From: Geodermatophilus siccatus
Lineage (GTDB): Bacteria > Actinomycetota > Actinomycetes > Mycobacteriales > Geodermatophilaceae
Direction of reading: 5' to 3'
Length of the DNA stretch: 64,000 nucleotides
NCBI RefSeq assembly: GCF_900103785.1
Contig: NZ_FNHE01000002.1
Span: forward strand, 1 to 64,000
Below, one piece after another: positions 1 to 64,000 of the stretch. The notes beneath the pieces were generated by a model, which was not told where the DNA came from, did not search any database, and saw nothing but the letters and a program-made list of their open reading frames with translations. Position numbers and translations under genes: made by a program. The number at the start of each line of letters is the position of its first letter. Position 1 is the stretch's first letter.

Positions 1-202
1 TGAGCGTGCGGGGGCGCGAACCATTGCGCTGGGCGGTGCGGCTCTCGGTGCGCTCACCGGGTGCGGCGCCGATGACCGCGGTGAGCTCGGCCTCGATCAG
101 CGCCTGGTAGAGCGTCTCGGTGGCGGTGCGGATGCGGTCGTCAACCTCGGCAGCTTTGAGTGCCTCGAGGAGCTCGAGCAGGGCAGACTGGTTCAGGGCC
201 AT
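1..202 (-). CDS. IS256-family (Mutator-type) transposase, N-terminal part, cut by window edge
   Basis: The reverse strand reads from an ATG at 202 into the left edge of the window without a stop. The 67 visible residues start MALNQSALLELLEALKAA and include the segment AELTAVIGAAPGERTESRTA, followed by RNGSRPRTL. This is the usual N-terminus of actinobacterial IS256-type transposases, where a conserved RNG-x-R-x-RTL stretch precedes the DDE core. AGGAG lies about 12 bases upstream of the ATG. The catalytic DDE domain lies outside the window, so it cannot be said whether the element is intact. The matching terminal inverted repeat should lie within roughly 100 bp upstream, but I could not pick it out. 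Confidence 0.8.
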   Translation of the reverse strand, partial: MALNQSALLELLEALKAAEVDDRIRTATETLYQALIEAELTAVIGAAPGERTESRTAQRNGSRPRTL

Positions 203-363
203 CGCGTGGCCTTTCTCCTGAGTGTTCCTTGGCGGGTTCACGCAGAAGATCCACGCGGTGGCCTCTCGCACGCCAGCACCTCGCCGACGAGCTCAGGACC
301 TCCGACCAGCTACACCACTTCCAGGGACGTCACCGACCCTTCGAATGTGACTGGAGGTCAAGG

Positions 364-411
364 GGTCGCAGGCTCGAATCCTGTCAGCCCGACAGTGGAA
401 CCGCAGGTCAG
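364..411 (+). repeat. tRNA 3'-end-like fragment, possible attachment-site remnant (left copy)
   Basis: The sequence can be read as a T-arm (GCAGG, loop CTCGAAT, CCTGT) followed by an acceptor-like CAGCCCG and ACA. The canonical loop would be TTCGAAT, so one key base is changed. No matching tRNA 5' half is visible upstream, so this is not a functional tRNA. A related segment lies at 5114-5163: the first 37 bases align with 8 differences, all transitions, and the last 11 bases (CCGCAGGTCAG) are identical. A recombinase scrap lies 70 bp away, so I read the pair as decayed att sites. Confidence 0.5.
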
Positions 412-443
412 AGGCGGGTCGGCCGGAAAAGCCAGCCCGCCTC
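411..443 (+). terminator. Hairpin after the tRNA-like fragment
   Basis: GAGGCGGGTCGGC pairs with GCCAGCCCGCCTC across a CGGAAAA loop: a 13-bp stem with two mismatches. It directly follows the tRNA-like fragment and could be the terminator of the former tRNA gene. There is no T-run. Confidence 0.45.
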
Positions 444-483
444 GTGCATACCTACAGCGACGCGGCCCGACGGACGGCAACGG

Positions 484-622
484 TCACCAGCGGAGCGCCT
501 GGTCGAGCCGGTCGGCCGCCTCCCGCTGCTGCGCCGGACCGACGTGGCCGTGGACGTCCGCCGTGATGGCGTACGAGGAGTGCCCGGGGTGCTCCTGGAC
601 GACCTCGTGTGCGTCCTCGAAT
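484..622 (-). pseudogene. Tyrosine recombinase (phage-type integrase), C-terminal remnant
   Basis: Read on the reverse strand, this encodes HEVVQEHPGHSSYAITADVH, then GHVGPAQQREAADRLDQALRW and a TGA stop at 484. This is the conserved end of site-specific integrases (VVQE-x-LGHSS-x-x-x-T-x-D-x-Y-x-H). The final H-x-x-H of box II is partly recognisable, but the position of the nucleophilic Tyr is His (DVHGHV instead of DTYGHV). Everything upstream of about residue ALFEDAH is missing; a transposase remnant in another frame begins there. The fragment cannot encode an active recombinase. Its position beside a tRNA-like sequence is what an integrated element would leave. Confidence 0.75.
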
Positions 623-942
623 AGCGCCCGGGCGGCTCTGTCCGCAGAACGGCAGCCGCCGGCCAGGGTCGGTCATGCCCAGCGCCGTGACCGTGTCGGT
701 CGGAGACGAACCGCTGGCGCCCGGCCTCGTGGGCCGCCGGGCGGCGCACCCGCACCTCCGTGGCATCCAGCAGGCCGAGCTGCCCGCTCGCCCCCAGGTG
801 GACGACCACATCGGCCAGGGGCCGCAACCGGAGCCCGCCCTCGACGGTGCGGCCGCGCTCGGCCGGCAGTGGGGGACCTCCCCGACGGCCCGGTGATCGT
901 CGAGCGGGACACCCCCCAGCAGGCCAGTACGTCATGGGTCAC
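623..942 (-). pseudogene. IS5-type DDE transposase remnant spread over three reading frames
   Basis: Three reverse-strand frames carry consecutive parts of one transposase. Near 900-942 is THDVLACWGVSRSTIT (helix-turn-helix part). Around 700-880 is ADVVVHLGASGQLGLLDATE followed by VRVRRPA (the first catalytic Asp block). Around 625-700 is TALGMTDPGRRLPFCGQSRP followed by GAI. At least two frameshifts are needed to join them, and the C-terminal catalytic residues are absent. The homology stops abruptly at about 623, where the integrase remnant begins, so one element was probably inserted into or deleted against the other. Confidence 0.7.
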
Positions 943-987
943 CCCGCGACTAGGTGCAGGTCGTGCCGCTGACCATGCACGAGGTCG

Positions 988-1779
988 TCACAGGACGGCC
1001 GGGGCCAGCGCCGTACGCAGCCGAGTCAGGAGCCGGGCGCGGGTGGGGCCGATGCTGCCCACCGGCATGCCCAGCCGTGCACTGATCTCCTCGTAGCTCA
1101 ACGGCGGTGACGCGACCAGCAGCTCCAACAGTCGCTGGTGCCGCTGGGGGAGCTCGCCGAGCGCCTCGCGGACCATGGCTGCCCGCTCCTGCCGCAGGAC
1201 GTGCGCCTCGGGGTCGTCGGCCCGCCCCGCGACCTGCTCGAGGGCCGTGTGCACGTGCGGGTCCACCGGGCACTCGCGGCTCGCTCGGCGGACGGTCTCC
1301 AGGCAGGCTCGGCGCGCGGTCGTCCGCAACCAACCGGCCAGCCGCTCGGGTTCCCGGATCGCGTCGAGGTTCTCCAGCAGCCGCACCCACGTCGTCTGGA
1401 CGGCGTCGGCGGCTTGTGCGTCGGTCAGCCGGAACCCGCGGACGACCGACCACAGCAGGCGGCTGTACCTGTCGACGATGGCGTCCCAGGCGACCTCGTC
1501 GCCGCCCGCGGCCCGCCGGACCAGCTGCGCGGTGATCTCGTGTCCACCGGTCCGGGCAGCGGTGGACTCGCGGCCGTGCGCCACGCCATCGGGACGAGCC
1601 CTGCCGGACCCTCCGATCGTCCGGTGCCCGGGCGCGGGCACCGGCGCCGGAGCCGGCCGCCCCGGCCGCGGACGGGAGCTGGGATCCACGGTCGGTGCGG
1701 TGCTCTCCGGGCGCCGCGACGCGGAGGCCGGGTGCCCTCGGTGGGGGTGGGTGGTGGACTGCAGCGGGGTGGCGACCAT
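988..1779 (-). CDS. ECF-type RNA polymerase sigma factor (sigma-70 family)
   Basis: This is a 263-residue protein. The first ~90 residues are Pro/Arg-rich and probably disordered. Region 2 follows (AWDAIVDRYSRLLWSVVRGF through WLRTTARRACLETVRR), then region 4 (ALGELPQRHQRLLELLVASP, with the helix-turn-helix SYEEISARLGMPVGSIGPTR). These are the two domains expected of a group 4 sigma factor, which redirects RNA polymerase to a small regulon. No anti-sigma gene adjoins it, so its trigger is unknown. ATG at 1779 was chosen because GAGGTG lies just upstream; the open frame extends further 5' without support. Its neighbours on the downstream side are transposase debris, so it may be cargo of the decayed element or resident DNA beside it. 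Confidence 0.85.
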   Translation of the reverse strand: MVATPLQSTTHPHRGHPASASRRPESTAPTVDPSSRPRPGRPAPAPVPAPGHRTIGGSGRARPDGVAHGRESTAARTGGHEITAQLVRRAAGGDEVAWDAIVDRYSRLLWSVVRGFRLTDAQAADAVQTTWVRLLENLDAIREPERLAGWLRTTARRACLETVRRASRECPVDPHVHTALEQVAGRADDPEAHVLRQERAAMVREALGELPQRHQRLLELLVASPPLSYEEISARLGMPVGSIGPTRARLLTRLRTALAPAVL

Positions 1780-2469
1780 GGAGCACCTCGTCTCCCGAGG
1801 CGCGACGGTGCCGCGCACTCCCGGCTTCGTGCCATCGAGCCTGCTGACGCAGCCGTCCGGTGACGATCGAGACGGCCTCCGATCCGCGGGGCGCTGCCCC
1901 GGCCCCGGGGATGGGTCGGCGATCTGGTGGCCGAGATGCCAGGCGGTGCATTCCGAGCAGTGAGCCATCCATACGCCGATGGCGTGTCGATGACAGGGAC
2001 GATTGGCAGATGCGACCCTGACCTGTCCGGGTCGCAATCCGGGAAAGTGTCCAGACATCGGATTCCTCTGTTTCGTGGAAGCGCTCGCTGTGACCGGCGC
2101 TCGTGGTCCTGCGGACTTCTTCAGGTTCGTCAGCGCGAATCCGATGCGGCATGGCGTCCGACGGCACAGTTTCGGCACGCGCGAGTAAGGGTCTTGTGCT
2201 GGACTCGTAAGGACAGTTGGCCCCCGGGATCCGTCCACAGCTGGGCACACCCGCTCGAGACGGCGTGGTGGTGGAGGCCGCCGTGGGCCGCCCACTTCTC
2301 GGCCGAGGATCGGGACGGGGTGACGGGTCAGGTCGGTAAGCTCGGCCAGCCGGGGCTGGTAGCAGTGGTCTCCAGGGAGACTTGCCATGTCGTCACGCTG
2401 GGTCTGGGGGCTGGCCGGGGGATCGCCGGTGCGGAGCCGGGAGCCATGGCCAGGTGGCGGTGGGCGGGC
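1780..2469. other. Intergenic region between divergent sigma factor and FHA gene
   Basis: I see no convincing gene. A short inverted repeat (ACGCC-GAT-GGCGT, around 1974-1986) and somewhat lower G+C at 1960-2180 suggest this holds the promoters of the two divergent genes. No -35/-10 pair stands out. Confidence 0.4.
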
Positions 2470-3069
2470 ATGACGGCGTATCTGGAGGTGTGGAAGCCCT
2501 CGGGTGTCGAGCTCGTGCTGCTGGAGACGCGCCGGGTGACGATCGGCCGCAACAGCGGCAATGACGTCCCCCTCGCCCACGACAAGACGGTCTCCGGCCT
2601 GCACGCGGTCCTGGAGCCGGTCGGCGGGGGCTGGTGCGTGCAGGACGTCGGTAGCCGCAACGGCACGTTCGTGCGGGGGGAGCGCATCCTGGGGATGTGC
2701 ACCCTCCGGCACGGTGATGACCTCGCGGTGGGGCGGACGAAGTTGGTGTTCCGAGCGGCGGAGCCGGCAGGGACCACGCGAACCGAGGGGTCAGCGCCGG
2801 CGCCGGAGCTGACCCGTCGCGAGCGTGATGTGCTGCGCGCGCTGTGCCGGCCCCTGGTCAGCGGTCAGGTGTTCACCGAGCCGGCGTCCCTGCACGAGAT
2901 CGCCACCACGTTGGTCGTCACCGAGGCCGCGGTGCAGCAGCACCTGCTGCGGCTCTACGACAAGTTCGGCATCGCCCCCGGCACGGGCAGCCGCCGAGGC
3001 CAGCTGGCCAACGAGGCCATCCGCCGCGGCGCGGTGCCCCTCGCCGATCTGTGGGACTCGCCGCCATGA
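2470..3069 (+). CDS. FHA-domain protein with C-terminal winged-helix-like domain
   Basis: The protein has 199 residues. The FHA domain spans about residues 5-95 and shows its phosphothreonine-binding residues: the GR of TIGRNSGND, the S and H of VSGLHAVL and the N of GSRNGTFV. The C-terminal part (LTRRERDVLRALCRPLVSGQ, then SLHEIATTLVVTEAAVQQHL) looks like the winged-helix module of actinobacterial FHA regulators. FHA domains read Thr phosphorylation, and the next gene is a Ser/Thr kinase remnant whose ATG overlaps this stop (ATGA), so the two formed a coupled pair. The start could also be the ATG at 2446, eight codons upstream. With the partner kinase broken, signalling through this protein may be lost or supplied by another kinase. 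Confidence 0.75.
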   Translation: MTAYLEVWKPSGVELVLLETRRVTIGRNSGNDVPLAHDKTVSGLHAVLEPVGGGWCVQDVGSRNGTFVRGERILGMCTLRHGDDLAVGRTKLVFRAAEPAGTTRTEGSAPAPELTRRERDVLRALCRPLVSGQVFTEPASLHEIATTLVVTEAAVQQHLLRLYDKFGIAPGTGSRRGQLANEAIRRGAVPLADLWDSPP

Positions 3070-3628
3070 CCACCACCGGATCGCTGCCACCCGGTGCTGC
3101 GGTCGGCTCGTTCACCGTGGAGGCGCTCATCGGTCGGGCGGGATGGGTGAGGTCTACCGTGCGGTCCACCGTGAACTGGGTCGCCCGGCAGCACTCGAGC
3201 TGCTGCTCCCGGCGCTGGCCATGCAGGAGGAGTTCGCCGCCCGATTCGTCCGGGAAGCCCGGGTCATGCAGAGCCTCGACCATCCCGGCATCGCGTACCT
3301 GGTCACGGTGTCCGGGTTGACCGACGTCATCACCATCGCCGCCGGCGACCGGTTCAGCCTCGCCCTATGCCGCAACGGACGGGTCACGACATGGGGGGCC
3401 AACGAACGCGGCCAGCTCGGTAACGGCACCTTCGACGATCAACCCCTTCCCGTCGACGTCCTCGACCTCACCGAGGTGACCGCCGTCTCGACGTCGACCC
3501 AGCACAGCCTCGCACTGCTCGCCGACGGCACGGTCATGGCCTGGGGTTGGAATGCGGAAGGTCAACTCGGCGACGGCACCGCGGATGACCAGGCCGCTCC
3601 CGTCGAGGTGTCCAGCGTGACTGCCTGA
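3066..3628 (+). pseudogene. Ser/Thr protein kinase N-lobe fused to RCC1 repeats, frameshifted
   Basis: The ATG overlaps the preceding stop. The first frame reads PGAAVGSFTVEALIGRAG, the glycine-rich loop of a PknB-type kinase. At about 3136-3142 the frame breaks, and the +1 frame continues GMGEVYRAVHRELGRPAALE. One missing base restores the usual GGMGEVYRA. The ATP-binding Lys of the expected VALK is Glu (AALE). After REARVMQSLDHPGI the kinase stops, well before the catalytic HRD and DFG motifs. The protein continues as about two RCC1 (beta-propeller) repeats (LALCRNGRVTTWGANERGQL; GTVMAWGWNAEGQLGDGT) to a TGA. As it stands this is a dead chimera. Confidence 0.75.
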
Positions 3629-4009
3629 GAAACGGCGGCGAATCGAACATCACGCGGGTTGCCCGTTCGATGCCGTGTTCCTGATCCCTCCACGGCAGGT
3701 GCAGGTGCGGTCCGTCGCATGATCCGACCACACGAAGGTGAGCGGGCTGCTCGCCTCCAGCGAGCCTCAGCCCGGATCACCGTAGATCGCTGCTGTGCAG
3801 TGATTTTTGTTGGACCTCGGTGTGAGAGAGGGCTGGGCGTCAGATGGCGATGCCACCAGCACGTCTTACATCGATATGAGAAGCGCCTTACACGCGAGCA
3901 ACGGAGTCGCTCCACGCACGGGATACTGCACCGGCACGACGGCTGTACATCCTATGGACGTCACAAGGACACCCGTCAGGGGACTTGAGCGCACCAGAGG
4001 AGGGTGAGC
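3629..4009. other. Non-coding stretch upstream of the sbnA-like gene
   Basis: No gene is supported. Parts are clearly less G+C rich than the rest of the window (for example around 3795-3815 and 3860-3895). This may reflect foreign DNA or the promoter of the next gene. An inverted repeat ATCGAAC/GTTCGAT sits just after the RCC1 stop and could act as a weak terminator. Confidence 0.35.
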
Positions 4010-4997
4010 ATGCCAGTCGTTGCTTCTCCCCAGGATTTCAACGAACACGACCTGTACGTGGACCTGCAGTCGGTCTTCGGGCAGTCGCTGTTCCTGAAGT
4101 GCGAAGGCTTCAACTTCGCCGGCTCGGTCAAGCTCAAGGCCGCCACCGAGATGGTCGAGGCCGCCGAGCGGGACGGGACCCTGCGACCTGGAGCGTTCCT
4201 GGTCGAATCCTCGTCGGGGAACCTGGGCGTGGCGCTGAGCATGATCGCCGCGAGCAAGGGCTACCGGTTCCTGTGCGTCACCGACTCCCGGTGCAACCTG
4301 GCGACCCGGCTGCTGATGGAGGCGCTGGGTGCGCAGGTGCACACCATCACCGAGCCCGACCCGGTCACCGGCCTGCTCGGCGCCCGGATGGACTTTATCC
4401 GCGCGCTGTGCGCCCGTGACGACCGGTACGTGTGGCTCAACCAGTACACCAACCCCAATGCCTGGAAGGCGCACTACCGCACCACCGGCCCGGCGATCGC
4501 CCGGGAGTTCCCGCAGCTGGACGTGCTGTTCGTCGGCGCCGGTACCACCGGCACGCTGATGGGCTGCGCCCGCTACTTCCGCCAGCACCACCCCCACGTG
4601 CGGATCGTGGCCGTCGACCCGGTCGGTTCGGTGTCCTTCGGCGCCCCGGCGGCCCGGCGGATGATCCCCGGCCTGGGCATGGGGGTGCGGGCCGCCGCTG
4701 CTCGACGAGTCCTACGTCGACGAGGTGATCCACGTCCAGGAGGCCGACGCCATCCGGGCCTGCCACCGCCTGGCTCGGCGTGGGTTCCTGTTCGGCGGCT
4801 CCACCGGCACCGTGGTCGGCGGCGCAATCGACTGGTTGACCCGGCACGGCACGCCTGACCTGACGACGGTGGCCATCGCCCCCGACCTCGGGGAGCGCTA
4901 CCTCGACACGATCTACCAGACCAACTGGGTGGCCGACCTCTACGGTGACGACGTCCTCACCTCCGACGAGCTGGCTGAGGCCTCCCCGGCCGCCTGA
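4010..4997 (+). pseudogene. sbnA: SbnA-like PLP-dependent synthase (2,3-diaminopropionate pathway), one frameshift
   Basis: The first frame starts MPVVASPQDFNEHDLYVDLQ and shows the cysteine-synthase fold: FAGSVKLKAA carries the PLP lysine, ESSSGNLGVALSMIA the phosphate-type loop, and GAGTTGTLMGCARYF the glycine-rich PLP phosphate loop. This matches N-(2-amino-2-carboxyethyl)-glutamate synthase (SbnA), which uses O-phosphoserine and glutamate in staphyloferrin B-type pathways. After LGLGMGVR the frame breaks near 4683-4692. The next frame gives PPLLDESYVDEVIHVQEADA through GGSTGTVVGGAIDWL to a TGA at 4997. One extra G explains it. GAGGAGG lies seven bases before ATG 4010. No sbnB or siderophore genes adjoin, so the gene is isolated and probably inactive unless the frameshift is a sequencing error. 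Confidence 0.75.
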
Positions 4998-5113
4998 CCC
5001 GTGCCACTGATGCCCCACTCCGATGACTTCCATCACCCGCTGCCCCGGCTGCGGATCGATCCGTTGCTCGATGAGCTGCCACGACGTGCGCAGGCGTACG
5101 TAGGCGCACCCAA

Positions 5114-5163
5114 GGTCGCGGGTCCGAGTCCTGCCAGCCCGGCAGCGGGAGACCGCAGGTCAG
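5114..5163 (+). repeat. tRNA 3'-end-like fragment, possible attachment-site remnant (right copy)
   Basis: The sequence has a T-arm-like GCGGG, loop TCCGAGT, CCTGC, then CAGCCCG and GCA, and aligns with 364-411. The loop again departs from TTCGAGT by one base. No tRNA 5' half precedes it. Together with the left copy it brackets about 4.7 kb of transposon, integrase and broken cargo genes. Confidence 0.45.
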
Positions 5164-5556
5164 GTGCTGTGTCCGGAGAGATCCGGAACGGCCCCTGTCC
5201 CCGGTGCGGGGCAGGCGCTCGTTCTCCAGCAGCCGGTCCCGACGCCTGACACGGCACGGACGGCGGGTCGTTCGTCGATCCTGCGGGAGCGGCGTCTCAG
5301 GTGCGTGGGTCCGTGCGGACGCGAGCGCGGCCAGGAGGCCCGGCTGTGTGGTCGTGTCGCTCGTCCGCAGCCGGTGGATCCGGCAGTCCCGCCACGACTG
5401 CGTCTCCGCCGAGCAGGACAGCCGCACCCCGCGGGACGGTGTTCCCGGCGCACATGCCGCCTGACCAGGTGGACGCCGTGCTCGCCGAGGACCTGGAGAG
5501 GGCCGTCGTGCCGGGGTGGGCTGCGCCGGGCCGGTCGACCGACGTGCACGGGCGAG
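5164..5556. other. No recognisable gene
   Basis: Six-frame reading gives only low-complexity Arg/Pro-rich translations. A short inverted repeat (CCGGA-GAGA-TCCGG) lies near 5173-5190. Confidence 0.4.
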
Positions 5557-6741
5557 TCAGGCGTCGATCCGGAGGTCGCTGAGCGGCTTCGAGCAGCAGA
5601 TGAGCAGCTTGTTCTGCGCGATCTCACGCGGCCGGATCCCGCCCTGGTGCTGCATGTCCACGGTGCCGGAGAGCACGGTCGTCTTGCAGGTGCCGCACAT
5701 GCCCTGGCCGCAGGACGAGGGAGGGGTCAACCCAGCCTCGTACGCGGCGTCCAGGACGTTCTCGTCGGCGCGGCAGCGGAACGTCCGACCGCTGCGGACG
5801 AACTCGACGGAGTAGGCGGCGGTCTGCGCTTCGGCGCTCGGCGGCTGGGATCGGTCGGCACCGGCGGAGTCCGCCGGCGTGGGAGCCGCCTCTACCGTGA
5901 GCTCCTCGAACGAGAACGACTCCTCGTGGTACCGCGTCATGTCGAAGCCCGCCGCGACGAGCATCCGGCGGACCGCGGCCATGTACGGGGCGGGTCCGCA
6001 GCAGAACACCTCGCGCTCGTGGAGGTCGGGCGCGAGCACCCGCAGCATCTCGCCGCTCAGGAAGCCCCGCAGTCCGACCCACGGCTCCCGAGGGGAGTCC
6101 CGTTCGCAGACGTGGGCGACGCGGATGGTGGGCGCCATGCTCGCCATCACGTCGAGCTCGCGCTGGAAGATGATGTCGGACGGCGTCCGCGCACTGTGCA
6201 CGAACAGGACGTCGGTGTCCGAGCCGAGGTCGTACAGCGTGCGCGTCATGGACATGAGCGGGGTGACGCCGCTGCCTGCCGACAGGAACAGGTACTTGCC
6301 TGCCGGATGGCGTGCGGGCGAGAAGAGCCCGAACGGTCCGTCCGCCGAGACGCGCTGGCCGGGCCCCATGGTGTCGTGCAGCCAGTTGGAGACGAGCCCT
6401 TCGGGCTGTCGTTTGACCGTGATCCCGATCAGGTGGGGCCGCGTCGGTGGCGTGGAGATCGTGTAGCACCGGTCGACAGCGCGGCCGCCGATCTGCAGTC
6501 GCAGCGTGATGAACTGGCCGGGGTCGTAGTGGAACAGCGCGGGGTCCTCGGACCCGAACAGGAACGTCTTGACGTCGTGGGTGACGTCGAGGACCTGCCG
6601 GCACACCAGCGTGGAGTCGTCCGTCTCTCCCCAGACCGGGAGCAGGGACGGGTGGGCCGTCAGACCGACGTGCCCGCCAGCGGGGGACGGCGCCGGCGGA
6701 CCTGCATCCAGTACCGCCACGGGGCTGGGGGGCGCGGTCAT
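5557..6741 (-). CDS. Flavin/[2Fe-2S] reductase of a betaine-type Rieske demethylase (GbcB-like)
   Basis: The 394-residue protein should pass electrons from NAD(P)H to the Rieske oxygenase at 7766-9028. An FAD-binding beta-barrel (YDPGQFITLRLQIGGRAVDR, then CYTIST) comes first, then the NAD-binding half (FLSAGSGVTPLMSM; FCCGPAPYM), and last a plant-type ferredoxin domain with CGQGMCGTC and a distal Cys in LICCSKPLSD. This FAD-NAD-2Fe2S order with the ferredoxin at the C-terminus is that of GbcB and CntB/YeaX-type reductases, unlike BenC where the ferredoxin comes first. The ATG at 6741 has AGAGG about eight bases upstream. An IclR gene lies between it and its oxygenase. The N-terminal ~45 residues are low-complexity. 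Confidence 0.82.
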   Translation of the reverse strand: MTAPPSPVAVLDAGPPAPSPAGGHVGLTAHPSLLPVWGETDDSTLVCRQVLDVTHDVKTFLFGSEDPALFHYDPGQFITLRLQIGGRAVDRCYTISTPPTRPHLIGITVKRQPEGLVSNWLHDTMGPGQRVSADGPFGLFSPARHPAGKYLFLSAGSGVTPLMSMTRTLYDLGSDTDVLFVHSARTPSDIIFQRELDVMASMAPTIRVAHVCERDSPREPWVGLRGFLSGEMLRVLAPDLHEREVFCCGPAPYMAAVRRMLVAAGFDMTRYHEESFSFEELTVEAAPTPADSAGADRSQPPSAEAQTAAYSVEFVRSGRTFRCRADENVLDAAYEAGLTPPSSCGQGMCGTCKTTVLSGTVDMQHQGGIRPREIAQNKLLICCSKPLSDLRIDA

Positions 6742-6864
6742 CGGAAAGCCTCTCGACGTGCTGGCTCGGGTACCGGGTGTGTCGGCCGGCGACGGGCGGG
6801 GTGAGCAGGGTCGGGCGCAGGCCCGGGTCGGGCCGCCGCGTGGCAGGGGCCGCACGGCGTCGGG

Positions 6865-7722
6865 TCAGAGGGCCCGGGCGCGCTCCCGCCTCTGGTGGAG
6901 TGCTGACTCGATGCGGCCGGCCGCGCGCGTCAGGTGGTCGGCCGCTCGTCGCGCCCGGCGCCCATCCAGTCGCTGCGTGGGGCCGCTGACGGTGAGCACG
7001 CCGACGAGCTCGCCGACCTGCCCGTAGATGCCCGTCGCGACGCCCGACAGGCCTTCTTCTGCCTCGTCCACGGAGAGGGCGTGCCCTCGCTCGCGGACGC
7101 GGCCGAGGTCGATGCGCAGCTCGTCGGCCGCGGTGATCGTCGAGGGGGTGAGACGCACGAGCGGCTCGCGGAGGAAGCGCTCGAGCTGCTCGTCGTCGAA
7201 CGTGGCGAGCAGCACCTTCCCGCTCGCGCTGGCGTGCAGCGGGAACCGCTGTCCGACCCAGGATCCCGGTCGCAGGTGGTGGGGCGCGTCGACCTGGTGC
7301 ACCAGGTCCAGGCCTCCGTCGGGGGCCACCACGCTCAGCGTCCCGGTCTCCCTGACCGCGGCCACCAGCTCAGCGATGACCGGGCGAGCTGCCTCCAGGA
7401 GGAGGAGCCCTTCGTCGGTGTTCCGGGCCAGGCGCAGCAGCTCCGGCCCCAGGAGCACCCGGTCGTCACCGGCGACCCGGAGCAGGAAGCCCTCCTGTTC
7501 CAGCGTCTGGATCATCCGGAGCGCCGTGGCACGCGGGAGCCCGGCAGCCCGGGCCAGCGACGAGACGTTCGCCCTGTGGTCGTCGGCGGTCGCGCGGAGG
7601 AGGGTGATCGCCTTCCTGACCGACTGGTTGAGCTTGGCTCCTTCATCGCCGGTCCTCGTGCGGCCACGAGGTCCTGGGCTCGGCAGCGCCGATGGCCTCG
7701 TCCGGCCTTCCGTCTCGTCCAT
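6865..7722 (-). CDS. IclR-family transcriptional regulator
   Basis: The protein has 285 residues. It carries an N-terminal winged helix (SVRKAITLLRATADDHRANV, then SSLARAAGLPRATALRMIQT) and a C-terminal IclR ligand-binding domain (PLHASASGKVLLATF; VDEAEEGLSGVATGIYG). IclR proteins sense small organic acids or amines and often control the neighbouring catabolic operon. This one lies between the Rieske oxygenase and its reductase, all on the minus strand, and is the natural candidate to control them. The start was set at the ATG with GAGGTGGG immediately upstream. About 35 charged residues precede the DNA-binding domain. Confidence 0.85.
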   Translation of the reverse strand: MDETEGRTRPSALPSPGPRGRTRTGDEGAKLNQSVRKAITLLRATADDHRANVSSLARAAGLPRATALRMIQTLEQEGFLLRVAGDDRVLLGPELLRLARNTDEGLLLLEAARPVIAELVAAVRETGTLSVVAPDGGLDLVHQVDAPHHLRPGSWVGQRFPLHASASGKVLLATFDDEQLERFLREPLVRLTPSTITAADELRIDLGRVRERGHALSVDEAEEGLSGVATGIYGQVGELVGVLTVSGPTQRLDGRRARRAADHLTRAAGRIESALHQRRERARAL

Positions 7723-7765
7723 GTCCCACCTCTGCGGTTCTGCGGCCTCGACCGTCGATGTGTCC

Positions 7766-9028
7766 CTAGCGGGACAGGTGAGCGGCCAGCCGGGAGACGT
7801 ACCAGGTGACGAAGGCATCGACGTCCCCTTCGACCGTCGAGTACGGGCCCGGCCGGTAGCCGGGGTCCTCGACGCCCTTCTGGGTGCGGGCCACCAGGGT
7901 CCCGTCCTGCTGGTTCGTCGCCTGCCAGACCCGGGTCAGGGTGGCCACGTCGTAGTCCAGGCCCTCCACCGCGTCCGGGTGGACCAGCCAGGTCGTCCGC
8001 AGGAGGGTCCGGTCCGGGGCGAGCGGCAGCACGGAGAACACCACCGCGTGGTCGGCCAGCATGTGGAACCACGAGTTCGGCTGCATGTGCAGGGACAGGT
8101 CGCCGAACCGGTCCGTGGTCATGGACCCCATGAGCCTGCTGCACACCGACTCGCCGTTCGTGTTGAACGACTTGCCGGCACCGTCGAGCGGGGCGTGGGA
8201 GAGCTGGAACCCCGTGGCGCGTGTGTCGAGTTCCCGAGCTCCCTCGAGGGGGAAGCCCTGCCGGACGCACGCCGACCGGAGTGCGGCGGAGGCCTGGTGG
8301 TAGCGCTGGTAGGCCGGCCGCAGCCGCGGCGGGACGTCCTCGGCGGTGTAGCCGAACAGGGGGAAGTAGGCGCTCACCAGCTCGGGGTGGCCGTCGCAGT
8401 GGTAGCACTCACGGTTGTTCTCCATGACGAGCTTCCAGTTGCCGGTCTCGACGATGTCGCTCTGATGGGCGACCTTCGCCTGGCGCAGGCCGTACGGGGC
8501 CAGGAAGGGCTCGATGCGCGCGGCGACCTCGTCGAAGTCCGCCGGCGGGTCATCGGCGAGGCACAGGAACACGAGACCGCCGATGCTGCGCACCTGGACC
8601 GGCCTGAGGCTGAAGCAGCTGCGGTCGAACGAGGCCGGCTGGTTGTCGGCGTGCATCAGTCGACCGTCGACGCCGTAGGTCCAGTGGTGGTAGGGGCAGA
8701 CGAGGTTCCCCACGCTGCCCCGGGGCTCGTCGAGCAGCCGCGATCCCCGGTGCCGGCACACGTTGTGGAAGGCCCGCAGCTCTTCGTCGTCGTCCCGGAC
8801 GATGATGACGGAGTAGCTGCCCACCGCGACGGTGACGAAGTCGCCGGGTTCGGGGAGCTCCGCCTCTGCGGCCGCGAAGAGCCAGTGCCTGGCGAAGATC
8901 GCGCTCACGTCCAGGTCGAAGACCTCCTGGCTCGTGTAGAAGGGCGCCTCCAGGCTGTACCCGGGCACACGACGCTCCACCAGGTCGACCAGGTCGTGTC
9001 CGGTGGGGCGCTCCAGCTGCATGGTCAT
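7766..9028 (-). CDS. Rieske-type mononuclear iron demethylase (GbcA/Stc2-like)
   Basis: The protein has 420 residues. Rieske cluster ligands are C91, H93, C111 and H114 (CRHRGS and CPYHHW). The mononuclear iron site appears as NNRECYHCDGHPEL, with H210 and H214. The ENNRECYHC wording is characteristic, as I recall the family, of glycine betaine monooxygenase (GbcA) and stachydrine demethylase (Stc2), rather than aromatic-ring dioxygenases. The predicted reaction is oxidative removal of one N-methyl group as formaldehyde. No small beta subunit is encoded nearby, as expected for this class. ATG at 9028 has AGGAG seven bases upstream. The DgcA/StcD-like gene at 14451 could remove further methyl groups. 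The exact substrate cannot be told from sequence. Confidence 0.83.
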   Translation of the reverse strand: MTMQLERPTGHDLVDLVERRVPGYSLEAPFYTSQEVFDLDVSAIFARHWLFAAAEAELPEPGDFVTVAVGSYSVIIVRDDDEELRAFHNVCRHRGSRLLDEPRGSVGNLVCPYHHWTYGVDGRLMHADNQPASFDRSCFSLRPVQVRSIGGLVFLCLADDPPADFDEVAARIEPFLAPYGLRQAKVAHQSDIVETGNWKLVMENNRECYHCDGHPELVSAYFPLFGYTAEDVPPRLRPAYQRYHQASAALRSACVRQGFPLEGARELDTRATGFQLSHAPLDGAGKSFNTNGESVCSRLMGSMTTDRFGDLSLHMQPNSWFHMLADHAVVFSVLPLAPDRTLLRTTWLVHPDAVEGLDYDVATLTRVWQATNQQDGTLVARTQKGVEDPGYRPGPYSTVEGDVDAFVTWYVSRLAAHLSR

Positions 9029-9114
9029 GGTGCGTCTCCTGGGGGAGGGGACGAGCTCGCTGATCGCGGTGCGGGTGCCGCGTCGACCTGCCCGGTCAGC
9101 CGGCGCCGTGGTCA

Positions 9115-9150
9115 CCACTTAGTGGATGGGCATGTCCACCAGGTGAGTGG
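9115..9150. promoter_or_regulatory. Palindromes upstream of the Rieske gene, possible operator
   Basis: CCACTTAGTGG at 9115-9125 is a perfect 11-base palindrome. A second, looser CCACC...AGTGG element follows at 9136-9150. They lie about 90-120 bp upstream of the Rieske start and suit the dimeric IclR or GntR-type regulators encoded in this cluster. Confidence 0.45.
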
Positions 9151-9192
9151 TAGCACGCCGTCTCGGGGTGAGTCAACAGCTCGGGGAGCCCG

Positions 9193-10470
9193 TCAGACGC
9201 CGGACAGGCGCTCGTCGTGCGGTGCGTGGCTGAGCAGCTCCACGCCGCCCTCCGTCACGAGGACCTGTTCCTCCAGCTTCAGCCCCTCGGCCTCTCCTTC
9301 GACCCCCAGGTACGCCTCGACGCTGAACACCATCCCGGCCTCGATCTGGCCGGCGTGGTGGTCCTCGAAGACGATGACCGGGTACTCGTCGCTCAGCCCG
9401 CTGCCGTGGGCGATGAACGGATACCGCTGCGGGTGGTAGGCACGGGGAAGGCGACTGCTGAGTCGTTCGCCCACTTCGTCGAAGGCGGCCCCCGGCGTCA
9501 ACTCACCGGTGATCTCCTCGAGGAAGGCCTCGGCATCCGCGTACAACCTCTGCTGCCGAGCGGTGGGCTTGGTGCAGTCGACCAGGTACGTGCGGGACAC
9601 GTCTGCGAGGTAGCCGGCCGGACCGATGAGGTCGGTGTCGAAGGAGACCAGGTCGCCGGAGTCGATGCGGCGATCGCTGGCCTCGCGGAACCAGGGGTTC
9701 GTCCGCGGTCCGGACGACAGCAGGCGCGCCTCGACGTACTCGCCCCCCAGGGCGAACGCTCGGCCGGTGAACAGCGCCCACGCCTCGTTCTCGGTCATGC
9801 CCGGCCGGAGGGCCTCGTGCAGGTGGGTGACCGCCGCGTCGCAGGCGCGAACCGATCGGCGGATGAGCTCGATCTCCGCCGTCCCCTTCGTGGCGCGCGC
9901 CTGTTCGATCGCCAGCTGCGCTGGTTCGAGGTGCAGACCGGCCTCCTGGAGAGCCAGGAACCCGTACGTGTCGAGTCTGTCCACCCCGATCCGGGCGTCC
10001 CGGACCCCGCGCTCCTGCAGGACGTCGGCCACCTCTGCCGCGAACCGCTCGGCTCGGCCCTGGGCGCGCTCCGCAGACCCGAAGACCGACCAGCTCGTCG
10101 CCGTCCGTGTCTCGACGTGCGGATGGGGGGACACCAGCTCGGCCGGAGCCGACGCGTACTCCCACAGGATCGGTTCGCCCTCGGCCGGCACCAGCATGTA
10201 GCGGTCGATCACGTGCATCGTCCAGACCGGCATGGTGGAGGTCCCGGAGGCGTACCGGATGTTGACGGGATCCACGAGCAGCGCAGCGGCCAGGTCATGG
10301 CGGTGCAGCGCGTCGCGGGTGCGGACGAGCGCGTGTTCCACTGCCCCGCGGACCAGTGCGGCGTCCACCTCCGGCTGTGCCTCGCGGGTCCGGGCCGGCG
10401 CGACCGACCGCGGCACGTCGTACCTGGGTCGGGTGGCCCGGCCGGACGACGCGCCCGGTGTGCTGATCAC
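9193..10470 (-). CDS. M24-family metallohydrolase (Xaa-Pro peptidase fold)
   Basis: The protein has 425 residues: a creatinase-like N-terminal domain and a pita-bread catalytic domain. The five metal ligands expected of M24 enzymes are all present: the two Asp of SFDTDLIGPAGYLADVSRT (around residues 277-289), the His of FIAHGSGLSDEYP, the Glu of FSVEAYLG and the Glu of LKLEEQVLV. An extra Asp gives a D-x-D pair. Creatinase lacks metals, so that function is unlikely. Relatives act as prolidases, as ectoine hydrolases, or as the DMSP lyase DddP. Here it sits between a BCCT transporter and a Rieske demethylase, so a role on a betaine-like compound is likely. GTG at 10470 was chosen for the GGGGAG seven bases upstream. 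Confidence 0.72.
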   Translation of the reverse strand: MISTPGASSGRATRPRYDVPRSVAPARTREAQPEVDAALVRGAVEHALVRTRDALHRHDLAAALLVDPVNIRYASGTSTMPVWTMHVIDRYMLVPAEGEPILWEYASAPAELVSPHPHVETRTATSWSVFGSAERAQGRAERFAAEVADVLQERGVRDARIGVDRLDTYGFLALQEAGLHLEPAQLAIEQARATKGTAEIELIRRSVRACDAAVTHLHEALRPGMTENEAWALFTGRAFALGGEYVEARLLSSGPRTNPWFREASDRRIDSGDLVSFDTDLIGPAGYLADVSRTYLVDCTKPTARQQRLYADAEAFLEEITGELTPGAAFDEVGERLSSRLPRAYHPQRYPFIAHGSGLSDEYPVIVFEDHHAGQIEAGMVFSVEAYLGVEGEAEGLKLEEQVLVTEGGVELLSHAPHDERLSGV

Positions 10471-10666
10471 GAGCGGCTCCCCACAGCAGGTGCTCGGCAG
10501 GGGTCTACTCGGTCGGGCACCGCTCCGGCTGGAGGGCTGCGCGGGGCGGTGCGTCGACCACCGGCTCGGAGCCGGCGGCGGTGCGGCCGAGCAGGCTGCG
10601 CCCCGGCCGTGCAGCCGGACAGGACGAGGCGCGGCCCTGCCGGTGCGCAGCCGGTGGCTGCACTCG

Positions 10667-12445
10667 TCAGATCGGTGTTCGTGACGCCGTCGCTTCGCGG
10701 GTGGGCGCGGCGGCGCCGTTCTCGGGGCCGGTCGGGGTCGGCGGCTGGGCCGAGTCCGGTTGCTGGACCGTGTTCGATCGCATCTCCGCGACCACCGTGC
10801 GGACACCGGGCGGGACCGTGGTGACCACCGGCTCGCTGCGCAGTTGCTTGAGCAGGCTGTAGCAGACACCGAGCATGACGACCAGGAACGGGACGCCGAA
10901 CACGATGACCGTGGTCTGGATCGCGTCCAGACCCCCGGCGAGCAGGAGGGCGATCGCGACCGCGCCGATCATCGATCCCCAGGTGACGACCAGCCAGGTC
11001 CGGGGGTGCAGCGAGCCGCCCTGGGAGAGCATCCCGAGGACCAGGGACGCCGCGTCGGCGCCGGCGACGTAGAACAGCATGATCAGGACGACGACTAGCA
11101 CCGCGGTGAGGGTCGAGAACGGCATGGCGTCGAGCAACGTGAACAGGGTGTTCTCGACACCCGTGGCCAGCGAGCCGGCCATGTCGGTGACCCCGCTCAG
11201 CTGGAACCGGATGGCGGTGCCACCCATCACCACGAACCAGATCGTGCTGACGAGCGTCGGGACGATCAACACGCAGATCACGAACTCGCGGATGGTGCGC
11301 CCCCGCGAGATCCGGGCCATGAAGGTGCCCACGAACGGCGCCCACGACATCCACCACGCCCAGTAGAAGATCGTCCAGCCGGCGAGCCACTCGCGGCCAC
11401 CGTTGGCACCGGTGCGGAACGACATGGGCACGAAGTGGGCCAGGTAACCGCCGAAGGACTCGACGAACGTGTTCATCAGGAAGATCGTGGGCCCGAAGGC
11501 GAACACGAAGACCAGGACCGCGACGGCCAACCCGGCGTTGATGTTCGCCATCCACTTGACGCCCCGCTCGGTCCCGCTGACCGCGGACACCACGAACAGG
11601 GCGGTCAGCACGACGATCACCACGATCGACACCGTGTTGCTCTGGGGGGCGTCGAAGACCCGCGTCAGCCCGCTGTTGATCTGGAGGGCGCCCAGCCCCA
11701 GGGACGTCGCTGCCCCGAAGGTGGTGATGAACAGACCGAAGATGTCGACGGCCCGGCGGGCAGGGTGCGCGGGGTCCTTCCGGGGGAAGACGATCGAGCT
11801 GAGCAGGTTGGGCAGGCCCTTGCGGAACGTCGCGTAGGCCAGGGCGAGCCCGACGACGCCGTACAGCGCCCACGGGTGCAGCCCCCAGTGGAAGATCGTG
11901 TACTCCATGCCGAGCTGGGCCGACTCCGGCGTCGCGGGCTCGGCGAGTCCCAGCGGCGGGGTGAGCAGGTGCGACAGCGGCTCGGCGACGCCCCAGAAGA
12001 TCAGCCCGATGCCCATGCCGGTGGCGAACATCATGGAGATCCAGGAAACGGTGCTGAACTCCGGGCGCTCGTCGTCGCGGCCCAACCGGATCCGCCCGTA
12101 GCGCGAGATCGCGAGCAGCAGCATGAGCGCGACGAAGCCGACGGTCACGAGCACGTACACCCAGCCGGTGGCGTCGATCATCTTAGCCAGGACCGTCGAG
12201 GCCGCGGTGGCCAGCGAGCCCGGTGAGATCACCCCCCACAGCACGAACGCCAGGGTCAGGGCGAGGCCGGCGATGAAGACGGTCCGGTCGACCGGCTGGT
12301 CCACGTCGGCGGCTCGCGGGTGCGTCCGGTCGTCATCGGGCGCGGCGTGGACGAACCGCTCGGTGACGACGACCGTCTCCTCGACCGTCATGTCGCCGTC
12401 GGCCGCTCGGGCGGGCATCCGGTGATCGGGGTCGTCGGGGCTCAT
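10667..12445 (-). CDS. BCCT-family transporter (betaine/carnitine/choline type)
   Basis: This is a 592-residue protein with about twelve membrane segments between residues ~50 and ~540 and hydrophilic ends. The family signatures are present: GMGIGLIFWGVAEPLSH and the aromatic substrate box FYWAWWMSWAPFVG, followed by ARISRGRTIREF. The Trp cage binds quaternary ammonium or sulfonium groups. Uptake would be coupled to Na+ or H+. The long acidic N-terminus and C-terminal extension are like those of osmosensing members, but location in a catabolic cluster argues for nutrient uptake. GGAAGG precedes ATG 12445. It most likely supplies the substrate for the Rieske and DgcA-like enzymes. Confidence 0.88.
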   Translation of the reverse strand: MSPDDPDHRMPARAADGDMTVEETVVVTERFVHAAPDDDRTHPRAADVDQPVDRTVFIAGLALTLAFVLWGVISPGSLATAASTVLAKMIDATGWVYVLVTVGFVALMLLLAISRYGRIRLGRDDERPEFSTVSWISMMFATGMGIGLIFWGVAEPLSHLLTPPLGLAEPATPESAQLGMEYTIFHWGLHPWALYGVVGLALAYATFRKGLPNLLSSIVFPRKDPAHPARRAVDIFGLFITTFGAATSLGLGALQINSGLTRVFDAPQSNTVSIVVIVVLTALFVVSAVSGTERGVKWMANINAGLAVAVLVFVFAFGPTIFLMNTFVESFGGYLAHFVPMSFRTGANGGREWLAGWTIFYWAWWMSWAPFVGTFMARISRGRTIREFVICVLIVPTLVSTIWFVVMGGTAIRFQLSGVTDMAGSLATGVENTLFTLLDAMPFSTLTAVLVVVLIMLFYVAGADAASLVLGMLSQGGSLHPRTWLVVTWGSMIGAVAIALLLAGGLDAIQTTVIVFGVPFLVVMLGVCYSLLKQLRSEPVVTTVPPGVRTVVAEMRSNTVQQPDSAQPPTPTGPENGAAAPTREATASRTPI

Positions 12446-12610
12446 GAGACACCTTCCGTTCCGCAGAGCGCTCCGTCGCGCCGTACGAAACAGTGTGAGT
12501 TGGACCACTGTCAACGGTCAGCCGGTCGAACCCTGCACGGATCCCCGGCGCCTCCCCGCACCGAGGCGCCGGACCCGCCCGTGACAGCCGCCCGGGTCGT
12601 CCTCGACTGC

Positions 12611-14173
12611 TCACGACCTCCTGGTCGGCCGCGATCTGGTGGCCTCGAGCTGTCCGAGCATGTAGGTGGCGGCATCGTCGATCTTGACGCGCCACCGTTC
12701 CACCGCGACCTCGCCGTTCCCGGAGTCGATCGCCTCGAAGATGGCGCGATCGTCCTGCAGGATCGCGTCGATCGGATACGCGTAGTCCAGCCCCATCACG
12801 GCGATGAACATGCGCAGGTGGTCCGCCAGGACCTCCAGCATGGGTGCGATGCGGACCAGGCCCGAGGCTTCGGCGAGGGCGTTCTGGAAGGCGATGTCCG
12901 CCTCGCCTGTCCGGTGGACGTCGCCGGTCGCGGCGCACCGCTCCAGCGCGTCCAGCGACTCCGCGACCGACTGCCGCTCCTGCGCAGACCACCGGACGGC
13001 GGCTCGGATCACCAGGGCTCCCAGCGCGCGCCGAGCGGCGTACGTCTCGACGACGTCGTTCGTCGTCAGGACGGGGACCACCGCCGCATGCCCCGTCGTG
13101 ATCGTGAGCAGGCCGTCCCTCTCCAGGAGTCGCATCGCCGCCCTGACCTGAGCCCGCGACGTCCGCAACCGACCCGCCAGGGAGCGTTCGGTGACGCGGT
13201 CACCACCGGCGAGCCGGCCTTCCGCGATGCCCTGGCGGATGGTCAGGACGATCTCGTCGGCAAGAGCTCGTTCCGGTCCCAGGTGACGCGCGGCGGACCG
13301 GGTCGCGGGTCCGCGGCCTCCTCCCGCCCGGGGTGCGGGACGCACCCAGGTGAACGCACGGCGGGGCGCTCGCGCCCACGCGCGCAGGTCGTTCTCCAGC
13401 TGCAGTGCCGAAGCGGGGGGGAGCAGCGCCCCCCAGTCGACGAAGAGCGGGAAGAGGGACAGCCACTCGCCGAGATCCCGGCACACCCTCCGAACCGACA
13501 CCTCGGCCGGCACCGGCGCCTCCGCGGACGCGAGGGCCATCAGGGTCGCGTCCGGGTCAGCAGCGGCCACCACCTCGTCCCAGAACGGACCCGTGTCGGC
13601 AGCGGAGGTCGCCGGGACCTCAGGGCGGACCAGGTCGGAGGCCAGGACCGCACGCAGTGATCGGTGCACCGCCGGGTCGACGCGTGCCGGTGGAGCAGGG
13701 TCCTCCCGCCGGGGAACGGGCGTGAGCTGGACGGCCAGGACGGCGTACTGCGACGTCACCAGGAGGCCGAGGACGGCCGGCTGACGCCCGGTCGTCGCGG
13801 CGGTCAGGTCATCGCTGACCGCGGTACCGGACCGCATGGCCTCCCAGGCGCGCGCCACGAAGGACTGGCTGACGCCGAGGGCGGCAGCGATCGAGCGGCT
13901 GGACCACTTGGTGGTGGGCATCCAGAGGGGGGCGGTGAGGGCAGCGAGCCGCAACTCCTCCGTCGTCCGGCGTCGGTGGGCGGGCCGGCTCAGCTGCGCC
14001 GCCCCGCCTGTGCGGTAGCGCCGAGCCCACTTGGCGGCCGTCTGCCTGGTGACGCCGTGTGCCCGGGCAGCGCGCGCAGGCCCGAGCGACAGCACGTCCT
14101 GCACCAGTCGTGCGCGCAGACGTACCGCCTCGTCGACGTCCCGCGCGAGGTCCTCGAGCTGCGGATCGCTCAC
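12611..14173 (-). CDS. Large regulator: transposase-type HTH plus GntR winged helix plus FCD domain
   Basis: This is a 520-residue protein, about twice the size of ordinary GntR/FadR regulators. The N-terminal ~100 residues look like the paired helix-turn-helix of transposases (AHGVTRQTAAKWARRYRTGG; RSIAAALGVSQSFVARAWEA). A ~160-residue middle region has no recognised fold. The C-terminal half is a FadR-type regulator: the winged helix (RLAGGDRVTERSLAGRLRTS, then RAQVRAAMRLLERDGLL) and an FCD effector domain (residues ~380-510). The FCD metal site is altered: the FH of the usual motif is FQ, and the expected EHRAI reads DDRAI. GTG 14173 was chosen because GAGGAG lies four to five bases upstream. 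It lies divergent from the DgcA-like gene and upstream of the BCCT gene, so it probably controls one or both. Confidence 0.72.
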   Translation of the reverse strand: MSDPQLEDLARDVDEAVRLRARLVQDVLSLGPARAARAHGVTRQTAAKWARRYRTGGAAQLSRPAHRRRTTEELRLAALTAPLWMPTTKWSSRSIAAALGVSQSFVARAWEAMRSGTAVSDDLTAATTGRQPAVLGLLVTSQYAVLAVQLTPVPRREDPAPPARVDPAVHRSLRAVLASDLVRPEVPATSAADTGPFWDEVVAAADPDATLMALASAEAPVPAEVSVRRVCRDLGEWLSLFPLFVDWGALLPPASALQLENDLRAWARAPRRAFTWVRPAPRAGGGRGPATRSAARHLGPERALADEIVLTIRQGIAEGRLAGGDRVTERSLAGRLRTSRAQVRAAMRLLERDGLLTITTGHAAVVPVLTTNDVVETYAARRALGALVIRAAVRWSAQERQSVAESLDALERCAATGDVHRTGEADIAFQNALAEASGLVRIAPMLEVLADHLRMFIAVMGLDYAYPIDAILQDDRAIFEAIDSGNGEVAVERWRVKIDDAATYMLGQLEATRSRPTRRS

Positions 14174-14450
14174 CTGACTCCTCGAGCGTGGAGTGCAGAG
14201 TGTAACTCGACAACTCGCTCCCGGTACGAGTCCGGGCGCGGTACTACCGGACCGGCGGACACCGCTGCACTCTTGCCTCCCGACGCGACCGAGGGCCGCC
14301 GGCAGCCCCTGCGATGGGCACCGTCCACCGAGCAGGAACTGGTCGAGGGGCCGTCGACGTCGCGACCGTGCCGACTCCTCCGACGAGGCAGGAAGCGCGG
14401 AGGAGAGGTCGGGGAGACGCCATCGGCCGCCGTTGCTCCTGGAGGCACCC
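14174..14450. promoter_or_regulatory. Divergent promoter region between the dual-HTH regulator and the DgcA/StcD-like gene
   Basis: 277 bp separate two divergent starts. Near 14186-14213 there is an A/T-richer patch with repeated ACTCG and GAGTG half-sites, the best candidate operator. No clean palindrome or sigma-70 promoter could be assigned. No gene is seen. Confidence 0.4.
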
Positions 14451-16484
14451 GTGCAGTCCGCAGACCCGTTGATGAGTCCCTTCACGCTCAAGGGCGTTCC
14501 GCTGCGCAACCGGATCGTCAGCACCTCCCACGAGCCCGCCTACAGCGAGGACGGGCTCCCGGGGGACCGGTACCGGGCCTACCACGTCGAGAAGGCGCGA
14601 GGCGGGGTCGGGCTCACGATGATCGGCGGCAGCGCCATCGTCAGCCCGGAGAGCGCACCGGCCTTCGGCAACCTGCAGCTGTTCAAGGACGAAGCGGTCC
14701 CGCTGCTGCGTCGTCTCGCGGACGAGGTCCACGAGCACGGCGCTGCGGTCATGACCCAGCTGACCCACCTCGGCCACCGGACGAGCAACTACACCCACGA
14801 CTGGCTGCCGGCGCTGTCGGTCAGCGCCCTCCGGGAGTCGGCGCACCGGGCGTTCACGCGGCCGGCGGACCGCTGGGATCTCGACCGCATCGTCCGGGAC
14901 TTCGCCGACGCGGCCGTGCGCTGCAAGGACGGGGGACTGGACGGCATCGAGCTCATGGCGTACGGGCACCTGCTGGACGCCTTCTGGACCCCGGCCCGGA
15001 ACCGCCGCGAGGACGAGTACGGAGGATCCTTCGAGAACCGGATGCGCTTCCCGCTCCAGGTCGTCCGGGCCATCCGCGCCGCCGTCGGTGAGCAGTTCGT
15101 CGTCGGCGTCCGCATGACCTTCGACGAGGGACGCAGGGAGGGTCTGCAGACCGACGAGGCGCTGCGGATCGCGAACGCCCTCACCGGTGCGGGCATCGAC
15201 TTCTTCAGCGTCATCAAGGGGTTCATCGACACGGACGCCGAGCTGGCACAGGTGATCCCGCCGATGGGCACGCCGGCGGCGCCGCACCTCGCGTTCACCG
15301 GCTGGGTGAAGCAGAACGTCGACGTCCCGGTGATGCACGCCGCCAAGATCGGTGACGTGGCGACTGCTCGGTACGCCGTCACCGAGGGCCTCGTGGACCT
15401 GGTCGGGATGACCCGGGCGTTGATCGCGGACCCCCACCTGCCGAACAAGGTCGCCGCCCGGCAGGTGGACCGGATCCGCCCGTGCGTCGGCGCCAACATG
15501 TGCATCGACGGCATCTACAGCTCCGGTGCGGCCTACTGCGCCCACAACCCGTCGACCGGCCGGGAGCTGCGCCTCCCGCACACCGTCCGCAAGGCGGCCG
15601 AGCGGAAGAGGGCCGCAGTCGTCGGCGGTGGGCCCGCGGGACTGGAAGCCGCGAGAACGCTCGCCGAACGGGGGCACGAGGTCGTCCTCTTCGAGGCGAA
15701 CCCGAGCCTGGGCGGGCAGATCGCCCTCGCGGCGAAGTCCCCGCGGCGGCGTGACCTGATCGGGATCGTCGACTGGCGGATCGAGGAGTGCAAGCGGCTG
15801 GGTGTCCACCTCGAGCTCAACCACCTCGTGGAGCCGGACGAGCTCGTCAACGGGGCCTTCGACGTCATCGTGGTCGCGACCGGTGGTCTGCCCGACGTCG
15901 AGGTCGCCGAGGGCAGCCACCTCGCGATCGACTCCTGGGACGTCATGTCGGGAGCGGTCAAGCCCACCGGCGACGTGCTCGTCTACGACGACCACGGGGG
16001 GCACCAGGCGCTCGACGCGATCGAGGTCATCGCGCCCGCCGCGGCCTCGGTGGAGCTGGTCACCCCGGAGCGGACCGTCTCACCCGACGTCGGTGCGCTC
16101 ACGATGGCCGGCTACCTGCAGATGCTCGCTGAGCACGACGTGACGATGACGCCTGCCCACCGCCTGGTCCGTGTCGAACGATCCGACGGGCGGCTCAAGG
16201 CGACGTTCGCCGTGGACGGTGCTCGGCGGTCGATCGAGCGGTACGCCGACACGATCGTGATCGAGCACGGGACGCTGCCCGTGACCGACGTCTACGACGC
16301 GCTCGTGGACGCGTCGACCAACTGCGGCGAGATCGACACGAAGGAGCTGTTGGCGCTGTCGCCCCAGTCCCCGACCCACAACGAGGACGGCCGCTTCCGC
16401 ATCTACCGCGTGGGCGATGCGGTGAGCAGCCGCAACATCCACGCGGCCGTCCTCGACTCCTTCCGCCTGTGCAGCGCGATCTGA
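14451..16484 (+). CDS. DgcA/StcD-type flavoprotein N-demethylase (old yellow enzyme plus FAD domain)
   Basis: The 677-residue protein starts at a GTG with GGAGG six bases upstream. Residues ~5-340 form the FMN TIM barrel (NRIVSTSHEPAYSEDGLPGD; TQLTHLGHRTS). An iron-sulfur segment follows with C345, C351 and C363; the fourth Cys of trimethylamine dehydrogenase is Ala here (RPCVGANMC), as I recall for this subfamily. Residues ~385-677 form the FAD/NAD domain (AAVVGGGPAGLEAARTLAER). Length and wording match dimethylglycine demethylase DgcA and N-methylproline demethylase StcD, which strip N-methyl groups left after the Rieske step. It lies divergent from the BCCT-M24-Rieske genes. Whether the substrate is dimethylglycine, N-methylproline or another secondary or tertiary amine is open. 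Confidence 0.83.
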   Translation: MQSADPLMSPFTLKGVPLRNRIVSTSHEPAYSEDGLPGDRYRAYHVEKARGGVGLTMIGGSAIVSPESAPAFGNLQLFKDEAVPLLRRLADEVHEHGAAVMTQLTHLGHRTSNYTHDWLPALSVSALRESAHRAFTRPADRWDLDRIVRDFADAAVRCKDGGLDGIELMAYGHLLDAFWTPARNRREDEYGGSFENRMRFPLQVVRAIRAAVGEQFVVGVRMTFDEGRREGLQTDEALRIANALTGAGIDFFSVIKGFIDTDAELAQVIPPMGTPAAPHLAFTGWVKQNVDVPVMHAAKIGDVATARYAVTEGLVDLVGMTRALIADPHLPNKVAARQVDRIRPCVGANMCIDGIYSSGAAYCAHNPSTGRELRLPHTVRKAAERKRAAVVGGGPAGLEAARTLAERGHEVVLFEANPSLGGQIALAAKSPRRRDLIGIVDWRIEECKRLGVHLELNHLVEPDELVNGAFDVIVVATGGLPDVEVAEGSHLAIDSWDVMSGAVKPTGDVLVYDDHGGHQALDAIEVIAPAAASVELVTPERTVSPDVGALTMAGYLQMLAEHDVTMTPAHRLVRVERSDGRLKATFAVDGARRSIERYADTIVIEHGTLPVTDVYDALVDASTNCGEIDTKELLALSPQSPTHNEDGRFRIYRVGDAVSSRNIHAAVLDSFRLCSAI

Positions 16485-16641
16485 CCCTCCTCCGTCGCCT
16501 CTCCGTCGATGCAGGTCGGGAGCATGTCGGCGGGCGGGCGCGGGCGACGACGCGTGTGCGCGTCACCTGTCGAGGGGACTGGTCGCTGCCAGCGGCGCAC
16601 AGTCGATCGCCCGGGTCGTGACGCGGGACGGAGCAGCTCGC

Positions 16642-17739
16642 ATGTCCTTGCCGAAGACGATGGCCGCCGTTCTGCTCACCGGACACGGCGGGCTGGAGGA
16701 GCTCGAGTACCGGACGGACGTCCCCGTTCCTCACCCCGGGAGGGGTGAGGTGCTCATCCAGGTCGCCGCAGCCGGGATCAACAACACGGACGTGAACACG
16801 CGGATCGGGTGGTACTCGAAGGCCAGCACCTCCGGGACCGGAGAAGGCGGGGCAGCGGGTGTCGACGCCGTCGAGAGCGTCGACGCCACGTGGGCGGGGA
16901 CGGCGCTCGAGTTCCCGCGGATCCAGGGTGCGGACGTCTGTGGTCGCGTCGTCGACGTGGGGGAGGGGGTCTCCCGCGACCGCATCGGCGAGCGGGTCCT
17001 CGTCCGCACCATGCTCCGCACCCCGGTCGGCCACCGGCCGTTCGAGTGCTGGACCTCCGGCAGCGAGTGTGACGGCGGGTCCGCGCAGTTCACGGTGGCT
17101 CCCTCCCGCGAGACGTACGCCGTTCGCAGTGACTGGAGCGACGAGGAACTCGCTGCGCTGCCGTGCGCCTACTCCACCGCGGAGAACATGCTCCACCGGG
17201 CCGCGGTGGCGTCGGAGCGGGTGCTGGTGACCGGCGCCTCGAGGGGAGTGGGGTTGGCCGCGGTCCAGCTCGCCAAGCGCCGGGGCGCGACGGTCGTCGC
17301 GGTGTGCTCGGCGTCGAAGGCCGCCGACGTGCTCGCAGGAGGCGCTGACCGGACCGTCGACCGGGACGCGGACCTGGTCGACGCCCTCGGCAGGGCGACC
17401 GTCGACGTGGTGATCGACGTCGTCGGCGGCCCCCGCTGCGCGCAGCTGCTGGACCTCCTGCGGCCAGGCGGTCGGTACGCCGTCTCGGGCGCCGTCGGAG
17501 GGCCGATCGCGGAGATCGACCTGCGAACGCTGTACCTCGAGGACCTCGCGCTCTTCGGCTGCACGTTCCAGGAGGACGAGGTCTTCGAGAACCTCATCGA
17601 GTACGTCGAACGCGGCGAGGTCCGACCGGTCGTCTCGCGCACGTACCCCCTGGCGGAGATCGCCTCCGCGCAGGAGGCCTTCCTGACGGAGGGGCACATC
17701 GGGAAGCTGGTGCTCGTCCCACCCGGCCCGGCTGCCTGA
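16642..17739 (+). CDS. Zinc-independent MDR oxidoreductase (quinone reductase-like)
   Basis: The protein has 365 residues. It has the GroES-like N-terminal domain ([20 protein letters not shown]) and a Rossmann domain with [20 protein letters not shown]. The catalytic-zinc Cys of alcohol dehydrogenases is replaced by Asn in INNTDV, and no structural Cys cluster is visible, so it should be a zinc-free NADPH-dependent reductase of the quinone oxidoreductase branch. An insertion of ~30 residues (around residues 48-75) separates the first strands. It follows the demethylase gene by 157 bp on the same strand, and a shared transcript is possible. Substrate unknown. ATG 16642 has GGAG upstream. Confidence 0.75.
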
Positions 17740-17759
17740 ACGACTCCCGCCCGTCGGCT

Positions 17760-17944
17760 CTCCCGTCGGGGTGGACGAAGGGTGGCCCCCACCCGCGGGT
17801 GTCGTCTCCCGTGCCGGGTGCCTCGACCGTGATGACCCGGGCGCCGAGGTCGCCGAGCATCGTCCCGGCGTGCGGCCCGGCGAGGGCTCGGGAGAGGTCC
17901 ACGACGAGCGTGCCGGGGAGCGGCCCGGGTGCAGTGCCGGTCAT
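17760..17944 (-). pseudogene. CaiB/BaiF-type CoA-transferase (family III), N-terminal stub
   Basis: The reverse strand reads [20 protein letters not shown], then [20 protein letters not shown] and [11 protein letters not shown]. This is the usual first ~55 residues of a family III CoA-transferase. The similarity then stops around 17765, short of the catalytic Asp region, and the reading frame runs into the antisense of the MDR gene. Only about one eighth of the expected ~400 residues is left. Family III enzymes activate carnitine, crotonobetaine or other acids as CoA esters, so the stub is in keeping with the betaine-rich context, but it cannot function. Confidence 0.7.
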
Positions 17945-17954
17945 GGTGTGCACC

Positions 17955-19313
17955 TCAGAGCCAGCCGGGAACCGCGAGCACGGCCCAGACGAGGAGTGGG
18001 CCGGCGAGCGTCACGAGGACGCTGTGGTAGAGGACCTGCTTGTAGTACTTCTCCTCGGTGATGGTGTCCGGCCGGTTGGCGACCATGAGCGCCCCGTTCG
18101 TGGAGAAGGGGCTGACGTCGACGATCGTCGAGGACGCGGCGAGGGCGGCGACGACGGCGACGGCGCTGACCTCGCCGGTGGCGATCAGCGGGATCGCGAT
18201 CGGGACGATGATGGGCAGCAGCGCTGTCGACGAGGCGAACGCCGAGGTGATGCCGCCGACGTAGCAGAGGACGAGGGCGCCGATGAGGACGGTGCCCAGG
18301 CCGGCCGCCCAGGTGCCCACCGCCTCGGGCGCGCCGGCGGCGCTGAGGATGGCCGCGAAGCAGCTGACGCCCGCGACCAGCAGCACGGTCGGCCACGCGA
18401 TCTGCTTGATGGCACCCTTCTGCTCCTCGGGGAACAGGGCGGTCAGGAGAACCGCGGCGGTGATCGCGGCGAACCCGATGTTGCGGTCGAACGCGAGCGC
18501 GACGACCGCGACGGCGGCGAACGCGACGAGCGTGATGACCTGGTCGCTGAGACGCCGGCGGGCGACCGTCGTGTGCCCGCGGGTCTCGGTGACCGTGCCC
18601 CCGCCCGGGGCCGCCGCCGGAGCGCCACCCCTGGACGCGCCGGCCGGGACGACGTCGCCGGGTTCGGGCTGCTTGCCGTCGCCGGGTTCCTCGGAGCCGA
18701 TGCGGCGGGACGCCAACTGGCGGCCCCCGAGCGCGAGGAAGAGCGCGATGGCGATGGCCAGGTTGACCAGCAGGCTGGAGAGGAAGATCGCTCCCTCGTC
18801 GACGGGCAGGTCGTTCTCGGCCATGACGGAGTTGGTGATGACCCCGTAGATGCTGATCGGGGAGAACCCGCCCGCATGGGCGCCGTGGACGACGAGCATG
18901 CCCATCATCAGCGGGCTGATGCGGTAGCGGCCGGCGAACCCGAGCGCGATCGGGCCGACGATCGCGCAGGCCGCCGGGCTGGCGGCGCCGATCGCGGTGA
19001 GCACCGCGGTCACGGCGAACATGACCCAGGGGATCAGCGCCACCCGGCCGCCGACCGCGCGCACGGCCCCCCGCACGATCAGGTCGACGGTCCCGTTGTT
19101 GCGGGCGATGGCGAACAGGTAGGTGACGCCGACGAGCGTGAGGTTGAGATCGCCGTTGATGCCGTCGACGATCTCTCACTCGTCGAGGCCCAGCGCGTAC
19201 ATCCCCACGCCCCAGGCGGCGACGAAACCGAGCGCGCCCATGTTGATCGGCAGGACGGTGCCGACGACGAACAACGCGACGAGGGCGAGGATCGAGACCA
19301 GCTCAGGTGACAT
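17955..19313 (-). pseudogene. MatC-like dicarboxylate carrier with an in-frame TGA
   Basis: From ATG 19313 (GAGG seven bases upstream) the reading is MSPELVSILALVALFVVGTV through GVGMYALGLDE, then a TGA codon at 19176-19178. The same frame continues without other stops: EIVDGINGDLNLTLVGVTYL, AIARNNGTVDLIVRGAVRAV and on through ten or so membrane segments to the stop at 17955. In full it would be 452 residues, the normal size for MatC-type malonate/dicarboxylate carriers of the ion-transporter superfamily. A Gly/Pro/Thr-rich cytoplasmic loop lies in the middle. The single stop falls in the loop after the second membrane helix. It is a pseudogene, a sequencing error, or a leaky stop. The divergent GntR gene probably regulates it. 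Confidence 0.75.
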
Positions 19314-19391
19314 GTGCGGTCCTCGGGTCGGGACTGGGAGGAGCCCGGGGGCATGGCCACTGACTGTGGCGCCCCTCACTCGGTGGCTCAG

Positions 19392-19402
19392 TGGTCTAGC
19401 CA
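19392..19402. promoter_or_regulatory. FadR/GntR-type operator TGGTCTAGCCA
   Basis: TGGTCTAGCCA fits the TGGT-N-ACCA operator of FadR-subfamily GntR repressors. It lies between the divergent carrier and regulator genes, about 35 bp before the regulator ATG. On the reverse strand a TTGACA lies next to it, so binding would cover the carrier promoter and allow autoregulation. Confidence 0.65.
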
Positions 19403-19436
19403 ATAACATCGGGACACCTGTCAATAGACTGGTGTC

Positions 19437-20132
19437 ATGTCTGTGGGCGGCACCTTCCGGCCGGTCTCCCGGCCGCGCCTGTACGAGCAGGTCGTGAGCG
19501 AGATCGAGGCCTGGATCGCCGAGAACGGCCTCGAGGTCGGTGCCCGTCTGCCGCCGGAGCGGGAGCTCGCCGCCAAGCTCGGCGTCAGCCGGGCGACCCT
19601 GAGCCAGGCGCTGGTGGCGATGGAGGTCGTCGGCGTGGTCTCGGTGCGGCACGGCGACGGTGTCGTCCTCGTCGAGCCCGCCGGGTCGACCAAGGTCGTC
19701 AACGCTCTGCGGCGGCACGCCCAGCAGTTGCCCGAGATCATCGAGGCGCGCGATGCGCTCGAGACCAAGCTGGCCGCGCTCGCCGCCGAGCGGCGGACCG
19801 ACAGTGATCTCGCCGCCATGGACGAGGCCCTGGAGTCCATGGAGAGCGACATCGCCTCCGGAGGACGAGGCGTCGAGGGGGACGAACGGTTCCATGCCGC
19901 GGTGACAGCCGCCGGCCACTCGCCGCTGCTGGCCAAGCTCATGGTCGAGATCAGCGATCTGATCAGGGAGACGCGGATCGCGTCGCTGGCTCAGCCGGAC
20001 CGGCCCGCCAGATCACTCCAGGGCCACAGGGCGATCGCCGACGCCATCCGGGCGCGTGACGCCGCAGCAGCCGCACTGGCGATGCAGCAACACGTCGCGA
20101 TGGTCAGCGACGTGGCCCACCTCAAGGGCTAG
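19437..20132 (+). CDS. GntR-family regulator, FadR subfamily
   Basis: The protein has 231 residues. The winged helix covers residues ~15-80 (GARLPPERELAAKLGVSRAT, then LSQALVAMEVVGVVSVRHGD). The C-terminal FCD domain has ERFHAAVTAAGHSPLLAKL, then GHRAIADAIRARDAAAAALA and QQHV. The three His of the FCD metal site (FH, GHRAI, QQHV) are present, so it should bind a metal and a small carboxylate. It is divergent from the MatC-like carrier, with a FadR-type operator between them, so repression of the carrier until a dicarboxylate binds is the simplest model. The start lies close to the carrier promoter. Confidence 0.85.
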   Translation: MSVGGTFRPVSRPRLYEQVVSEIEAWIAENGLEVGARLPPERELAAKLGVSRATLSQALVAMEVVGVVSVRHGDGVVLVEPAGSTKVVNALRRHAQQLPEIIEARDALETKLAALAAERRTDSDLAAMDEALESMESDIASGGRGVEGDERFHAAVTAAGHSPLLAKLMVEISDLIRETRIASLAQPDRPARSLQGHRAIADAIRARDAAAAALAMQQHVAMVSDVAHLKG

Positions 20133-20354
20133 CGAGCAGACCGACCTGCAGGTCGGCGGTCTCGTCCTCGCGGGCGCCGGTCACCCACCACTCCACGGCG
20201 TCGGACCCGCTGCGGGCGAGGTCGTGGACCGGACCCCGTTGCGCCGCACGACCTCGGCCGCTTCGTCGTCCAGGGCCTCGGGCGAGCACGGGCTCCACCT
20301 GGAGGGCGTTGCCGTCGACCACCGTGCCGACGCCCGCGCGGTCCGACGGGCGGC

Positions 20355-20788
20355 TCAGCCGAGACGGGCCTCCACCGCCGCGAGGCCGCCTGCGTAGAGG
20401 GCGCCCGCCAGCAGGTCGTCCATGGCCTTCTCGTCCTCGGGTTCGCAGTCGTACGTGCTCCACCATTCGACGAAGCTCGCGCCCCCTGGGTGACGGGGCT
20501 GACGCGGATGGTCGAGTAGTACCTGGTGAACGGGAAAGGTCCCTCCAGCAGGTGATACGTGTAGCTGCGATCGAGATCGCTCAGAGCGACCAGCCGCTCC
20601 CGCACCAGCGAGCCGTCGTTCAGCGTCAGCTTCCGCTCGCAGCCGACCTGATCGGCGGGCTTCCCGTCCAGGATCTCGCTCGCGGTGACGGCGTCGACGA
20701 AGTCCGGCGTGCGGTTGAAGTCGCGGAGGAAGTCCCAGACGGTGTCGGGATCGGCACCGATGACGGAGCTGGTGTACGAGCGCGGCAT
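20355..20788 (-). pseudogene. SRPBCC (START-like) family protein, frameshifted in a G-run
   Basis: From ATG 20788 (AGGAG seven bases upstream) the reverse strand gives MPRSYTSSVIGADPDTVWDF, then LRDFNRTPDFVDAVTASEIL and LLEGPFPFTRYYSTIRVSPV. The frame breaks at the G/C-run near 20485-20490. The neighbouring frame continues GASFVEWWSTYDCEPEDEKA and DDLLAGALYAGGLAAVEARL to the stop at 20355. Together these make a normal ~145-residue ligand-binding SRPBCC protein of the polyketide cyclase/MxaD-like type. One missing base in the run would explain it, so a sequencing error is as likely as real loss. No substrate can be inferred. The 220 bp on the other side (20133-20354) hold no convincing gene. 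Confidence 0.7.
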
Positions 20789-21143
20789 CGTCCACTCCTG
20801 AGAGGTCGCGGCGCGGGGAGCATCGGGTGCAGGGAACCCCGCGTAGTGTGCTGCGCCAGGCGGCACGACGTCGACCGGTCCCGAACGGGTTGCACGACCC
20901 GCTCCGTGCGCTTGCTCGGGCGAACGGGCGCGGGTCCGCCGGACACGACGCGGTCCTCCGACACCTCTCCGCAGGTCAGGGACCGGCGCACATGAGCGGC
21001 CTGGTCCTCCACCGTCACCGCCCTGGTGAGCCGCCGGCGCTGCGTCCGCGTCTGCGTAGGGCCGCCGCCGCGCCGGTCAGAGCCACTCCGGGGCACGGTG
21101 GTCGCCGGGTCCACCGGTCCGAGGGGGACGGTTGCGGTGCTGC
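20789..21143. other. No recognisable gene
   Basis: Only Arg/Pro-rich artefact frames are present. The region contains the upstream sequence of the SRPBCC gene. Confidence 0.4.
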
Positions 21144-21587
21144 CTATCCGTTGCTGTAGATCCGGTTCGGATCGATCAGCACGGCGGTGCGCCGTTGCTC
21201 GGCCATGACCCGGTCGTACTCCTCCCAGTCGTCGTGCCGGCCGCCGGCTGCGGTGAACACCGCGCGCAGCAGCAGGCGGAGCTGGTCGGCGTGGGTCAGC
21301 CACGGCTGCGGGTCGTCGGGCCCGGCCAGCTGCGCCCGTCCTTCCACGGTCGCCCACTGCCAGCCGTGCCGGAAGGTCACGGTCACCTGCGGGCGGGCGC
21401 GGAGGTTGGCCAGCTTGACCCGGCCGTAGGTGACGAAGGCCAGCGCCGGCCGTCCGGTCGCCGGATGGGCGAGGATCCCGGCGTTGACCACCGAGGCCTG
21501 GATGGTCGAGTCGGCCCGCAGCGTGGAGACGACCGCGAGGTGGTGTTCGGTGGCGGCGAGGGCCGCGACGTCGTCGAGGGTGGTCAC
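21144..21587 (-). CDS. PPOX-fold (split-barrel) flavin/F420-type protein
   Basis: The protein has 147 residues. The sequence LAATEHHLAVVSTLRADSTI and PALAFVTYGRVKLANLRARP, then TVTFRHGWQWATVEGRAQL, is the split beta-barrel of pyridoxamine 5'-phosphate oxidase-like proteins. In actinobacteria, members of this size often bind F420 or FMN. The K-x-x-N-L-R segment lies where these proteins bind the cofactor phosphate. GTG 21587 is the only plausible start, and it lacks a strong ribosome binding site. The gene stands alone, and its substrate is unknown. Confidence 0.72.
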   Translation of the reverse strand: MTTLDDVAALAATEHHLAVVSTLRADSTIQASVVNAGILAHPATGRPALAFVTYGRVKLANLRARPQVTVTFRHGWQWATVEGRAQLAGPDDPQPWLTHADQLRLLLRAVFTAAGGRHDDWEEYDRVMAEQRRTAVLIDPNRIYSNG

Positions 21588-21902
21588 ACCCAGACCATCG
21601 CACCGGCGCCAGGGCGGCTCAGGTCGGCTGCTCGGGTTCGACGAACCGGCCACGGCCGTGGGCGGAGTGGGTGCCAGGCGTCCGGCGGGTCGGCACGAGC
21701 CCTGTCGGTGGTCGCCGTCGACGGCCCGCGGGGGAGTTCGCGGCTGCGGGACCCTGTCGGTGAGGCGGCCTGGGGGACGGCGGTGCACCGCCATGAACGC
21801 GATGGTGACGGCCTGCTGGTGCGGGGATCGGGGTGCGGGTGCCCTCGGTCCGAGTCCTTCATCGGTCAGGCCGTTCCTCCGTCCGGGAGTGGCCTGAGCG
21901 GC
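21588..21902. other. No recognisable gene
   Basis: 315 bp between two minus-strand genes. No signal was found other than G+C-rich sequence. Confidence 0.35.
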
Positions 21903-22406
21903 TCACGGCTTGACGCCGTAGCGACTGACGAGATCCGCAACGCGGTCCCAGTGGAAGGTCACGCCGTAACGAGCATGGTGTGCTTCCAGGGCCTCGCGCC
22001 GCTCCTGTTCGGTCATCGCGGAGTCGGCGAAGATCACGCCGACCTCGTCGTAGTAGCGAGCGAACGTCGCCGGCACGTGCAGCTCCATCACCCGCGCGGG
22101 CTCGCCGCCGGGGTTCCAGAAGGCGTGCGACACCCCGCGAGGCTTGATCACGTAGCTGCCGGCATCGGCCGTGACGATGTCCTCACCCACCTGGAACACC
22201 ACTCTCCCGGAGATGACGTAGGAGCACTCGTCCTCACGGGTGTGGGTGTGCGGCGGGACGAGCGCACCGGGAGCGACTTGACCTTCCATGATGAGCAGAC
22301 GACCGCCGAGATGGTGTGCGTCCACCTTGTGAGCCATGTCCATCCCGTGCACCGGTGCGCCTTCGCCGGGCCGGATCATGATCCGGCTGCCGGGGTCCTG
22401 ACCCAT
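21903..22406 (-). CDS. Cupin-domain protein
   Basis: The protein has 167 residues with a single cupin barrel. Motif 1 is PPHTHTREDECSYVISGRVV, giving two His and the Glu. Motif 2 is VIKPRGVSHAFWNPGG, giving the last His, so a metal site is expected. Such one-domain cupins bind small ligands or act as isomerases and dioxygenases. ATG 22406 has AGGAG six bases upstream. Neighbours give no clear clue. The C-terminal ~50 residues form a charged extension (EARRE-type helix, MTEQERREALEAHHARYGV). Confidence 0.75.
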   Translation of the reverse strand: MGQDPGSRIMIRPGEGAPVHGMDMAHKVDAHHLGGRLLIMEGQVAPGALVPPHTHTREDECSYVISGRVVFQVGEDIVTADAGSYVIKPRGVSHAFWNPGGEPARVMELHVPATFARYYDEVGVIFADSAMTEQERREALEAHHARYGVTFHWDRVADLVSRYGVKP

Positions 22407-22694
22407 CGCCACTCCTGTCCCGGGCTCCCTCCCCATGCCGGTGCACGTGTGCTCGAGGTCGTCGGTCCAGGCGACCCGTCGATGACCGCGCACGGCCGTG
22501 GAACGGCGTCCTCGGCCGCCTCGGCGAGGCGTGCGGCAGTCGGGCGGAGCGACTGCTGCCCCGGCGGAGGTGGTCCGGGGGCTACCGGTCGAGGGCGTCG
22601 GCGAGCACCTCGACGGCCCGGCGCGGACCCGCGGCCGACGGCAGACGGCAGACGGATCAGCATCGCTCCCTCGGCCGGTCGCCGGCGTCCGCCC

Positions 22695-23933
22695 TCACTT
22701 CATGATCTCCCGTCCCTTGCCGACCACGGTGATGCCCGCCGCGGAGACGACGAGACCGCGGGCGCGGTCGTCGTCCTTGTCGACGCCGATCTCGACGCCC
22801 TCGCCGATGCGGACGTTCTTGTCGACGATCGCATCGCGGACCACGGCCCGGCGGCCGACGTGCGTGCCGTCCAGGAGCACGGACCGCTCGACGGACGCCC
22901 AGCTGTGCACGACCACACCGGGGGAGAGCACCGACTCGCGGACGCAGCCGCCGGAGACGATGACGCCGTTGGACACGATGCTGCTGATCGCCCGGCCGAC
23001 CCGGTCGCCGTCGTCGTGCACGAACTTCGCCGGCGGCCGGGACGGGATGTGGGTGAGGATCGGCCAGCGCTCGTTGTAGAGGTCGAACGCCGGGATCGTC
23101 GCGCAGAGGTCCATGTGGGCGTCGAAGTAGGAGTCCAGCGTGCCGACGTCACGCCAGTAGCGCTCGGTGCCGGCCTTCTCCCCGGGGACGTCGTTCGTGG
23201 TGAAGTCGTACACCTGCGCCGCGCCCTGCCCGACCAGCAGCGGGACGATGTCGCCGCCCATGTCGTGCTTGCTGTCCTCGTCGGCGGAGTCCGCTCGCAG
23301 GGCGTCCAGCAGCGCCTCGGTGCTGAAGACGTAGTTGCCCATGGACGCGAAGGTCTCGTCGGGGCGGCCGGGCAGCCCGGGTGGATCGGCGGGCTTCTCC
23401 AGGAACGCCTCGATCCGCTGTCCGTCGTCCGCGGTCTGGATGACACCGAAGGCGGTGGCCTCCTGGCGGGGCACGGGGATGCCCGCGACCGTCACCCCGG
23501 CGCCCCCGTCGAGGTGCTGGCGCCACATCTGCCCCGGGTCCATGCGGTAGACGTGGTCGGCACCGAAGACGACGACGAGGTCGGGGCGCTCGTCGTTGAT
23601 GAGGTTCAGCGACTGGAGGATCGCGTCGGCCGAGCCGGTGTACCAGCGCGGGCCGAGCCGCTGCTGCGCCGGCACCGTGGTGACGTAGTTGCCGAGCAGG
23701 TTCGACAGCCGCCACGTCGTGGTGATGTGCCGGTCGAGGCTGTGGCTCTTGTACTGCGTGAGCACAGCGATCTTGAGGATGCCGGCGTTGACGAGGTTGG
23801 ACAGGGCGAAGTCGATCAGCCGGTAGAGGCCGCCGAACGGGACGGCGGGCTTGGCCCGGTCCTCGGTCAACGGCGCGAGCCGTGTGCCCGCACCACCGGC
23901 CAGCACGATCCCGAGGATCCTCGGCTCCGCCAT
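22695..23933 (-). CDS. glgC: Glucose-1-phosphate adenylyltransferase
   Basis: The protein has 412 residues. GlgC makes ADP-glucose from glucose 1-phosphate and ATP, the committed step of bacterial glycogen synthesis. The nucleotide-binding start [20 protein letters not shown] is typical, as are [11 protein letters not shown], the glucose-phosphate site region ([12 protein letters not shown]) and the [18 protein letters not shown] block. The C-terminal third is a left-handed beta-helix ([20 protein letters not shown]). ATG 23933 follows AGGAGG. It is divergent from glucokinase with 339 bp between, so the two face the same sugar-phosphate pool. A homotetramer under allosteric control is expected for the family. 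Confidence 0.95.
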
Positions 23934-24272
23934 CCCCCACCTCCTGAGCCGCCCGCCACGGGCCTCGACGACCTGTCGTCCCGTGGTGGGTGCGCGTGTG
24001 GCTCCGGGCCTCGAGCGAGACCTTCCCGTGAGCCGGGTCACATCATGCTCGTGGGGGCACCTGATCGGAACCGGAGCCGGGGACATCCGCGGGAGTCACC
24101 GGAGCCGGCCGGTCCCCGGCACTCCGGTCCGACCGCGGACGGCGGACCGGCAGCCCGAGGACCCGACCGCGCCGCCGGCCCACCGGACCCAGTTCCGGTG
24201 GCACCAGGTGCGGGAAGGGAGCAGAGTCCACAGTGCTCTGGACCACACCGCACCCAGCACCGGGGGGCGACC
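23934..24272. other. Divergent promoter region between glgC and glucokinase genes
   Basis: No gene is seen. It must contain both promoters. No operator or riboswitch-like structure was recognised. Confidence 0.4.
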
Positions 24273-25217
24273 ATGGCACTCGCGATCGGCGTGGACATCG
24301 GCGGGACCAAGGTCGCCGCCGGCCTGGTCGACGAGCAGGGCGGCATCGTCGCCAGCGCCCGGCGCGACACACCGTCGCACGACCCGGCCAGGATCGAGGA
24401 GATCATCGCCGACGTCGTCCGGGAGCTGCAGGCCTCCCACGAGGTCGAGGCCGTCGGCATCGGGGCCGCCGGGTTCGTCGACGCCGCGCGATCGACCGTG
24501 GTCTTCGCGCCCAACCTGGCCTGGCGCGACGAGCCGCTGCGCGTGAACGTCGAGAAGCGGTGCGGGCTGCCGGTCGTCGTGGAGAACGACGCCAACGCGG
24601 CGGCCTGGGCCGAGGCCCGCTTCGGTGCCGGGCGGGGGCAGCAGTACGTCGTCGTCCTCACCGTCGGGACCGGCCTCGGCGGCGGCCTGGTGACCGGCGG
24701 GGAGCTGTACCGGGGGCGGCAGGGCATCGCCGCGGAGTTCGGGCACGTGACGGTGGAGCCGGGCGGACGGCGGTGCGGCTGCGGCGGCCGTGGCTGCTGG
24801 GAGCGCTACGCCAGTGGCCGGGCGCTCATCCTCGAGGCCCAGGAGCTCGCCACGGTCTCACCGGCCATCGCCGGTCGGTTGCTGGAGCTGGCCGGTGGCC
24901 GGCCGGAGGCGATCACCGGGCTGCACGTGACGCGTGCGGCGCAGGACGGGGACGAGGCCGCGTTGGAGGCGTTCCGGGTGATCGGCACCTGGCTCGGTCA
25001 GGGCATGGCCGCGCTCACCGCGGTCCTGGACCCGGAGCTGTTCGTGCTCGGTGGCGGGGTCTCCGCCGCCGGGGAGCTGCTGCGCGAGCCGGCGGAGCGG
25101 TCGCTGCAGGAGCGGATCACCGCGCGCGCGTACCGGCAGGTGCCGGCCGTACGGCTGGCCGAGTTCGGCCCCGAGGCCGGGATCGTCGGCGCGGCCGACC
25201 TCGCGCGACGCCGGTGA
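24273..25217 (+). CDS. glk: ROK-family glucokinase
   Basis: The protein has 314 residues. It phosphorylates glucose at C6 with ATP (or polyphosphate in some actinobacteria). GVDIGGTKVAAGLVDEQG is the phosphate loop; VVENDANAAAWAEARFG carries the catalytic Asp; EFGHVTVEPGGRRCGCGGRG, followed by CWERYASG, contains the ROK zinc motif C-x-C-G-x2-G-C-x-E. These match actinobacterial GlkA. ATG 24273 lies just after a G-rich ribosome binding region. A sugar porter gene follows 91 bp downstream on the same strand, so uptake and phosphorylation are probably co-expressed. Confidence 0.93.
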   Translation: MALAIGVDIGGTKVAAGLVDEQGGIVASARRDTPSHDPARIEEIIADVVRELQASHEVEAVGIGAAGFVDAARSTVVFAPNLAWRDEPLRVNVEKRCGLPVVVENDANAAAWAEARFGAGRGQQYVVVLTVGTGLGGGLVTGGELYRGRQGIAAEFGHVTVEPGGRRCGCGGRGCWERYASGRALILEAQELATVSPAIAGRLLELAGGRPEAITGLHVTRAAQDGDEAALEAFRVIGTWLGQGMAALTAVLDPELFVLGGGVSAAGELLREPAERSLQERITARAYRQVPAVRLAEFGPEAGIVGAADLARRR

Positions 25218-25308
25218 GGCAGTACGGGGCAGAGGACTCGCGGGGGATGTCGGACGGCAGAGCCAGTCGGCACACGGTGGAGCGCGGGGGACGGCGGAGG
25301 GGGATCCG

Positions 25309-26784
25309 GTGAGCGAGCACGCTTCGTTTGACCAGCACGCGTCCATCTACGACGAGAGCGACACCGGCAGCGGTCGCAGCGCGGTGCGGATCGCGTCCGT
25401 GGCCGCGCTGGGCGGCTTCCTCTTCGGCTACGACAGCGCGGTGATCAACGGTGCCGTCGCCGCCGTCGAGGACCGGTTCAACGCGGCCCCCGGCCCACTG
25501 GGCTTCGCCGTGGCCTCGGCCCTGCTCGGCGCCGCGGCCGGTGCCCTGACCGCCGGGAGGTTCGCCGACCGCTTCGGCCGGCTGTTCACCATGAAGGTGG
25601 CCGCGGTGCTGTTCTTCGTCAGCGCGCTGATCACCGGGTTCGCGCCCAACCTGGTGGTCCTGGTCCTCGGCCGGATCGTCGGCGGCGTGGGCGTCGGCGT
25701 CGCGTCGGTGATCGCTCCGGCCTACATCGCCGAGGTCGCCCCGGCGCGGATCCGTGGTCGTCTGGGCTCGCTGCAGCAGCTGGCCATCGTCACCGGCATC
25801 TTCTTGTCCCTGCTGGTCGACTACCTCTTCGCGGCCGGGGCGGGCGGGTCCCGGGAGGAGTTCTGGTTCGGCCTCGAGGCGTGGCGCTGGATGTTCCTCG
25901 CCATGGCCGTGCCGGCCGTGCTGTACGGCGTGCTGACCCTGACCATCCCGGAGTCCCCGCGCTACCTCATCGCCACCCACCGGATCCCCGAGGCGCGGCG
26001 GATCCTCAGCACCCTGCTGGGGGAGCGCGGCATCGACATCAAGATCAACCGGATCCGGGAGACCATGCAGCGCGAGAAGCCGCCGTCGTGGGCCGACCTG
26101 CGCGCCCCGCGGACCGGGCTGCTGCCGATCGTCTGGGTCGGCCTCGGGCTGTCGGTCTTCCAGCAGTTCGTCGGGATCAACGTCATCTTCTACTACTCGA
26201 ACATCCTCTGGGAGGCCGTCGGTTTCAGCGAGAACGACGCCTTCGTCATCACCGTCATCACCTCCGTGGTGAACATCGCGACCACCCTCATCGCGATCGC
26301 CACGGTCGACCGCTTCGGCCGCAAGCCGCTGCTGCTCATCGGCTCGGTCGGCATGGCCGTCACGCTCGGCACCCTGACGGTCATCTTCGGGACCGCACCG
26401 CTCAACGCCGAGGGCAACCCGGTGCTCTCGGGTGCGACCGGCCCGATCGCGCTGCTCGCGGCGAACCTGTTCGTCGTCGCGTTCGGCATGTCCTGGGGGC
26501 CGGTGGTCTGGGTGCTGCTGGGCGAGAAGTTCCCGAACCGGATCCGCGCCGCGGCGCTGGCCTTCGCCGCAGGCGGCCAGTGGGTGGCCAACTGGCTGAT
26601 CACGGTGAGCTTCCCGGTGCTGAGCGACGCGTCCCTCGGCCTGGCCTACGGCTTCTACACCGTGTGCGCGGTGCTGTCCTTCGTCTTCGTGCTCCGCTGG
26701 GTGCGGGAGACCAAGGGCGTCGAGCTGGAGGAGATGCACGCCGACGCCGGGGCGGTCCGTGGCGGTGCTGGTCACTCCGGCTGA
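25309..26784 (+). CDS. Sugar porter family MFS transporter
   Basis: This is a 491-residue protein with twelve predicted membrane segments. Sugar-porter motifs are visible: GRFADRFGR after helix 2, PESPRYLIATHR after helix 6, and QQFVGINVIFYYSNILWE in helix 7, where the QQ-x-x-G-x-N residues contact the sugar. FPNRIRAAA and the final RETKGVELEEM are also typical. It should be a proton symporter for glucose, galactose or a pentose. GTG 25309 has GGAGG upstream. It follows glucokinase, so glucose is the most likely substrate. Confidence 0.88.
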   Translation: MSEHASFDQHASIYDESDTGSGRSAVRIASVAALGGFLFGYDSAVINGAVAAVEDRFNAAPGPLGFAVASALLGAAAGALTAGRFADRFGRLFTMKVAAVLFFVSALITGFAPNLVVLVLGRIVGGVGVGVASVIAPAYIAEVAPARIRGRLGSLQQLAIVTGIFLSLLVDYLFAAGAGGSREEFWFGLEAWRWMFLAMAVPAVLYGVLTLTIPESPRYLIATHRIPEARRILSTLLGERGIDIKINRIRETMQREKPPSWADLRAPRTGLLPIVWVGLGLSVFQQFVGINVIFYYSNILWEAVGFSENDAFVITVITSVVNIATTLIAIATVDRFGRKPLLLIGSVGMAVTLGTLTVIFGTAPLNAEGNPVLSGATGPIALLAANLFVVAFGMSWGPVVWVLLGEKFPNRIRAAALAFAAGGQWVANWLITVSFPVLSDASLGLAYGFYTVCAVLSFVFVLRWVRETKGVELEEMHADAGAVRGGAGHSG

Positions 26785-26888
26785 CGGCCGTTCCCGCGCT
26801 CGTCGCCCCGCACGCGCGCGGACCCTGGCCCGGCGGCAGGTCGGGTTCCTAGACTCCCCCCGTAGGTCGACAGGTGGAGGTCGATCAC

Positions 26889-27356
26889 ATGCGCAGGTAT
26901 CTCGTCGTCGCGAACCAGACCCTCGGTGGGCGGGAACTCCAGGAGGAGATCCGCAAGCGTGCGGTGGCGGGTGAGTCCTCGTTCTACGTGCTCGTGCCCA
27001 ACACCCGCGCCGCCCACTACCACGTCGTGCCTGCGGCCGGTGGCGTCGTGCCCATGCCGAGCATGGCCACGGGCTACGGCGGGCCCGAGACCGACGAGGA
27101 GGCGACCGAGGAGGCCCGGGAGCGACTGTCCCGGATGCTGGCCGGCCTCGCCGAGTCGGGAGTCGAGGCCGAGGGGCATCTCGGCAGCCCTCAGCCGCTG
27201 GCGGCCATCGAGGAGGCCCTCAGGGACCACGACTTCGACGAGGTCATCGTGGCGACCCTGCCCAAGCGGGTCTCGCGCTGGCTCGGATCGGACGTCCCGC
27301 ACCAGGTCGAGCGCCGCTTCGGTCTGCCGGTCACCACGGTCGTCAGCCGGGCCTGA
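26889..27356 (+). CDS. Small UspA-fold-like protein
   Basis: The protein has 155 residues and starts MRRYLVVANQTLGGRELQEE with GGAGG eight bases upstream. The end FDEVIVATLPKRVSRWLGSD, then RRFGLPVTTVVSRA, resembles the last strand of universal-stress-like alpha/beta proteins. The ATP-binding G-x2-G-x9-G-S/T motif is missing, so it would belong to the non-nucleotide-binding branch. Position after the sugar porter suggests only loose association. No specific function is claimed. Confidence 0.65.
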   Translation: MRRYLVVANQTLGGRELQEEIRKRAVAGESSFYVLVPNTRAAHYHVVPAAGGVVPMPSMATGYGGPETDEEATEEARERLSRMLAGLAESGVEAEGHLGSPQPLAAIEEALRDHDFDEVIVATLPKRVSRWLGSDVPHQVERRFGLPVTTVVSRA

Positions 27357-28172
27357 CCGGACGACTCCGGGGCGGGCGGCGCCATCACCACCACCGGAGC
27401 GATCGGAGGAACGACCGCCCTCACCGCCTGCCGTGCGGGGCATCACCTCCCTCCTCGCGGTGACCGACGCCCGACGGGGAGATGCGGCACCTCCCCGGTC
27501 AGCCGGCGCGCAGCGTCGAGCCGCAGGGGCCCTCGACGAGTCGGCCGTGTGGCGACCACCGACGAGCACCGTCGATCCCTGGCACCGACCCGGCGTCGGG
27601 CGACGAGCTGCTCCTGAGCCGACCCGGACCGGCATCGTCGGCCGACGGTCGGTGGTGGTGACCGGATCGACTCGCGGGGTGGAGGTCTGCGTGCCGCTGG
27701 GGGCCCCCTCGATCGGGACGGCAGGCGGCGCACCGCGGCCCTCCACCGGACCACCACGGACGACGACGAGGCCGATGCGCGGGCGTGGGCCGAGAAGGCA
27801 CTCGCGTCACCCGTCAGCGGATCAGGAACGCCCACAATTGGCCGATGTGCCGCAACCCCGGGATGCTGTCGCCGGAGCTGGGGCAGCAAGGGGGTGACCG
27901 TGGATCTGCGCAGTCGTCCGCGGGCCCTGCCCGTTCCGGTGCGGCGCCGAGCCGCCTACCTCCGGCGGCCACCTGCACCACGGCCTCCGCGGGGGCCGTG
28001 CCCCGTGTCCGGCGCCGGGCCCCTGGCCTCCCCGGTCGCCCCTCGCGCCGCCGCTGCACCAGTCCCGCACGCTGAGCCGGCCGCCCGTGAGCGACCGGCC
28101 GGCTCGATCGCCGGGGGCTCCCGCCCCTCGGCCGGAGACATCCGCAACCTCCACACGCAGAGGGGATGAGCC
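27357..28172. other. 816-bp stretch with no supportable gene
   Basis: All frames give low-complexity Arg/Pro/Ser-rich translations with no recognisable domain and no ribosome binding site-start combination that leads anywhere. It ends at the TTG start of the MHS transporter (AGGGGATGAGCC before it). It may be regulatory or decayed sequence. Confidence 0.45.
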
Positions 28173-29537
28173 TTGTCCAGGTCTCACCAGGAAGCCGCTG
28201 TCCCGCCGGCGTCGCGCACGTCCATCGTCAAGGTCGTCGGCGCCAGCCTCGTCGGGACGACCGTGGAGTGGTACGACTTCTTCCTCTACGGCTCGGCCGC
28301 CGCGCTGGTCTTCAACACGCTGTTCTTCCCCGACTTCGACCCGCTCGTCGGCACGCTGCTCGCGTTCGCCACGTATGCCGTGGGCTTCGCGGCCCGGCCG
28401 ATCGGGGGCATCGTCTTCGGGCACTTCGGCGACAAGGTCGGCCGCAAGCAGATGCTGGTCATCACGCTGATGCTGATGGGCGGCGCGACGTTCCTCATCG
28501 GCCTGCTGCCGACCTACGGGGCGATCGGCGTCTGGGCGCCGATCCTGCTGATCCTGCTCCGGCTGGTGCAGGGCTTCGCCCTCGGCGGCGAGTGGGGCGG
28601 GGCGGTGCTCATGGCCGCCGAGTACGGCACGCCGGAGCGACGCGGGTACTGGGCCTCCTGGCCCCAGGCCGGTGCGCCGGCGGGCAACCTCCTCGCCGTC
28701 GCCGTCCTCGCGCTGGTCTCCGCGTTCACCACCGACCAGCAGTTCGAGTCCTGGGGCTGGCGCATCCCGTTCCTGCTCAGCGCGGTGCTGGTGGGCGTGG
28801 GTCTCTGGATCCGGGTCTCGATCGAGGAGTCGCCGGTCTTCCGGGCCGCCCGGGAGCAGTCCGCCAAGGCCGAGGAGGCGCCCAAGCTGCCCGTGGTGCA
28901 GGTGCTCAAGGAGTACCCGCGGGAGATCATCCTGGCCATCGGCGCCCGCCTGGCGGAGAACATCGGCTACTACATCTTCACCGCCTTCGCGCTGGCCTAC
29001 GCCACCGGTGAGGCGGGCGTCTCACGGGGCACGGCGCTGAACGCGGCGCTCATCGCCTCCGCGGTCCACTTCGCGGCCATCCCCGCGATGGGGGCGGCGT
29101 CCGACCGGTTCGGCCGCCGCCCGGTCTACCTGGTCGGGGCCGTGGGCGTCGGGGTGTGGGGCTTCGTCTTCTTCGCCCTGTACGACTCGCAGTCGTTCCT
29201 GCTGCTCGCGCTCGCCGGCACGATCGGCCTGGTCCTCCACGGAGCGATGTACGGGCCGCAGGCGTCCTTCTTCTCCGAGCTGTTCTCCACCCAGGTGCGC
29301 TACAGCGGCCTGTCGGTGGCCGGTCAGGTGTCCTCGATCGTGGCGGGCAGCCTGGCGCCGATCATCGCCACGGCGCTGCTGCTGGAGTACGGCAGTTCCC
29401 TGCCGATCTCGCTGTACCTCGCCGGTGCCGCGGTCCTCACGGTGATCGCCGTCGTGCTCAGCCGGGAGACCGCGCACAGCGACCTGACGCGGGACCCCGC
29501 CGCCGATCGGGCGCCGGCCGGCGCCGGCCGGCGCTGA
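28173..29537 (+). CDS. MHS-family MFS transporter (metabolite:H+ symporter)
   Basis: The protein has 454 residues and twelve membrane segments. The N-terminal [20 protein letters not shown] is the hallmark of the MHS branch (ProP, ShiA, KgtP), with [12 protein letters not shown] between helices 2 and 3 and [16 protein letters not shown] in helix 4. These carriers import organic acids, betaines or shikimate with protons. The start is a TTG at 28173. The adjacent CoA-transferase gene starts 13 bp downstream, so the pair probably imports and activates one carboxylic acid. The last codons form a short GCCGGC-rich repeat tract. Confidence 0.87.
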
Positions 29538-29550
29538 GCCCCGCCGTCCG

Positions 29551-31452
29551 GTGCGGCGCAACAAGGTCATCTCGGCCGACGCCGCGGCGCAGATCGTCCT
29601 CGACGGCGACACCGTCGCCACCGGCGGGTTCGTCGGCGTCGGGTTCGCCGAGGAGCTGGCGCTCGCGCTGGAACGGCGGTTCCAGGCCACCGGCTCGCCG
29701 CGGGACCTCACCCTGGTCTACGCGGCGGGCCAGGGCGACGGCGGCACACGCGGGCTGAACCACTTCGGTGCCGAGGGCATGGTGCGCCGGGTCATCGGCG
29801 GGCACTGGGGGCTCGTGCCGAGCCTCGGCGCGCTGGCCCTCGACGACCGCATCGAGGCGTACTGCTGGCCGCAGGGGGTGATCAGCCACCTGTTCCGGGA
29901 GGTCGCCGGCGGGCGCCCGGGTGTGGTGACCAAGGTCGGGCTCGGCACGTTCGTCGATCCGCGCCACGGGGGCGGCCGGATGAACGAGTGCACCACGGAG
30001 CAACTGGTCGAGCTGGTGACGCTGCGCGGGGAGGAGCACCTGTTCTTCCCCGCGCAGCCGGTGCACGTGGCCCTGTTGCGCGGGACGACGGCCGACCCCG
30101 AGGGCAACATCACCATGGAGCGGGAGGCGCTCACCCTCGAGGTGCTGTCGATGGCGCAGGCGGCCAAGAACTCCGGCGGAGTGGTGATCGTGCAGGTCGA
30201 GCGGGTCACCGAGCACCGGACGCTGAGCCCGCGGGAGGTGAGGGTCCCCGGCATCCTGGTCGACGCGGTCGTCGTCGCGCAGCCCGGCCACCACGGTCAG
30301 ACCTTCGCCGAGGCCTACAACCCCGCCTACACGGGGGAGATCACCGCGCCCAGCACCGGGCTGGCCCCGATGCCCCTCGACGCGCGCAAGGTGATCGCCC
30401 GTCGCGCCGCGATGTTCCTGTCGACGAACGCCGTGGTGAACCTCGGGATCGGCATCCCCGAGGGGGTGGCGGCGGTGGCTGCCGAGGAGCGGATCCTCGA
30501 CCTGATCACGCTGACCGTCGAGCCCGGCGGTGTCGGCGGCATCCCGGCCGGCGGGCTGAGCTTCGGCGCCGTCGCCAACCCGCAGGCGATCATCGACCAG
30601 CCGTACCAGTTCGACTTCTACGACGGCGGCGGGCTGGACCAGGCGTTCCTGGGCATGGCCGAGGCCGATGCGGAGGGGAACGTCAACGTCAGCCGGTTCG
30701 GTCGCCGGGTCGCCGGTGCGGGCGGCTTCATCAACATCAGCCAGAACGCCAAGGCGGTCTTCTTCCTCGGCACGTTCACCGCCCGCTCGCGGGTGGCGGT
30801 GCGGGACGGCGCGCTGGTCGTCGACGACACCGGCGCGGTCGCGAAGTTCCGCGACCGGGTCGGGCAGGTGACCTTCAACGGGCGCCTGGCAGCGGAGCGG
30901 GGGCAGTCCGTCCACTACGTGACGGAGCGGTGCGTCCTGCGGCTGACCCAGCGGGGCCTCGAGCTGGTCGAGGTCGCCCCGGGCGTCGACGTGGAACGGG
31001 ACGTGCTGGCCCACATGGACGTCGCTCCCGTCATCGGCGACGACCTGTGCGCGATGGACGCAGCGATCTTCCGCGACCGGCCGATGGGGCTGCGCGACCG
31101 ACCTCCCGTCGCCATGGCGGAGCGCTTCCGGTTCGACGCGGCCACCGACACCGTCTACGTCAACTTCGAGGGGCTGCGGCTGGCAACGGCGCAGGACGCC
31201 GACGACCTGGCCCGGGAGCTCGACCGCCGCTTCTCCGCGCTCGACCGGCGGGTGCACGTCGTCGTCAACTACGACAACTTCGACCTCGGCCCGGACGCGG
31301 CGGATCCCTTCTTCGCCATGGTCAGGCGCAACGAGGAGCGCTTCTTCCTCTCCTCCACCCGCTACTCGACGAACGCGTTCTTCCGCCGCCAGTTGGGCCG
31401 GGAGTTCACCGAGCACGATCTCTACGCCAACTTCAGCGAGCACCCTCGCTGA
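29551..31452 (+). CDS. Acyl-CoA:acetate/3-ketoacid CoA-transferase (family I, fused alpha-beta)
   Basis: The protein has 633 residues. Both halves of a family I CoA-transferase are on one chain, as in propionate CoA-transferase and YdiF. The alpha half has [20 protein letters not shown] and the oxyanion loop [18 protein letters not shown]. The beta half has [20 protein letters not shown] and [19 protein letters not shown], in which the Glu of TVEPG is the expected catalytic residue that forms the acyl-CoA thioester. A C-terminal block ([20 protein letters not shown], then [12 protein letters not shown]) extends past the usual ~520 residues; similar tails occur in several bacterial members. 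GTG 29551 has only a weak ribosome binding site, so translation may depend on the transporter gene. Confidence 0.85.
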
Positions 31453-31492
31453 GCGCGTTCCTCGACCACCGTGGTCACGCCCGGAGCACCAC

Positions 31493-31533
31493 CTGACGGG
31501 GACGCGTCGGCACCACTGACGGGGACGCGTCGG
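31493..31533 (+). repeat. Direct repeat of 18 bp (CTGACGGGGACGCGTCGG, two copies)
   Basis: Copies lie at 31493-31510 and 31516-31533, after the CoA-transferase gene. A perfect small inverted repeat GACCAC-C-GTGGTC precedes them near 31463. They may be part of a terminator region for two convergent genes. Confidence 0.6.
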
Positions 31534-31690
31534 CCGGGCGTCACCGGCCGCCGCGGCGGCGCCAGGCCATCCTGGTCATCGCCGCCATCGTGCTGCGGCT
31601 CCGCGTGGATCGGCAGGACGGCCCTGGTAGGGCACGGCGGCCGACGCAGTGGTCCGCTCCGGGGCGCCGGTCGAGGTCGTGGGTGGGGAG

Positions 31691-32476
31691 TCAGGGTGGG
31701 GTCGGCCTCAGCGCGGTGACCGCGGCGGGGAACACGTCCCGCACGAGCTCATGAGCGGCATCACCAGGGCACGTGGTGCGGGACATGTCCCGGTGTCCCG
31801 CGATCGTCGTGGTCGTCACCGTGGTACCGACCGGCCAGCGGTCGGACCCGCGGGACACGAAGGTGGTCGTGGCCCCCGGCGCGGTCTCGATGCCATAGGT
31901 GTCCGCGAGCGCTGCCAGCAGGGCCGTCATGGAGCTCCGAGCTGCCGGAGTCGGAGCCTCGACCTGGTGGTTGCCGATGAAGCAGCACAACTGGGCGAAC
32001 CCCTCGCTGCCACCGGTGGCATCGGCCATCACCGGACCGGCCAGGCTGCCGGTCCGGCCCTCCCACACCGTGCCGTACCGGTCGACGAAGAAGTTGTAGG
32101 CGACGTCCGGCCACCTCCTGTCCGGGCCGGTGTGGAACCAGTAGAAGCCGCGGAGCAGACCCGGCACGTCGCCGGGGTCGTAGTCGTTCGCCGAGGCGGT
32201 GTGGTGGACGAGCAGGAAGCGGGTGTCGCCTGGTCGCTCCTGCCGCAACGGACCCGTGGGGGCCAGACCTCGAGCCCAGTCGGCTCGCGGACGCACGTCG
32301 ACCCCCCTGAAGGGGGTTCGGGCCCGGGCCTCCTCAGGCATCACTGCGACGAGTGGGATCGCCAGAGCTGTCGCGGCCGAGCCGACGAGGAAGGCGCGTC
32401 GACCCAGGGCCTGTGGCGGCGCAGCGCCGGCGTCCCCAGCCGCCGGTACGCCTCGACACCGGTCCACCGTCCTCAC
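31691..32476 (-). CDS. Secreted N-acetylmuramoyl-L-alanine amidase (PGRP/amidase_2 domain)
   Basis: The protein has 261 residues. A Tat-type signal is visible: GRRAFLVGSAATALAIPLVA, then a cleavage-like EEARARTPF. The catalytic domain carries the zinc ligands in LLVHHTASANDY, AGHRDMSRTTCPGDAA, with Tyr in YNFFVDRYGTVWEGRTG. This is the fold that cuts the MurNAc-L-Ala bond in peptidoglycan. It should act outside the membrane on the cell's own or a competitor's wall. The GTG at 32476 was chosen over one at 32467; neither has a strong ribosome binding site. It lies convergent to the CoA-transferase and back-to-back with a NodB-type deacetylase. Confidence 0.85.
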   Translation of the reverse strand: MRTVDRCRGVPAAGDAGAAPPQALGRRAFLVGSAATALAIPLVAVMPEEARARTPFRGVDVRPRADWARGLAPTGPLRQERPGDTRFLLVHHTASANDYDPGDVPGLLRGFYWFHTGPDRRWPDVAYNFFVDRYGTVWEGRTGSLAGPVMADATGGSEGFAQLCCFIGNHQVEAPTPAARSSMTALLAALADTYGIETAPGATTTFVSRGSDRWPVGTTVTTTTIAGHRDMSRTTCPGDAAHELVRDVFPAAVTALRPTPP

Positions 32477-32969
32477 GGCTGCTCGGTGGGCGTGGCGCCG
32501 GCGAGCACCTCGACGGAGCCAGCACCGCTCACACCGCCCCGCACGGCGCAGGCGACGGCCCGGGTGGCGCAGGTCCACATCCCTGTCCCGCCCCCTCCTC
32601 TGCCACGAGGTGGGCCGACGACTGCGGCACGTCTGCATACCCGCTCCTTCCCCCGGCTCAACCTGTCGAGCGGAGCGGGACGGACCGGGGACGCCGAGGG
32701 CTCTCCAGGCGTCGCCGGTCCTCGCGTCCTCGACACAGGCCACGAGGGCCGTCCCGGACGTCCCTCCAGCCGGGACCTGGGGCACGCTGCCGAGCCTGCG
32801 GTGGGGGTTCCGGCGGGACGCCGCACCCCCGAGGCGCGCTCGCCCGGGAGGGGACCGCTGACCTCCGTCGGTCGTGCCGTTGGTCCTGGACGGGTCCGGG
32901 AGGTCGCAGCCGCTTGCCTGCGGCCCGGTCCCGCGATGTGCTGAACGCCCGGACGCCAGGGAGCAGACG
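32477..32969. other. Divergent intergenic region between amidase and NodB-type genes
   Basis: 493 bp with no gene that can be supported. Both promoters must be here. All frames are Pro/Arg/Gly-rich artefacts. Confidence 0.4.
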
Positions 32970-33839
32970 ATGACGACGTGCGTGCACGAGGATCCCCGGA
33001 CATCCGGCCGGTCGATGGCAGCCCCGGTGGACACGCCCCCGGCGCTGTCGGCGGCCTGCGGCGACGGCCCGGGGGACAGCACCGGGCGTGGTGCGGGGAG
33101 CGCTGCGCCGGCGTCGCCGTCCACCGGTACGACCCCGACCCCGGAGTCGACGACCGCGGACCCGTCGGCCGTCCCGGATCACCTGCGCGGCAAGGACGTC
33201 ACCGAGATCCCGACCGTGGACCGCGTCGTCGCGCTCACGTTCGATGCCGGTGCCGACTCGGCGGGCCTGCCGAGCATCCTCAGGACCCTCGCCGACCGGC
33301 AGGTGCCGGCGACCTTCTTCCTGACCGGACAGTGGGTCGGCAGCAACCCGCACGGCGTCGCGGTGATCCACGCGGACGGCCACCGCCTGGGCAACCACTC
33401 GATGACCCATCCCCACTTCCCCGCGCTGCCGGACCGGGCGATCCGGGACGAGGTGCAGGGCGCGGAGCAGCGGATCCTCGCCGCGGGAGCTGATCCCCGG
33501 CCACTGTTCCGCTTCCCGTTCGGGGACCGGGACGAGCGGACCATCGCCGCGGTCAACGACCTCGGGTACGTCGCCGTGCGGTGGACGGTGGACACGCTGG
33601 GATGGAAGGGCACGAGCGGCGGGATGAGCGCACAGGAGGTGGCGGACCGGGCGGTGGACGCCCTTCGACCCGGGGAGATCGTGCTGATGCACCTCGGGGC
33701 GAACCCGGACGACGGCACGACCCTGGATGCCGACGCGCTGCCCGACGTGATCGAGCGGATGCGTGCGGCCGGCTACGCCTTCGTGACCCTGGACGCGTTG
33801 CTCTCCACGGGGGATCGCCGTCGCCTCGCGGCCGGGTGA
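32970..33839 (+). CDS. NodB-type polysaccharide deacetylase
   Basis: The protein has 289 residues. The catalytic domain (residues ~90-285) shows motif 1 as VVALTFDAGADSAGL, motif 2 as LGNHSMTHPHFPALP and motif 3 as FRFPFGDRD. The second Asp of the usual TFDDG, a metal ligand, is Ala here (TFDAG), a variant also seen in some functional subfamilies. The His pair of motif 2 is intact. Expected activity is removal of acetyl groups from peptidoglycan or other GlcNAc polymers. The N-terminal ~80 residues are Ser/Thr/Pro-rich and lack a hydrophobic signal sequence, which is odd for an extracellular enzyme; a signal may have been lost through a frameshift or wrong start. ATG 32970 has GGGAG seven bases upstream. 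Confidence 0.82.
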   Translation: MTTCVHEDPRTSGRSMAAPVDTPPALSAACGDGPGDSTGRGAGSAAPASPSTGTTPTPESTTADPSAVPDHLRGKDVTEIPTVDRVVALTFDAGADSAGLPSILRTLADRQVPATFFLTGQWVGSNPHGVAVIHADGHRLGNHSMTHPHFPALPDRAIRDEVQGAEQRILAAGADPRPLFRFPFGDRDERTIAAVNDLGYVAVRWTVDTLGWKGTSGGMSAQEVADRAVDALRPGEIVLMHLGANPDDGTTLDADALPDVIERMRAAGYAFVTLDALLSTGDRRRLAAG

Positions 33840-33908
33840 CCCAGGGACTCCACGGGAGAGGTCGGCCGCGAACCCACGATCCACCGCCCGGCGTCGCCGA
33901 CCCGAGCG

Positions 33909-34226
33909 TCACCTCAGGCTGTCGATGGTCTCCGCGGAAGCGGCGTCCAGGTCCCACAGCGGCTCGAAGGTGATGTTCACCGCCGAGGCGTAGGTCTGGT
34001 TGTGGTGCGCCTGGTAGCGGCCGAACGCCTCGGGGTCGTCGACCTCGATCAGCACGTAACCGCCCCAGCCCGTGCCGTACGTCCGGTGGTGCGTCACCCC
34101 GCTGTCCACTCCGCCCCAGTTGCCCGAGCGGGCGAACGTCTCGAAGGCCTCCGCCCAGGCCGCGTCGATCTCGGACCGGGTCGCGCCGTCGCGGTAGGCG
34201 AAGCGCTGCAGGTACATCTGGCCCAT
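33909..34226 (-). CDS. Conserved small protein, ferredoxin-like fold suspected
   Basis: The 105-residue protein starts MGQMYLQRFAYRDGATRSEI behind GGAGG. The pattern (YLQRF strand, helix of ~20 residues, GGVDSGVTHHRTYGTGWGGY and VLIEVDDPEAFGRYQAHHNQ) resembles dimeric alpha-beta barrel/EthD-like proteins. I cannot name the family. It is 36 bp downstream of the SnoaL-like gene on the same strand, and both are small ligand-binding folds. Confidence 0.65.
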   Translation of the reverse strand: MGQMYLQRFAYRDGATRSEIDAAWAEAFETFARSGNWGGVDSGVTHHRTYGTGWGGYVLIEVDDPEAFGRYQAHHNQTYASAVNITFEPLWDLDAASAETIDSLR

Positions 34227-34262
34227 TCGAGGTCCCTCCTCTGTCACCGACGCCCGGTCCGG

Positions 34263-34640
34263 TCAGGACGGCGGCGTCTGGTCGGAGTTCCAGATGTCGA
34301 TCCCGTACCTCCACGTGCCGTCGGGTTGCCGCCGGTGGACGACGACGTACTTGCCGGTGTCGACGACCTGGTTCCCGGCAGTCAGCTCGTAGCGGCCTTC
34401 CTCGACGGCGAGGTCGCCCTGCTCCTCGAGGGACACCGTCGACAGGCTGCCCCCGGTGAGTCCCTGGCCGAGCGCGCCCTGCCAGAACCGCTCGATCGCC
34501 GCCCGGCCGCTCACCGCCTCGGACCCCGGTGCCAGCACCCGGCCGTCCTCTGCGTAGACCGAGGCGATCAGCCCGGGATCGCCCTTCTCCAGGCCCTGCA
34601 CGAAGGCGGCGTTGAGCGCGTCGATGTCGTTGCGCGCCAT
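34263..34640 (-). CDS. SnoaL/NTF2-like protein (DUF4440 type)
   Basis: The protein has 125 residues. ALNAAFVQGLEKGDPGLIAS, then YAEDGRVLAPGSEAVSGRAA and the ending DGTWRYGIDIWNSD are typical of YybH/DUF4440-like cone folds. GGGGAG precedes ATG 34640. These proteins bind or isomerise small molecules, but no substrate is indicated. It forms a two-gene unit with the small protein downstream. Confidence 0.72.
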   Translation of the reverse strand: MARNDIDALNAAFVQGLEKGDPGLIASVYAEDGRVLAPGSEAVSGRAAIERFWQGALGQGLTGGSLSTVSLEEQGDLAVEEGRYELTAGNQVVDTGKYVVVHRRQPDGTWRYGIDIWNSDQTPPS

Positions 34641-34927
34641 GGCTGCTCCCCTCTGCTGTGAGGGGTCCAGCGTCGGGAGGGCCAGTGACCCCGACAAGAC
34701 CCGCCCGCGCCCGGACACGCCCAGCACGGCAGGAGCGGACTCAGCGCAGCAGCGGACTCACCGGTGCACGAGGACGGTCGGCGACACGACGGGTGGACGG
34801 CGACGGCGCGCGTCGTCCACGGGTGGACGAGGTGCCGGAGGTCTCCTGCCCGGTCGCGCTGATCGCGGTCCTGCGTCTCCTGTGGACCGCTGGTGACGGT
34901 CGCGGGGCGCGACGGAGCGCCGCGCCG

Positions 34928-36208
34928 TCACCGCCCGGTTCCCGGCCCGTCGTCCCCGGCCACGGCGGCGAGCTCGCGGATGCGGCCGGCCACGTGGTCC
35001 CAGCTCCACAGCCGGACGGCGGCCCTGCGGGCTCCTCGGGAGAGCGCTCGCCAGGACCCGGCGTCCAGGTCCAGCAGCTCGCCCAGCCGGGTGCGGAGGT
35101 CCTCGACGTCCCCGCTGGTGAAGGACGCCAGGTGGCGCAGGTGCGGCGGGTACTCCTCCTCGAGGCCGGCCGCGATCTCGGCCAGGCCGGAGTGCCGGGC
35201 GACCAGCGGGGGTGACCCGCAGGCCGCGGCCTCGGCAGCCACCATGCCGAACGCCTCCGGGAAGACCGAGGGGACGACGCTGACGTCCGCCAGCGGCCAC
35301 AGGTGGGCCAGGTGGCGGTGCTGCAGCGGGCCGGTGAACAGGACGTCCGGGCCGGCCGCGGCCGCCAGCTCGGCACGGGCCGGGCCGAAGCCGACGACCA
35401 CCGCGCGGGCGTCCAGTCCGTGCAGGGCCTCCAGCAGCAGCGAGACCCCCTTCTCGGCGCTGAGGCTGCCGACGTACAACACCGTCCTGCGGTCCCCGCT
35501 CAGGAACGCCGCCAGTCGCTCGGCGTTGCCCACGTCGGGCAGCCGCTCGTCGTGACCCCCGGCCGGGTGAGCCGGATCCCGCAGGCTCTCCTCGACGAGC
35601 GCGGTCAGGGCGGCGGCCCGCTCGCGGGGGCGCAGCGCCTCGACGTCCACGCCCGGGGGGACGACGGCGACCCGCTCGGGGTCCACGCCCACGAGCTCGC
35701 TGAGGACGCCGGACACGTGGCGCGACCCGGCCAGGACGACAGCCGCGCCGGAGAGGGTCTCCCGGGCCCAGGCGCACAACTCGGCGTCCCCCCGCATGGC
35801 GAACTCCAGTTCCGACCCGTGCGCCTTGACGACGTAGGGCAGCCCGGACGCGGCCCCCACCGGAGCGCCGAGCAGCACGTGGTTGACCAGCAGGAGGTCC
35901 GCGGGGCCCTGTGCCCGGACGGCCGCCGCGTTCGCCGCCACGAACCCCTCCCGATCAACGCGGTCCATCTCGGTCAACAGCCGCGGCTGCACGTCCTCGT
36001 ACGGTCCCATGACGAAGACCGGGAGCGGCCCGGGCAGACCCGGCCGGACGACCGCCGCGCCGCCCAGGTCGTAGCGCTCGGGGTGCGGCTCCTGGCAGAG
36101 GACCACGACCTCGTGGCCCATCCGGCTCCACGCCCGGGCGAGTTCCCGGGTGTAGACGTTCGAGCCGCTGCCCTCGAGGAGATAGCCGTGCCAGATCAGG
36201 ATGCGCAT
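34928..36208 (-). CDS. Glycosyltransferase family 4
   Basis: The protein has 426 residues with two Rossmann domains. The N-terminal MRILIWHGYLLEGSGSNVYT is the acceptor domain. The C-terminal domain has VLYVGSLSAEKGVSLLLEAL and the retaining-enzyme signature FPEAFGMVAAEAAACGSPPL, with the two Glu seven residues apart that bind the nucleotide sugar. It transfers a sugar with retention of configuration to an unknown acceptor. The start is set at ATG 36208 by the family's usual N-terminus; the ribosome binding site is weak. The zinc dehydrogenase gene lies 118 bp upstream on the same strand. Confidence 0.83.
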   Translation of the reverse strand: MRILIWHGYLLEGSGSNVYTRELARAWSRMGHEVVVLCQEPHPERYDLGGAAVVRPGLPGPLPVFVMGPYEDVQPRLLTEMDRVDREGFVAANAAAVRAQGPADLLLVNHVLLGAPVGAASGLPYVVKAHGSELEFAMRGDAELCAWARETLSGAAVVLAGSRHVSGVLSELVGVDPERVAVVPPGVDVEALRPRERAAALTALVEESLRDPAHPAGGHDERLPDVGNAERLAAFLSGDRRTVLYVGSLSAEKGVSLLLEALHGLDARAVVVGFGPARAELAAAAGPDVLFTGPLQHRHLAHLWPLADVSVVPSVFPEAFGMVAAEAAACGSPPLVARHSGLAEIAAGLEEEYPPHLRHLASFTSGDVEDLRTRLGELLDLDAGSWRALSRGARRAAVRLWSWDHVAGRIRELAAVAGDDGPGTGR

Positions 36209-36326
36209 CGGGTCAGGGTGCGGGACCGGCGCCCTCGCCGTCCGGTGTGTCGCCGCCAGGAGAACGGGTCCGGCGGCCGGTTCCCTCGCCGTCCGGCGCT
36301 CTCCGGTCCACCCGGGACGGGTCGGA

Positions 36327-37373
36327 TCACTCGAAGACGATGCAGACCTTGCCCCCAGCACCCCGGTCGGCGACGCGGTAGGCCTCGTCGGCCCGGTCGA
36401 GCGGGAACCGGTGGGTGACGATGCGCTCGGGGTGCAGGCCCCAGCGCACCAGGTGCTCGAGGAGCTCCTCCATGTGCCGCAGCGAGGTCACCCACGAGCC
36501 GTGCAGCGTGATCTGCTTGTGGATGAGCAGCTCCGACACCGCGAAGCTGATCTGGCTGCCCTCACCGACGAACGCGCACCGTCCCCAGGTCCGGGTGTTC
36601 TCCAGGGCGACCACCCGCGCGGCGCCGCTGCCGGAGCAGTCGATGCTGGCCTCGCAGCCGCGGCCGTCGGTGAGCCCGCGGATGGTGGCCGTGGCCCGCT
36701 CGTCGGCCGGGACGGCGTGGTCGACCAGGCCCAGGTCCTCCGCCATCCGCAGCCGTTCGGGTGCGACGTCGGTGGCGATGATCGGCCCGGCGCCCAGCGC
36801 CCGACCGAGCATGGCGGCCGCCAGACCGACCGGCCCCAACCCGGTGATGAGCAGCCGGTCCCGCCCGGAGAGCCCCAGTCGCAGCAGCCCCTCGTAGGCG
36901 GTGCCGAAGCCGCACGAGATCAGGGCCCCGTCGACGTAGGACAGCGGCTCGGGGAGCAGGATGCAGGTCGCCTCCTCGGCCAGCAGGTACTCGGCGTGCC
37001 CGCCGTCGCGTTGCCAGCCGTGCGCCGCGCGCAGGGGTGAGGTGCACCCGACCATGTAGCCGGCGCGGCACTCCTCGCAGACGCCGCAGCCGGCGATGTG
37101 GTAGACGACCACGCGGTCGCCGGGCTGCAGCCGCCGGGCGCCGGGGCCGACGGTGACGACCTGGCCGCACGGCTCGTGCCCGGCGATGACGCCCTGGTAC
37201 GCCTCCGGCCCGGTGCCCAGGTGCTCCCGGTAGATGGCCCGGATGTCGCTGCCGCAGATCGACGACGCCTTCATCCGCAGGAGCACCTGACCGTGCCCCG
37301 GTGTCGGCACGTCGACCTCGACGTGCTGGACGGTGCTGTCGCCGGGCAGGCGGACGCCGCTCATCACGGTCAT
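36327..37373 (-). CDS. Zinc-dependent medium-chain dehydrogenase
   Basis: The protein has 348 residues. Catalytic zinc ligands appear in [14 protein letters not shown] (Cys) and [10 protein letters not shown] (His, Glu). The structural zinc site is the four-Cys [15 protein letters not shown]. The cofactor loop is [20 protein letters not shown]. This is the threonine/sorbitol dehydrogenase branch of the MDR family, oxidising a polyol or secondary alcohol with NAD(P)+. ATG 37373 has GGAGGAG six bases upstream. A MobA-like monooxygenase gene precedes it on the same strand by 157 bp, so it could act downstream of that pathway, though this is only positional. Confidence 0.83.
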
Positions 37374-37530
37374 CTGCTCTCCTCCGTCGTCGTCTCGGGG
37401 TGGGCTCCGGCGGGTGGACCCGGCCGGACCCGACGGCTGCGAGCACGAGGCACGGCCACGCGGTGCGCCGCGCGTCCGAGCGAGTTCCTCGCGCGGATCA
37501 GTGTGGGTGCGGTGGACGGCGGCGTCGCTG

Positions 37531-39459
37531 CTACGCGGCGTCGACCAGGATCCCGGCGAAGAAGTCGACCAGCGCCTCGTGCGCATCCAGCGGGAGGACG
37601 TGCGCGACGTACTGGTCCGGGCGGACGACCACGAGGCACCCCCGGTCCCGGTCCACGGTCCTCAGGTCGAAGACGTCGCCGCGCCCGGGGTCGGGGCAGA
37701 ACGCCTTCTCGTAGTCGACGAGGCCGAGGCGGCCCTTCCGCGGCAGCAGGACCGGGGGCAGCGCGTCGACGGCGAGGTCCCGGTGCCCCTGCTGGAACAC
37801 GGCGCGGACGTCGATCACCGAGTCCGGATCGGCGCCCTTCGGGGTGAACCGGGCGATCGGGGAGGCGTCCGAGGTCAGGAACTCGCACAGCGCCCGCACG
37901 CGGGAGTCCGGGCTCGTCGGTTCCGCCCGGTCGGCGAAGACGTAGAGCCGCCAGGCGCCATCGGCCCGGGCGACGTGGCCGAGGTGCAGCGGCTTGGCGT
38001 CGGCCAGCCGGACCACCGGGGCGGAGTGGAAGCGCATCCCGATCGGGAAGCCCGCCGCGAGGTCCTGGGAGGAGCTCGCCGCGGTGATCATGGACGGGGC
38101 GTACCGGGTGGCGACCCCAGCGGTGAACCGGCCCTGGGCGACGAAGTACCGGTGGAACTCCTCCGGGTCGACCCCCTCGCTCTCGACGTCCCCGGTCTCC
38201 TTCGGTCGAGCGCTGAGCATCCGGGCGAACTCGCGGTCGAAGTCGATCAGCTCCCGGGCGATCGCCTGCCGTTCCGCGGAGTAGGTGTGCAGGAGCTCCG
38301 GCCGGGCCGTCCCCCGGAGGACGGCGCCGAGCTTCCAGCCGAGGTTCCAGGTGTCGGCCATGGACACGTTCATGCCCTGGCCCGCCTTGGCGCTGTGGGT
38401 GTGGCAGGCGTCCCCGGCGATGAACACCCGGGGGAGCCGGCCCGGCACCTGCTCCGCCGGCACGTCGTCGAACTTGTCGCACAGCCGCTGGCCGATCTCG
38501 TACACCGACCACCACCCGACGTCCCGCACGTCGAGGGTGTAGGGGTGCAGGATCCGGTTCGCGACCGCGGCCAGCTTCTCGGGGGTGACGGTGCGGCGGT
38601 CGAGCACCTCCTCGTCGCCGACCTGGTCCAGCTCGATGTAGAAGCGGACCATGTACCCGCCCTCGCGCGGGATGACCAGGATGTTCCCCTGGTCGGCGGA
38701 GTGGATCGTGCACTTGAGCCGGATGTCGGGGAAGTCGGTGACCGCGAAGGCGTCCATGACGCCCCAGGACTGGTTCATCGGGTCGCCGACCAGCTCGCGG
38801 CCGATCGCGGACCGGGTGCGGCTGCGCGCGCCCTCGCAGCCGACGACGTACCGGGCCCGGATCGTCGAGGCCTCCCCGGTCTCCTCGCCGCCCGACACGT
38901 GCTGCACGGTCACCGTCACCGGGTACTCCGAGGAGCCGTCGGTGTCGATGCGGACGTCGCTGGCCTGCAGGCCGTAGTGCGGGGTCGACCGGCTGGCCGA
39001 CCGCTCCATGTGCTCCAGCAGGTAGGCGAGCATGCGGGCCTGGTTGACGATGACGTGCGGCATCTCCGACAGGCCCTCCTCGACGTCCTGGACCCGGCCG
39101 GTGCGCCGGATCCGGCTCCGGTCGTCCGGGTCCGGCTGCCAGAAGGCGACCTCGTTGACCCAGTAGCCCTCGTCGACCAGGCGACCGGCCAGGCCGAACG
39201 CCTCGAACATCTCGACCGTGCGGCAGGCGACCCCGTCGGCCTGGCCGACCGCGAGCGGGCCCTCCCTGCGGTCGATGACGGCGGTCCGGATCTCCGGGAA
39301 CGCGGCCATCTGGGCGGCCAGGACGAGCCCGGCCGGGCCGCACCCGATGATCAGGACGTCGACCTCCTCCGGGAGTCCGTCCGGCCGGTCGGCGACCGAC
39401 GGGTGCGGCTCCTCGACCAGCGGGTCGCCGGGCTTGTAGCCGTCCAGGTAGAACTGCAT
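37531..39459 (-). CDS. FAD-dependent aromatic monooxygenase (3-hydroxybenzoate 4-/phenol 2-monooxygenase type)
   Basis: The protein has 642 residues. FAD contacts are visible in [20 protein letters not shown], in [17 protein letters not shown] (the DG-type motif) and in [20 protein letters not shown], followed by [14 protein letters not shown]. The C-terminal ~170 residues form the thioredoxin-like domain found in phenol hydroxylase and MobA ([40 protein letters not shown]). It inserts one oxygen next to the phenolic hydroxyl using NADPH. Length fits MobA (about 640). The IclR gene is divergent across a short palindrome-bearing spacer, the usual layout for a substrate-induced monooxygenase. 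Products would feed protocatechuate or catechol routes. Confidence 0.85.
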
Positions 39460-39486
39460 CGTCTCGGCCCTCTCTGTCGCTCGGTG

Positions 39487-39520
39487 TGCGGACCTCCGCC
39501 CTGAGCCGGTGGGGTCCGCA
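39487..39520. promoter_or_regulatory. Inverted repeat between the monooxygenase and IclR genes, candidate operator
   Basis: TGCGGACC (39487-39494) and GGTCCGCA (39513-39520) are exact inverted copies with an 18-base spacer. They lie in the 108-bp divergent promoter region, where the IclR protein would be expected to bind. Confidence 0.5.
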
Positions 39521-39567
39521 GGTGGACGGTCCCCTCGGTGTCGGAGCGCGGAATAGGATTTTCTGCT

Positions 39568-40308
39568 GTGAAGAACCGGCCGCCGTATGCGATCGCCTCG
39601 GTCGACTCGGCCCTGCTCCTGGCGACCCTGCTGCAGCACGAGGGGCCGATGCGGGTGACGGACGCGGCCGAGCGCCTCGGGGTCTCCGCTTCGACGGCGC
39701 ACCGCCTGCTCGGGATGCTCGTCTACCGGGACTTCGCCGAGCAGCTGCCCGACCGGCGCTACGGCCCGGGGCGGATCCTGGAGCGCACCCCGCTCCCGCA
39801 GGCGCCGGTCGCGCGGCTGCGGGAGCTGGCTCTGCCGCACCTGCGGCGGTTGGTCGACGAGCTCGGGGAGACGACCAACCTGATGGTCCTGACCGGCCCG
39901 GACGTGCGTTTCGTCGCCACCGTCGAGTGCGAGCACGTCCTCCGGGTGGGGGACCGGACCGGCCGGTCGCTGCCGGCACACCTGACCTCCGGGGGGAAGG
40001 CGCTCCTCGCCACCCTGGCCCCCGGCGACCTCGACCGCGCACTCGGGCAGCACGACGACGAGACGGCGGCCCGGCTGCGCCGGGAGCTGCCGACCATCCG
40101 GCGTCAGGGGTTCGCCGTCAACGACCAGGACACCGAGGCCGGACTCACCGCGGTCGGGGTCGCGATCCCGGACCGCGGGGGCGCCGTGGCGAGCGCGATC
40201 TCGGTCTCCATGCCCACCGCCCGCTACGCGCGGGACCGGTTGCGGGCGTGGTCGGTGGCGCTGTCGGCAGCGGCAGCGGCGATCGCAGCCGACCTCGACG
40301 CGGCCTGA
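39568..40308 (+). CDS. IclR-family transcriptional regulator
   Basis: The protein has 246 residues. The winged helix is ASVDSALLLATLLQHEGPMR, then RVTDAAERLGVSASTAHRLL. The ligand domain shows GRSLPAHLTSGGKALLATL and FAVNDQDTEAGLTAVGVAI. It lies divergent from the aromatic monooxygenase and most likely regulates it in response to the hydroxybenzoate or phenol substrate. The start is placed at GTG 39568 with AGGA about nine bases upstream; a GTG at 39538 would add ten residues. A FAD oxidase gene follows on the same strand after 214 bp. Confidence 0.83.
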   Translation: MKNRPPYAIASVDSALLLATLLQHEGPMRVTDAAERLGVSASTAHRLLGMLVYRDFAEQLPDRRYGPGRILERTPLPQAPVARLRELALPHLRRLVDELGETTNLMVLTGPDVRFVATVECEHVLRVGDRTGRSLPAHLTSGGKALLATLAPGDLDRALGQHDDETAARLRRELPTIRRQGFAVNDQDTEAGLTAVGVAIPDRGGAVASAISVSMPTARYARDRLRAWSVALSAAAAAIAADLDAA

Positions 40309-40522
40309 CCGATCCCCGGTGAGGCCGCTGCTGCGCCGTCCTCGTCGAGGTGCCGGGCCCCGATCGTCGTGGCGACCGGCGCGGGCGGGCTCTCGGGTCG
40401 AGATCGCGAGACGGCGCTCCCGTCCGCGGGAGGCGCAGATCTGCACCGTGACGTGCAGGTGACGCCATCGCCCCTAGCGTCGAGACCTCGCCGCGTCGGT
40501 CGCACGGACCCGAGGAGTGACC

Positions 40523-41920
40523 ATGACCCAGCTGCTCGGTGGGGAGCTGCAGGAGCTCCGCCACGTCTTCGCCGGCCGCCTGATCACTCCGGCGGATCCG
40601 GACTACGACGAGGCCCGTCGGGTCTGGAACGCCTGCATCGACCGTCGACCCGCCCTGATCGCCCGCTGCGCCGACGCGGCGGACGTGAGCGCGGCCATCG
40701 GCTTCGCCCGACGCCACGGACTGGAGGTCTCGGTGCGGGGCGGGGCGCACAGTGCCGCCGGCGTCGCGGTGGCCGACGGCGCCGTCATGATCGACCTGAG
40801 CCTCCTGCGGCAGGTCGACGTGGACCCGCTGCGCCGCCGAGCGCGCGCCGGCGGCGGAGCACTCAATCTCCACTTCGACGCGGCCGCCCAGGCGCACGGC
40901 CTGGCCACGCCCGCCGGCATGGTGGGCCACACCGGGATCGGCGGCCTGACCCTCGGCGGCGGGATGGGGCACCTCACGCGACGGCACGGGCTGGCCATCG
41001 ACAACCTGGTCGGAGCCGAGGTCGTGCTGGCGGACGGGCGGGTGGTCCACGCCTCGGCGCAGGAGCACCCGGACCTCTTCTGGGCGATCCGCGGCGGCGG
41101 CGGCAACTTCGGGGTGGTCACCGCCTTCGAGTTCCGGCTGCACCCGGTCGGGCCGATGGTGCAGTTCGGCTTCCTCTTCTGGGGACTGGACCAGGGGCCG
41201 GCCGCGCTGCGCGAGGCCCGGGACGTGATCGACGACCTGCCCCGCGACGTCAACATCATGATCGTCGGCCTGAACGCCCCGCCGGCACCGTTCGTGCCGG
41301 AGCGGCACCACCTCCAGCCGGGCTACGCCCTGATCGTCACGGGGTTCGGGTCCGCTGACGAGCACACCGCGGTGATCGACCGGATCCGTGAGCGGGTCCC
41401 CCCGCTGTTCGACCTGGTCACGCCGATGCCGTACGTCCAGGTCCAGCAGTTCACCGACGAAGCCGCCGCGTGGGGCTCCCTGGTCTACGACAAGGGCACC
41501 CAGGTCGCCCAGCTCACCGACGACGTCATCCGCCTCATCACCGAGCACTGGCCCCGCAAGACCTCGCCGTCGTCCGCGATGTTCCTCTACCGCCTGGACG
41601 CCGCCTACTCCGAGGTCGGCGAGGACGACACCGCCTTCGGCGGGGGGCGCTCCCCGCGGTTCAGCGTGTTCATCCTGGCCATCGCCGAGAGCCCCGACGT
41701 GCTGGCCGCCGATCGTGCCTGGGTCCGCTCGTTCTGGGGCGCCCTGCAGGACCACGCGTTGAGCAGCGGCAGCTACGTCAACGACAGCTCGGAGTTCCCC
41801 GACCGGTGGGTGCGAGCCAGCTACGGGGCCAAGTACCCACGGCTGGCGCAGATCAAGAGGGCCTACGACCCGGAGAACGTCTTCCGCCACAACGCCAACA
41901 TCGTGCCCTCGGCCGTGTGA
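40523..41920 (+). CDS. BBE-type FAD-linked oxidase
   Basis: The protein has 465 residues. The FAD-binding PCMH domain is seen in LEVSVRGGAHSAAGVAVADG, with the His that is covalently attached to FAD in this class, and in GMVGHTGIGGLTLGGGMGHL, then LTRRHGLAIDNLVGAEVVLA. The second Cys attachment site of bicovalent members is not present (GHTGIGG in place of a Cys-containing loop). The C-terminal berberine-bridge segment RIKRAYDPENVFRHNANI is standard. It oxidises alcohols, sugars or phenolic substrates using O2. GAGGAG precedes ATG 40523. Substrate unknown. Confidence 0.85.
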   Translation: MTQLLGGELQELRHVFAGRLITPADPDYDEARRVWNACIDRRPALIARCADAADVSAAIGFARRHGLEVSVRGGAHSAAGVAVADGAVMIDLSLLRQVDVDPLRRRARAGGGALNLHFDAAAQAHGLATPAGMVGHTGIGGLTLGGGMGHLTRRHGLAIDNLVGAEVVLADGRVVHASAQEHPDLFWAIRGGGGNFGVVTAFEFRLHPVGPMVQFGFLFWGLDQGPAALREARDVIDDLPRDVNIMIVGLNAPPAPFVPERHHLQPGYALIVTGFGSADEHTAVIDRIRERVPPLFDLVTPMPYVQVQQFTDEAAAWGSLVYDKGTQVAQLTDDVIRLITEHWPRKTSPSSAMFLYRLDAAYSEVGEDDTAFGGGRSPRFSVFILAIAESPDVLAADRAWVRSFWGALQDHALSSGSYVNDSSEFPDRWVRASYGAKYPRLAQIKRAYDPENVFRHNANIVPSAV

Positions 41921-41982
41921 CGTCACCCGCGGCGCGGCGGTGCTGACGGCGTGTCGGGGTCCTCGGTGCCGCAGCGAACGCC

Positions 41983-42102
41983 CTACCCGGTCCCGTCCCC
42001 GGGACGACTGACGGCCCTCACCATCGACCTGGTCAGGACGCCGGCGACGGCGGCCGCGGCGGCCGCGATGGCGGAGCGGAGCAGACGGTGCCTTCGGCTC
42101 AT
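41983..42102 (-). CDS. Small membrane-like peptide of 39 residues
   Basis: The reverse strand has AGGAGG six bases before ATG 42102 and reads MSRRHRLLRSAIAAAAAAVA, then GVLTRSMVRAVSRPGDGTG and TAG. A positively charged start, an Ala-rich hydrophobic helix of about 15 residues and a charged tail suggest a small membrane-associated peptide. It lies 109 bp downstream of the universal stress gene on the same strand and may be the last gene of the CitMHS-Usp unit. No family is recognised. The near-ideal ribosome binding site is the main support. Confidence 0.5.
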   Translation of the reverse strand: MSRRHRLLRSAIAAAAAAVAGVLTRSMVRAVSRPGDGTG

Positions 42103-42211
42103 GGCAGCCTCCTGGCGCAGCGGTGTCCCGCCTCTCTACTCCGGTGCCCCGACCGGCTCAACGCCGGCCGCGCATCGCACCGGCGGACCCGCGGGGCGTC
42201 CCCGCGTCTGC

Positions 42212-42601
42212 TCACCCGAGGCCCTTCACCGCGACGACCGGACACGGCGCGTCGAGGATGAGCCGCTGCGCGATGCTCCCCACGAGGAGCTTCACGGTCG
42301 GGGAGCGGCGCCGCACCGGGACGACGACCAGGTCGGCGCCGACCGCGGTGGCCAGCCGGTCGACCTGCGCGACCACGTCCTCCTCCGGGGCGTGGAGCAG
42401 GTGCGGCAGACCCGCGTCGACGAGCCGCTCCGTCACCCGCTCGCGGAGCGCCGGGGTGCTGTACTCCGGGGCCGCCGGGGAGTCGGCGCGGACGAGCACC
42501 ACCTGCAGGTCGTTGCCGCACCGGCGCGCGTGGTCGGCGCCCCAGCGCAGGGCGGCGTCCCCCTCGGGACGGTCGTTCACCAGCACGATCGTGCTGCGCA
42601 T
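42212..42601 (-). CDS. Universal stress protein (UspA family)
   Basis: The protein has 129 residues and starts MRSTIVLVNDRPEGDAALRW behind GAGGAG. The end has ADLVVVPVRRRSPTVKLLVG, then SIAQRLILDAPCPVVAV. The usual ATP motif G-x2-G-x9-G-S is changed to RRRSPTVKLLVGS, so nucleotide binding is uncertain. It lies 68 bp downstream of the CitMHS transporter, with a strong hairpin in between that may reduce its transcription. Confidence 0.82.
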   Translation of the reverse strand: MRSTIVLVNDRPEGDAALRWGADHARRCGNDLQVVLVRADSPAAPEYSTPALRERVTERLVDAGLPHLLHAPEEDVVAQVDRLATAVGADLVVVPVRRRSPTVKLLVGSIAQRLILDAPCPVVAVKGLG

Positions 42602-42631
42602 CGCAGATCTCCTCGTCTCTCCTCGTCGACG

Positions 42632-42664
42632 GGCCGGCGCCGGCCCCAGGGGCCGGCGCCGGTC
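42632..42664. terminator. Long G+C-rich hairpin between CitMHS and usp genes
   Basis: GGCCGGCGCCGGCCCC at 42632-42647 is followed after one base by GGGGCCGGCGCCGGTC, making a 16-bp stem with one wobble pair. No T-run follows. It may be an intrinsic attenuator or an RNA-stabilising structure. Confidence 0.6.
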
Positions 42665-42669
42665 GGGGT

Positions 42670-44148
42670 TCACAGGGGGATGACGCTCAGCGCGAGGCCG
42701 GTCGCCAGCATGACCAGGGAGACGACGACCGACCGCCAGATGGCCTTGCGGTGGTGGTCGCCCATCTCGACCTTGGCCAGGGCGATCAGCAGCAGGAACG
42801 CCGGGACCAGTGGGCTCTGCATGTGCAGCGGCTGGCCGGTGACCGCGGCCCGGGCCATCTCGACCGGTTCGATGCCGTAGTTGGCGGCGGTCTCGGTCAG
42901 GACGGGCAGGACACCGAAGTAGAAGGCGTCGTTGCTCATCAGGAAGGTGAGGGGCATCGAGAGCAGGCCGGTGATCACGGCCAGGTGCGAGCCCAGGCTG
43001 TGCGGGATCACGCCGATGAGCCAGTCGGCCATCGCCTCGACCATGCCGGTCCCCGACAGGACGCCGGTGAGGACGGCGGCCGCGAGCACCATGCCGACCA
43101 CCGACACGACGCTGCCGGCGTGGGCCCTGAACTGGTCGGCCTGCTGCGAGACGTGCCGGAAGTTGACCACCAGCGCGAGGCCGACGGCGACCATGAAGAC
43201 GAAGGGGATCGGCACCAGGTCGACGACGAGCATCACCATGACCGCGAGGGTCAGCGCCAGGTTGACCCACACCAGACCCGGCCGGGCCCGCTCGCCCCGG
43301 TCGGGCAGGCTCGCCGCGGGGTCGTGCGCGAGGACCGGGACCGGCTCGGTCGCGCCGTCCGCCACCTCGACGGTGTCCTGCCGCACGCGCGCGCCCACCA
43401 GCACGCCTCCGGAGCGCACCGGGGCGCCGTCGAGGCTCGACGCGGCCGGGCGCAGTCCTCGCATCCCGGCCGGTGCGGGCGCCGGACCCCCGGTGCCGTC
43501 GGTCCCGGCCTCCCCGCCCACCGGCAGGTGGACGAGCCCGATGCGCTTGCGCTCGGAGCGCCCCAGCAGCCAGGCCAGGACGAAGACGGCGAGGATGCCG
43601 GCGATCATCGACGGGATCATCGGCACGAAGACGTCGGTCGGGCTCACGTTCAGCGCGGCCGCGGCGCGGGCCGTCGGGCCGCCCCAGGGGACGACGTTGA
43701 GCACACCGTTGGTGACCGCCGCGACGCAGGTGAGCACGACCGGGCTCATCCCGAGGCGGAGATAGATCGGCAGCAGGGCCGACGTCACGATGATGAACGT
43801 GGTCGATCCGTCGCCGTCGAGGCTGACGATGGCGGTCAGGGCGGCGGTGCCGACGACGAGCTTGACCGGGTCGTGGCCGACCAGCTGCAGGATCTTGCGG
43901 ATCAGCGGGTCGAACAGACCGACGTCGATCATGATGCCGAAGTAGGTGATGGCGAAGAACAGCAGCGCCGCGGTGGGCGCGAGGTCCTCGACCGACGACA
44001 TCACCATGTCGCCGATGTCGGTGCCCGCGCCGGCAGCGATGCCGAAGGCGACCGGGACGAGGATGAGGGCGACCACGGGGGTGGTCCGCCTGCTCATGAT
44101 CAGGTACATGAAGACCGCGATCATGAGGAAGCCGAGGGTGACCAGCAC
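42670..44148 (-). CDS. CitMHS-type citrate-metal:H+ symporter
   Basis: The protein has 492 residues with about twelve membrane segments. LVTLGFLMIAVFMYLIMSRR starts the first helix. LVGTAALTAIVSLDGDGSTT and TNGVLNVVPWGGPTARAAAA are the first substrate-binding hairpin region, and MPLTFLMSNDAFYFGVLPVL with GQPLHMQSPLVPAFLLLIAL the second. These match the Mg2+/Ca2+-citrate transporters of the CitMHS family. A ~90-residue hydrophilic loop splits the halves. GTG 44148 has AGGAG about six bases upstream. It is divergent from a CitA/CitB-like two-component system, which in this family senses the same substrate and activates the carrier. Confidence 0.87.
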   Translation of the reverse strand: MLVTLGFLMIAVFMYLIMSRRTTPVVALILVPVAFGIAAGAGTDIGDMVMSSVEDLAPTAALLFFAITYFGIMIDVGLFDPLIRKILQLVGHDPVKLVVGTAALTAIVSLDGDGSTTFIIVTSALLPIYLRLGMSPVVLTCVAAVTNGVLNVVPWGGPTARAAAALNVSPTDVFVPMIPSMIAGILAVFVLAWLLGRSERKRIGLVHLPVGGEAGTDGTGGPAPAPAGMRGLRPAASSLDGAPVRSGGVLVGARVRQDTVEVADGATEPVPVLAHDPAASLPDRGERARPGLVWVNLALTLAVMVMLVVDLVPIPFVFMVAVGLALVVNFRHVSQQADQFRAHAGSVVSVVGMVLAAAVLTGVLSGTGMVEAMADWLIGVIPHSLGSHLAVITGLLSMPLTFLMSNDAFYFGVLPVLTETAANYGIEPVEMARAAVTGQPLHMQSPLVPAFLLLIALAKVEMGDHHRKAIWRSVVVSLVMLATGLALSVIPL

Positions 44149-44331
44149 GGGTGGCTCCTGACGGTGGGTGTCGGTGGGTGCGGGGCCTGGTCGGGCTGAC
44201 GCCTCGACCGGGCGGCGGGCCGGCTCGGCGACGGAGAGCTCGGGTCGGCTCCTCCGTCGGGCCCTTGTGACCAGCGACACTAGGGAGGCACGTGGCCCGG
44301 GTCTCTCTTGCGCAGGAAAGCCGCACAGGTC

Positions 44332-46002
44332 GTGTTCTCGACGTTTCGCTCGTTCAGCTCAGCCGCTCCCCGGCGGCCGGCCGCGTCCGGGGAGGCCGGT
44401 CCGCGCGCCGGCCTCCGGCGGGCGCTGCCCTTCACCCGCCAGCTGCTCCTGCTGCAGCTCGCCGTGCTCGCCGCCGTGGTGGCCCTGGGGTTCGCGGTGG
44501 TCGCCTGGCGGCTGGAGGCGGGCCTCGAGCACCAGTTCGAGCAACGCGCCCTCGCCGTCGCCCGGAGCGTCGCCGCGGAGCCCCGGCTGGCCGACGAGGT
44601 GCTGGCACAGGACAGTGCTGACGTGCAGGCCCGGGCCCTGGCCGTGCAGCGGGCGACCGGCGCGCTGTTCGTCGTGGTCACCGACGACCAGGGCGTCCGC
44701 CTGGCCCACCCCGACCCCGCCAGGATCGGGGAGCGGGTGAGCACGAGCCCCGACGCCGCGCTGCGCGGTCGCGAGGTCGCCACCGTCGAGCGCGGGACCC
44801 TGGGCCTGTCCGCCCGCGGCAAGGTCCCGCTCCGCGACGACACGGGGCGCGTGGTCGGGGAGGTCAGCGTCGGCTTCGACGCCAACGACATCTCCGTGGC
44901 CCTCCGGCGACTGCTGCAGAGCACGGCTGCCTTCCTCGGCGTGGCCCTGCTCCTGGGCGTGGCCGGGAGCCTCCTGCTGATCCGGCTGCTCCGCCGCCGG
45001 ACGTTCGGGCTGGAGCCGGCCGACCTGGCCGAGCTGGTCCGGGAACGGGAGGCGGTGCTGTACGGGGTCTCCGACGGGGTCGTCGCCGTCGACGACCGCG
45101 GGGTGGTGAGCGCGGCGAACGCCGAGGCGTCCCGGCTCCTGGGGGTCCGGGTGGTGCCCGGCAGGCCGCTGGCCGACCTGGACCTGCCCGCGCCGCTCGC
45201 CCGCGCGGTCGCGGACCGGTCCGGCACCCCCACGGTCACCGCCGCCGCGGACCGGGTGCTCGTGGTCACCCGGCGGGAGGTCGAACGCGACGGCCGGCCG
45301 CTCGGCTCGGTGGTCACCGTCCTGGACCGCACCGAGGTGGAGCGGCTGACCGACGAGCTCGGGGCCGTCCGGCTGATGACGCAGGCCCTGCGGGCGCAGC
45401 GGCACGAGTTCGTCAACCGCCTGCACACGGTGCACGGCCTGCTGCACACGGGGGACGCGGACGACGCCGCCGAGTACGTCAGCGCCCTGCTGGATGCCCC
45501 CGCGATCGCCGTGGCCGACAACAGCGAGGCGATCGCCTCCTCCACGGTGCGCGCCTACCTCGGCGGTCAGGTGGCCCGGGCCGCGGAGCTCGGCGTGCAG
45601 CTGCTCATCTCCGACGGCAGCTGGGTGCCCCACCGCCTGGTGGCGCCGGTGGAGGTGATCACCGTCCTGGGCAACCTGGTCGGCAACGCCGTGGAGGCCG
45701 CGCACGACTCCGCCGTCCGGCCGGCGACGGTCGAGGTCGACCTGCTCGCCGACGGGGACGACCTGGTGGTGTCGGTGGCCAACACCGGGGACGGGCTGCC
45801 CCCGGAGCGCCTGGCGGACATCTTCACCGGAGGCGTCAGCACCCGCGGCGAGGGCCGCGGCCTGGGGCTGGCCATCGCGCGCGGCACTGCCGAGAGCCTC
45901 GGCGGGTGGGTCGAGGTGACCTCCGCGGGCGGGAACGGTGCCATGACCGTGTTCGTCAGCCGGCTGCCCGGTGTGCTCGAGCGGCCGGAGGTGACCACGT
46001 GA
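44332..46002 (+). CDS. citA: CitA/DcuS-type sensor histidine kinase
   Basis: This protein has about 556 residues. The first membrane helix (RQLLLLQLAVLAAVVALGFA) is followed by a ~150-residue extracytoplasmic PAS-like sensor and the second helix (AAFLGVALLLGVAGSLLLIR). A cytoplasmic PAS (VREREAVLYGVSDGVVAVDD) and the family's H-box ALRAQRHEFVNRLHTVHGLL follow; the phospho-accepting His is near residue 357. The ATPase domain shows GNLVGNAVEAAHD, NTGDGLPPE and GRGLGLAIARG. These kinases sense citrate, fumarate or malate outside the cell. The start is uncertain: GTG 44332 has an AGGAAAG upstream, TTG 44308 does not. The response regulator follows 73 bp downstream. Confidence 0.85.
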   Translation: MFSTFRSFSSAAPRRPAASGEAGPRAGLRRALPFTRQLLLLQLAVLAAVVALGFAVVAWRLEAGLEHQFEQRALAVARSVAAEPRLADEVLAQDSADVQARALAVQRATGALFVVVTDDQGVRLAHPDPARIGERVSTSPDAALRGREVATVERGTLGLSARGKVPLRDDTGRVVGEVSVGFDANDISVALRRLLQSTAAFLGVALLLGVAGSLLLIRLLRRRTFGLEPADLAELVREREAVLYGVSDGVVAVDDRGVVSAANAEASRLLGVRVVPGRPLADLDLPAPLARAVADRSGTPTVTAAADRVLVVTRREVERDGRPLGSVVTVLDRTEVERLTDELGAVRLMTQALRAQRHEFVNRLHTVHGLLHTGDADDAAEYVSALLDAPAIAVADNSEAIASSTVRAYLGGQVARAAELGVQLLISDGSWVPHRLVAPVEVITVLGNLVGNAVEAAHDSAVRPATVEVDLLADGDDLVVSVANTGDGLPPERLADIFTGGVSTRGEGRGLGLAIARGTAESLGGWVEVTSAGGNGAMTVFVSRLPGVLERPEVTT

Positions 46003-46075
46003 GCGGGCTCGCGAGCTCACGCGTGGGCACAGCAGCGTCGCGGACGCGGCCGACGAGCGCCGGCGAGGAGGACCC

Positions 46076-46756
46076 GTGAGCTTCGCCGTCCTCGTCGTCG
46101 ACGACGACTTCCGGGTCGCCCGGCTGCACGCGCGCCTCGTCGAGGACGTCCCCGACTTCCGGGTGGTCGGCGTCGCGCACAGCGCCGAGCAGGCCCGGCA
46201 CCTGGTCGCCGAGCACTCCCCGGACCTGGTCCTGCTGGACAACTACCTGCCCGACCAGCAGGGGGTCGAGCTGGCTCCGCAGCTCGGCTGCGACGTGCTC
46301 ATGGTGACCGCCGACAGCTCGGCGGGGCTGATCCGCGCCGCCGTGGCGGCCGGCGCGGTCAACGTCCTGGTCAAGCCGTTCACACCGGAGCGGCTCGCGG
46401 GGCAGTTGTCCGCGTACGCCCGCTACCGCGCGCTGCTGCGCGACTCCGCCGACGAGCTCGGCCAGCAGGGCGTCGACCGCGCCCTGACCGCGCTGAGACA
46501 GGCCTCCCGGGCCTCGCCACCCAAGGGGCAGTCCTCGGTCACCGCGCGGTTGGTCGCCGAGCGACTGCGCACCTCGGACGCCGCCCTCACGGCGGCCGAC
46601 GTCGCCGACGCCCTGGGCATCTCACGTGCCACGGCGCAGCGCTATCTCGCCGCGCTCACCGAGACCCACCAGGCCAGCGTCTCCCTGCGTTACGGCAGCA
46701 CCGGCCGCCCCGAGCACCTGTACCGGTGGGGCGCCGATGCCGCCCGGGCGGAGTAG
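46076..46756 (+). CDS. citB: CitB/DctR-type response regulator
   Basis: The protein has 226 residues. The receiver domain has the acidic pair in VLVVDDDFRVARLHARLVED, the phospho-acceptor Asp55 in LVLLDNYLPD and the Lys of NVLVKPFTPERL. The C-terminal DNA-binding part (LTAADVADALGISRATAQRY, then LAALTETHQASVSLRYGSTG) is the CitB-family helix-turn-helix rather than a LuxR or OmpR type. GTG 46076 follows GGAGG. It should activate the divergent CitMHS gene when phosphorylated by the kinase upstream. Confidence 0.88.
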   Translation: MSFAVLVVDDDFRVARLHARLVEDVPDFRVVGVAHSAEQARHLVAEHSPDLVLLDNYLPDQQGVELAPQLGCDVLMVTADSSAGLIRAAVAAGAVNVLVKPFTPERLAGQLSAYARYRALLRDSADELGQQGVDRALTALRQASRASPPKGQSSVTARLVAERLRTSDAALTAADVADALGISRATAQRYLAALTETHQASVSLRYGSTGRPEHLYRWGADAARAE

Positions 46757-46990
46757 GACGCCGGGTTGCCGGCAGCCGCGCCGGACGGGTCACCTCACCC
46801 ACCCGTGCCCGGTACGGCGGACGAGGGTGACGTGACGGGTCCGTCCCCGGGACCGGGACGACGGTGTGCACCCCGTGCGACCCCGGGTGACCCGGACAGG
46901 CCTGCAGGCGACGCGGACAGGAGAGGATGGCGCGGCCGTCCGGCCGGTCGTCAGCGGCCGGCCCCTCAGGGTCCGAGGAGGTTCTGGCGG

Positions 46991-47416
46991 GTGAGGACGA
47001 ACCGGCAGATCGTGGCCGACGCCTTCGAGGCGTGGTCCCGCGGTGAGCGATACGTCTCGAGCATCTTCGCCGACGAGATGACCTGGGAGATCGTCGGCCG
47101 GTCGCGGGCATCGGGGACGTACGGCAGCGCCCGGGAGTTCAGCGACGAGGTCCTGCACCCGTTCGGGGCGCGGTTCCGACCGGACGCGCCGTTCCGGCCG
47201 GTCACCATCCGCGGGATCTACGCCGACGGTGACACGGTCATCGTCCTGTGGGACGGCGAGGGCACCACCACGGCGGGGACGACCTACCGCAACACCTACG
47301 CCTGGTTCATGACCTTGCGCGGCGGCAAGGTCATCGACGGCACGGCCTTCTACGACAGCATCGCGTTCGACGAACTGTGGGAGAACGTGCCTCCGGACGG
47401 TCCCCGCGCGACGTAG
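46991..47416 (+). CDS. SnoaL/NTF2-fold protein
   Basis: The protein has 141 residues. RTNRQIVADAFEAWSRGERY, DEMTWEIVGRSRASGTYGSA and the ending FMTLRGGKVIDGTAFYDSIA, then FDELW, are typical of SnoaL-like ketosteroid-isomerase folds. GTG 46991 has GAGGAGG nine bases upstream. It may be a ligand-binding or isomerase protein; the target is unknown. A strong terminator hairpin follows. Confidence 0.75.
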   Translation: MRTNRQIVADAFEAWSRGERYVSSIFADEMTWEIVGRSRASGTYGSAREFSDEVLHPFGARFRPDAPFRPVTIRGIYADGDTVIVLWDGEGTTTAGTTYRNTYAWFMTLRGGKVIDGTAFYDSIAFDELWENVPPDGPRAT

Positions 47417-47454
47417 ACCCGTCCGCCGTAGTCATCCCTGCCTGACGGACACGG

Positions 47455-47509
47455 CACGACCCGCCGGCCCCGGACGCCGGGGTGCGGCGTCCGGGGCCGG
47501 CGGGTCGTG
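47455..47509. terminator. Perfect 24-bp inverted repeat between convergent genes
   Basis: The arms 47455-47478 and 47486-47509 are exact inverted complements of 24 bp (left arm starts CACGACCCGCCGG) around a 7-base loop GGGGTGC. It sits between the convergent SnoaL-like and benK genes and should terminate both. Confidence 0.8.
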
Positions 47510-47529
47510 GGCCCGGAGGTGTCGACCCG

Positions 47530-48930
47530 CTACCGGGCCCGGTGGGCGAGCAGGTCGCCGGGCTCCACGGCGAGCGCGGCGGGCGCCGACCGGCGGGCCG
47601 CCTGCGCGTGCCGGGCGTCCGCCGTCGGCACGACGAGGGTGAGCAGGGCGCCGAGCACGGCCAGGGCGGTCAGCACGTAGAAGATGGAGTTGAGCGCGAT
47701 GCCGGAGGCGACGAGCAGGCCGCCGATGAGCGGACCGCCGATGCCCCCGAGGCGCCCGAACCCGGCGCACCAGGCGACACCCGCGCTGCGCACGTTGGTG
47801 CGGTAGTAGGTCGCGACGAAGCCGTAGATGAGGATCTGCGTCCCGCTCGTGCCCAGCCCCACGACCGCCACGAAGGCCAGCAGCACGCCCAGCGGGAGGC
47901 TCACGGTCAGCAGCGCGATCGCCGCCGCACCCAGCGTGAAGGACGCCGCCACCACCGGCTTGGGCCCGAACCGGTCGGCGAACCGGGAGGCGGCCAGCGC
48001 GCCCAGGACCGCGCCGCCGTTCAGGACCAGCAGGAAGGACAGGGACCCGTTGGTGGAGAAGCCGGCGCGGCCCATCAGCTCCGGCAGCCAGGTGTTGAGC
48101 GCGTAGACCAGCAGGAGACCGGTCGCGCTGAGCAGGCCCAGCAGGAGGGTCGGCAGCAGGTAGGTGCGTCCGGCCAGCCCGGCGAAGCCCGCACGGCCCT
48201 CGACGACCGGCTCGGGGACCCGGGGGCCCTCGGTGCCCGGCACGGCCAGCGACACCCCGGTCCGCGCGGCGACGGCCCGCGCCTCGTCCAGGCGTCCCCG
48301 CGATGCCAGCCAGGCCGGCGACTCGGGCATCTTGAGGAAGGCGAGGGGGAGCAGCGTCAGCAGCGGCAGGGCACCGATCCAGAACATGCCCCGCCAGCCG
48401 ATGACGTCCAGCAGCAGGATGGCCAGCAGCGCGGCGAGCAGGCTGCCCAGCGGCACCCCCGAGTAGGAGATCGCGTTGGCCAGGTTCTTCTTGCCCGCGG
48501 GCGCGAACTCGGCGACCAGCGCCCCGGTGGTGGCGACCAGGGCGCCGACCCCGATGCCGGTGACGAAGCGGAGCAGGCCGAAGGCCGCGGTGCTCGTGGC
48601 CAGGGCGGTGAGGGCCATGCCGACGGAGAACCACGCGTAGGCGGTGAGCATGACCCTCCGCCGGCCGATGACGTCGGCGACGCTGCCGGCCAGGAGGGCG
48701 CCGACGAGCACGCCGATGAGCGCGTAGCTGCCCAGGGCGCCGGCCAGGGCCGGCGTCACCTCGCCGATCTGACCCGGGTCGCGCAGGAAGAGCGGGACGA
48801 CGGTCCCGTAGACGACCAGGTCGTAGCCGTCGAAGACCAGGCCGACCGTGGCCAGCGAGACGATCCAGGTGACCGACCTGCGACGGAGCGCGTCCTGCCG
48901 GACGGCTCCGTCCTGCGTGGATGGTGCCAC
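47530..48930 (-). CDS. benK: Aromatic acid:H+ symporter (AAHS family), benzoate importer
   Basis: The protein has 466 residues and twelve membrane segments. The family motif VFDGYDLVVYGTVVPLFLRD in helix 1 holds the Asp needed for aromatic acid uptake; SVADVIGRRRVML joins helices 2 and 3, and LVYALNTWLPELMGRAGFST begins the second half. It most resembles BenK/PcaK-type carriers. GTG 48930 has GAGGAG upstream. It is the last gene of the minus-strand cat operon, separated from catC by a repeat-filled 266-bp spacer. A clearly related paralogue lies at 62417-63820. Confidence 0.87.
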   Translation of the reverse strand: MAPSTQDGAVRQDALRRRSVTWIVSLATVGLVFDGYDLVVYGTVVPLFLRDPGQIGEVTPALAGALGSYALIGVLVGALLAGSVADVIGRRRVMLTAYAWFSVGMALTALATSTAAFGLLRFVTGIGVGALVATTGALVAEFAPAGKKNLANAISYSGVPLGSLLAALLAILLLDVIGWRGMFWIGALPLLTLLPLAFLKMPESPAWLASRGRLDEARAVAARTGVSLAVPGTEGPRVPEPVVEGRAGFAGLAGRTYLLPTLLLGLLSATGLLLVYALNTWLPELMGRAGFSTNGSLSFLLVLNGGAVLGALAASRFADRFGPKPVVAASFTLGAAAIALLTVSLPLGVLLAFVAVVGLGTSGTQILIYGFVATYYRTNVRSAGVAWCAGFGRLGGIGGPLIGGLLVASGIALNSIFYVLTALAVLGALLTLVVPTADARHAQAARRSAPAALAVEPGDLLAHRAR

Positions 48931-49073
48931 TGCTGTTCTCCTCGGGACGGGCCCTGGCTCGAAGACGGCACGGGAGCCGTGGCAGGGCAGGGGACACCCG
49001 GCGACCGACGTCGCCACGGGTGGGGGGAGGGGAGACGCGCCGGGCTGGAGGGAGGTCGCCGGGCGGCCGGGTG

Positions 49074-49120
49074 GTGCGGTGGTGCGGGTCGTGCGGTGGT
49101 GCGGGTCGTGCGGTGGTGCT
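49074..49120. repeat. 17-bp tandem repeat, about 2.8 copies
   Basis: The unit GTGCGGTGGTGCGGGTC occurs at 49074-49090 and 49091-49107, with a partial third copy to 49120. It lies directly beside the 26-bp array in the catC-benK spacer. Confidence 0.8.
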
Positions 49121-49123
49121 CAG

Positions 49124-49196
49124 TGCGCGGGTCCTGCGCGGTGTCTCCTGCGCCGGGTCCTGCGCTATGTCTACTGCGCCGGGTCCTGCGCGATGT

Positions 49197-49224
<28 letters not shown>
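49124..49224. repeat. 26-bp tandem array derived from the end of catC, about four copies
   Basis: Copies lie at 49124-49148 (25 bp, most diverged), 49149-49174, 49175-49200 and 49201-49224. The rightmost copy is the last coding part of catC (DIAQDPAQ). Read in the catC direction, the next copy starts with the stop codon, so the array is untranslated. The last full copies differ by one or two bases, so duplication is recent or maintained. Confidence 0.85.
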
Positions 49225-51551
<2,327 letters not shown>

Positions 51552-51555
<4 letters not shown>

Positions 51556-52496
51556 CGGGTGCCTCCCAGTGGGGCGGTGTCTGGTGCGGTCGAGCTGGGG
51601 AAGTCCGCGTCGGGCACGAGGAAGCCGTTGGCCTCCAGCGCGTCGAGCAGCCGGGCGAGGGCGGGGGAGCGGTCCTCGCGCCGCCAGGCCAGGGCCAGGT
51701 CGATGTGCACGTCGTCGGCGACGGGCACGAAGCTCACCCCGTTGACGCGCAGCGCCAGCACGGACTCGGGCAGCAGGGCCACGCCCAGGCCGGCGGCGAC
51801 CAGCGTGAGCATGATCGAGGTCTCCGCGGCCTGGTGGGTGCGCCGGGGCAGGAAGCCCGCGGCGAGGCAGGCCTGGGTCACGACGGTGTTCACGACGGAG
51901 CCCTCGACGCCGTAGACGACGAAGTCCTCGTCCCGCAGTTCGGTCAGCCCGACCGGCTCGTCACCGGCGAGACGGTGGCTGCCGGGCGCAGCGAGGACCA
52001 GCCGTTCCCGGGTGATCAGGCGGGACGACAACCCCGTCCGGCGCAGCGGTGGACGCAGCACCGCGAGGTCGATCCGGTCCTCCTCGAGGGCCAGCTCCTG
52101 CGCCGGGGTGAGCAGGTCGGTCTGGAACCGCAGCACCAGGCCGGGAACCTCCCGGGCGGCGATCCGGGCCAGCTGGGGCAGCTGGCGGAGCGCCGCCAGC
52201 CCGGTCGCCCCGACACGGAGGAGGCCGGTGCTGCCGGCGCCGATCAGCTGGACCCGGGTCCGCGCGGCCTCGATCGAGTCCAGGATGCGCTCGGCGTCCT
52301 GCAGGAACGCCTCACCGGCGGGCGTGAGCTCGACCCGCCGCGTCGTCCGGGTGAACAGCGCGGTCCCGAGCTGGGCCTCCAGCTGGCGGATGGCCTGGGA
52401 CAGCGGGGACTGGGCCATGTGCAGGCGTTCGGCCGCCCGCCCGAAGTGACGGGTCCGGGCGACGGTGACGAAGTAGTGCAGCTGGCGGATCTCCAC
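51552..52496 (-). CDS. catR: LysR-family regulator of the cat/ben genes (CatR/BenM-like)
   Basis: The protein has 314 residues. The N-terminal helix-turn-helix is MEIRQLHYFVTVARTRHFGR, then AAERLHMAQSPLSQAIRQLE. The effector domain (residues ~90-300) follows the CatM/BenM layout (LRFQTDLLTPAQELALEEDR; LVAAGLGVALLPESVLALRV). Such regulators bind muconate and sometimes benzoate. It starts at a GTG after GGAGGAGGG and overlaps catB, so it is the first gene of the operon it presumably controls, not a separate divergent unit as in Pseudomonas and Acinetobacter. The shared promoter region with benA holds a clear palindrome. Confidence 0.88.
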
Positions 52497-52618
52497 GTGC
52501 CCTCCTCCGTCGAACGGTCAGGTCCGGAACCGGGCGTCCAGGGGACGCGCCGTGCCACGCTGTGACGCACCCAACGTAGGGGCTCGGTTCTGTACGAACA
52601 AAGACCGAGTTTCGCTGC

Positions 52619-52641
52619 ATTGAGACGTCTGGAGTCTCAAT
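52619..52641. promoter_or_regulatory. Palindrome in the catR/benA divergent region, likely LysR operator
   Basis: ATTGAGAC (52619-52626), seven bases, then GTCTCAAT (52634-52641): exact 8-bp inverted arms, including a T-N11-A core. It is the only A/T-rich dyad in the 244-bp space between catR and benA, about 100 bp from benA and 120 bp from catR. Confidence 0.7.
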
Positions 52642-52740
52642 GGATGCCTGGTCAGGACTAGGCACTTTGCTGACGCGAACGTGACCGGTGCCACCCACAG
52701 TTGGGGACAGCGCAATCGACCACCGGACCGGAGGCCCGCC

Positions 52741-54117
52741 ATGACAGTCGACGCCACCCAGCTCAGCGACGTCCTCGCCGATGCCGTCATCGAAGACCCC
52801 GAGGCCGGGATCTACCGGGCCAACCGTCGGATCTTCACCGACGAGGAGATCTTCGAGCTGGAGATGACCCACATCTTCGAGGGGAACTGGGTCTACCTCG
52901 CGCACGAGAGCCAGGTCCCCAACGCGGGGGACTACTTCACGACCTACATCGGCCGTCAGCCGGTCGTCATCACGCGCGACAAGAGCGGCGAGCTGCACTG
53001 CCTCATCAACGCCTGTGCGCACCGCGGCGCGATGCTGTGCCGCCGCAAGACGGACAACCGGATGACCTTGACCTGCCCGTTCCACGGCTGGACGTTCCGC
53101 AACGACGGCACGCTGCTCAAGGTCAAGGACCCCGACGGCGCCGGCTACCCCGCCAGCTTCAACAAGGACGGCTCGCACAACCTGGTCAAGGTCGCGCGGT
53201 TCGACAGCTACCGCGGGTTCCTCTTCGGCAGCGTCAACCCGGACGTCAGCACGCTCGCCGAACACCTCGGTGACACCACCAAGGTCATCGACATGCTCGT
53301 CGACCAGTCGCCGGAGGGGCTGGAGGTGCTGCGCGGCTCCTCGACCTACACCTACGACGGCAACTGGAAGGTCCAGGCGGAGAACGGCGCCGACGGCTAC
53401 CACGTCAGCGCGACCCACTGGAACTACGCGGCCACGACCTCACGGCGCAGCACGGGGGAGTCGAAGAACACGACCAAGGCACTGGACGCCGGCGGCTGGG
53501 GCAAGTCCGGCGGCGGCTACTGGTCCTACCCCAACGGGCACCTGTGCCTGTGGACCTGGGCGGCCAACCCGCAGGACCGCCCGCTGTGGGACCGCATGGA
53601 CGAGCTCAAGGCCCAGTTCGGCGAGGCCAAGGGCGAGTTCATGGTCAAGGGCTCCCGCAACCTGTGCCTGTACCCGAACGTCTACCTGATGGACCAGTTC
53701 AGCACCCAGATCCGGCACTTCCGGCCGATCTCGCCCGAGCAGACCGAGGTCACCATCTACTGCATCGCCCCCAAGGGCGAGAGCGCCGAGGCCCGTGAGC
53801 ACCGGATCCGCCAGTACGAGGACTTCTTCAACGCCTCGGGCATGGCCACCCCGGACGACCTGGAGGAGTTCCGCTCCTGCCAGCTCACCTTCCGGGCGAC
53901 CGCCGCGCCCTGGAACGACATGAGCCGCGGTGCCGAGCACTGGCTGAACGGGCCGGACCCGGTCGCCAAGGCCCTCGGCATGGACGGCGTCATCTCCGCG
54001 GGGCAGCGCAACGAGGACGAGGGGCTGTACCCGATCCAGCACGGCTACTGGCTGCAGACCATGCGCGCCGCCGTCGAGAAGCAGGCCGGCGTGTCCACCG
54101 CGACCTCGGAGGGCTGA
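52741..54117 (+). CDS. benA: Benzoate 1,2-dioxygenase, large (alpha) subunit
   Basis: The protein has 458 residues. The Rieske cluster is held by C-x-H in NACAHRGAMLC and C-x2-H in TCPFHGWTFRNDG. The mononuclear iron site is NGADGYHVSATHWNY, with two His and the bridging Asp. Together with BenB it inserts O2 into benzoate to give the 1,2-cis-diol carboxylate. GGAGG lies nine bases before ATG 52741. benB begins five bases after its stop. The sequence belongs to the benzoate/toluate branch, but the ring substituent range cannot be read from sequence. Confidence 0.93.
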   Translation: MTVDATQLSDVLADAVIEDPEAGIYRANRRIFTDEEIFELEMTHIFEGNWVYLAHESQVPNAGDYFTTYIGRQPVVITRDKSGELHCLINACAHRGAMLCRRKTDNRMTLTCPFHGWTFRNDGTLLKVKDPDGAGYPASFNKDGSHNLVKVARFDSYRGFLFGSVNPDVSTLAEHLGDTTKVIDMLVDQSPEGLEVLRGSSTYTYDGNWKVQAENGADGYHVSATHWNYAATTSRRSTGESKNTTKALDAGGWGKSGGGYWSYPNGHLCLWTWAANPQDRPLWDRMDELKAQFGEAKGEFMVKGSRNLCLYPNVYLMDQFSTQIRHFRPISPEQTEVTIYCIAPKGESAEAREHRIRQYEDFFNASGMATPDDLEEFRSCQLTFRATAAPWNDMSRGAEHWLNGPDPVAKALGMDGVISAGQRNEDEGLYPIQHGYWLQTMRAAVEKQAGVSTATSEG

Positions 54118-54122
54118 TCCCC

Positions 54123-54671
54123 GTGACGACCACCCAGAACCCCGTGCAGACCCCGACCGAGGCGGCGCCCGCGGGCGGGAAGCTCATCACCCAGAACATG
54201 ATCGAGCAGTTCCTCTACCGCGAGGCCCGCTACCTCGACGACCGCGAGTTCGAGAAGTGGCTGGAGTGCTACGCCGACGACGTCGTCTTCTGGATGCCGT
54301 CGTGGGCCGACGACGACCGGCTCACCGAGGACCCGCACCGGGAGATGTCCCTCATCTACTACTCGAACAAGGGTGGCCTCGAGGACCGCGTCTTCCGGAT
54401 CCGCACCGAGCGTTCCAGCGCGACGTCGCTGCCCGAGCCGCGCACCAGCCACAACATCACCAACGTGGAGGTCATCGAGCGCCGCGGCGACCTGGTCGAC
54501 ATCCGGTTCAACTGGCACACCATGTACTTCCGGTACAAGACCGTCGACCCCTACTACGGGACGTCGTTCTACACGATCGACTTCTCCGGGCCCGCACCGC
54601 TCATCCGGCGCAAGACCGTGGTGCTGAAGAACGACTACATCCACCACGTCGTCGACGTCTACCACCTCTGA
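54123..54671 (+). CDS. benB: Benzoate 1,2-dioxygenase, small (beta) subunit
   Basis: The protein has 182 residues, cone-shaped fold of the dioxygenase beta subunits. LITQNMIEQFLYREARYLDD, then WLECYADDVVFWMPSWADDD and IYYSNKGGLEDRVFRIRTER, are typical. It has a structural role in the alpha3-beta3 complex. GTG 54123 follows benA closely. The following gene starts after 66 bp at an ATG behind GAGA. Confidence 0.92.
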   Translation: MTTTQNPVQTPTEAAPAGGKLITQNMIEQFLYREARYLDDREFEKWLECYADDVVFWMPSWADDDRLTEDPHREMSLIYYSNKGGLEDRVFRIRTERSSATSLPEPRTSHNITNVEVIERRGDLVDIRFNWHTMYFRYKTVDPYYGTSFYTIDFSGPAPLIRRKTVVLKNDYIHHVVDVYHL

Positions 54672-54737
54672 GCAGCGGCTCCGCCAGGCTGTTCCCCTCC
54701 AGGCCGCTGTTCCTCCGAGAACTACGGAGAGATCTCC

Positions 54738-57509
54738 ATGGACCACCGCGTGGCACTCGCGTTCGAGGACGGGGTCACCCGCTTCATCACCTGCCGGGAC
54801 GACCAGACCGTCGCCGACGCGTCCTACCGGGCACGGATCAACATCCCGCTGGACTGCCGTGACGGCGCCTGCGGCACCTGCAAGGCCCTCTGCGAGTCGG
54901 GGGAGTTCGACGGGGGCACGTACCTCGAGGACGCGCTGTCGGACGACGAGGCCCAGAACGGGTACGTGCTGCCCTGCAGCATGAAGCCGCGCTCGGACCT
55001 GGTGCTGCAGATCGCGACCACGTCGGCGGTGGCCAAGACCAGCGCCGCCACCCACCGCGGTCGCATCACCGCGCTCGACCGGCTGTCCCCGACGACGGTC
55101 GCGCTGACCGTCGAGATCGACGACCGGGACGCCCTGGCGTTCCTCCCCGGGCAGTACGTCAACATCGCCGTCCCGGGGACCGAGGAGTCCCGGTCGTACT
55201 CCTTCAGCAGCGCTCCGCAGGACGAGGCGCTGACGTTCCTGGTCAAGCTGACGCCCGGCGGCGTCATGTCGACCTACCTGGAGGAGCGCGCCGCGGTCGG
55301 GGACGAGATCACCTTCACCGGTCCGCACGGCAGCTTCTTCCTGCGCGAGTCCGACGCCCCGCTGCTGCTCCTGGCCGGCGGCACCGGACTGGCGCCGATC
55401 CTGTCCATCCTGCGGACGCTGGAGGGCGGCCGCAGCGACCGGCAGATGCACCTGGTCTACGGGGTCACGACCGACGACGACCTGGTCGAGATGGAGGCCA
55501 TCGAGCAGCTCGCGGGCAGCATCGACGGGCTCACCTGGGACTACTGCGTCGCCGACCCCGCCACCAAGGCCCCCAACCAGGGCTACGTCACCGGCCTGTA
55601 CGGGCCCGAGCACCTGCACGACGGCGGCGCCGCGGTGTACCTCTGCGGCCCGCCGGCCATGGTGGAGGCGGTCCGCAAGCACGTCGCCGGGCTGGGAGTC
55701 GCCCCCTCGGGCTTCTACTACGAGAAGTTCGCGCTGGCCGCGGTCCCGACGGAGGCCGCCGAGGAGGTCGTCCAGCCGGAGCCCGAGGCCGTCGTGCCGG
55801 AGTCCGAGGCGGTCGCCCCCGAGCCGCCGCCGGTGCCGGTCGTCGTCCCGGACACCGTGGCCGAGCTGCTGGCCCTGGGCGGCCGGGAGGGCCGGACCTC
55901 GGCCGGCCAGGCCCTGTTCCCGCCGGTGGAGCTGACCCCCCTCGGCGCCGACGGAGCCGGGCCGCGCACCGAGTCGCCGTCGGACATGTGGCGGCTGGCG
56001 GGGCAGCAGCTGGGGGAACCGTTCCCCACCGGGGACGTCCTGCCCGTGGACGACGCCGAGGACCTGGTGCCCGCCGTCGGTGCCCGCGCCGTCGCCGGTC
56101 AGGAGATGCTGCCCCAGGGGGAGCTGGAGCAGCTCACCGCGCCGACGCCCCCGCCGCCGGCCGGTCAGCCGGACGCCGGGACCGAGGACGCAGCGGTCGA
56201 GCCGACGCTGACCCCCGAGGGCTACTCCATCACGGCCGACGGGTACGAGATCGGTGAGGAGCACCCGTCGGTGCACGAGTCCGACGCCATCTTCGACGCC
56301 CGCCGGGCGCTGGAACTCGGCGCCGCCGAGCTCATCATCGGTCGCCTGACGCACCAGGAGCTCATCGGCTACCGGGTGCTGGCCGAGGCCACCGTCCCCT
56401 ACGTCGAGGGCGACCGGTTCGTCGACGCGGCGGCGTACACCGAGACCAACGCCGCCTTCCACGACTACCTGTTCACCCTCACCGGCAATGAGCACCTGCT
56501 GCGCGCCTACCAGGCACTCGGCGTCAAGGGGCACATGGAGGAGTCCCTCCGCTCGGCCACCTGGTGCCACCCCCGGTGCGCCCAGGACCACCTCGACATC
56601 GTCGAGGCGTTCCGGGACGGCGACCGCGAGCGGGCACGGGTCCTCATCACCGAGCACGCGGAACGGTCCAAGGAGACCACCCGCCGGGCCATGCACGACC
56701 TCGCCGCGGGACGCCGTCCCCGGTTCGTGACGCCGGGCCGGTTCGCCGGTCGGGTCGTCCTGGTCACCGGGGCCGGGCAGGGGATCGGCGAGCGCACGGC
56801 CCGGCGGATCAGCGCGGAGGGCGGGATCATGGTGCTGGCCGACCGCGCCGAGCTGGTGCGCGACCTGGCCGAGGAGCTGGGTCAGCCCGGGGCCGAGGCG
56901 ATCCCCGTCGTCGCGGACCTGGAGACCTGGGAGGGCGCGAAGTCCGTCGTGGACGCCGCGCTGGCGCGGTTCGGCCGCATCGACGTCGCCATCCACACCG
57001 TCGGCGGCACGATCTGGGCCAAGCCGTTCGAGCACTACCCGCCCGAGCAGATCCAGGCCGAGATCAACCGGTCCCTCTGGCCGACGCTGTGGTGCTGCCG
57101 CGCCGTCGTCCCGCACATGGTGGAGCGGGGGCAGGGCACCATCGTCAACGTGTCGTCGGTGGCCACCCGTGGGGTCAACCGCCTGCCGTACTCCGCCGCC
57201 AAGGGCGGCGTCAACGCCATCACCACCGCGCTGGCCCTCGAGATGGCACCGCACGGCGTGCGGGTCGTCGCCACGGCCCCGGGCGGGACCGACGCCCCAC
57301 CGCGGCGCACCCCGCGCGGCCCGGCGCCGGAGACGGAGCTCGAGCAGTCCTGGTACCGGTCGATCGTCGACCAGACGGTCGAGTCCTCGCTGATGAAGCG
57401 GTACGGGACCCTGGACGAGCAGGCCGCGGCCATCACCTTCCTGGCCTCGGAGGAGGCCTCCTACATCACCGGCACCATCCTGCCCGTGGCCGGTGGCGAC
57501 CTGGGCTGA
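54738..57509 (+). CDS. benCD: BenC-FCD-BenD fusion: dioxygenase reductase, GntR-type ligand domain and cis-diol dehydrogenase in one protein
   Basis: This is one uninterrupted 923-residue frame. Residues 1-100: ferredoxin with C40, C45, C48 and C80. Residues ~105-345: FAD/NAD reductase (ESRSYSFSSAPQ; LLAGGTGLAPILSIL; YLCGPPAMVEAVRKH). This is a complete BenC, which delivers NADH electrons to BenAB. Residues ~345-505: Pro/Glu/Ala-rich linker. Residues ~508-655: an FCD all-helical domain, normally the effector domain of FadR-type regulators, with His in NAAFHDYLF, QDHLDIVEAF and TEHAERS. No DNA-binding domain accompanies it. Residues ~668-923: SDR dehydrogenase with TGAGQGIG and Y818-x3-K822 (YSAAK), a BenD that oxidises the cis-diol to catechol. 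Some actinobacterial BenC proteins are longer than 500 residues, as I recall, so the FCD part may be wider; the added BenD I cannot match. Confidence 0.9.
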   Translation: MDHRVALAFEDGVTRFITCRDDQTVADASYRARINIPLDCRDGACGTCKALCESGEFDGGTYLEDALSDDEAQNGYVLPCSMKPRSDLVLQIATTSAVAKTSAATHRGRITALDRLSPTTVALTVEIDDRDALAFLPGQYVNIAVPGTEESRSYSFSSAPQDEALTFLVKLTPGGVMSTYLEERAAVGDEITFTGPHGSFFLRESDAPLLLLAGGTGLAPILSILRTLEGGRSDRQMHLVYGVTTDDDLVEMEAIEQLAGSIDGLTWDYCVADPATKAPNQGYVTGLYGPEHLHDGGAAVYLCGPPAMVEAVRKHVAGLGVAPSGFYYEKFALAAVPTEAAEEVVQPEPEAVVPESEAVAPEPPPVPVVVPDTVAELLALGGREGRTSAGQALFPPVELTPLGADGAGPRTESPSDMWRLAGQQLGEPFPTGDVLPVDDAEDLVPAVGARAVAGQEMLPQGELEQLTAPTPPPPAGQPDAGTEDAAVEPTLTPEGYSITADGYEIGEEHPSVHESDAIFDARRALELGAAELIIGRLTHQELIGYRVLAEATVPYVEGDRFVDAAAYTETNAAFHDYLFTLTGNEHLLRAYQALGVKGHMEESLRSATWCHPRCAQDHLDIVEAFRDGDRERARVLITEHAERSKETTRRAMHDLAAGRRPRFVTPGRFAGRVVLVTGAGQGIGERTARRISAEGGIMVLADRAELVRDLAEELGQPGAEAIPVVADLETWEGAKSVVDAALARFGRIDVAIHTVGGTIWAKPFEHYPPEQIQAEINRSLWPTLWCCRAVVPHMVERGQGTIVNVSSVATRGVNRLPYSAAKGGVNAITTALALEMAPHGVRVVATAPGGTDAPPRRTPRGPAPETELEQSWYRSIVDQTVESSLMKRYGTLDEQAAAITFLASEEASYITGTILPVAGGDLG

Positions 57510-57570
57510 GCCGCCGGGCGAGACGCCGCGGACGGGGGAGCCCCCGGCCTCCCGGCCCTACGGTGTCGAC

Positions 57571-60348
57571 GTGAGCGGGACCGACGAGGACGCCCACGTC
57601 GTGGGGCTGGCCACCGAGACCGCGCAACTCGAGGCGCTGCTGCTCCGCGCCTGCGCCGGCGGGCCGGTGGTGGTCGTCGTCGAGGGCCCGGCCGGGATCG
57701 GCAAGACCACCCTGCTGCGCCGGTTCCTGCGTCGGCACCCCGAGGTGCCGACGACGGCGGCCACCGGGCTGCCGTGGGAGAGCAGCCGGGCCGGGGCGCT
57801 GGCCCGGCGGCTCCTCGACGACGACCCCGGGGACTCCCCGGCGTGGCCGGCCGGCGACGACCCCGTCGACCTCGGCACCGCGCTCGCCCGGCGGTGGGAG
57901 GCCCGGGCCAGGGAGGAGCCGCTGCTGGTCGTCGTCGACGACGCACACCACGCGGACCCGGTCTCGTTGCAGGCGATCGGCTCCGCGGTCGCGCGCACGC
58001 ACCGCGCTCCGGTGCTGCTGCTGCTCGCCCGGACCACCGGCTGGCCGGACGCCGGCGCCGTGGACGCCGGCGCCGTCCTCGACCGGCTCGCGGCCACCTC
58101 CGTCCCCGTGCTGCGCCTCGGGCCGGCCGAGACCCGGCTGCTCGCCGCGCGGGTCGCGGCGGCCGACCTCCCGATGCCCGTCGCGCGGCGCCTCTGCGAG
58201 CACGCCGCCGGCATCCCCGGCCACCTCCTGGAGCTGTTCCGCGACACCCCGCCGGTCCGCTGGTCGGACTGGCAGACCCGGCTCCCCGCGCCGGCCAGCG
58301 TGCAGCGCCGCGTGCACCGGGCCCTCGACCGCTGCTCCCCGGAGGCGCGGGCGCTGGTCGAGGCGGCGGCCGTGCTCGGCCGGAACCCCGTGCTCGCCGA
58401 CGCCGCGGCCCTGGCCGGGCTCACCGACCCGATCGCCGCCCTCGACGAGGCCTGTGCCGCCGGCCTCCTGGCGACCGCCGCCGGCCACGGCCTGGACGCG
58501 CTCACCTTCCCGGAGCGGTTCATCCGTGGGGCCGTCCACGCGACCCTCTCCCCGCGGGCGCGGCACGAGCTCCACCTGCGCGCGGCCGCCGTGGTCACGG
58601 ACGACACCGAGCGGCTCCGCCACCGGGTCGAGGCGGCACCGCTCCCCGACGCGCGCCTCGCCGAGGAGCTGGTGGAGCTGGCGCGGCGCAAGGCCGACGA
58701 GGGGGCGTGGGCCGTCGTCGCAGGCGCGCTCATCGACGCCAGCCGCATCAGCCCCACCCGGGCCGACCGCGAGGCCCGCCTCCTCCAGGCCGTCGACGCG
58801 CTGGCCGGAGCGGGCCTGCTCGGGCAGGCCGTGGACGCCCTCCCCGAGGTCGAGGCGCTGCCCACCGGCCCCCGCCGCGACTCCGTGCTGGCCTACGTCG
58901 CCGTCCAGCGCGGCCGCCGCGCCGAGGCCGCCGCCCACCTCGACACCGCCTGGCGCCTCCGGGGGACCGACCGGGGTGCCGCCGCCGTCGTCTGCCAGCG
59001 GTACGTGCTCCACGCCCTGGCCGACTGGGACGGCGACGCGCTGGTCCGGTGGGCCGGCCGGGCCGTCGAGTACGCCGACCCCGGCTCGCCTGCTGCCGTC
59101 GAGTCCCGCGCCATCGCGGGGCTGGGCCACGCCGCCCGGGGCTGCGTCGACGAGGCGTTCACCACCTACCGGCACGCGGTCGCCGAGAGCCCGGCCGGAC
59201 CCCAGCACCAGCGCGCGCGCATGGGCCTGGGCTGGTTGTACCTGGCGCAGGACCAGCCCGAGGCCGCCCGGCGCGAGCTGGAGTTCGCCGTCCCGACCGT
59301 GCGGCAGACTGGCTCGAACCGGATCTCCCTGTGGGCCCTGGTGTGGCTCGCCCGCACCCGCTTCGCCCTGGGCGACTGGCCCGGGGCACTGGACGCGGTC
59401 GGTCAGGCCGAGGCCCTGCTCAGCGCCACCGGGCTGGACCTGCTGCGTCCCCTCGTCCACTGGACCGGCGCCCAGGTCCACGCCCTGCGCGCAGAGCACG
59501 AGGACGCCGAGCGGCACCTGCAGCTCGGCGCGGCCACCGAGCACGACTACACCGTCATGACCGTCCCCGCACTCCTCGCGCGGGCGCACGTGGCCGAGGC
59601 GGCGTCGGACTACGACGCGGTCGTCCGCCACCTCGCCCCCCTCGCCGCCCGGACACCGCGCGCCGGTCTCGACGAACCGGGGTTCTGGCCCTGGCACGAC
59701 GTCTACGCCAACGCCCTCGTCGTCACCGACCGGCTCCCCGAGGCCGAGGCGTTCCTCGCGCCGCTCGAGACGACGGCGCAGCGCCGGGGGCACCGGTCCA
59801 CGAGCGCCCGGCTCGGCTACGTCCGCGGCCGGCTGTTGGCCGCCCGCGGCGACCTGCCCGGCGCCGAGGAGGCGTTCGAGCAGGCGCGGGCCCGACTGGC
59901 CGTGCTGCCGCTGCCGTACGAGCGGGCGCGGGTGGACTTCGCCCACGGCATCACCCTGCGCCGCGCCGGCCGACGGCGGGACGCCGCCACTCTGCTCACC
60001 ACGGCACGGCAGTCCTTCGCCGCGCTCGGCGCCCGGGTCTACGTGGAGCGCTGCGACCGGGAGCTCAAGACGGCCCGGCCGGCGCCCCGCGGAGCCGAGA
60101 CCGGCACCGAGCACCTCACCGAGCAGGAGCGGACCGTCGCCACCCTCGTCGCGACCGGCCTGACCAACAAGGAGGTGGCCGCGTCGATGCTGCTGTCGGT
60201 CAAGACGGTCCAGTTCCACCTCACCCGGGTGTACGCCAAGCTCGGTGTCCGGTCCCGGTCCGAACTGGCCGCGCGCTTCTCCCACGGACCCGCTCTCGGG
60301 GGGAACGGGGGCCGTGGTCCGCAGGCCGGTGTCCCGGCGCCCCGCTAG
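57571..60348 (+). CDS. LAL-type LuxR regulator (large ATP-binding)
   Basis: The protein has about 925 residues. Near the N-terminus is a Walker A loop (VEGPAGIGKTTLLRRFLRR) and a Walker B (PLLVVVDDAHHADPVSLQAI). A long middle section has TPR-like helices (RARMGLGWLYLAQDQPEAAR). The C-terminal LuxR helix-turn-helix is LTEQERTVATLVATGLTNKE, then VAASMLLSVKTVQFHLTRVY. LAL proteins are ATP-dependent activators, often of catabolic genes. It starts 61 bp after the BenC-BenD fusion on the same strand, so it may be cotranscribed and may control the benzoate genes. GTG 57571 is preferred; the ribosome binding site is poor. Confidence 0.85.
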   Translation: MSGTDEDAHVVGLATETAQLEALLLRACAGGPVVVVVEGPAGIGKTTLLRRFLRRHPEVPTTAATGLPWESSRAGALARRLLDDDPGDSPAWPAGDDPVDLGTALARRWEARAREEPLLVVVDDAHHADPVSLQAIGSAVARTHRAPVLLLLARTTGWPDAGAVDAGAVLDRLAATSVPVLRLGPAETRLLAARVAAADLPMPVARRLCEHAAGIPGHLLELFRDTPPVRWSDWQTRLPAPASVQRRVHRALDRCSPEARALVEAAAVLGRNPVLADAAALAGLTDPIAALDEACAAGLLATAAGHGLDALTFPERFIRGAVHATLSPRARHELHLRAAAVVTDDTERLRHRVEAAPLPDARLAEELVELARRKADEGAWAVVAGALIDASRISPTRADREARLLQAVDALAGAGLLGQAVDALPEVEALPTGPRRDSVLAYVAVQRGRRAEAAAHLDTAWRLRGTDRGAAAVVCQRYVLHALADWDGDALVRWAGRAVEYADPGSPAAVESRAIAGLGHAARGCVDEAFTTYRHAVAESPAGPQHQRARMGLGWLYLAQDQPEAARRELEFAVPTVRQTGSNRISLWALVWLARTRFALGDWPGALDAVGQAEALLSATGLDLLRPLVHWTGAQVHALRAEHEDAERHLQLGAATEHDYTVMTVPALLARAHVAEAASDYDAVVRHLAPLAARTPRAGLDEPGFWPWHDVYANALVVTDRLPEAEAFLAPLETTAQRRGHRSTSARLGYVRGRLLAARGDLPGAEEAFEQARARLAVLPLPYERARVDFAHGITLRRAGRRRDAATLLTTARQSFAALGARVYVERCDRELKTARPAPRGAETGTEHLTEQERTVATLVATGLTNKEVAASMLLSVKTVQFHLTRVYAKLGVRSRSELAARFSHGPALGGNGGRGPQAGVPAPR

Positions 60349-60351
60349 GAG

Positions 60352-60599
60352 CTCGCGCCGCCACCGACGTGCAGGTCGTCGAGCAGCGCCAGCACGTCAC
60401 CGGCGGGGGTCGGCGATCGTGCACGGCCCCGGCACGACCTGCGAGCCGCCGTGCCCCCGCAGGTCGTGGCGGACGACGCGGTGCGCACCGGCGAGGTCGG
60501 CGACCTGCCGGTCGAACAGTGCGGTGTCCGTGCGCGACGGGCCGAGCACGAGCACCGGGGCGTCGGCGGGTCCGTCCCCGACGGCGTGCGGGCGGGCGG

Positions 60600-60603
<4 letters not shown>
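60352..60603 (-). pseudogene. pcaD: 3-oxoadipate enol-lactonase (PcaD), truncated remnant
   Basis: The reverse strand from GTG 60603 reads VTARPHAVGDGPADAPVLVL, then GPSRTDTALFDRQVADLAGA and HRVVRHDLRGHGGSQVVPGP. This is the N-terminal third of a PcaD-type alpha/beta hydrolase. The frame breaks near 60415, and the neighbouring frame gives DVLALLDDLHVGGGA up to about 60352. The nucleophilic Ser, Asp and His that follow in the family are missing: only ~80 of ~260 residues remain, and the LAL gene stop is four bases away. The GTG overlaps the catC2 stop (GTGA), so it was the third gene of a catA-catC-pcaD string. Confidence 0.78.
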
Positions 60604-62416
<1,813 letters not shown>

Positions 62417-63820
62417 ATGTCGATCGCCACCGGTGGTCCACCGGACGCCGCCACGGAGCCGACCCCGCAGCAGGAGGCCCGGCGTCGCCGCACCGTCGCC
62501 TGGGTCGTCGCGCTGGCCACCCTCGGGCTCGTCTTCGACGGGTACGACCTGGTCGTCTACGGCACCGTCGTCCCGTTGTTCCTCGCCGATCCCGGTGAGA
62601 TCGGGCCGGTCACACCGGCCGTCGCCGGCGCACTGGGCAGCTACGCGCTGTTCGGCGTCCTGGTCGGCGCCCTGCTCGCCGGCAGCGTCGCCGACATCGT
62701 GGGGCGGCGCACGGTCATGCTCACCGCGTACGCGTGGTTCTCCGTCGGCATGGGCGTGACCGCCCTGATGGACAGCACCGGCGGGTTCGGGGTGATGCGG
62801 TTCGTCACCGGCCTCGGCGTCGGAGCCCTGGTGGCCACCACCGGCGCCCTGGTGGCCGAGTACGCACCGCCGGGGAAGAAGAACCTCGCCAACGCCATCA
62901 CCTACTCCGGTGTGCCGATCGGGAGCCTGCTGGCCGCGCTGCTGGCGATCCTGCTCCTGGACCGGATCGGCTGGCGCGGCATGTTCTGGATCGGCGCCCT
63001 CCCGCTGGTGACCCTGCTGCCGCTGGCCTGGCTCAAGATGCCCGAGTCGCCCAGCTGGCTCGCCTCCCGAGGTCGTTCCGAGGAGGCCCGGAGGGTCTCC
63101 GAGCGGACCGGTGTGCCGATCAGCGCGCCCGCCGCGCCGGGCGCCACCGCCGCGGCGCCGGTCCGTCGGGAGCGGGCGGGCTTCGCGGGCCTGTTCAGTG
63201 GCCAGTACTGGTTCCCCACCGTGGTGCTGGGGCTGATGAGCGCCACCGGGCTCGTCCTCGTGTACGTGCTGAACACCTGGCTGCCCGAGCTCATGGGCCG
63301 CGCCGGGTACTCGACGCAGGGCTCGCTGTCCTTCCTCCTCGTGCTCAACGGGGGCGCGGTCGTCGCGGCCCTGCTGGCCTCCCGGCTCGCCGACCGGTTC
63401 GGGCCCAAGATGGTGGTCGCCGCGTCCTTCCTGCTCGGTGCGGTCGCCCTGCTGCTGCTCACCGTCGACGCCCCTCTGGCGCTGCTCCTGCTCTTCGTCG
63501 CCGTGGTGGGGGCGGGCACCAGCGGCACGCAGATCCTGATCTACGGCTTCGTGGCGAACTACTACCGCCCGAACGTGCGCGGCGCGGGGGTGGCGTGGTG
63601 CGCCGGGTTCGGACGGCTGGGCGGGGTCGCCGGCCCCCTGGTGGGTGGTCTCCTCGTCGCCGCGGGGCTCGGACTGGAGGCGATCTTCTACGTGCTGACC
63701 GGCATGGCGGCCTTCGGTGCCCTCCTGACCCTGCTGGTGCCCGTGGCCCGACGGGGAGGCGCGGCCCGGGCCGTGCCGGTGGAGCCGACCGCCGCAGCAC
63801 AGCCCCCCGCCGGGCGATGA
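62417..63820 (+). CDS. benK: Aromatic acid:H+ symporter (AAHS family), second copy
   Basis: The protein has 467 residues and twelve membrane segments. VFDGYDLVVYGTVVPLFLAD in helix 1, SVADIVGRRTVMLTAYAW, GWRGMFWIGALPLVTLLPLA and LVLNGGAVVAALLASRLADR are nearly the same as in the first copy, so the two are recent paralogues or one was acquired. ATG 62417 has AGGAGG seven bases upstream. It faces away from catA2 and is followed by a universal stress gene on the same strand. The frame is intact. Confidence 0.88.
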   Translation: MSIATGGPPDAATEPTPQQEARRRRTVAWVVALATLGLVFDGYDLVVYGTVVPLFLADPGEIGPVTPAVAGALGSYALFGVLVGALLAGSVADIVGRRTVMLTAYAWFSVGMGVTALMDSTGGFGVMRFVTGLGVGALVATTGALVAEYAPPGKKNLANAITYSGVPIGSLLAALLAILLLDRIGWRGMFWIGALPLVTLLPLAWLKMPESPSWLASRGRSEEARRVSERTGVPISAPAAPGATAAAPVRRERAGFAGLFSGQYWFPTVVLGLMSATGLVLVYVLNTWLPELMGRAGYSTQGSLSFLLVLNGGAVVAALLASRLADRFGPKMVVAASFLLGAVALLLLTVDAPLALLLLFVAVVGAGTSGTQILIYGFVANYYRPNVRGAGVAWCAGFGRLGGVAGPLVGGLLVAAGLGLEAIFYVLTGMAAFGALLTLLVPVARRGGAARAVPVEPTAAAQPPAGR

Positions 63821-63895
63821 GCGCCGGTCGCGCGTTCCGGCTCCCGGGAGCGGCCGGTCCGGCGGTCCCCCGCACGTCCGAGGAGGCGAGCACCG

Positions 63896-64000
63896 GTGTA
63901 TGAGCGGATCCTGGTCGCGATCGACGCGCACCCGACGGAGGAGAACGCGTCGGCGATCCGGCGCACCGAGCAGATCGGCACCCTGACCGGAGCCACCGTG
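63896..64000 (+). CDS. Universal stress protein, start only, cut by window edge
   Basis: From GTG 63896 (GAGGAG upstream) the reading is MYERILVAIDAHPTEENASA, then IRRTEQIGTLTGATV to the end of the window. YERILVAIDAHP is the usual first strand of UspA proteins. The rest lies outside. Confidence 0.7.
   Translation, partial: MYERILVAIDAHPTEENASAIRRTEQIGTLTGATV

Follow-up and report, generated by a model that had tools for sequence, protein, structure and literature searches.

A BenC-FCD-BenD fusion protein in the benzoate-catabolism cluster of Geodermatophilus siccatus: probable stepwise origin, candidate metal site and linker repeat

Why should a ligand domain known from transcription regulators, with its candidate metal site kept, be found amid a redox enzyme? 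This question is raised by a locus of Geodermatophilus siccatus, located in a stretch of 64,000 nucleotides (contig NZ_FNHE01000002.1, positions 1 to 64,000; hereafter, the window). One gene of the window joins three parts in a single chain: (i) the reductase BenC; (ii) an FCD domain; and (iii) the dehydrogenase BenD. The FCD domain is the least expected part of this fusion, and the preliminary description of the DNA, made from its letters, made little of it. The BenC-FCD-BenD architecture as such is known and widespread among relatives. What is added here is the three-stage series to which it belongs, the single fused clade, the candidate metal site of the FCD domain, a linker repeat of about 32 residues, and a related fusion with a cytochrome P450.

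The fusion gene and its neighbourhood

The fusion gene and its parts are laid out as follows:

54738..57509, plus strand: BenC-FCD-BenD fusion gene, 923 amino acids, ATG to TGA, with no internal stops
54738..55733, plus strand: BenC part, residues 1-332, with plant-type [2Fe-2S] ferredoxin, FAD and NAD domains
55734..56249, plus strand: variable, probably disordered linker, residues 333-504, with low pLDDT and low conservation
56250..56702, plus strand: FCD domain, residues about 505-655, with candidate metal ligands N571, H575, H618 and H640
56739..57506, plus strand: BenD part, residues 668-923, a short-chain dehydrogenase with Y818 and K822

The ribosome-binding-like sequence GGAGAG lies immediately 5' of the ATG. 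Five Pfam domains, each scoring above its own gathering cut-off, follow one another along the chain: Fer2 (residues 10-84), FAD_binding_6 (110-200), NAD_binding_1 (211-314), FCD (518-642; 57.7 bits against a cut-off of 24.3) and adh_short (672-854). The NCBIfam equivalog profiles of BenC (470.7 bits, cut-off 430, residues 3-332) and BenD (421.2 bits, cut-off 380, residues 668-923) are likewise matched, and the nearest solved structure to the BenC part is that of benzoate 1,2-dioxygenase reductase (1krh, E 1.4e-96). This profile map, with BenC, FCD and BenD all above cut-off, bears out the single three-part frame of 923 codons that had been proposed in the preliminary description. The residues numbered there, namely the cluster cysteines C40, C45, C48 and C80 of the BenC part and Y818 and K822 of the BenD part, are correct, and none of them varies across 50 aligned fused proteins (the window's own and 49 chosen from the 80 best loci of the species scan described below). 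The same holds for R152 S153 Y154 S155 and G215-P220 in the BenC part, which form the FAD motif RxYS and the NAD-domain motif GTGLAP, and for T677, G678, G682, G684 and S806/S807 in the BenD part. T677-G684 is the SDR nucleotide motif TGxxxGxG, and S806/S807, Y818 and K822 supply the catalytic Ser, Tyr and Lys. Judging from these profiles and residues, the identities of the two enzymes are almost certainly BenC and BenD; the enzymatic steps ascribed to the fusion are inferred from equivalog-level family membership and from the operon context, which comprises the following genes:

49197..49490, minus strand: catC, muconolactone isomerase (TIGR03221, 135.8 bits, cut-off 130.6)
49493..50344, minus strand: catA, catechol 1,2-dioxygenase (TIGR02438, 464.4 bits, cut-off 404.4)
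50452..51555, minus strand: catB-like muconate cycloisomerase (TIGR02534, 211 bits, below the cut-off of 334.95)
51552..52496, minus strand: LysR-type regulator beside the divergent cat genes (LysR-family NCBIfam matches, all below cut-off)
52738..54117, plus strand: benA, dioxygenase large subunit (TIGR03229, 800.7 bits, cut-off 780.95)
54123..54671, plus strand: benB, dioxygenase small subunit (TIGR03232, 266.8 bits, cut-off 225.55)
57571..60348, plus strand: large LuxR-type (AAA + GerE) regulator, start codon uncertain (Pfam AAA_16 and GerE, frame from 57493)

On the plus strand, the order is thus benA, benB, the fusion gene and, directly downstream of it, the LuxR-type regulator, while the minus strand of the cluster carries catC, catA, the catB-like gene and the LysR regulator. 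Searches for promoters and terminators with simple consensus sequences between 52400 and 57700 found none, such consensus sequences being uninformative at this GC content.

In 90 of 97 loci, one open frame spans the whole chain, linker included. These loci comprise the best 80 from the species scan, nine from the same genus, the window's own, and seven weaker homologues from its own genome, and it is these last seven that have no single open frame. Since six of the 90 single-frame proteins repeat identical sequences, 84 distinct ones are left. Six proteins from same-genus genomes match those of six Geodermatophilus records in the species scan without any difference. GC3 is 0.95-0.98 in each of the four segments of the fusion, in keeping with the even codon use and frame noticed earlier. 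Among 12 Geodermatophilaceae copies, the median dN/dS stays below 1 in every segment (range 0.14-0.49), the values being 0.275 for BenC, 0.493 for the linker, 0.172 for the FCD domain and 0.138 for BenD; the linker thus has the highest dN/dS of the four, together with the lowest conservation. The preliminary description had left room for an artefact of assembly or reading frame, in the form of a collapsed stop or frameshift at the linker. Nothing was found in favour of such an artefact, and the shared open frame and the dN/dS of the linker both speak against it; its probability is negligible and, for the architecture in general, the same open frame across loci rules it out. Due to the open frame in relatives and to dN/dS values below 1, the fusion is to be regarded as a real, selected protein without a collapsed stop.

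Distribution and origin of the fusion

The species scan took one genome per species, with loci confirmed by tblastn, and all of the best 80 loci kept from at least 562 relatives carry the fusion in a single frame. Within the genus, 10 of 26 genomes have the fused chain, and within the family 13 of 112 do, the window's own genome being included in both counts. An even sample of the class gave a match at E 1e-60 in 10 of 296 genomes, a figure that may miss copies because only three candidates were scored per genome. Three of these 10 lack the joined arrangement, and the other seven, among them the window's own genome, have both enzyme parts in one long frame; two of the seven were settled by the domain search described below. 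The BenC part is matched at E 1e-60 in 101 of 301 genomes of another family in this order. Of those 101 matches, 52 lie in frames open for 858 codons or more, a length that by itself is no proof of fusion, and the rest in frames of 347-801.

Furthermore, excerpts of a paper from 2019 describe, for Gordonia alkanivorans YC-RL2, a benC and a benD that are fused with an FCD domain (PMC6362181). The window's fusion follows that published pattern: three parts, one open frame and a ben/cat cluster. Many actinobacteria carry the identical fusion already described, which is the finding that the preliminary description had named as its refutation, and while the domains and the two enzyme identities given in the preliminary description have stood, the novelty that it implied has not. 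Because the fusion was already described, it matters mainly as part of a natural series that runs from two genes, through a reductase-FCD protein, to one chain.

The three stages of this series exist side by side in actinobacteria: (i) BenC and BenD; (ii) BenC-FCD and BenD; and (iii) all parts fused. When 20 further loci, picked mostly for their shorter frames, were sorted by domain search, 14 had BenC-FCD followed by a separate BenD, four had BenC and BenD without FCD, and two were fused. Over all loci with both enzymes, there are 100 fused, 16 BenC-FCD plus BenD and eight BenC plus BenD, duplicates included; two duplicates from one genome were removed from later counts. In all 14 split loci, a start codon in the frame of BenD overlaps the stop codon of BenC-FCD (ATGA or GTGA in 13, TGATG in one). 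This overlap presses BenC-FCD and BenD together in different frames, so that a small frame change would join both.

Trees were of the quick kind, with SH-aLRT support only. In that of BenC plus BenD (71 rows, with four proteobacterial loci as root and the fused rows thinned from 100 to 49), all 49 fused rows form one clade with a support of 100. Nested within it lies L149, a locus with BenC and BenD but without FCD, which is one row where the fusion has been lost. Actinobacterial rows without FCD occur at four places of this tree, a pattern that suggests the domain was lost four times. A tree of BenC only (53 rows, 24 fused) agrees. In the tree of FCD only, long branches meet, as the tool warns, and no rooting was drawn from it. 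The simplest reading of these trees would be one gain of FCD, subsequent losses, and a single fusion with BenD. A stepwise origin is thus very probable: neighbouring BenC and BenD genes would have given way to BenC-FCD followed by BenD and, through one fusion event, to the present chain. The window's own genome offers no nearby source of the FCD domain, its only other match to the profile being weak and partial (47.2 bits, positions 55-148 of 150). In any case, the domain is dispensable: it is missing from four actinobacterial loci that do have BenC and BenD, including the one nested in the fused clade.

The FCD domain and the linker

Modelled alone, the FCD domain reaches a mean pLDDT of 92.4, and the best PDB fold matches of this model are FCD regulators, namely DhdR (E 1.6e-4) followed by Atu1419/VanR and others. 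A sequence-profile search for solved relatives gave no match at E 0.01, and a single-sequence search of solved structures gave two weak ones (the pyruvate dehydrogenase complex repressor and DhdR entries, E 0.17 and 0.53). Atu1419/VanR, TM0439, DhdR and PdhR, which are DNA-binding transcription regulators, have the same FCD fold as the domain found here.

Such matches might suggest that the FCD domain lets the enzyme also regulate transcription of the ben genes, and the excerpts of PMC6362181 mention the GntR link of FCD. Nevertheless, no Pfam match to the GntR DNA-binding domain (an N-terminal winged helix) was found in the chain at E 0.1, and the ben/cat cluster has LuxR-type and LysR-type regulators of its own. 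Regulation by the fusion is extremely improbable and, as the main role, is rejected because the chain has no DNA-binding domain.

The FCD domain belongs by its residues to the metal subgroup (three His plus Asn/Asp), with N571, H575, H618 and H640 as candidate ligands. All 92 distinct fused domains keep the four residues; in the 14 split BenC-FCD loci, the metal residues are as in the fusion (the three His in 14 of 14), bar one change at N571 (kept in 13 of 14). According to excerpts of PMC7797058, the zinc ligands of Atu1419 are Asn137, His141, His192 and His214. In both proteins, Asn and the first His form an N-x3-H pattern, and the last two His lie 22 residues apart. As far as excerpts on them go, Atu1419, TM0439 and PS5454 have a three-His plus Asn/Asp metal site like that of the FCD domain here. 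In FCDs of the PdhR/DhdR type, Asp occupies the position of N571; here it is Asn, although Asn binds zinc in Atu1419. To judge from these residues, the FCD domain probably binds a metal.

The domain could still be only a dimerising or folding spacer, whose metal is structural and which senses nothing. Atu1419 without its three His melts almost 20 degrees lower, as reported in the same excerpts (PMC7797058), which means that the metal can be structural, and the four apparent losses of FCD also suit a spacer. However, the conservation of the domain, as estimated from alignments, is on par with that of the catalytic ones: the mean top-residue frequency is 0.84 for FCD and 0.79 for both BenC and BenD, and dN/dS places FCD between the two, less constrained than BenD. 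The fused clade has, besides, kept FCD residues of its own (H586 in 92 of 92, P612 in 92 of 92, C614 in 91 of 92 and C610 in 83 of 92; 0 of 14 in split forms). Both observations speak against a spacer but are compatible with a structural role too. A mere spacer is a serious possibility, somewhat short of an even chance. That the FCD domain would be an assembly or control hub, rather than a passive spacer, is a reading for which we see the scales as level.

Three copies of a motif lie in the linker:

55893..55910, plus strand: copy 1, RTSAGQ, residues 386-391
55989..56006, plus strand: copy 2, WRLAGQ, residues 418-423, 32 residues after copy 1
56085..56102, plus strand: copy 3, RAVAGQ, residues 450-455, 32 residues after copy 2

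In the full-length model, pLDDT is below 50 across most of residues 332-510. The overall confidence of this model is low (pTM 0.47), its ferredoxin part is poor, and it is uninformative for domain packing; moreover, since parts of the ferredoxin domain also have a pLDDT below 50, the model alone is weak evidence for disorder of the linker. Linkers have a median length of 45 in split BenC-FCD proteins versus 148.5 in fused ones. Fused linkers contain a mean of 2.16 AGQ triplets, versus 0.08 in shuffled linkers, and 86 of 92 contain at least one, commonly in the context A-R-x-[IVL]-A-G-Q-x-[VLM]-[FLW]-P. Twelve of the 13 split linkers counted have no AGQ and one has a single AGQ; the fourteenth, of the duplicate locus L156, has none.

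The copies are regularly spaced. A looser pattern gives 105 intervals from copy to copy, of which 84 measure 28-37 residues and 42 exactly 32, whereas random placement of as many copies would give 12.3 and 1.3, respectively; 18 of the 105 measure 59-65 residues. A stricter pattern occurs 186 times in the 135,142 residues of BenC-bearing frames and three times in the 2,285,531 residues of the remaining open frames that a six-frame reading of these loci gives, the rarity outside BenC frames being the informative half of this comparison because the pattern itself was derived from these linkers. Four split proteins with long linkers have a different triple repeat, ARPVG[YF], with a spacing of 28-32 (one copy reads TRPVGY). 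Our guess is that the linker motif docks the chain on a partner.

Proposed function and known systems

As a whole, the best explanation is likely to be a trifunctional benzoate-catabolism enzyme with an FCD hub, arisen stepwise. The BenC part would pass electrons from NADH through FAD and the [2Fe-2S] cluster to the BenAB dioxygenase, which would convert benzoate to the cis-diol carboxylate, and BenD would then oxidise this compound to catechol and return NADH. The long flexible linker would leave the reductase free to move and hold BenD near the diol-making dioxygenase. As for the FCD domain, it would be a kept metal-binding helical module without the GntR DNA-binding part, which most likely serves assembly and control by bringing chains together as dimers or oligomers, with a possible response to a pathway carboxylate. 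If it did sense a pathway acid, the dioxygenase system would be under allosteric control by a domain known from gene regulation.

A different purpose for the fusion, suggested in the preliminary description, would be channelling, in which the unstable diol made by BenAB goes to the tethered BenD and the NADH from BenD is reused by BenC. It is established that BenC and BenD act at consecutive steps of the pathway and use NAD(H) in opposite directions, which fits channelling, as does the fact that the fusion clade has been kept over many genera. Nevertheless, there is no direct hand-over of substrate between BenC and BenD, as the diol-making BenAB is a separate protein, and split and fused forms exist within the same family. 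NAD(H) is, moreover, a shared and freely diffusing pool, which makes its channelling the weaker half of the idea. In all, channelling is an unlikely purpose of the fusion, and the kept metal site of the FCD domain is a stronger open question.

The FCD domain is also carried on plasmids. A search with it against plasmids gave seven records: one from Tsukamurella, which is a fused protein, five from Paraburkholderia, and one from Tritonibacter, whose frame looks like an ordinary GntR regulator. Four of the five Paraburkholderia megaplasmid proteins are, by Pfam, fusions of BenC, FCD and a cytochrome P450, and the fifth matches the 929-residue one along its whole length with 91.9% identity. In the protein of strain FT54, the P450 signatures FGxGxHxCxG, AGxDTT and ExxR are readable. 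All four Paraburkholderia P450 fusions that were aligned keep the four FCD metal positions, and the BenC-only tree places them outside the actinobacterial rows. No benA or benB is annotated within the 24 kb around the FT54 gene. A fusion of reductase, FCD and P450 was not named in the titles and abstract openings searched.

It is conceivable, though doubtful, that BenC-FCD would be a portable, metal-containing reductase chassis, whose FCD, taken over from transcription regulators, senses a pathway carboxylate or arranges the assembly, with BenD plugged on in actinobacteria and a P450 in Paraburkholderia. In the same scenario, the linker motifs of the fused clade, often present as two or three copies spaced by about 32 residues, would dock the chain on sites that recur in the dioxygenase, BenAB being a threefold assembly. 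If such docking were true, the conversion of benzoate into catechol would be assembled on the dioxygenase.

The names in use do not always tell these proteins apart. The annotation label "BenC" is given to both a fused protein and a BenC-FCD-P450 protein, so that benD may seem to be missing, or a P450 go unnoticed, in surveys of the pathway. As far as excerpts of the respective papers go, benC of Rhodococcus ruber is named reductase component/diol dehydrogenase next to a separate benD (PMC6498646), an FCD-domain protein of Rhodococcus TG-1 is named benC (PMC11858498), and benC and benD appear among down-regulated genes in a further study (PMC8637627).

Besides the FCD regulators, known systems compare with the fusion as follows. 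Proteobacterial BenC and BenD (L161-L164 and L170-L172) are likewise neighbours, and lie behind the dioxygenase genes in annotated records, but are two genes, with no FCD detected in BenC. The split type, represented by Rhodococcus TG-1 and by BopZ of Rhodococcus sp. 19070 (reportedly a longer BenC, in work of Haddad et al. from 2001), has BenC and FCD joined as here, whereas BenD is a gene of its own. The BenC-FCD-P450 proteins of Paraburkholderia have the BenC reductase followed by FCD, with the same four metal residues as here, but carry a P450 where BenD sits here, and their linker is short. Finally, G. alkanivorans YC-RL2 has, as in the window, a LysR regulator with the catechol genes and a LuxR regulator with the benzoate genes; its FCD domain is called "C-terminal" in the excerpts of PMC6362181, while the one described here lies between BenC and BenD.

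Linker repeats and clade-specific FCD residues

The linkers of the fused proteins (92 distinct proteins with BenC, FCD and BenD in one chain) contain a short motif, R-x-[IVL]-AGQ, repeated every ~32 residues. This motif is nearly absent from the split BenC-FCD proteins. Four of the latter (L141, L147, L148 and L159) have long linkers with a distinct triple repeat, ARPVG[YF], in steps of ~30 residues.

Within the FCD, a set of His, Cys and Pro residues (586, 610, 611, 612 and 614 of the fusion) is kept across the fused clade, H611 in 72 of the 92 fused proteins, and is missing from all 14 split FCDs. These residues possibly form a second metal or thiol site.

Window 55893-56102: R-x-[IVL]-AGQ repeat region of the fusion linker
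Window 56493-56579: His/Cys/Pro set of the fusion

Nested within the fused clade, L149 / L173 (genome G650) encodes BenC and BenD without FCD, and no FCD was found within the surrounding 20 kb. Its BenC tail retains one AGQ motif.

Other aromatic-catabolism genes

The window contains two catechol 1,2-dioxygenase genes, each above the NCBIfam cut-off; two MFS-transporter-like genes accompany them. A second BenC-like reductase frame (L002) lies on contig C24 of genome G000, under the BenC cut-off (218.6 vs 430 bits).

Window 60933-61805 (-): catechol 1,2-dioxygenase
Window 49493-50344 (-): catechol 1,2-dioxygenase
Window 47530-49017 (-): MFS-transporter-like, aromatic-acid type, match below family cut-off
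Window ~62411-63820 (+): MFS-transporter-like, from the frame listing alone
C24:431956-432984: L002, 36% identical

BenC-FCD-cytochrome P450 proteins

On Paraburkholderia megaplasmids, BenC, FCD and cytochrome P450 are joined as a single chain (five records). FT54, the sole record annotated at this gene, is labelled just BenC.

L165:2484-5273 (+): BenC-FCD-cytochrome P450
L166:2403-5270: same architecture
L167:2361-5264: same architecture
L168:2397-5270: same architecture
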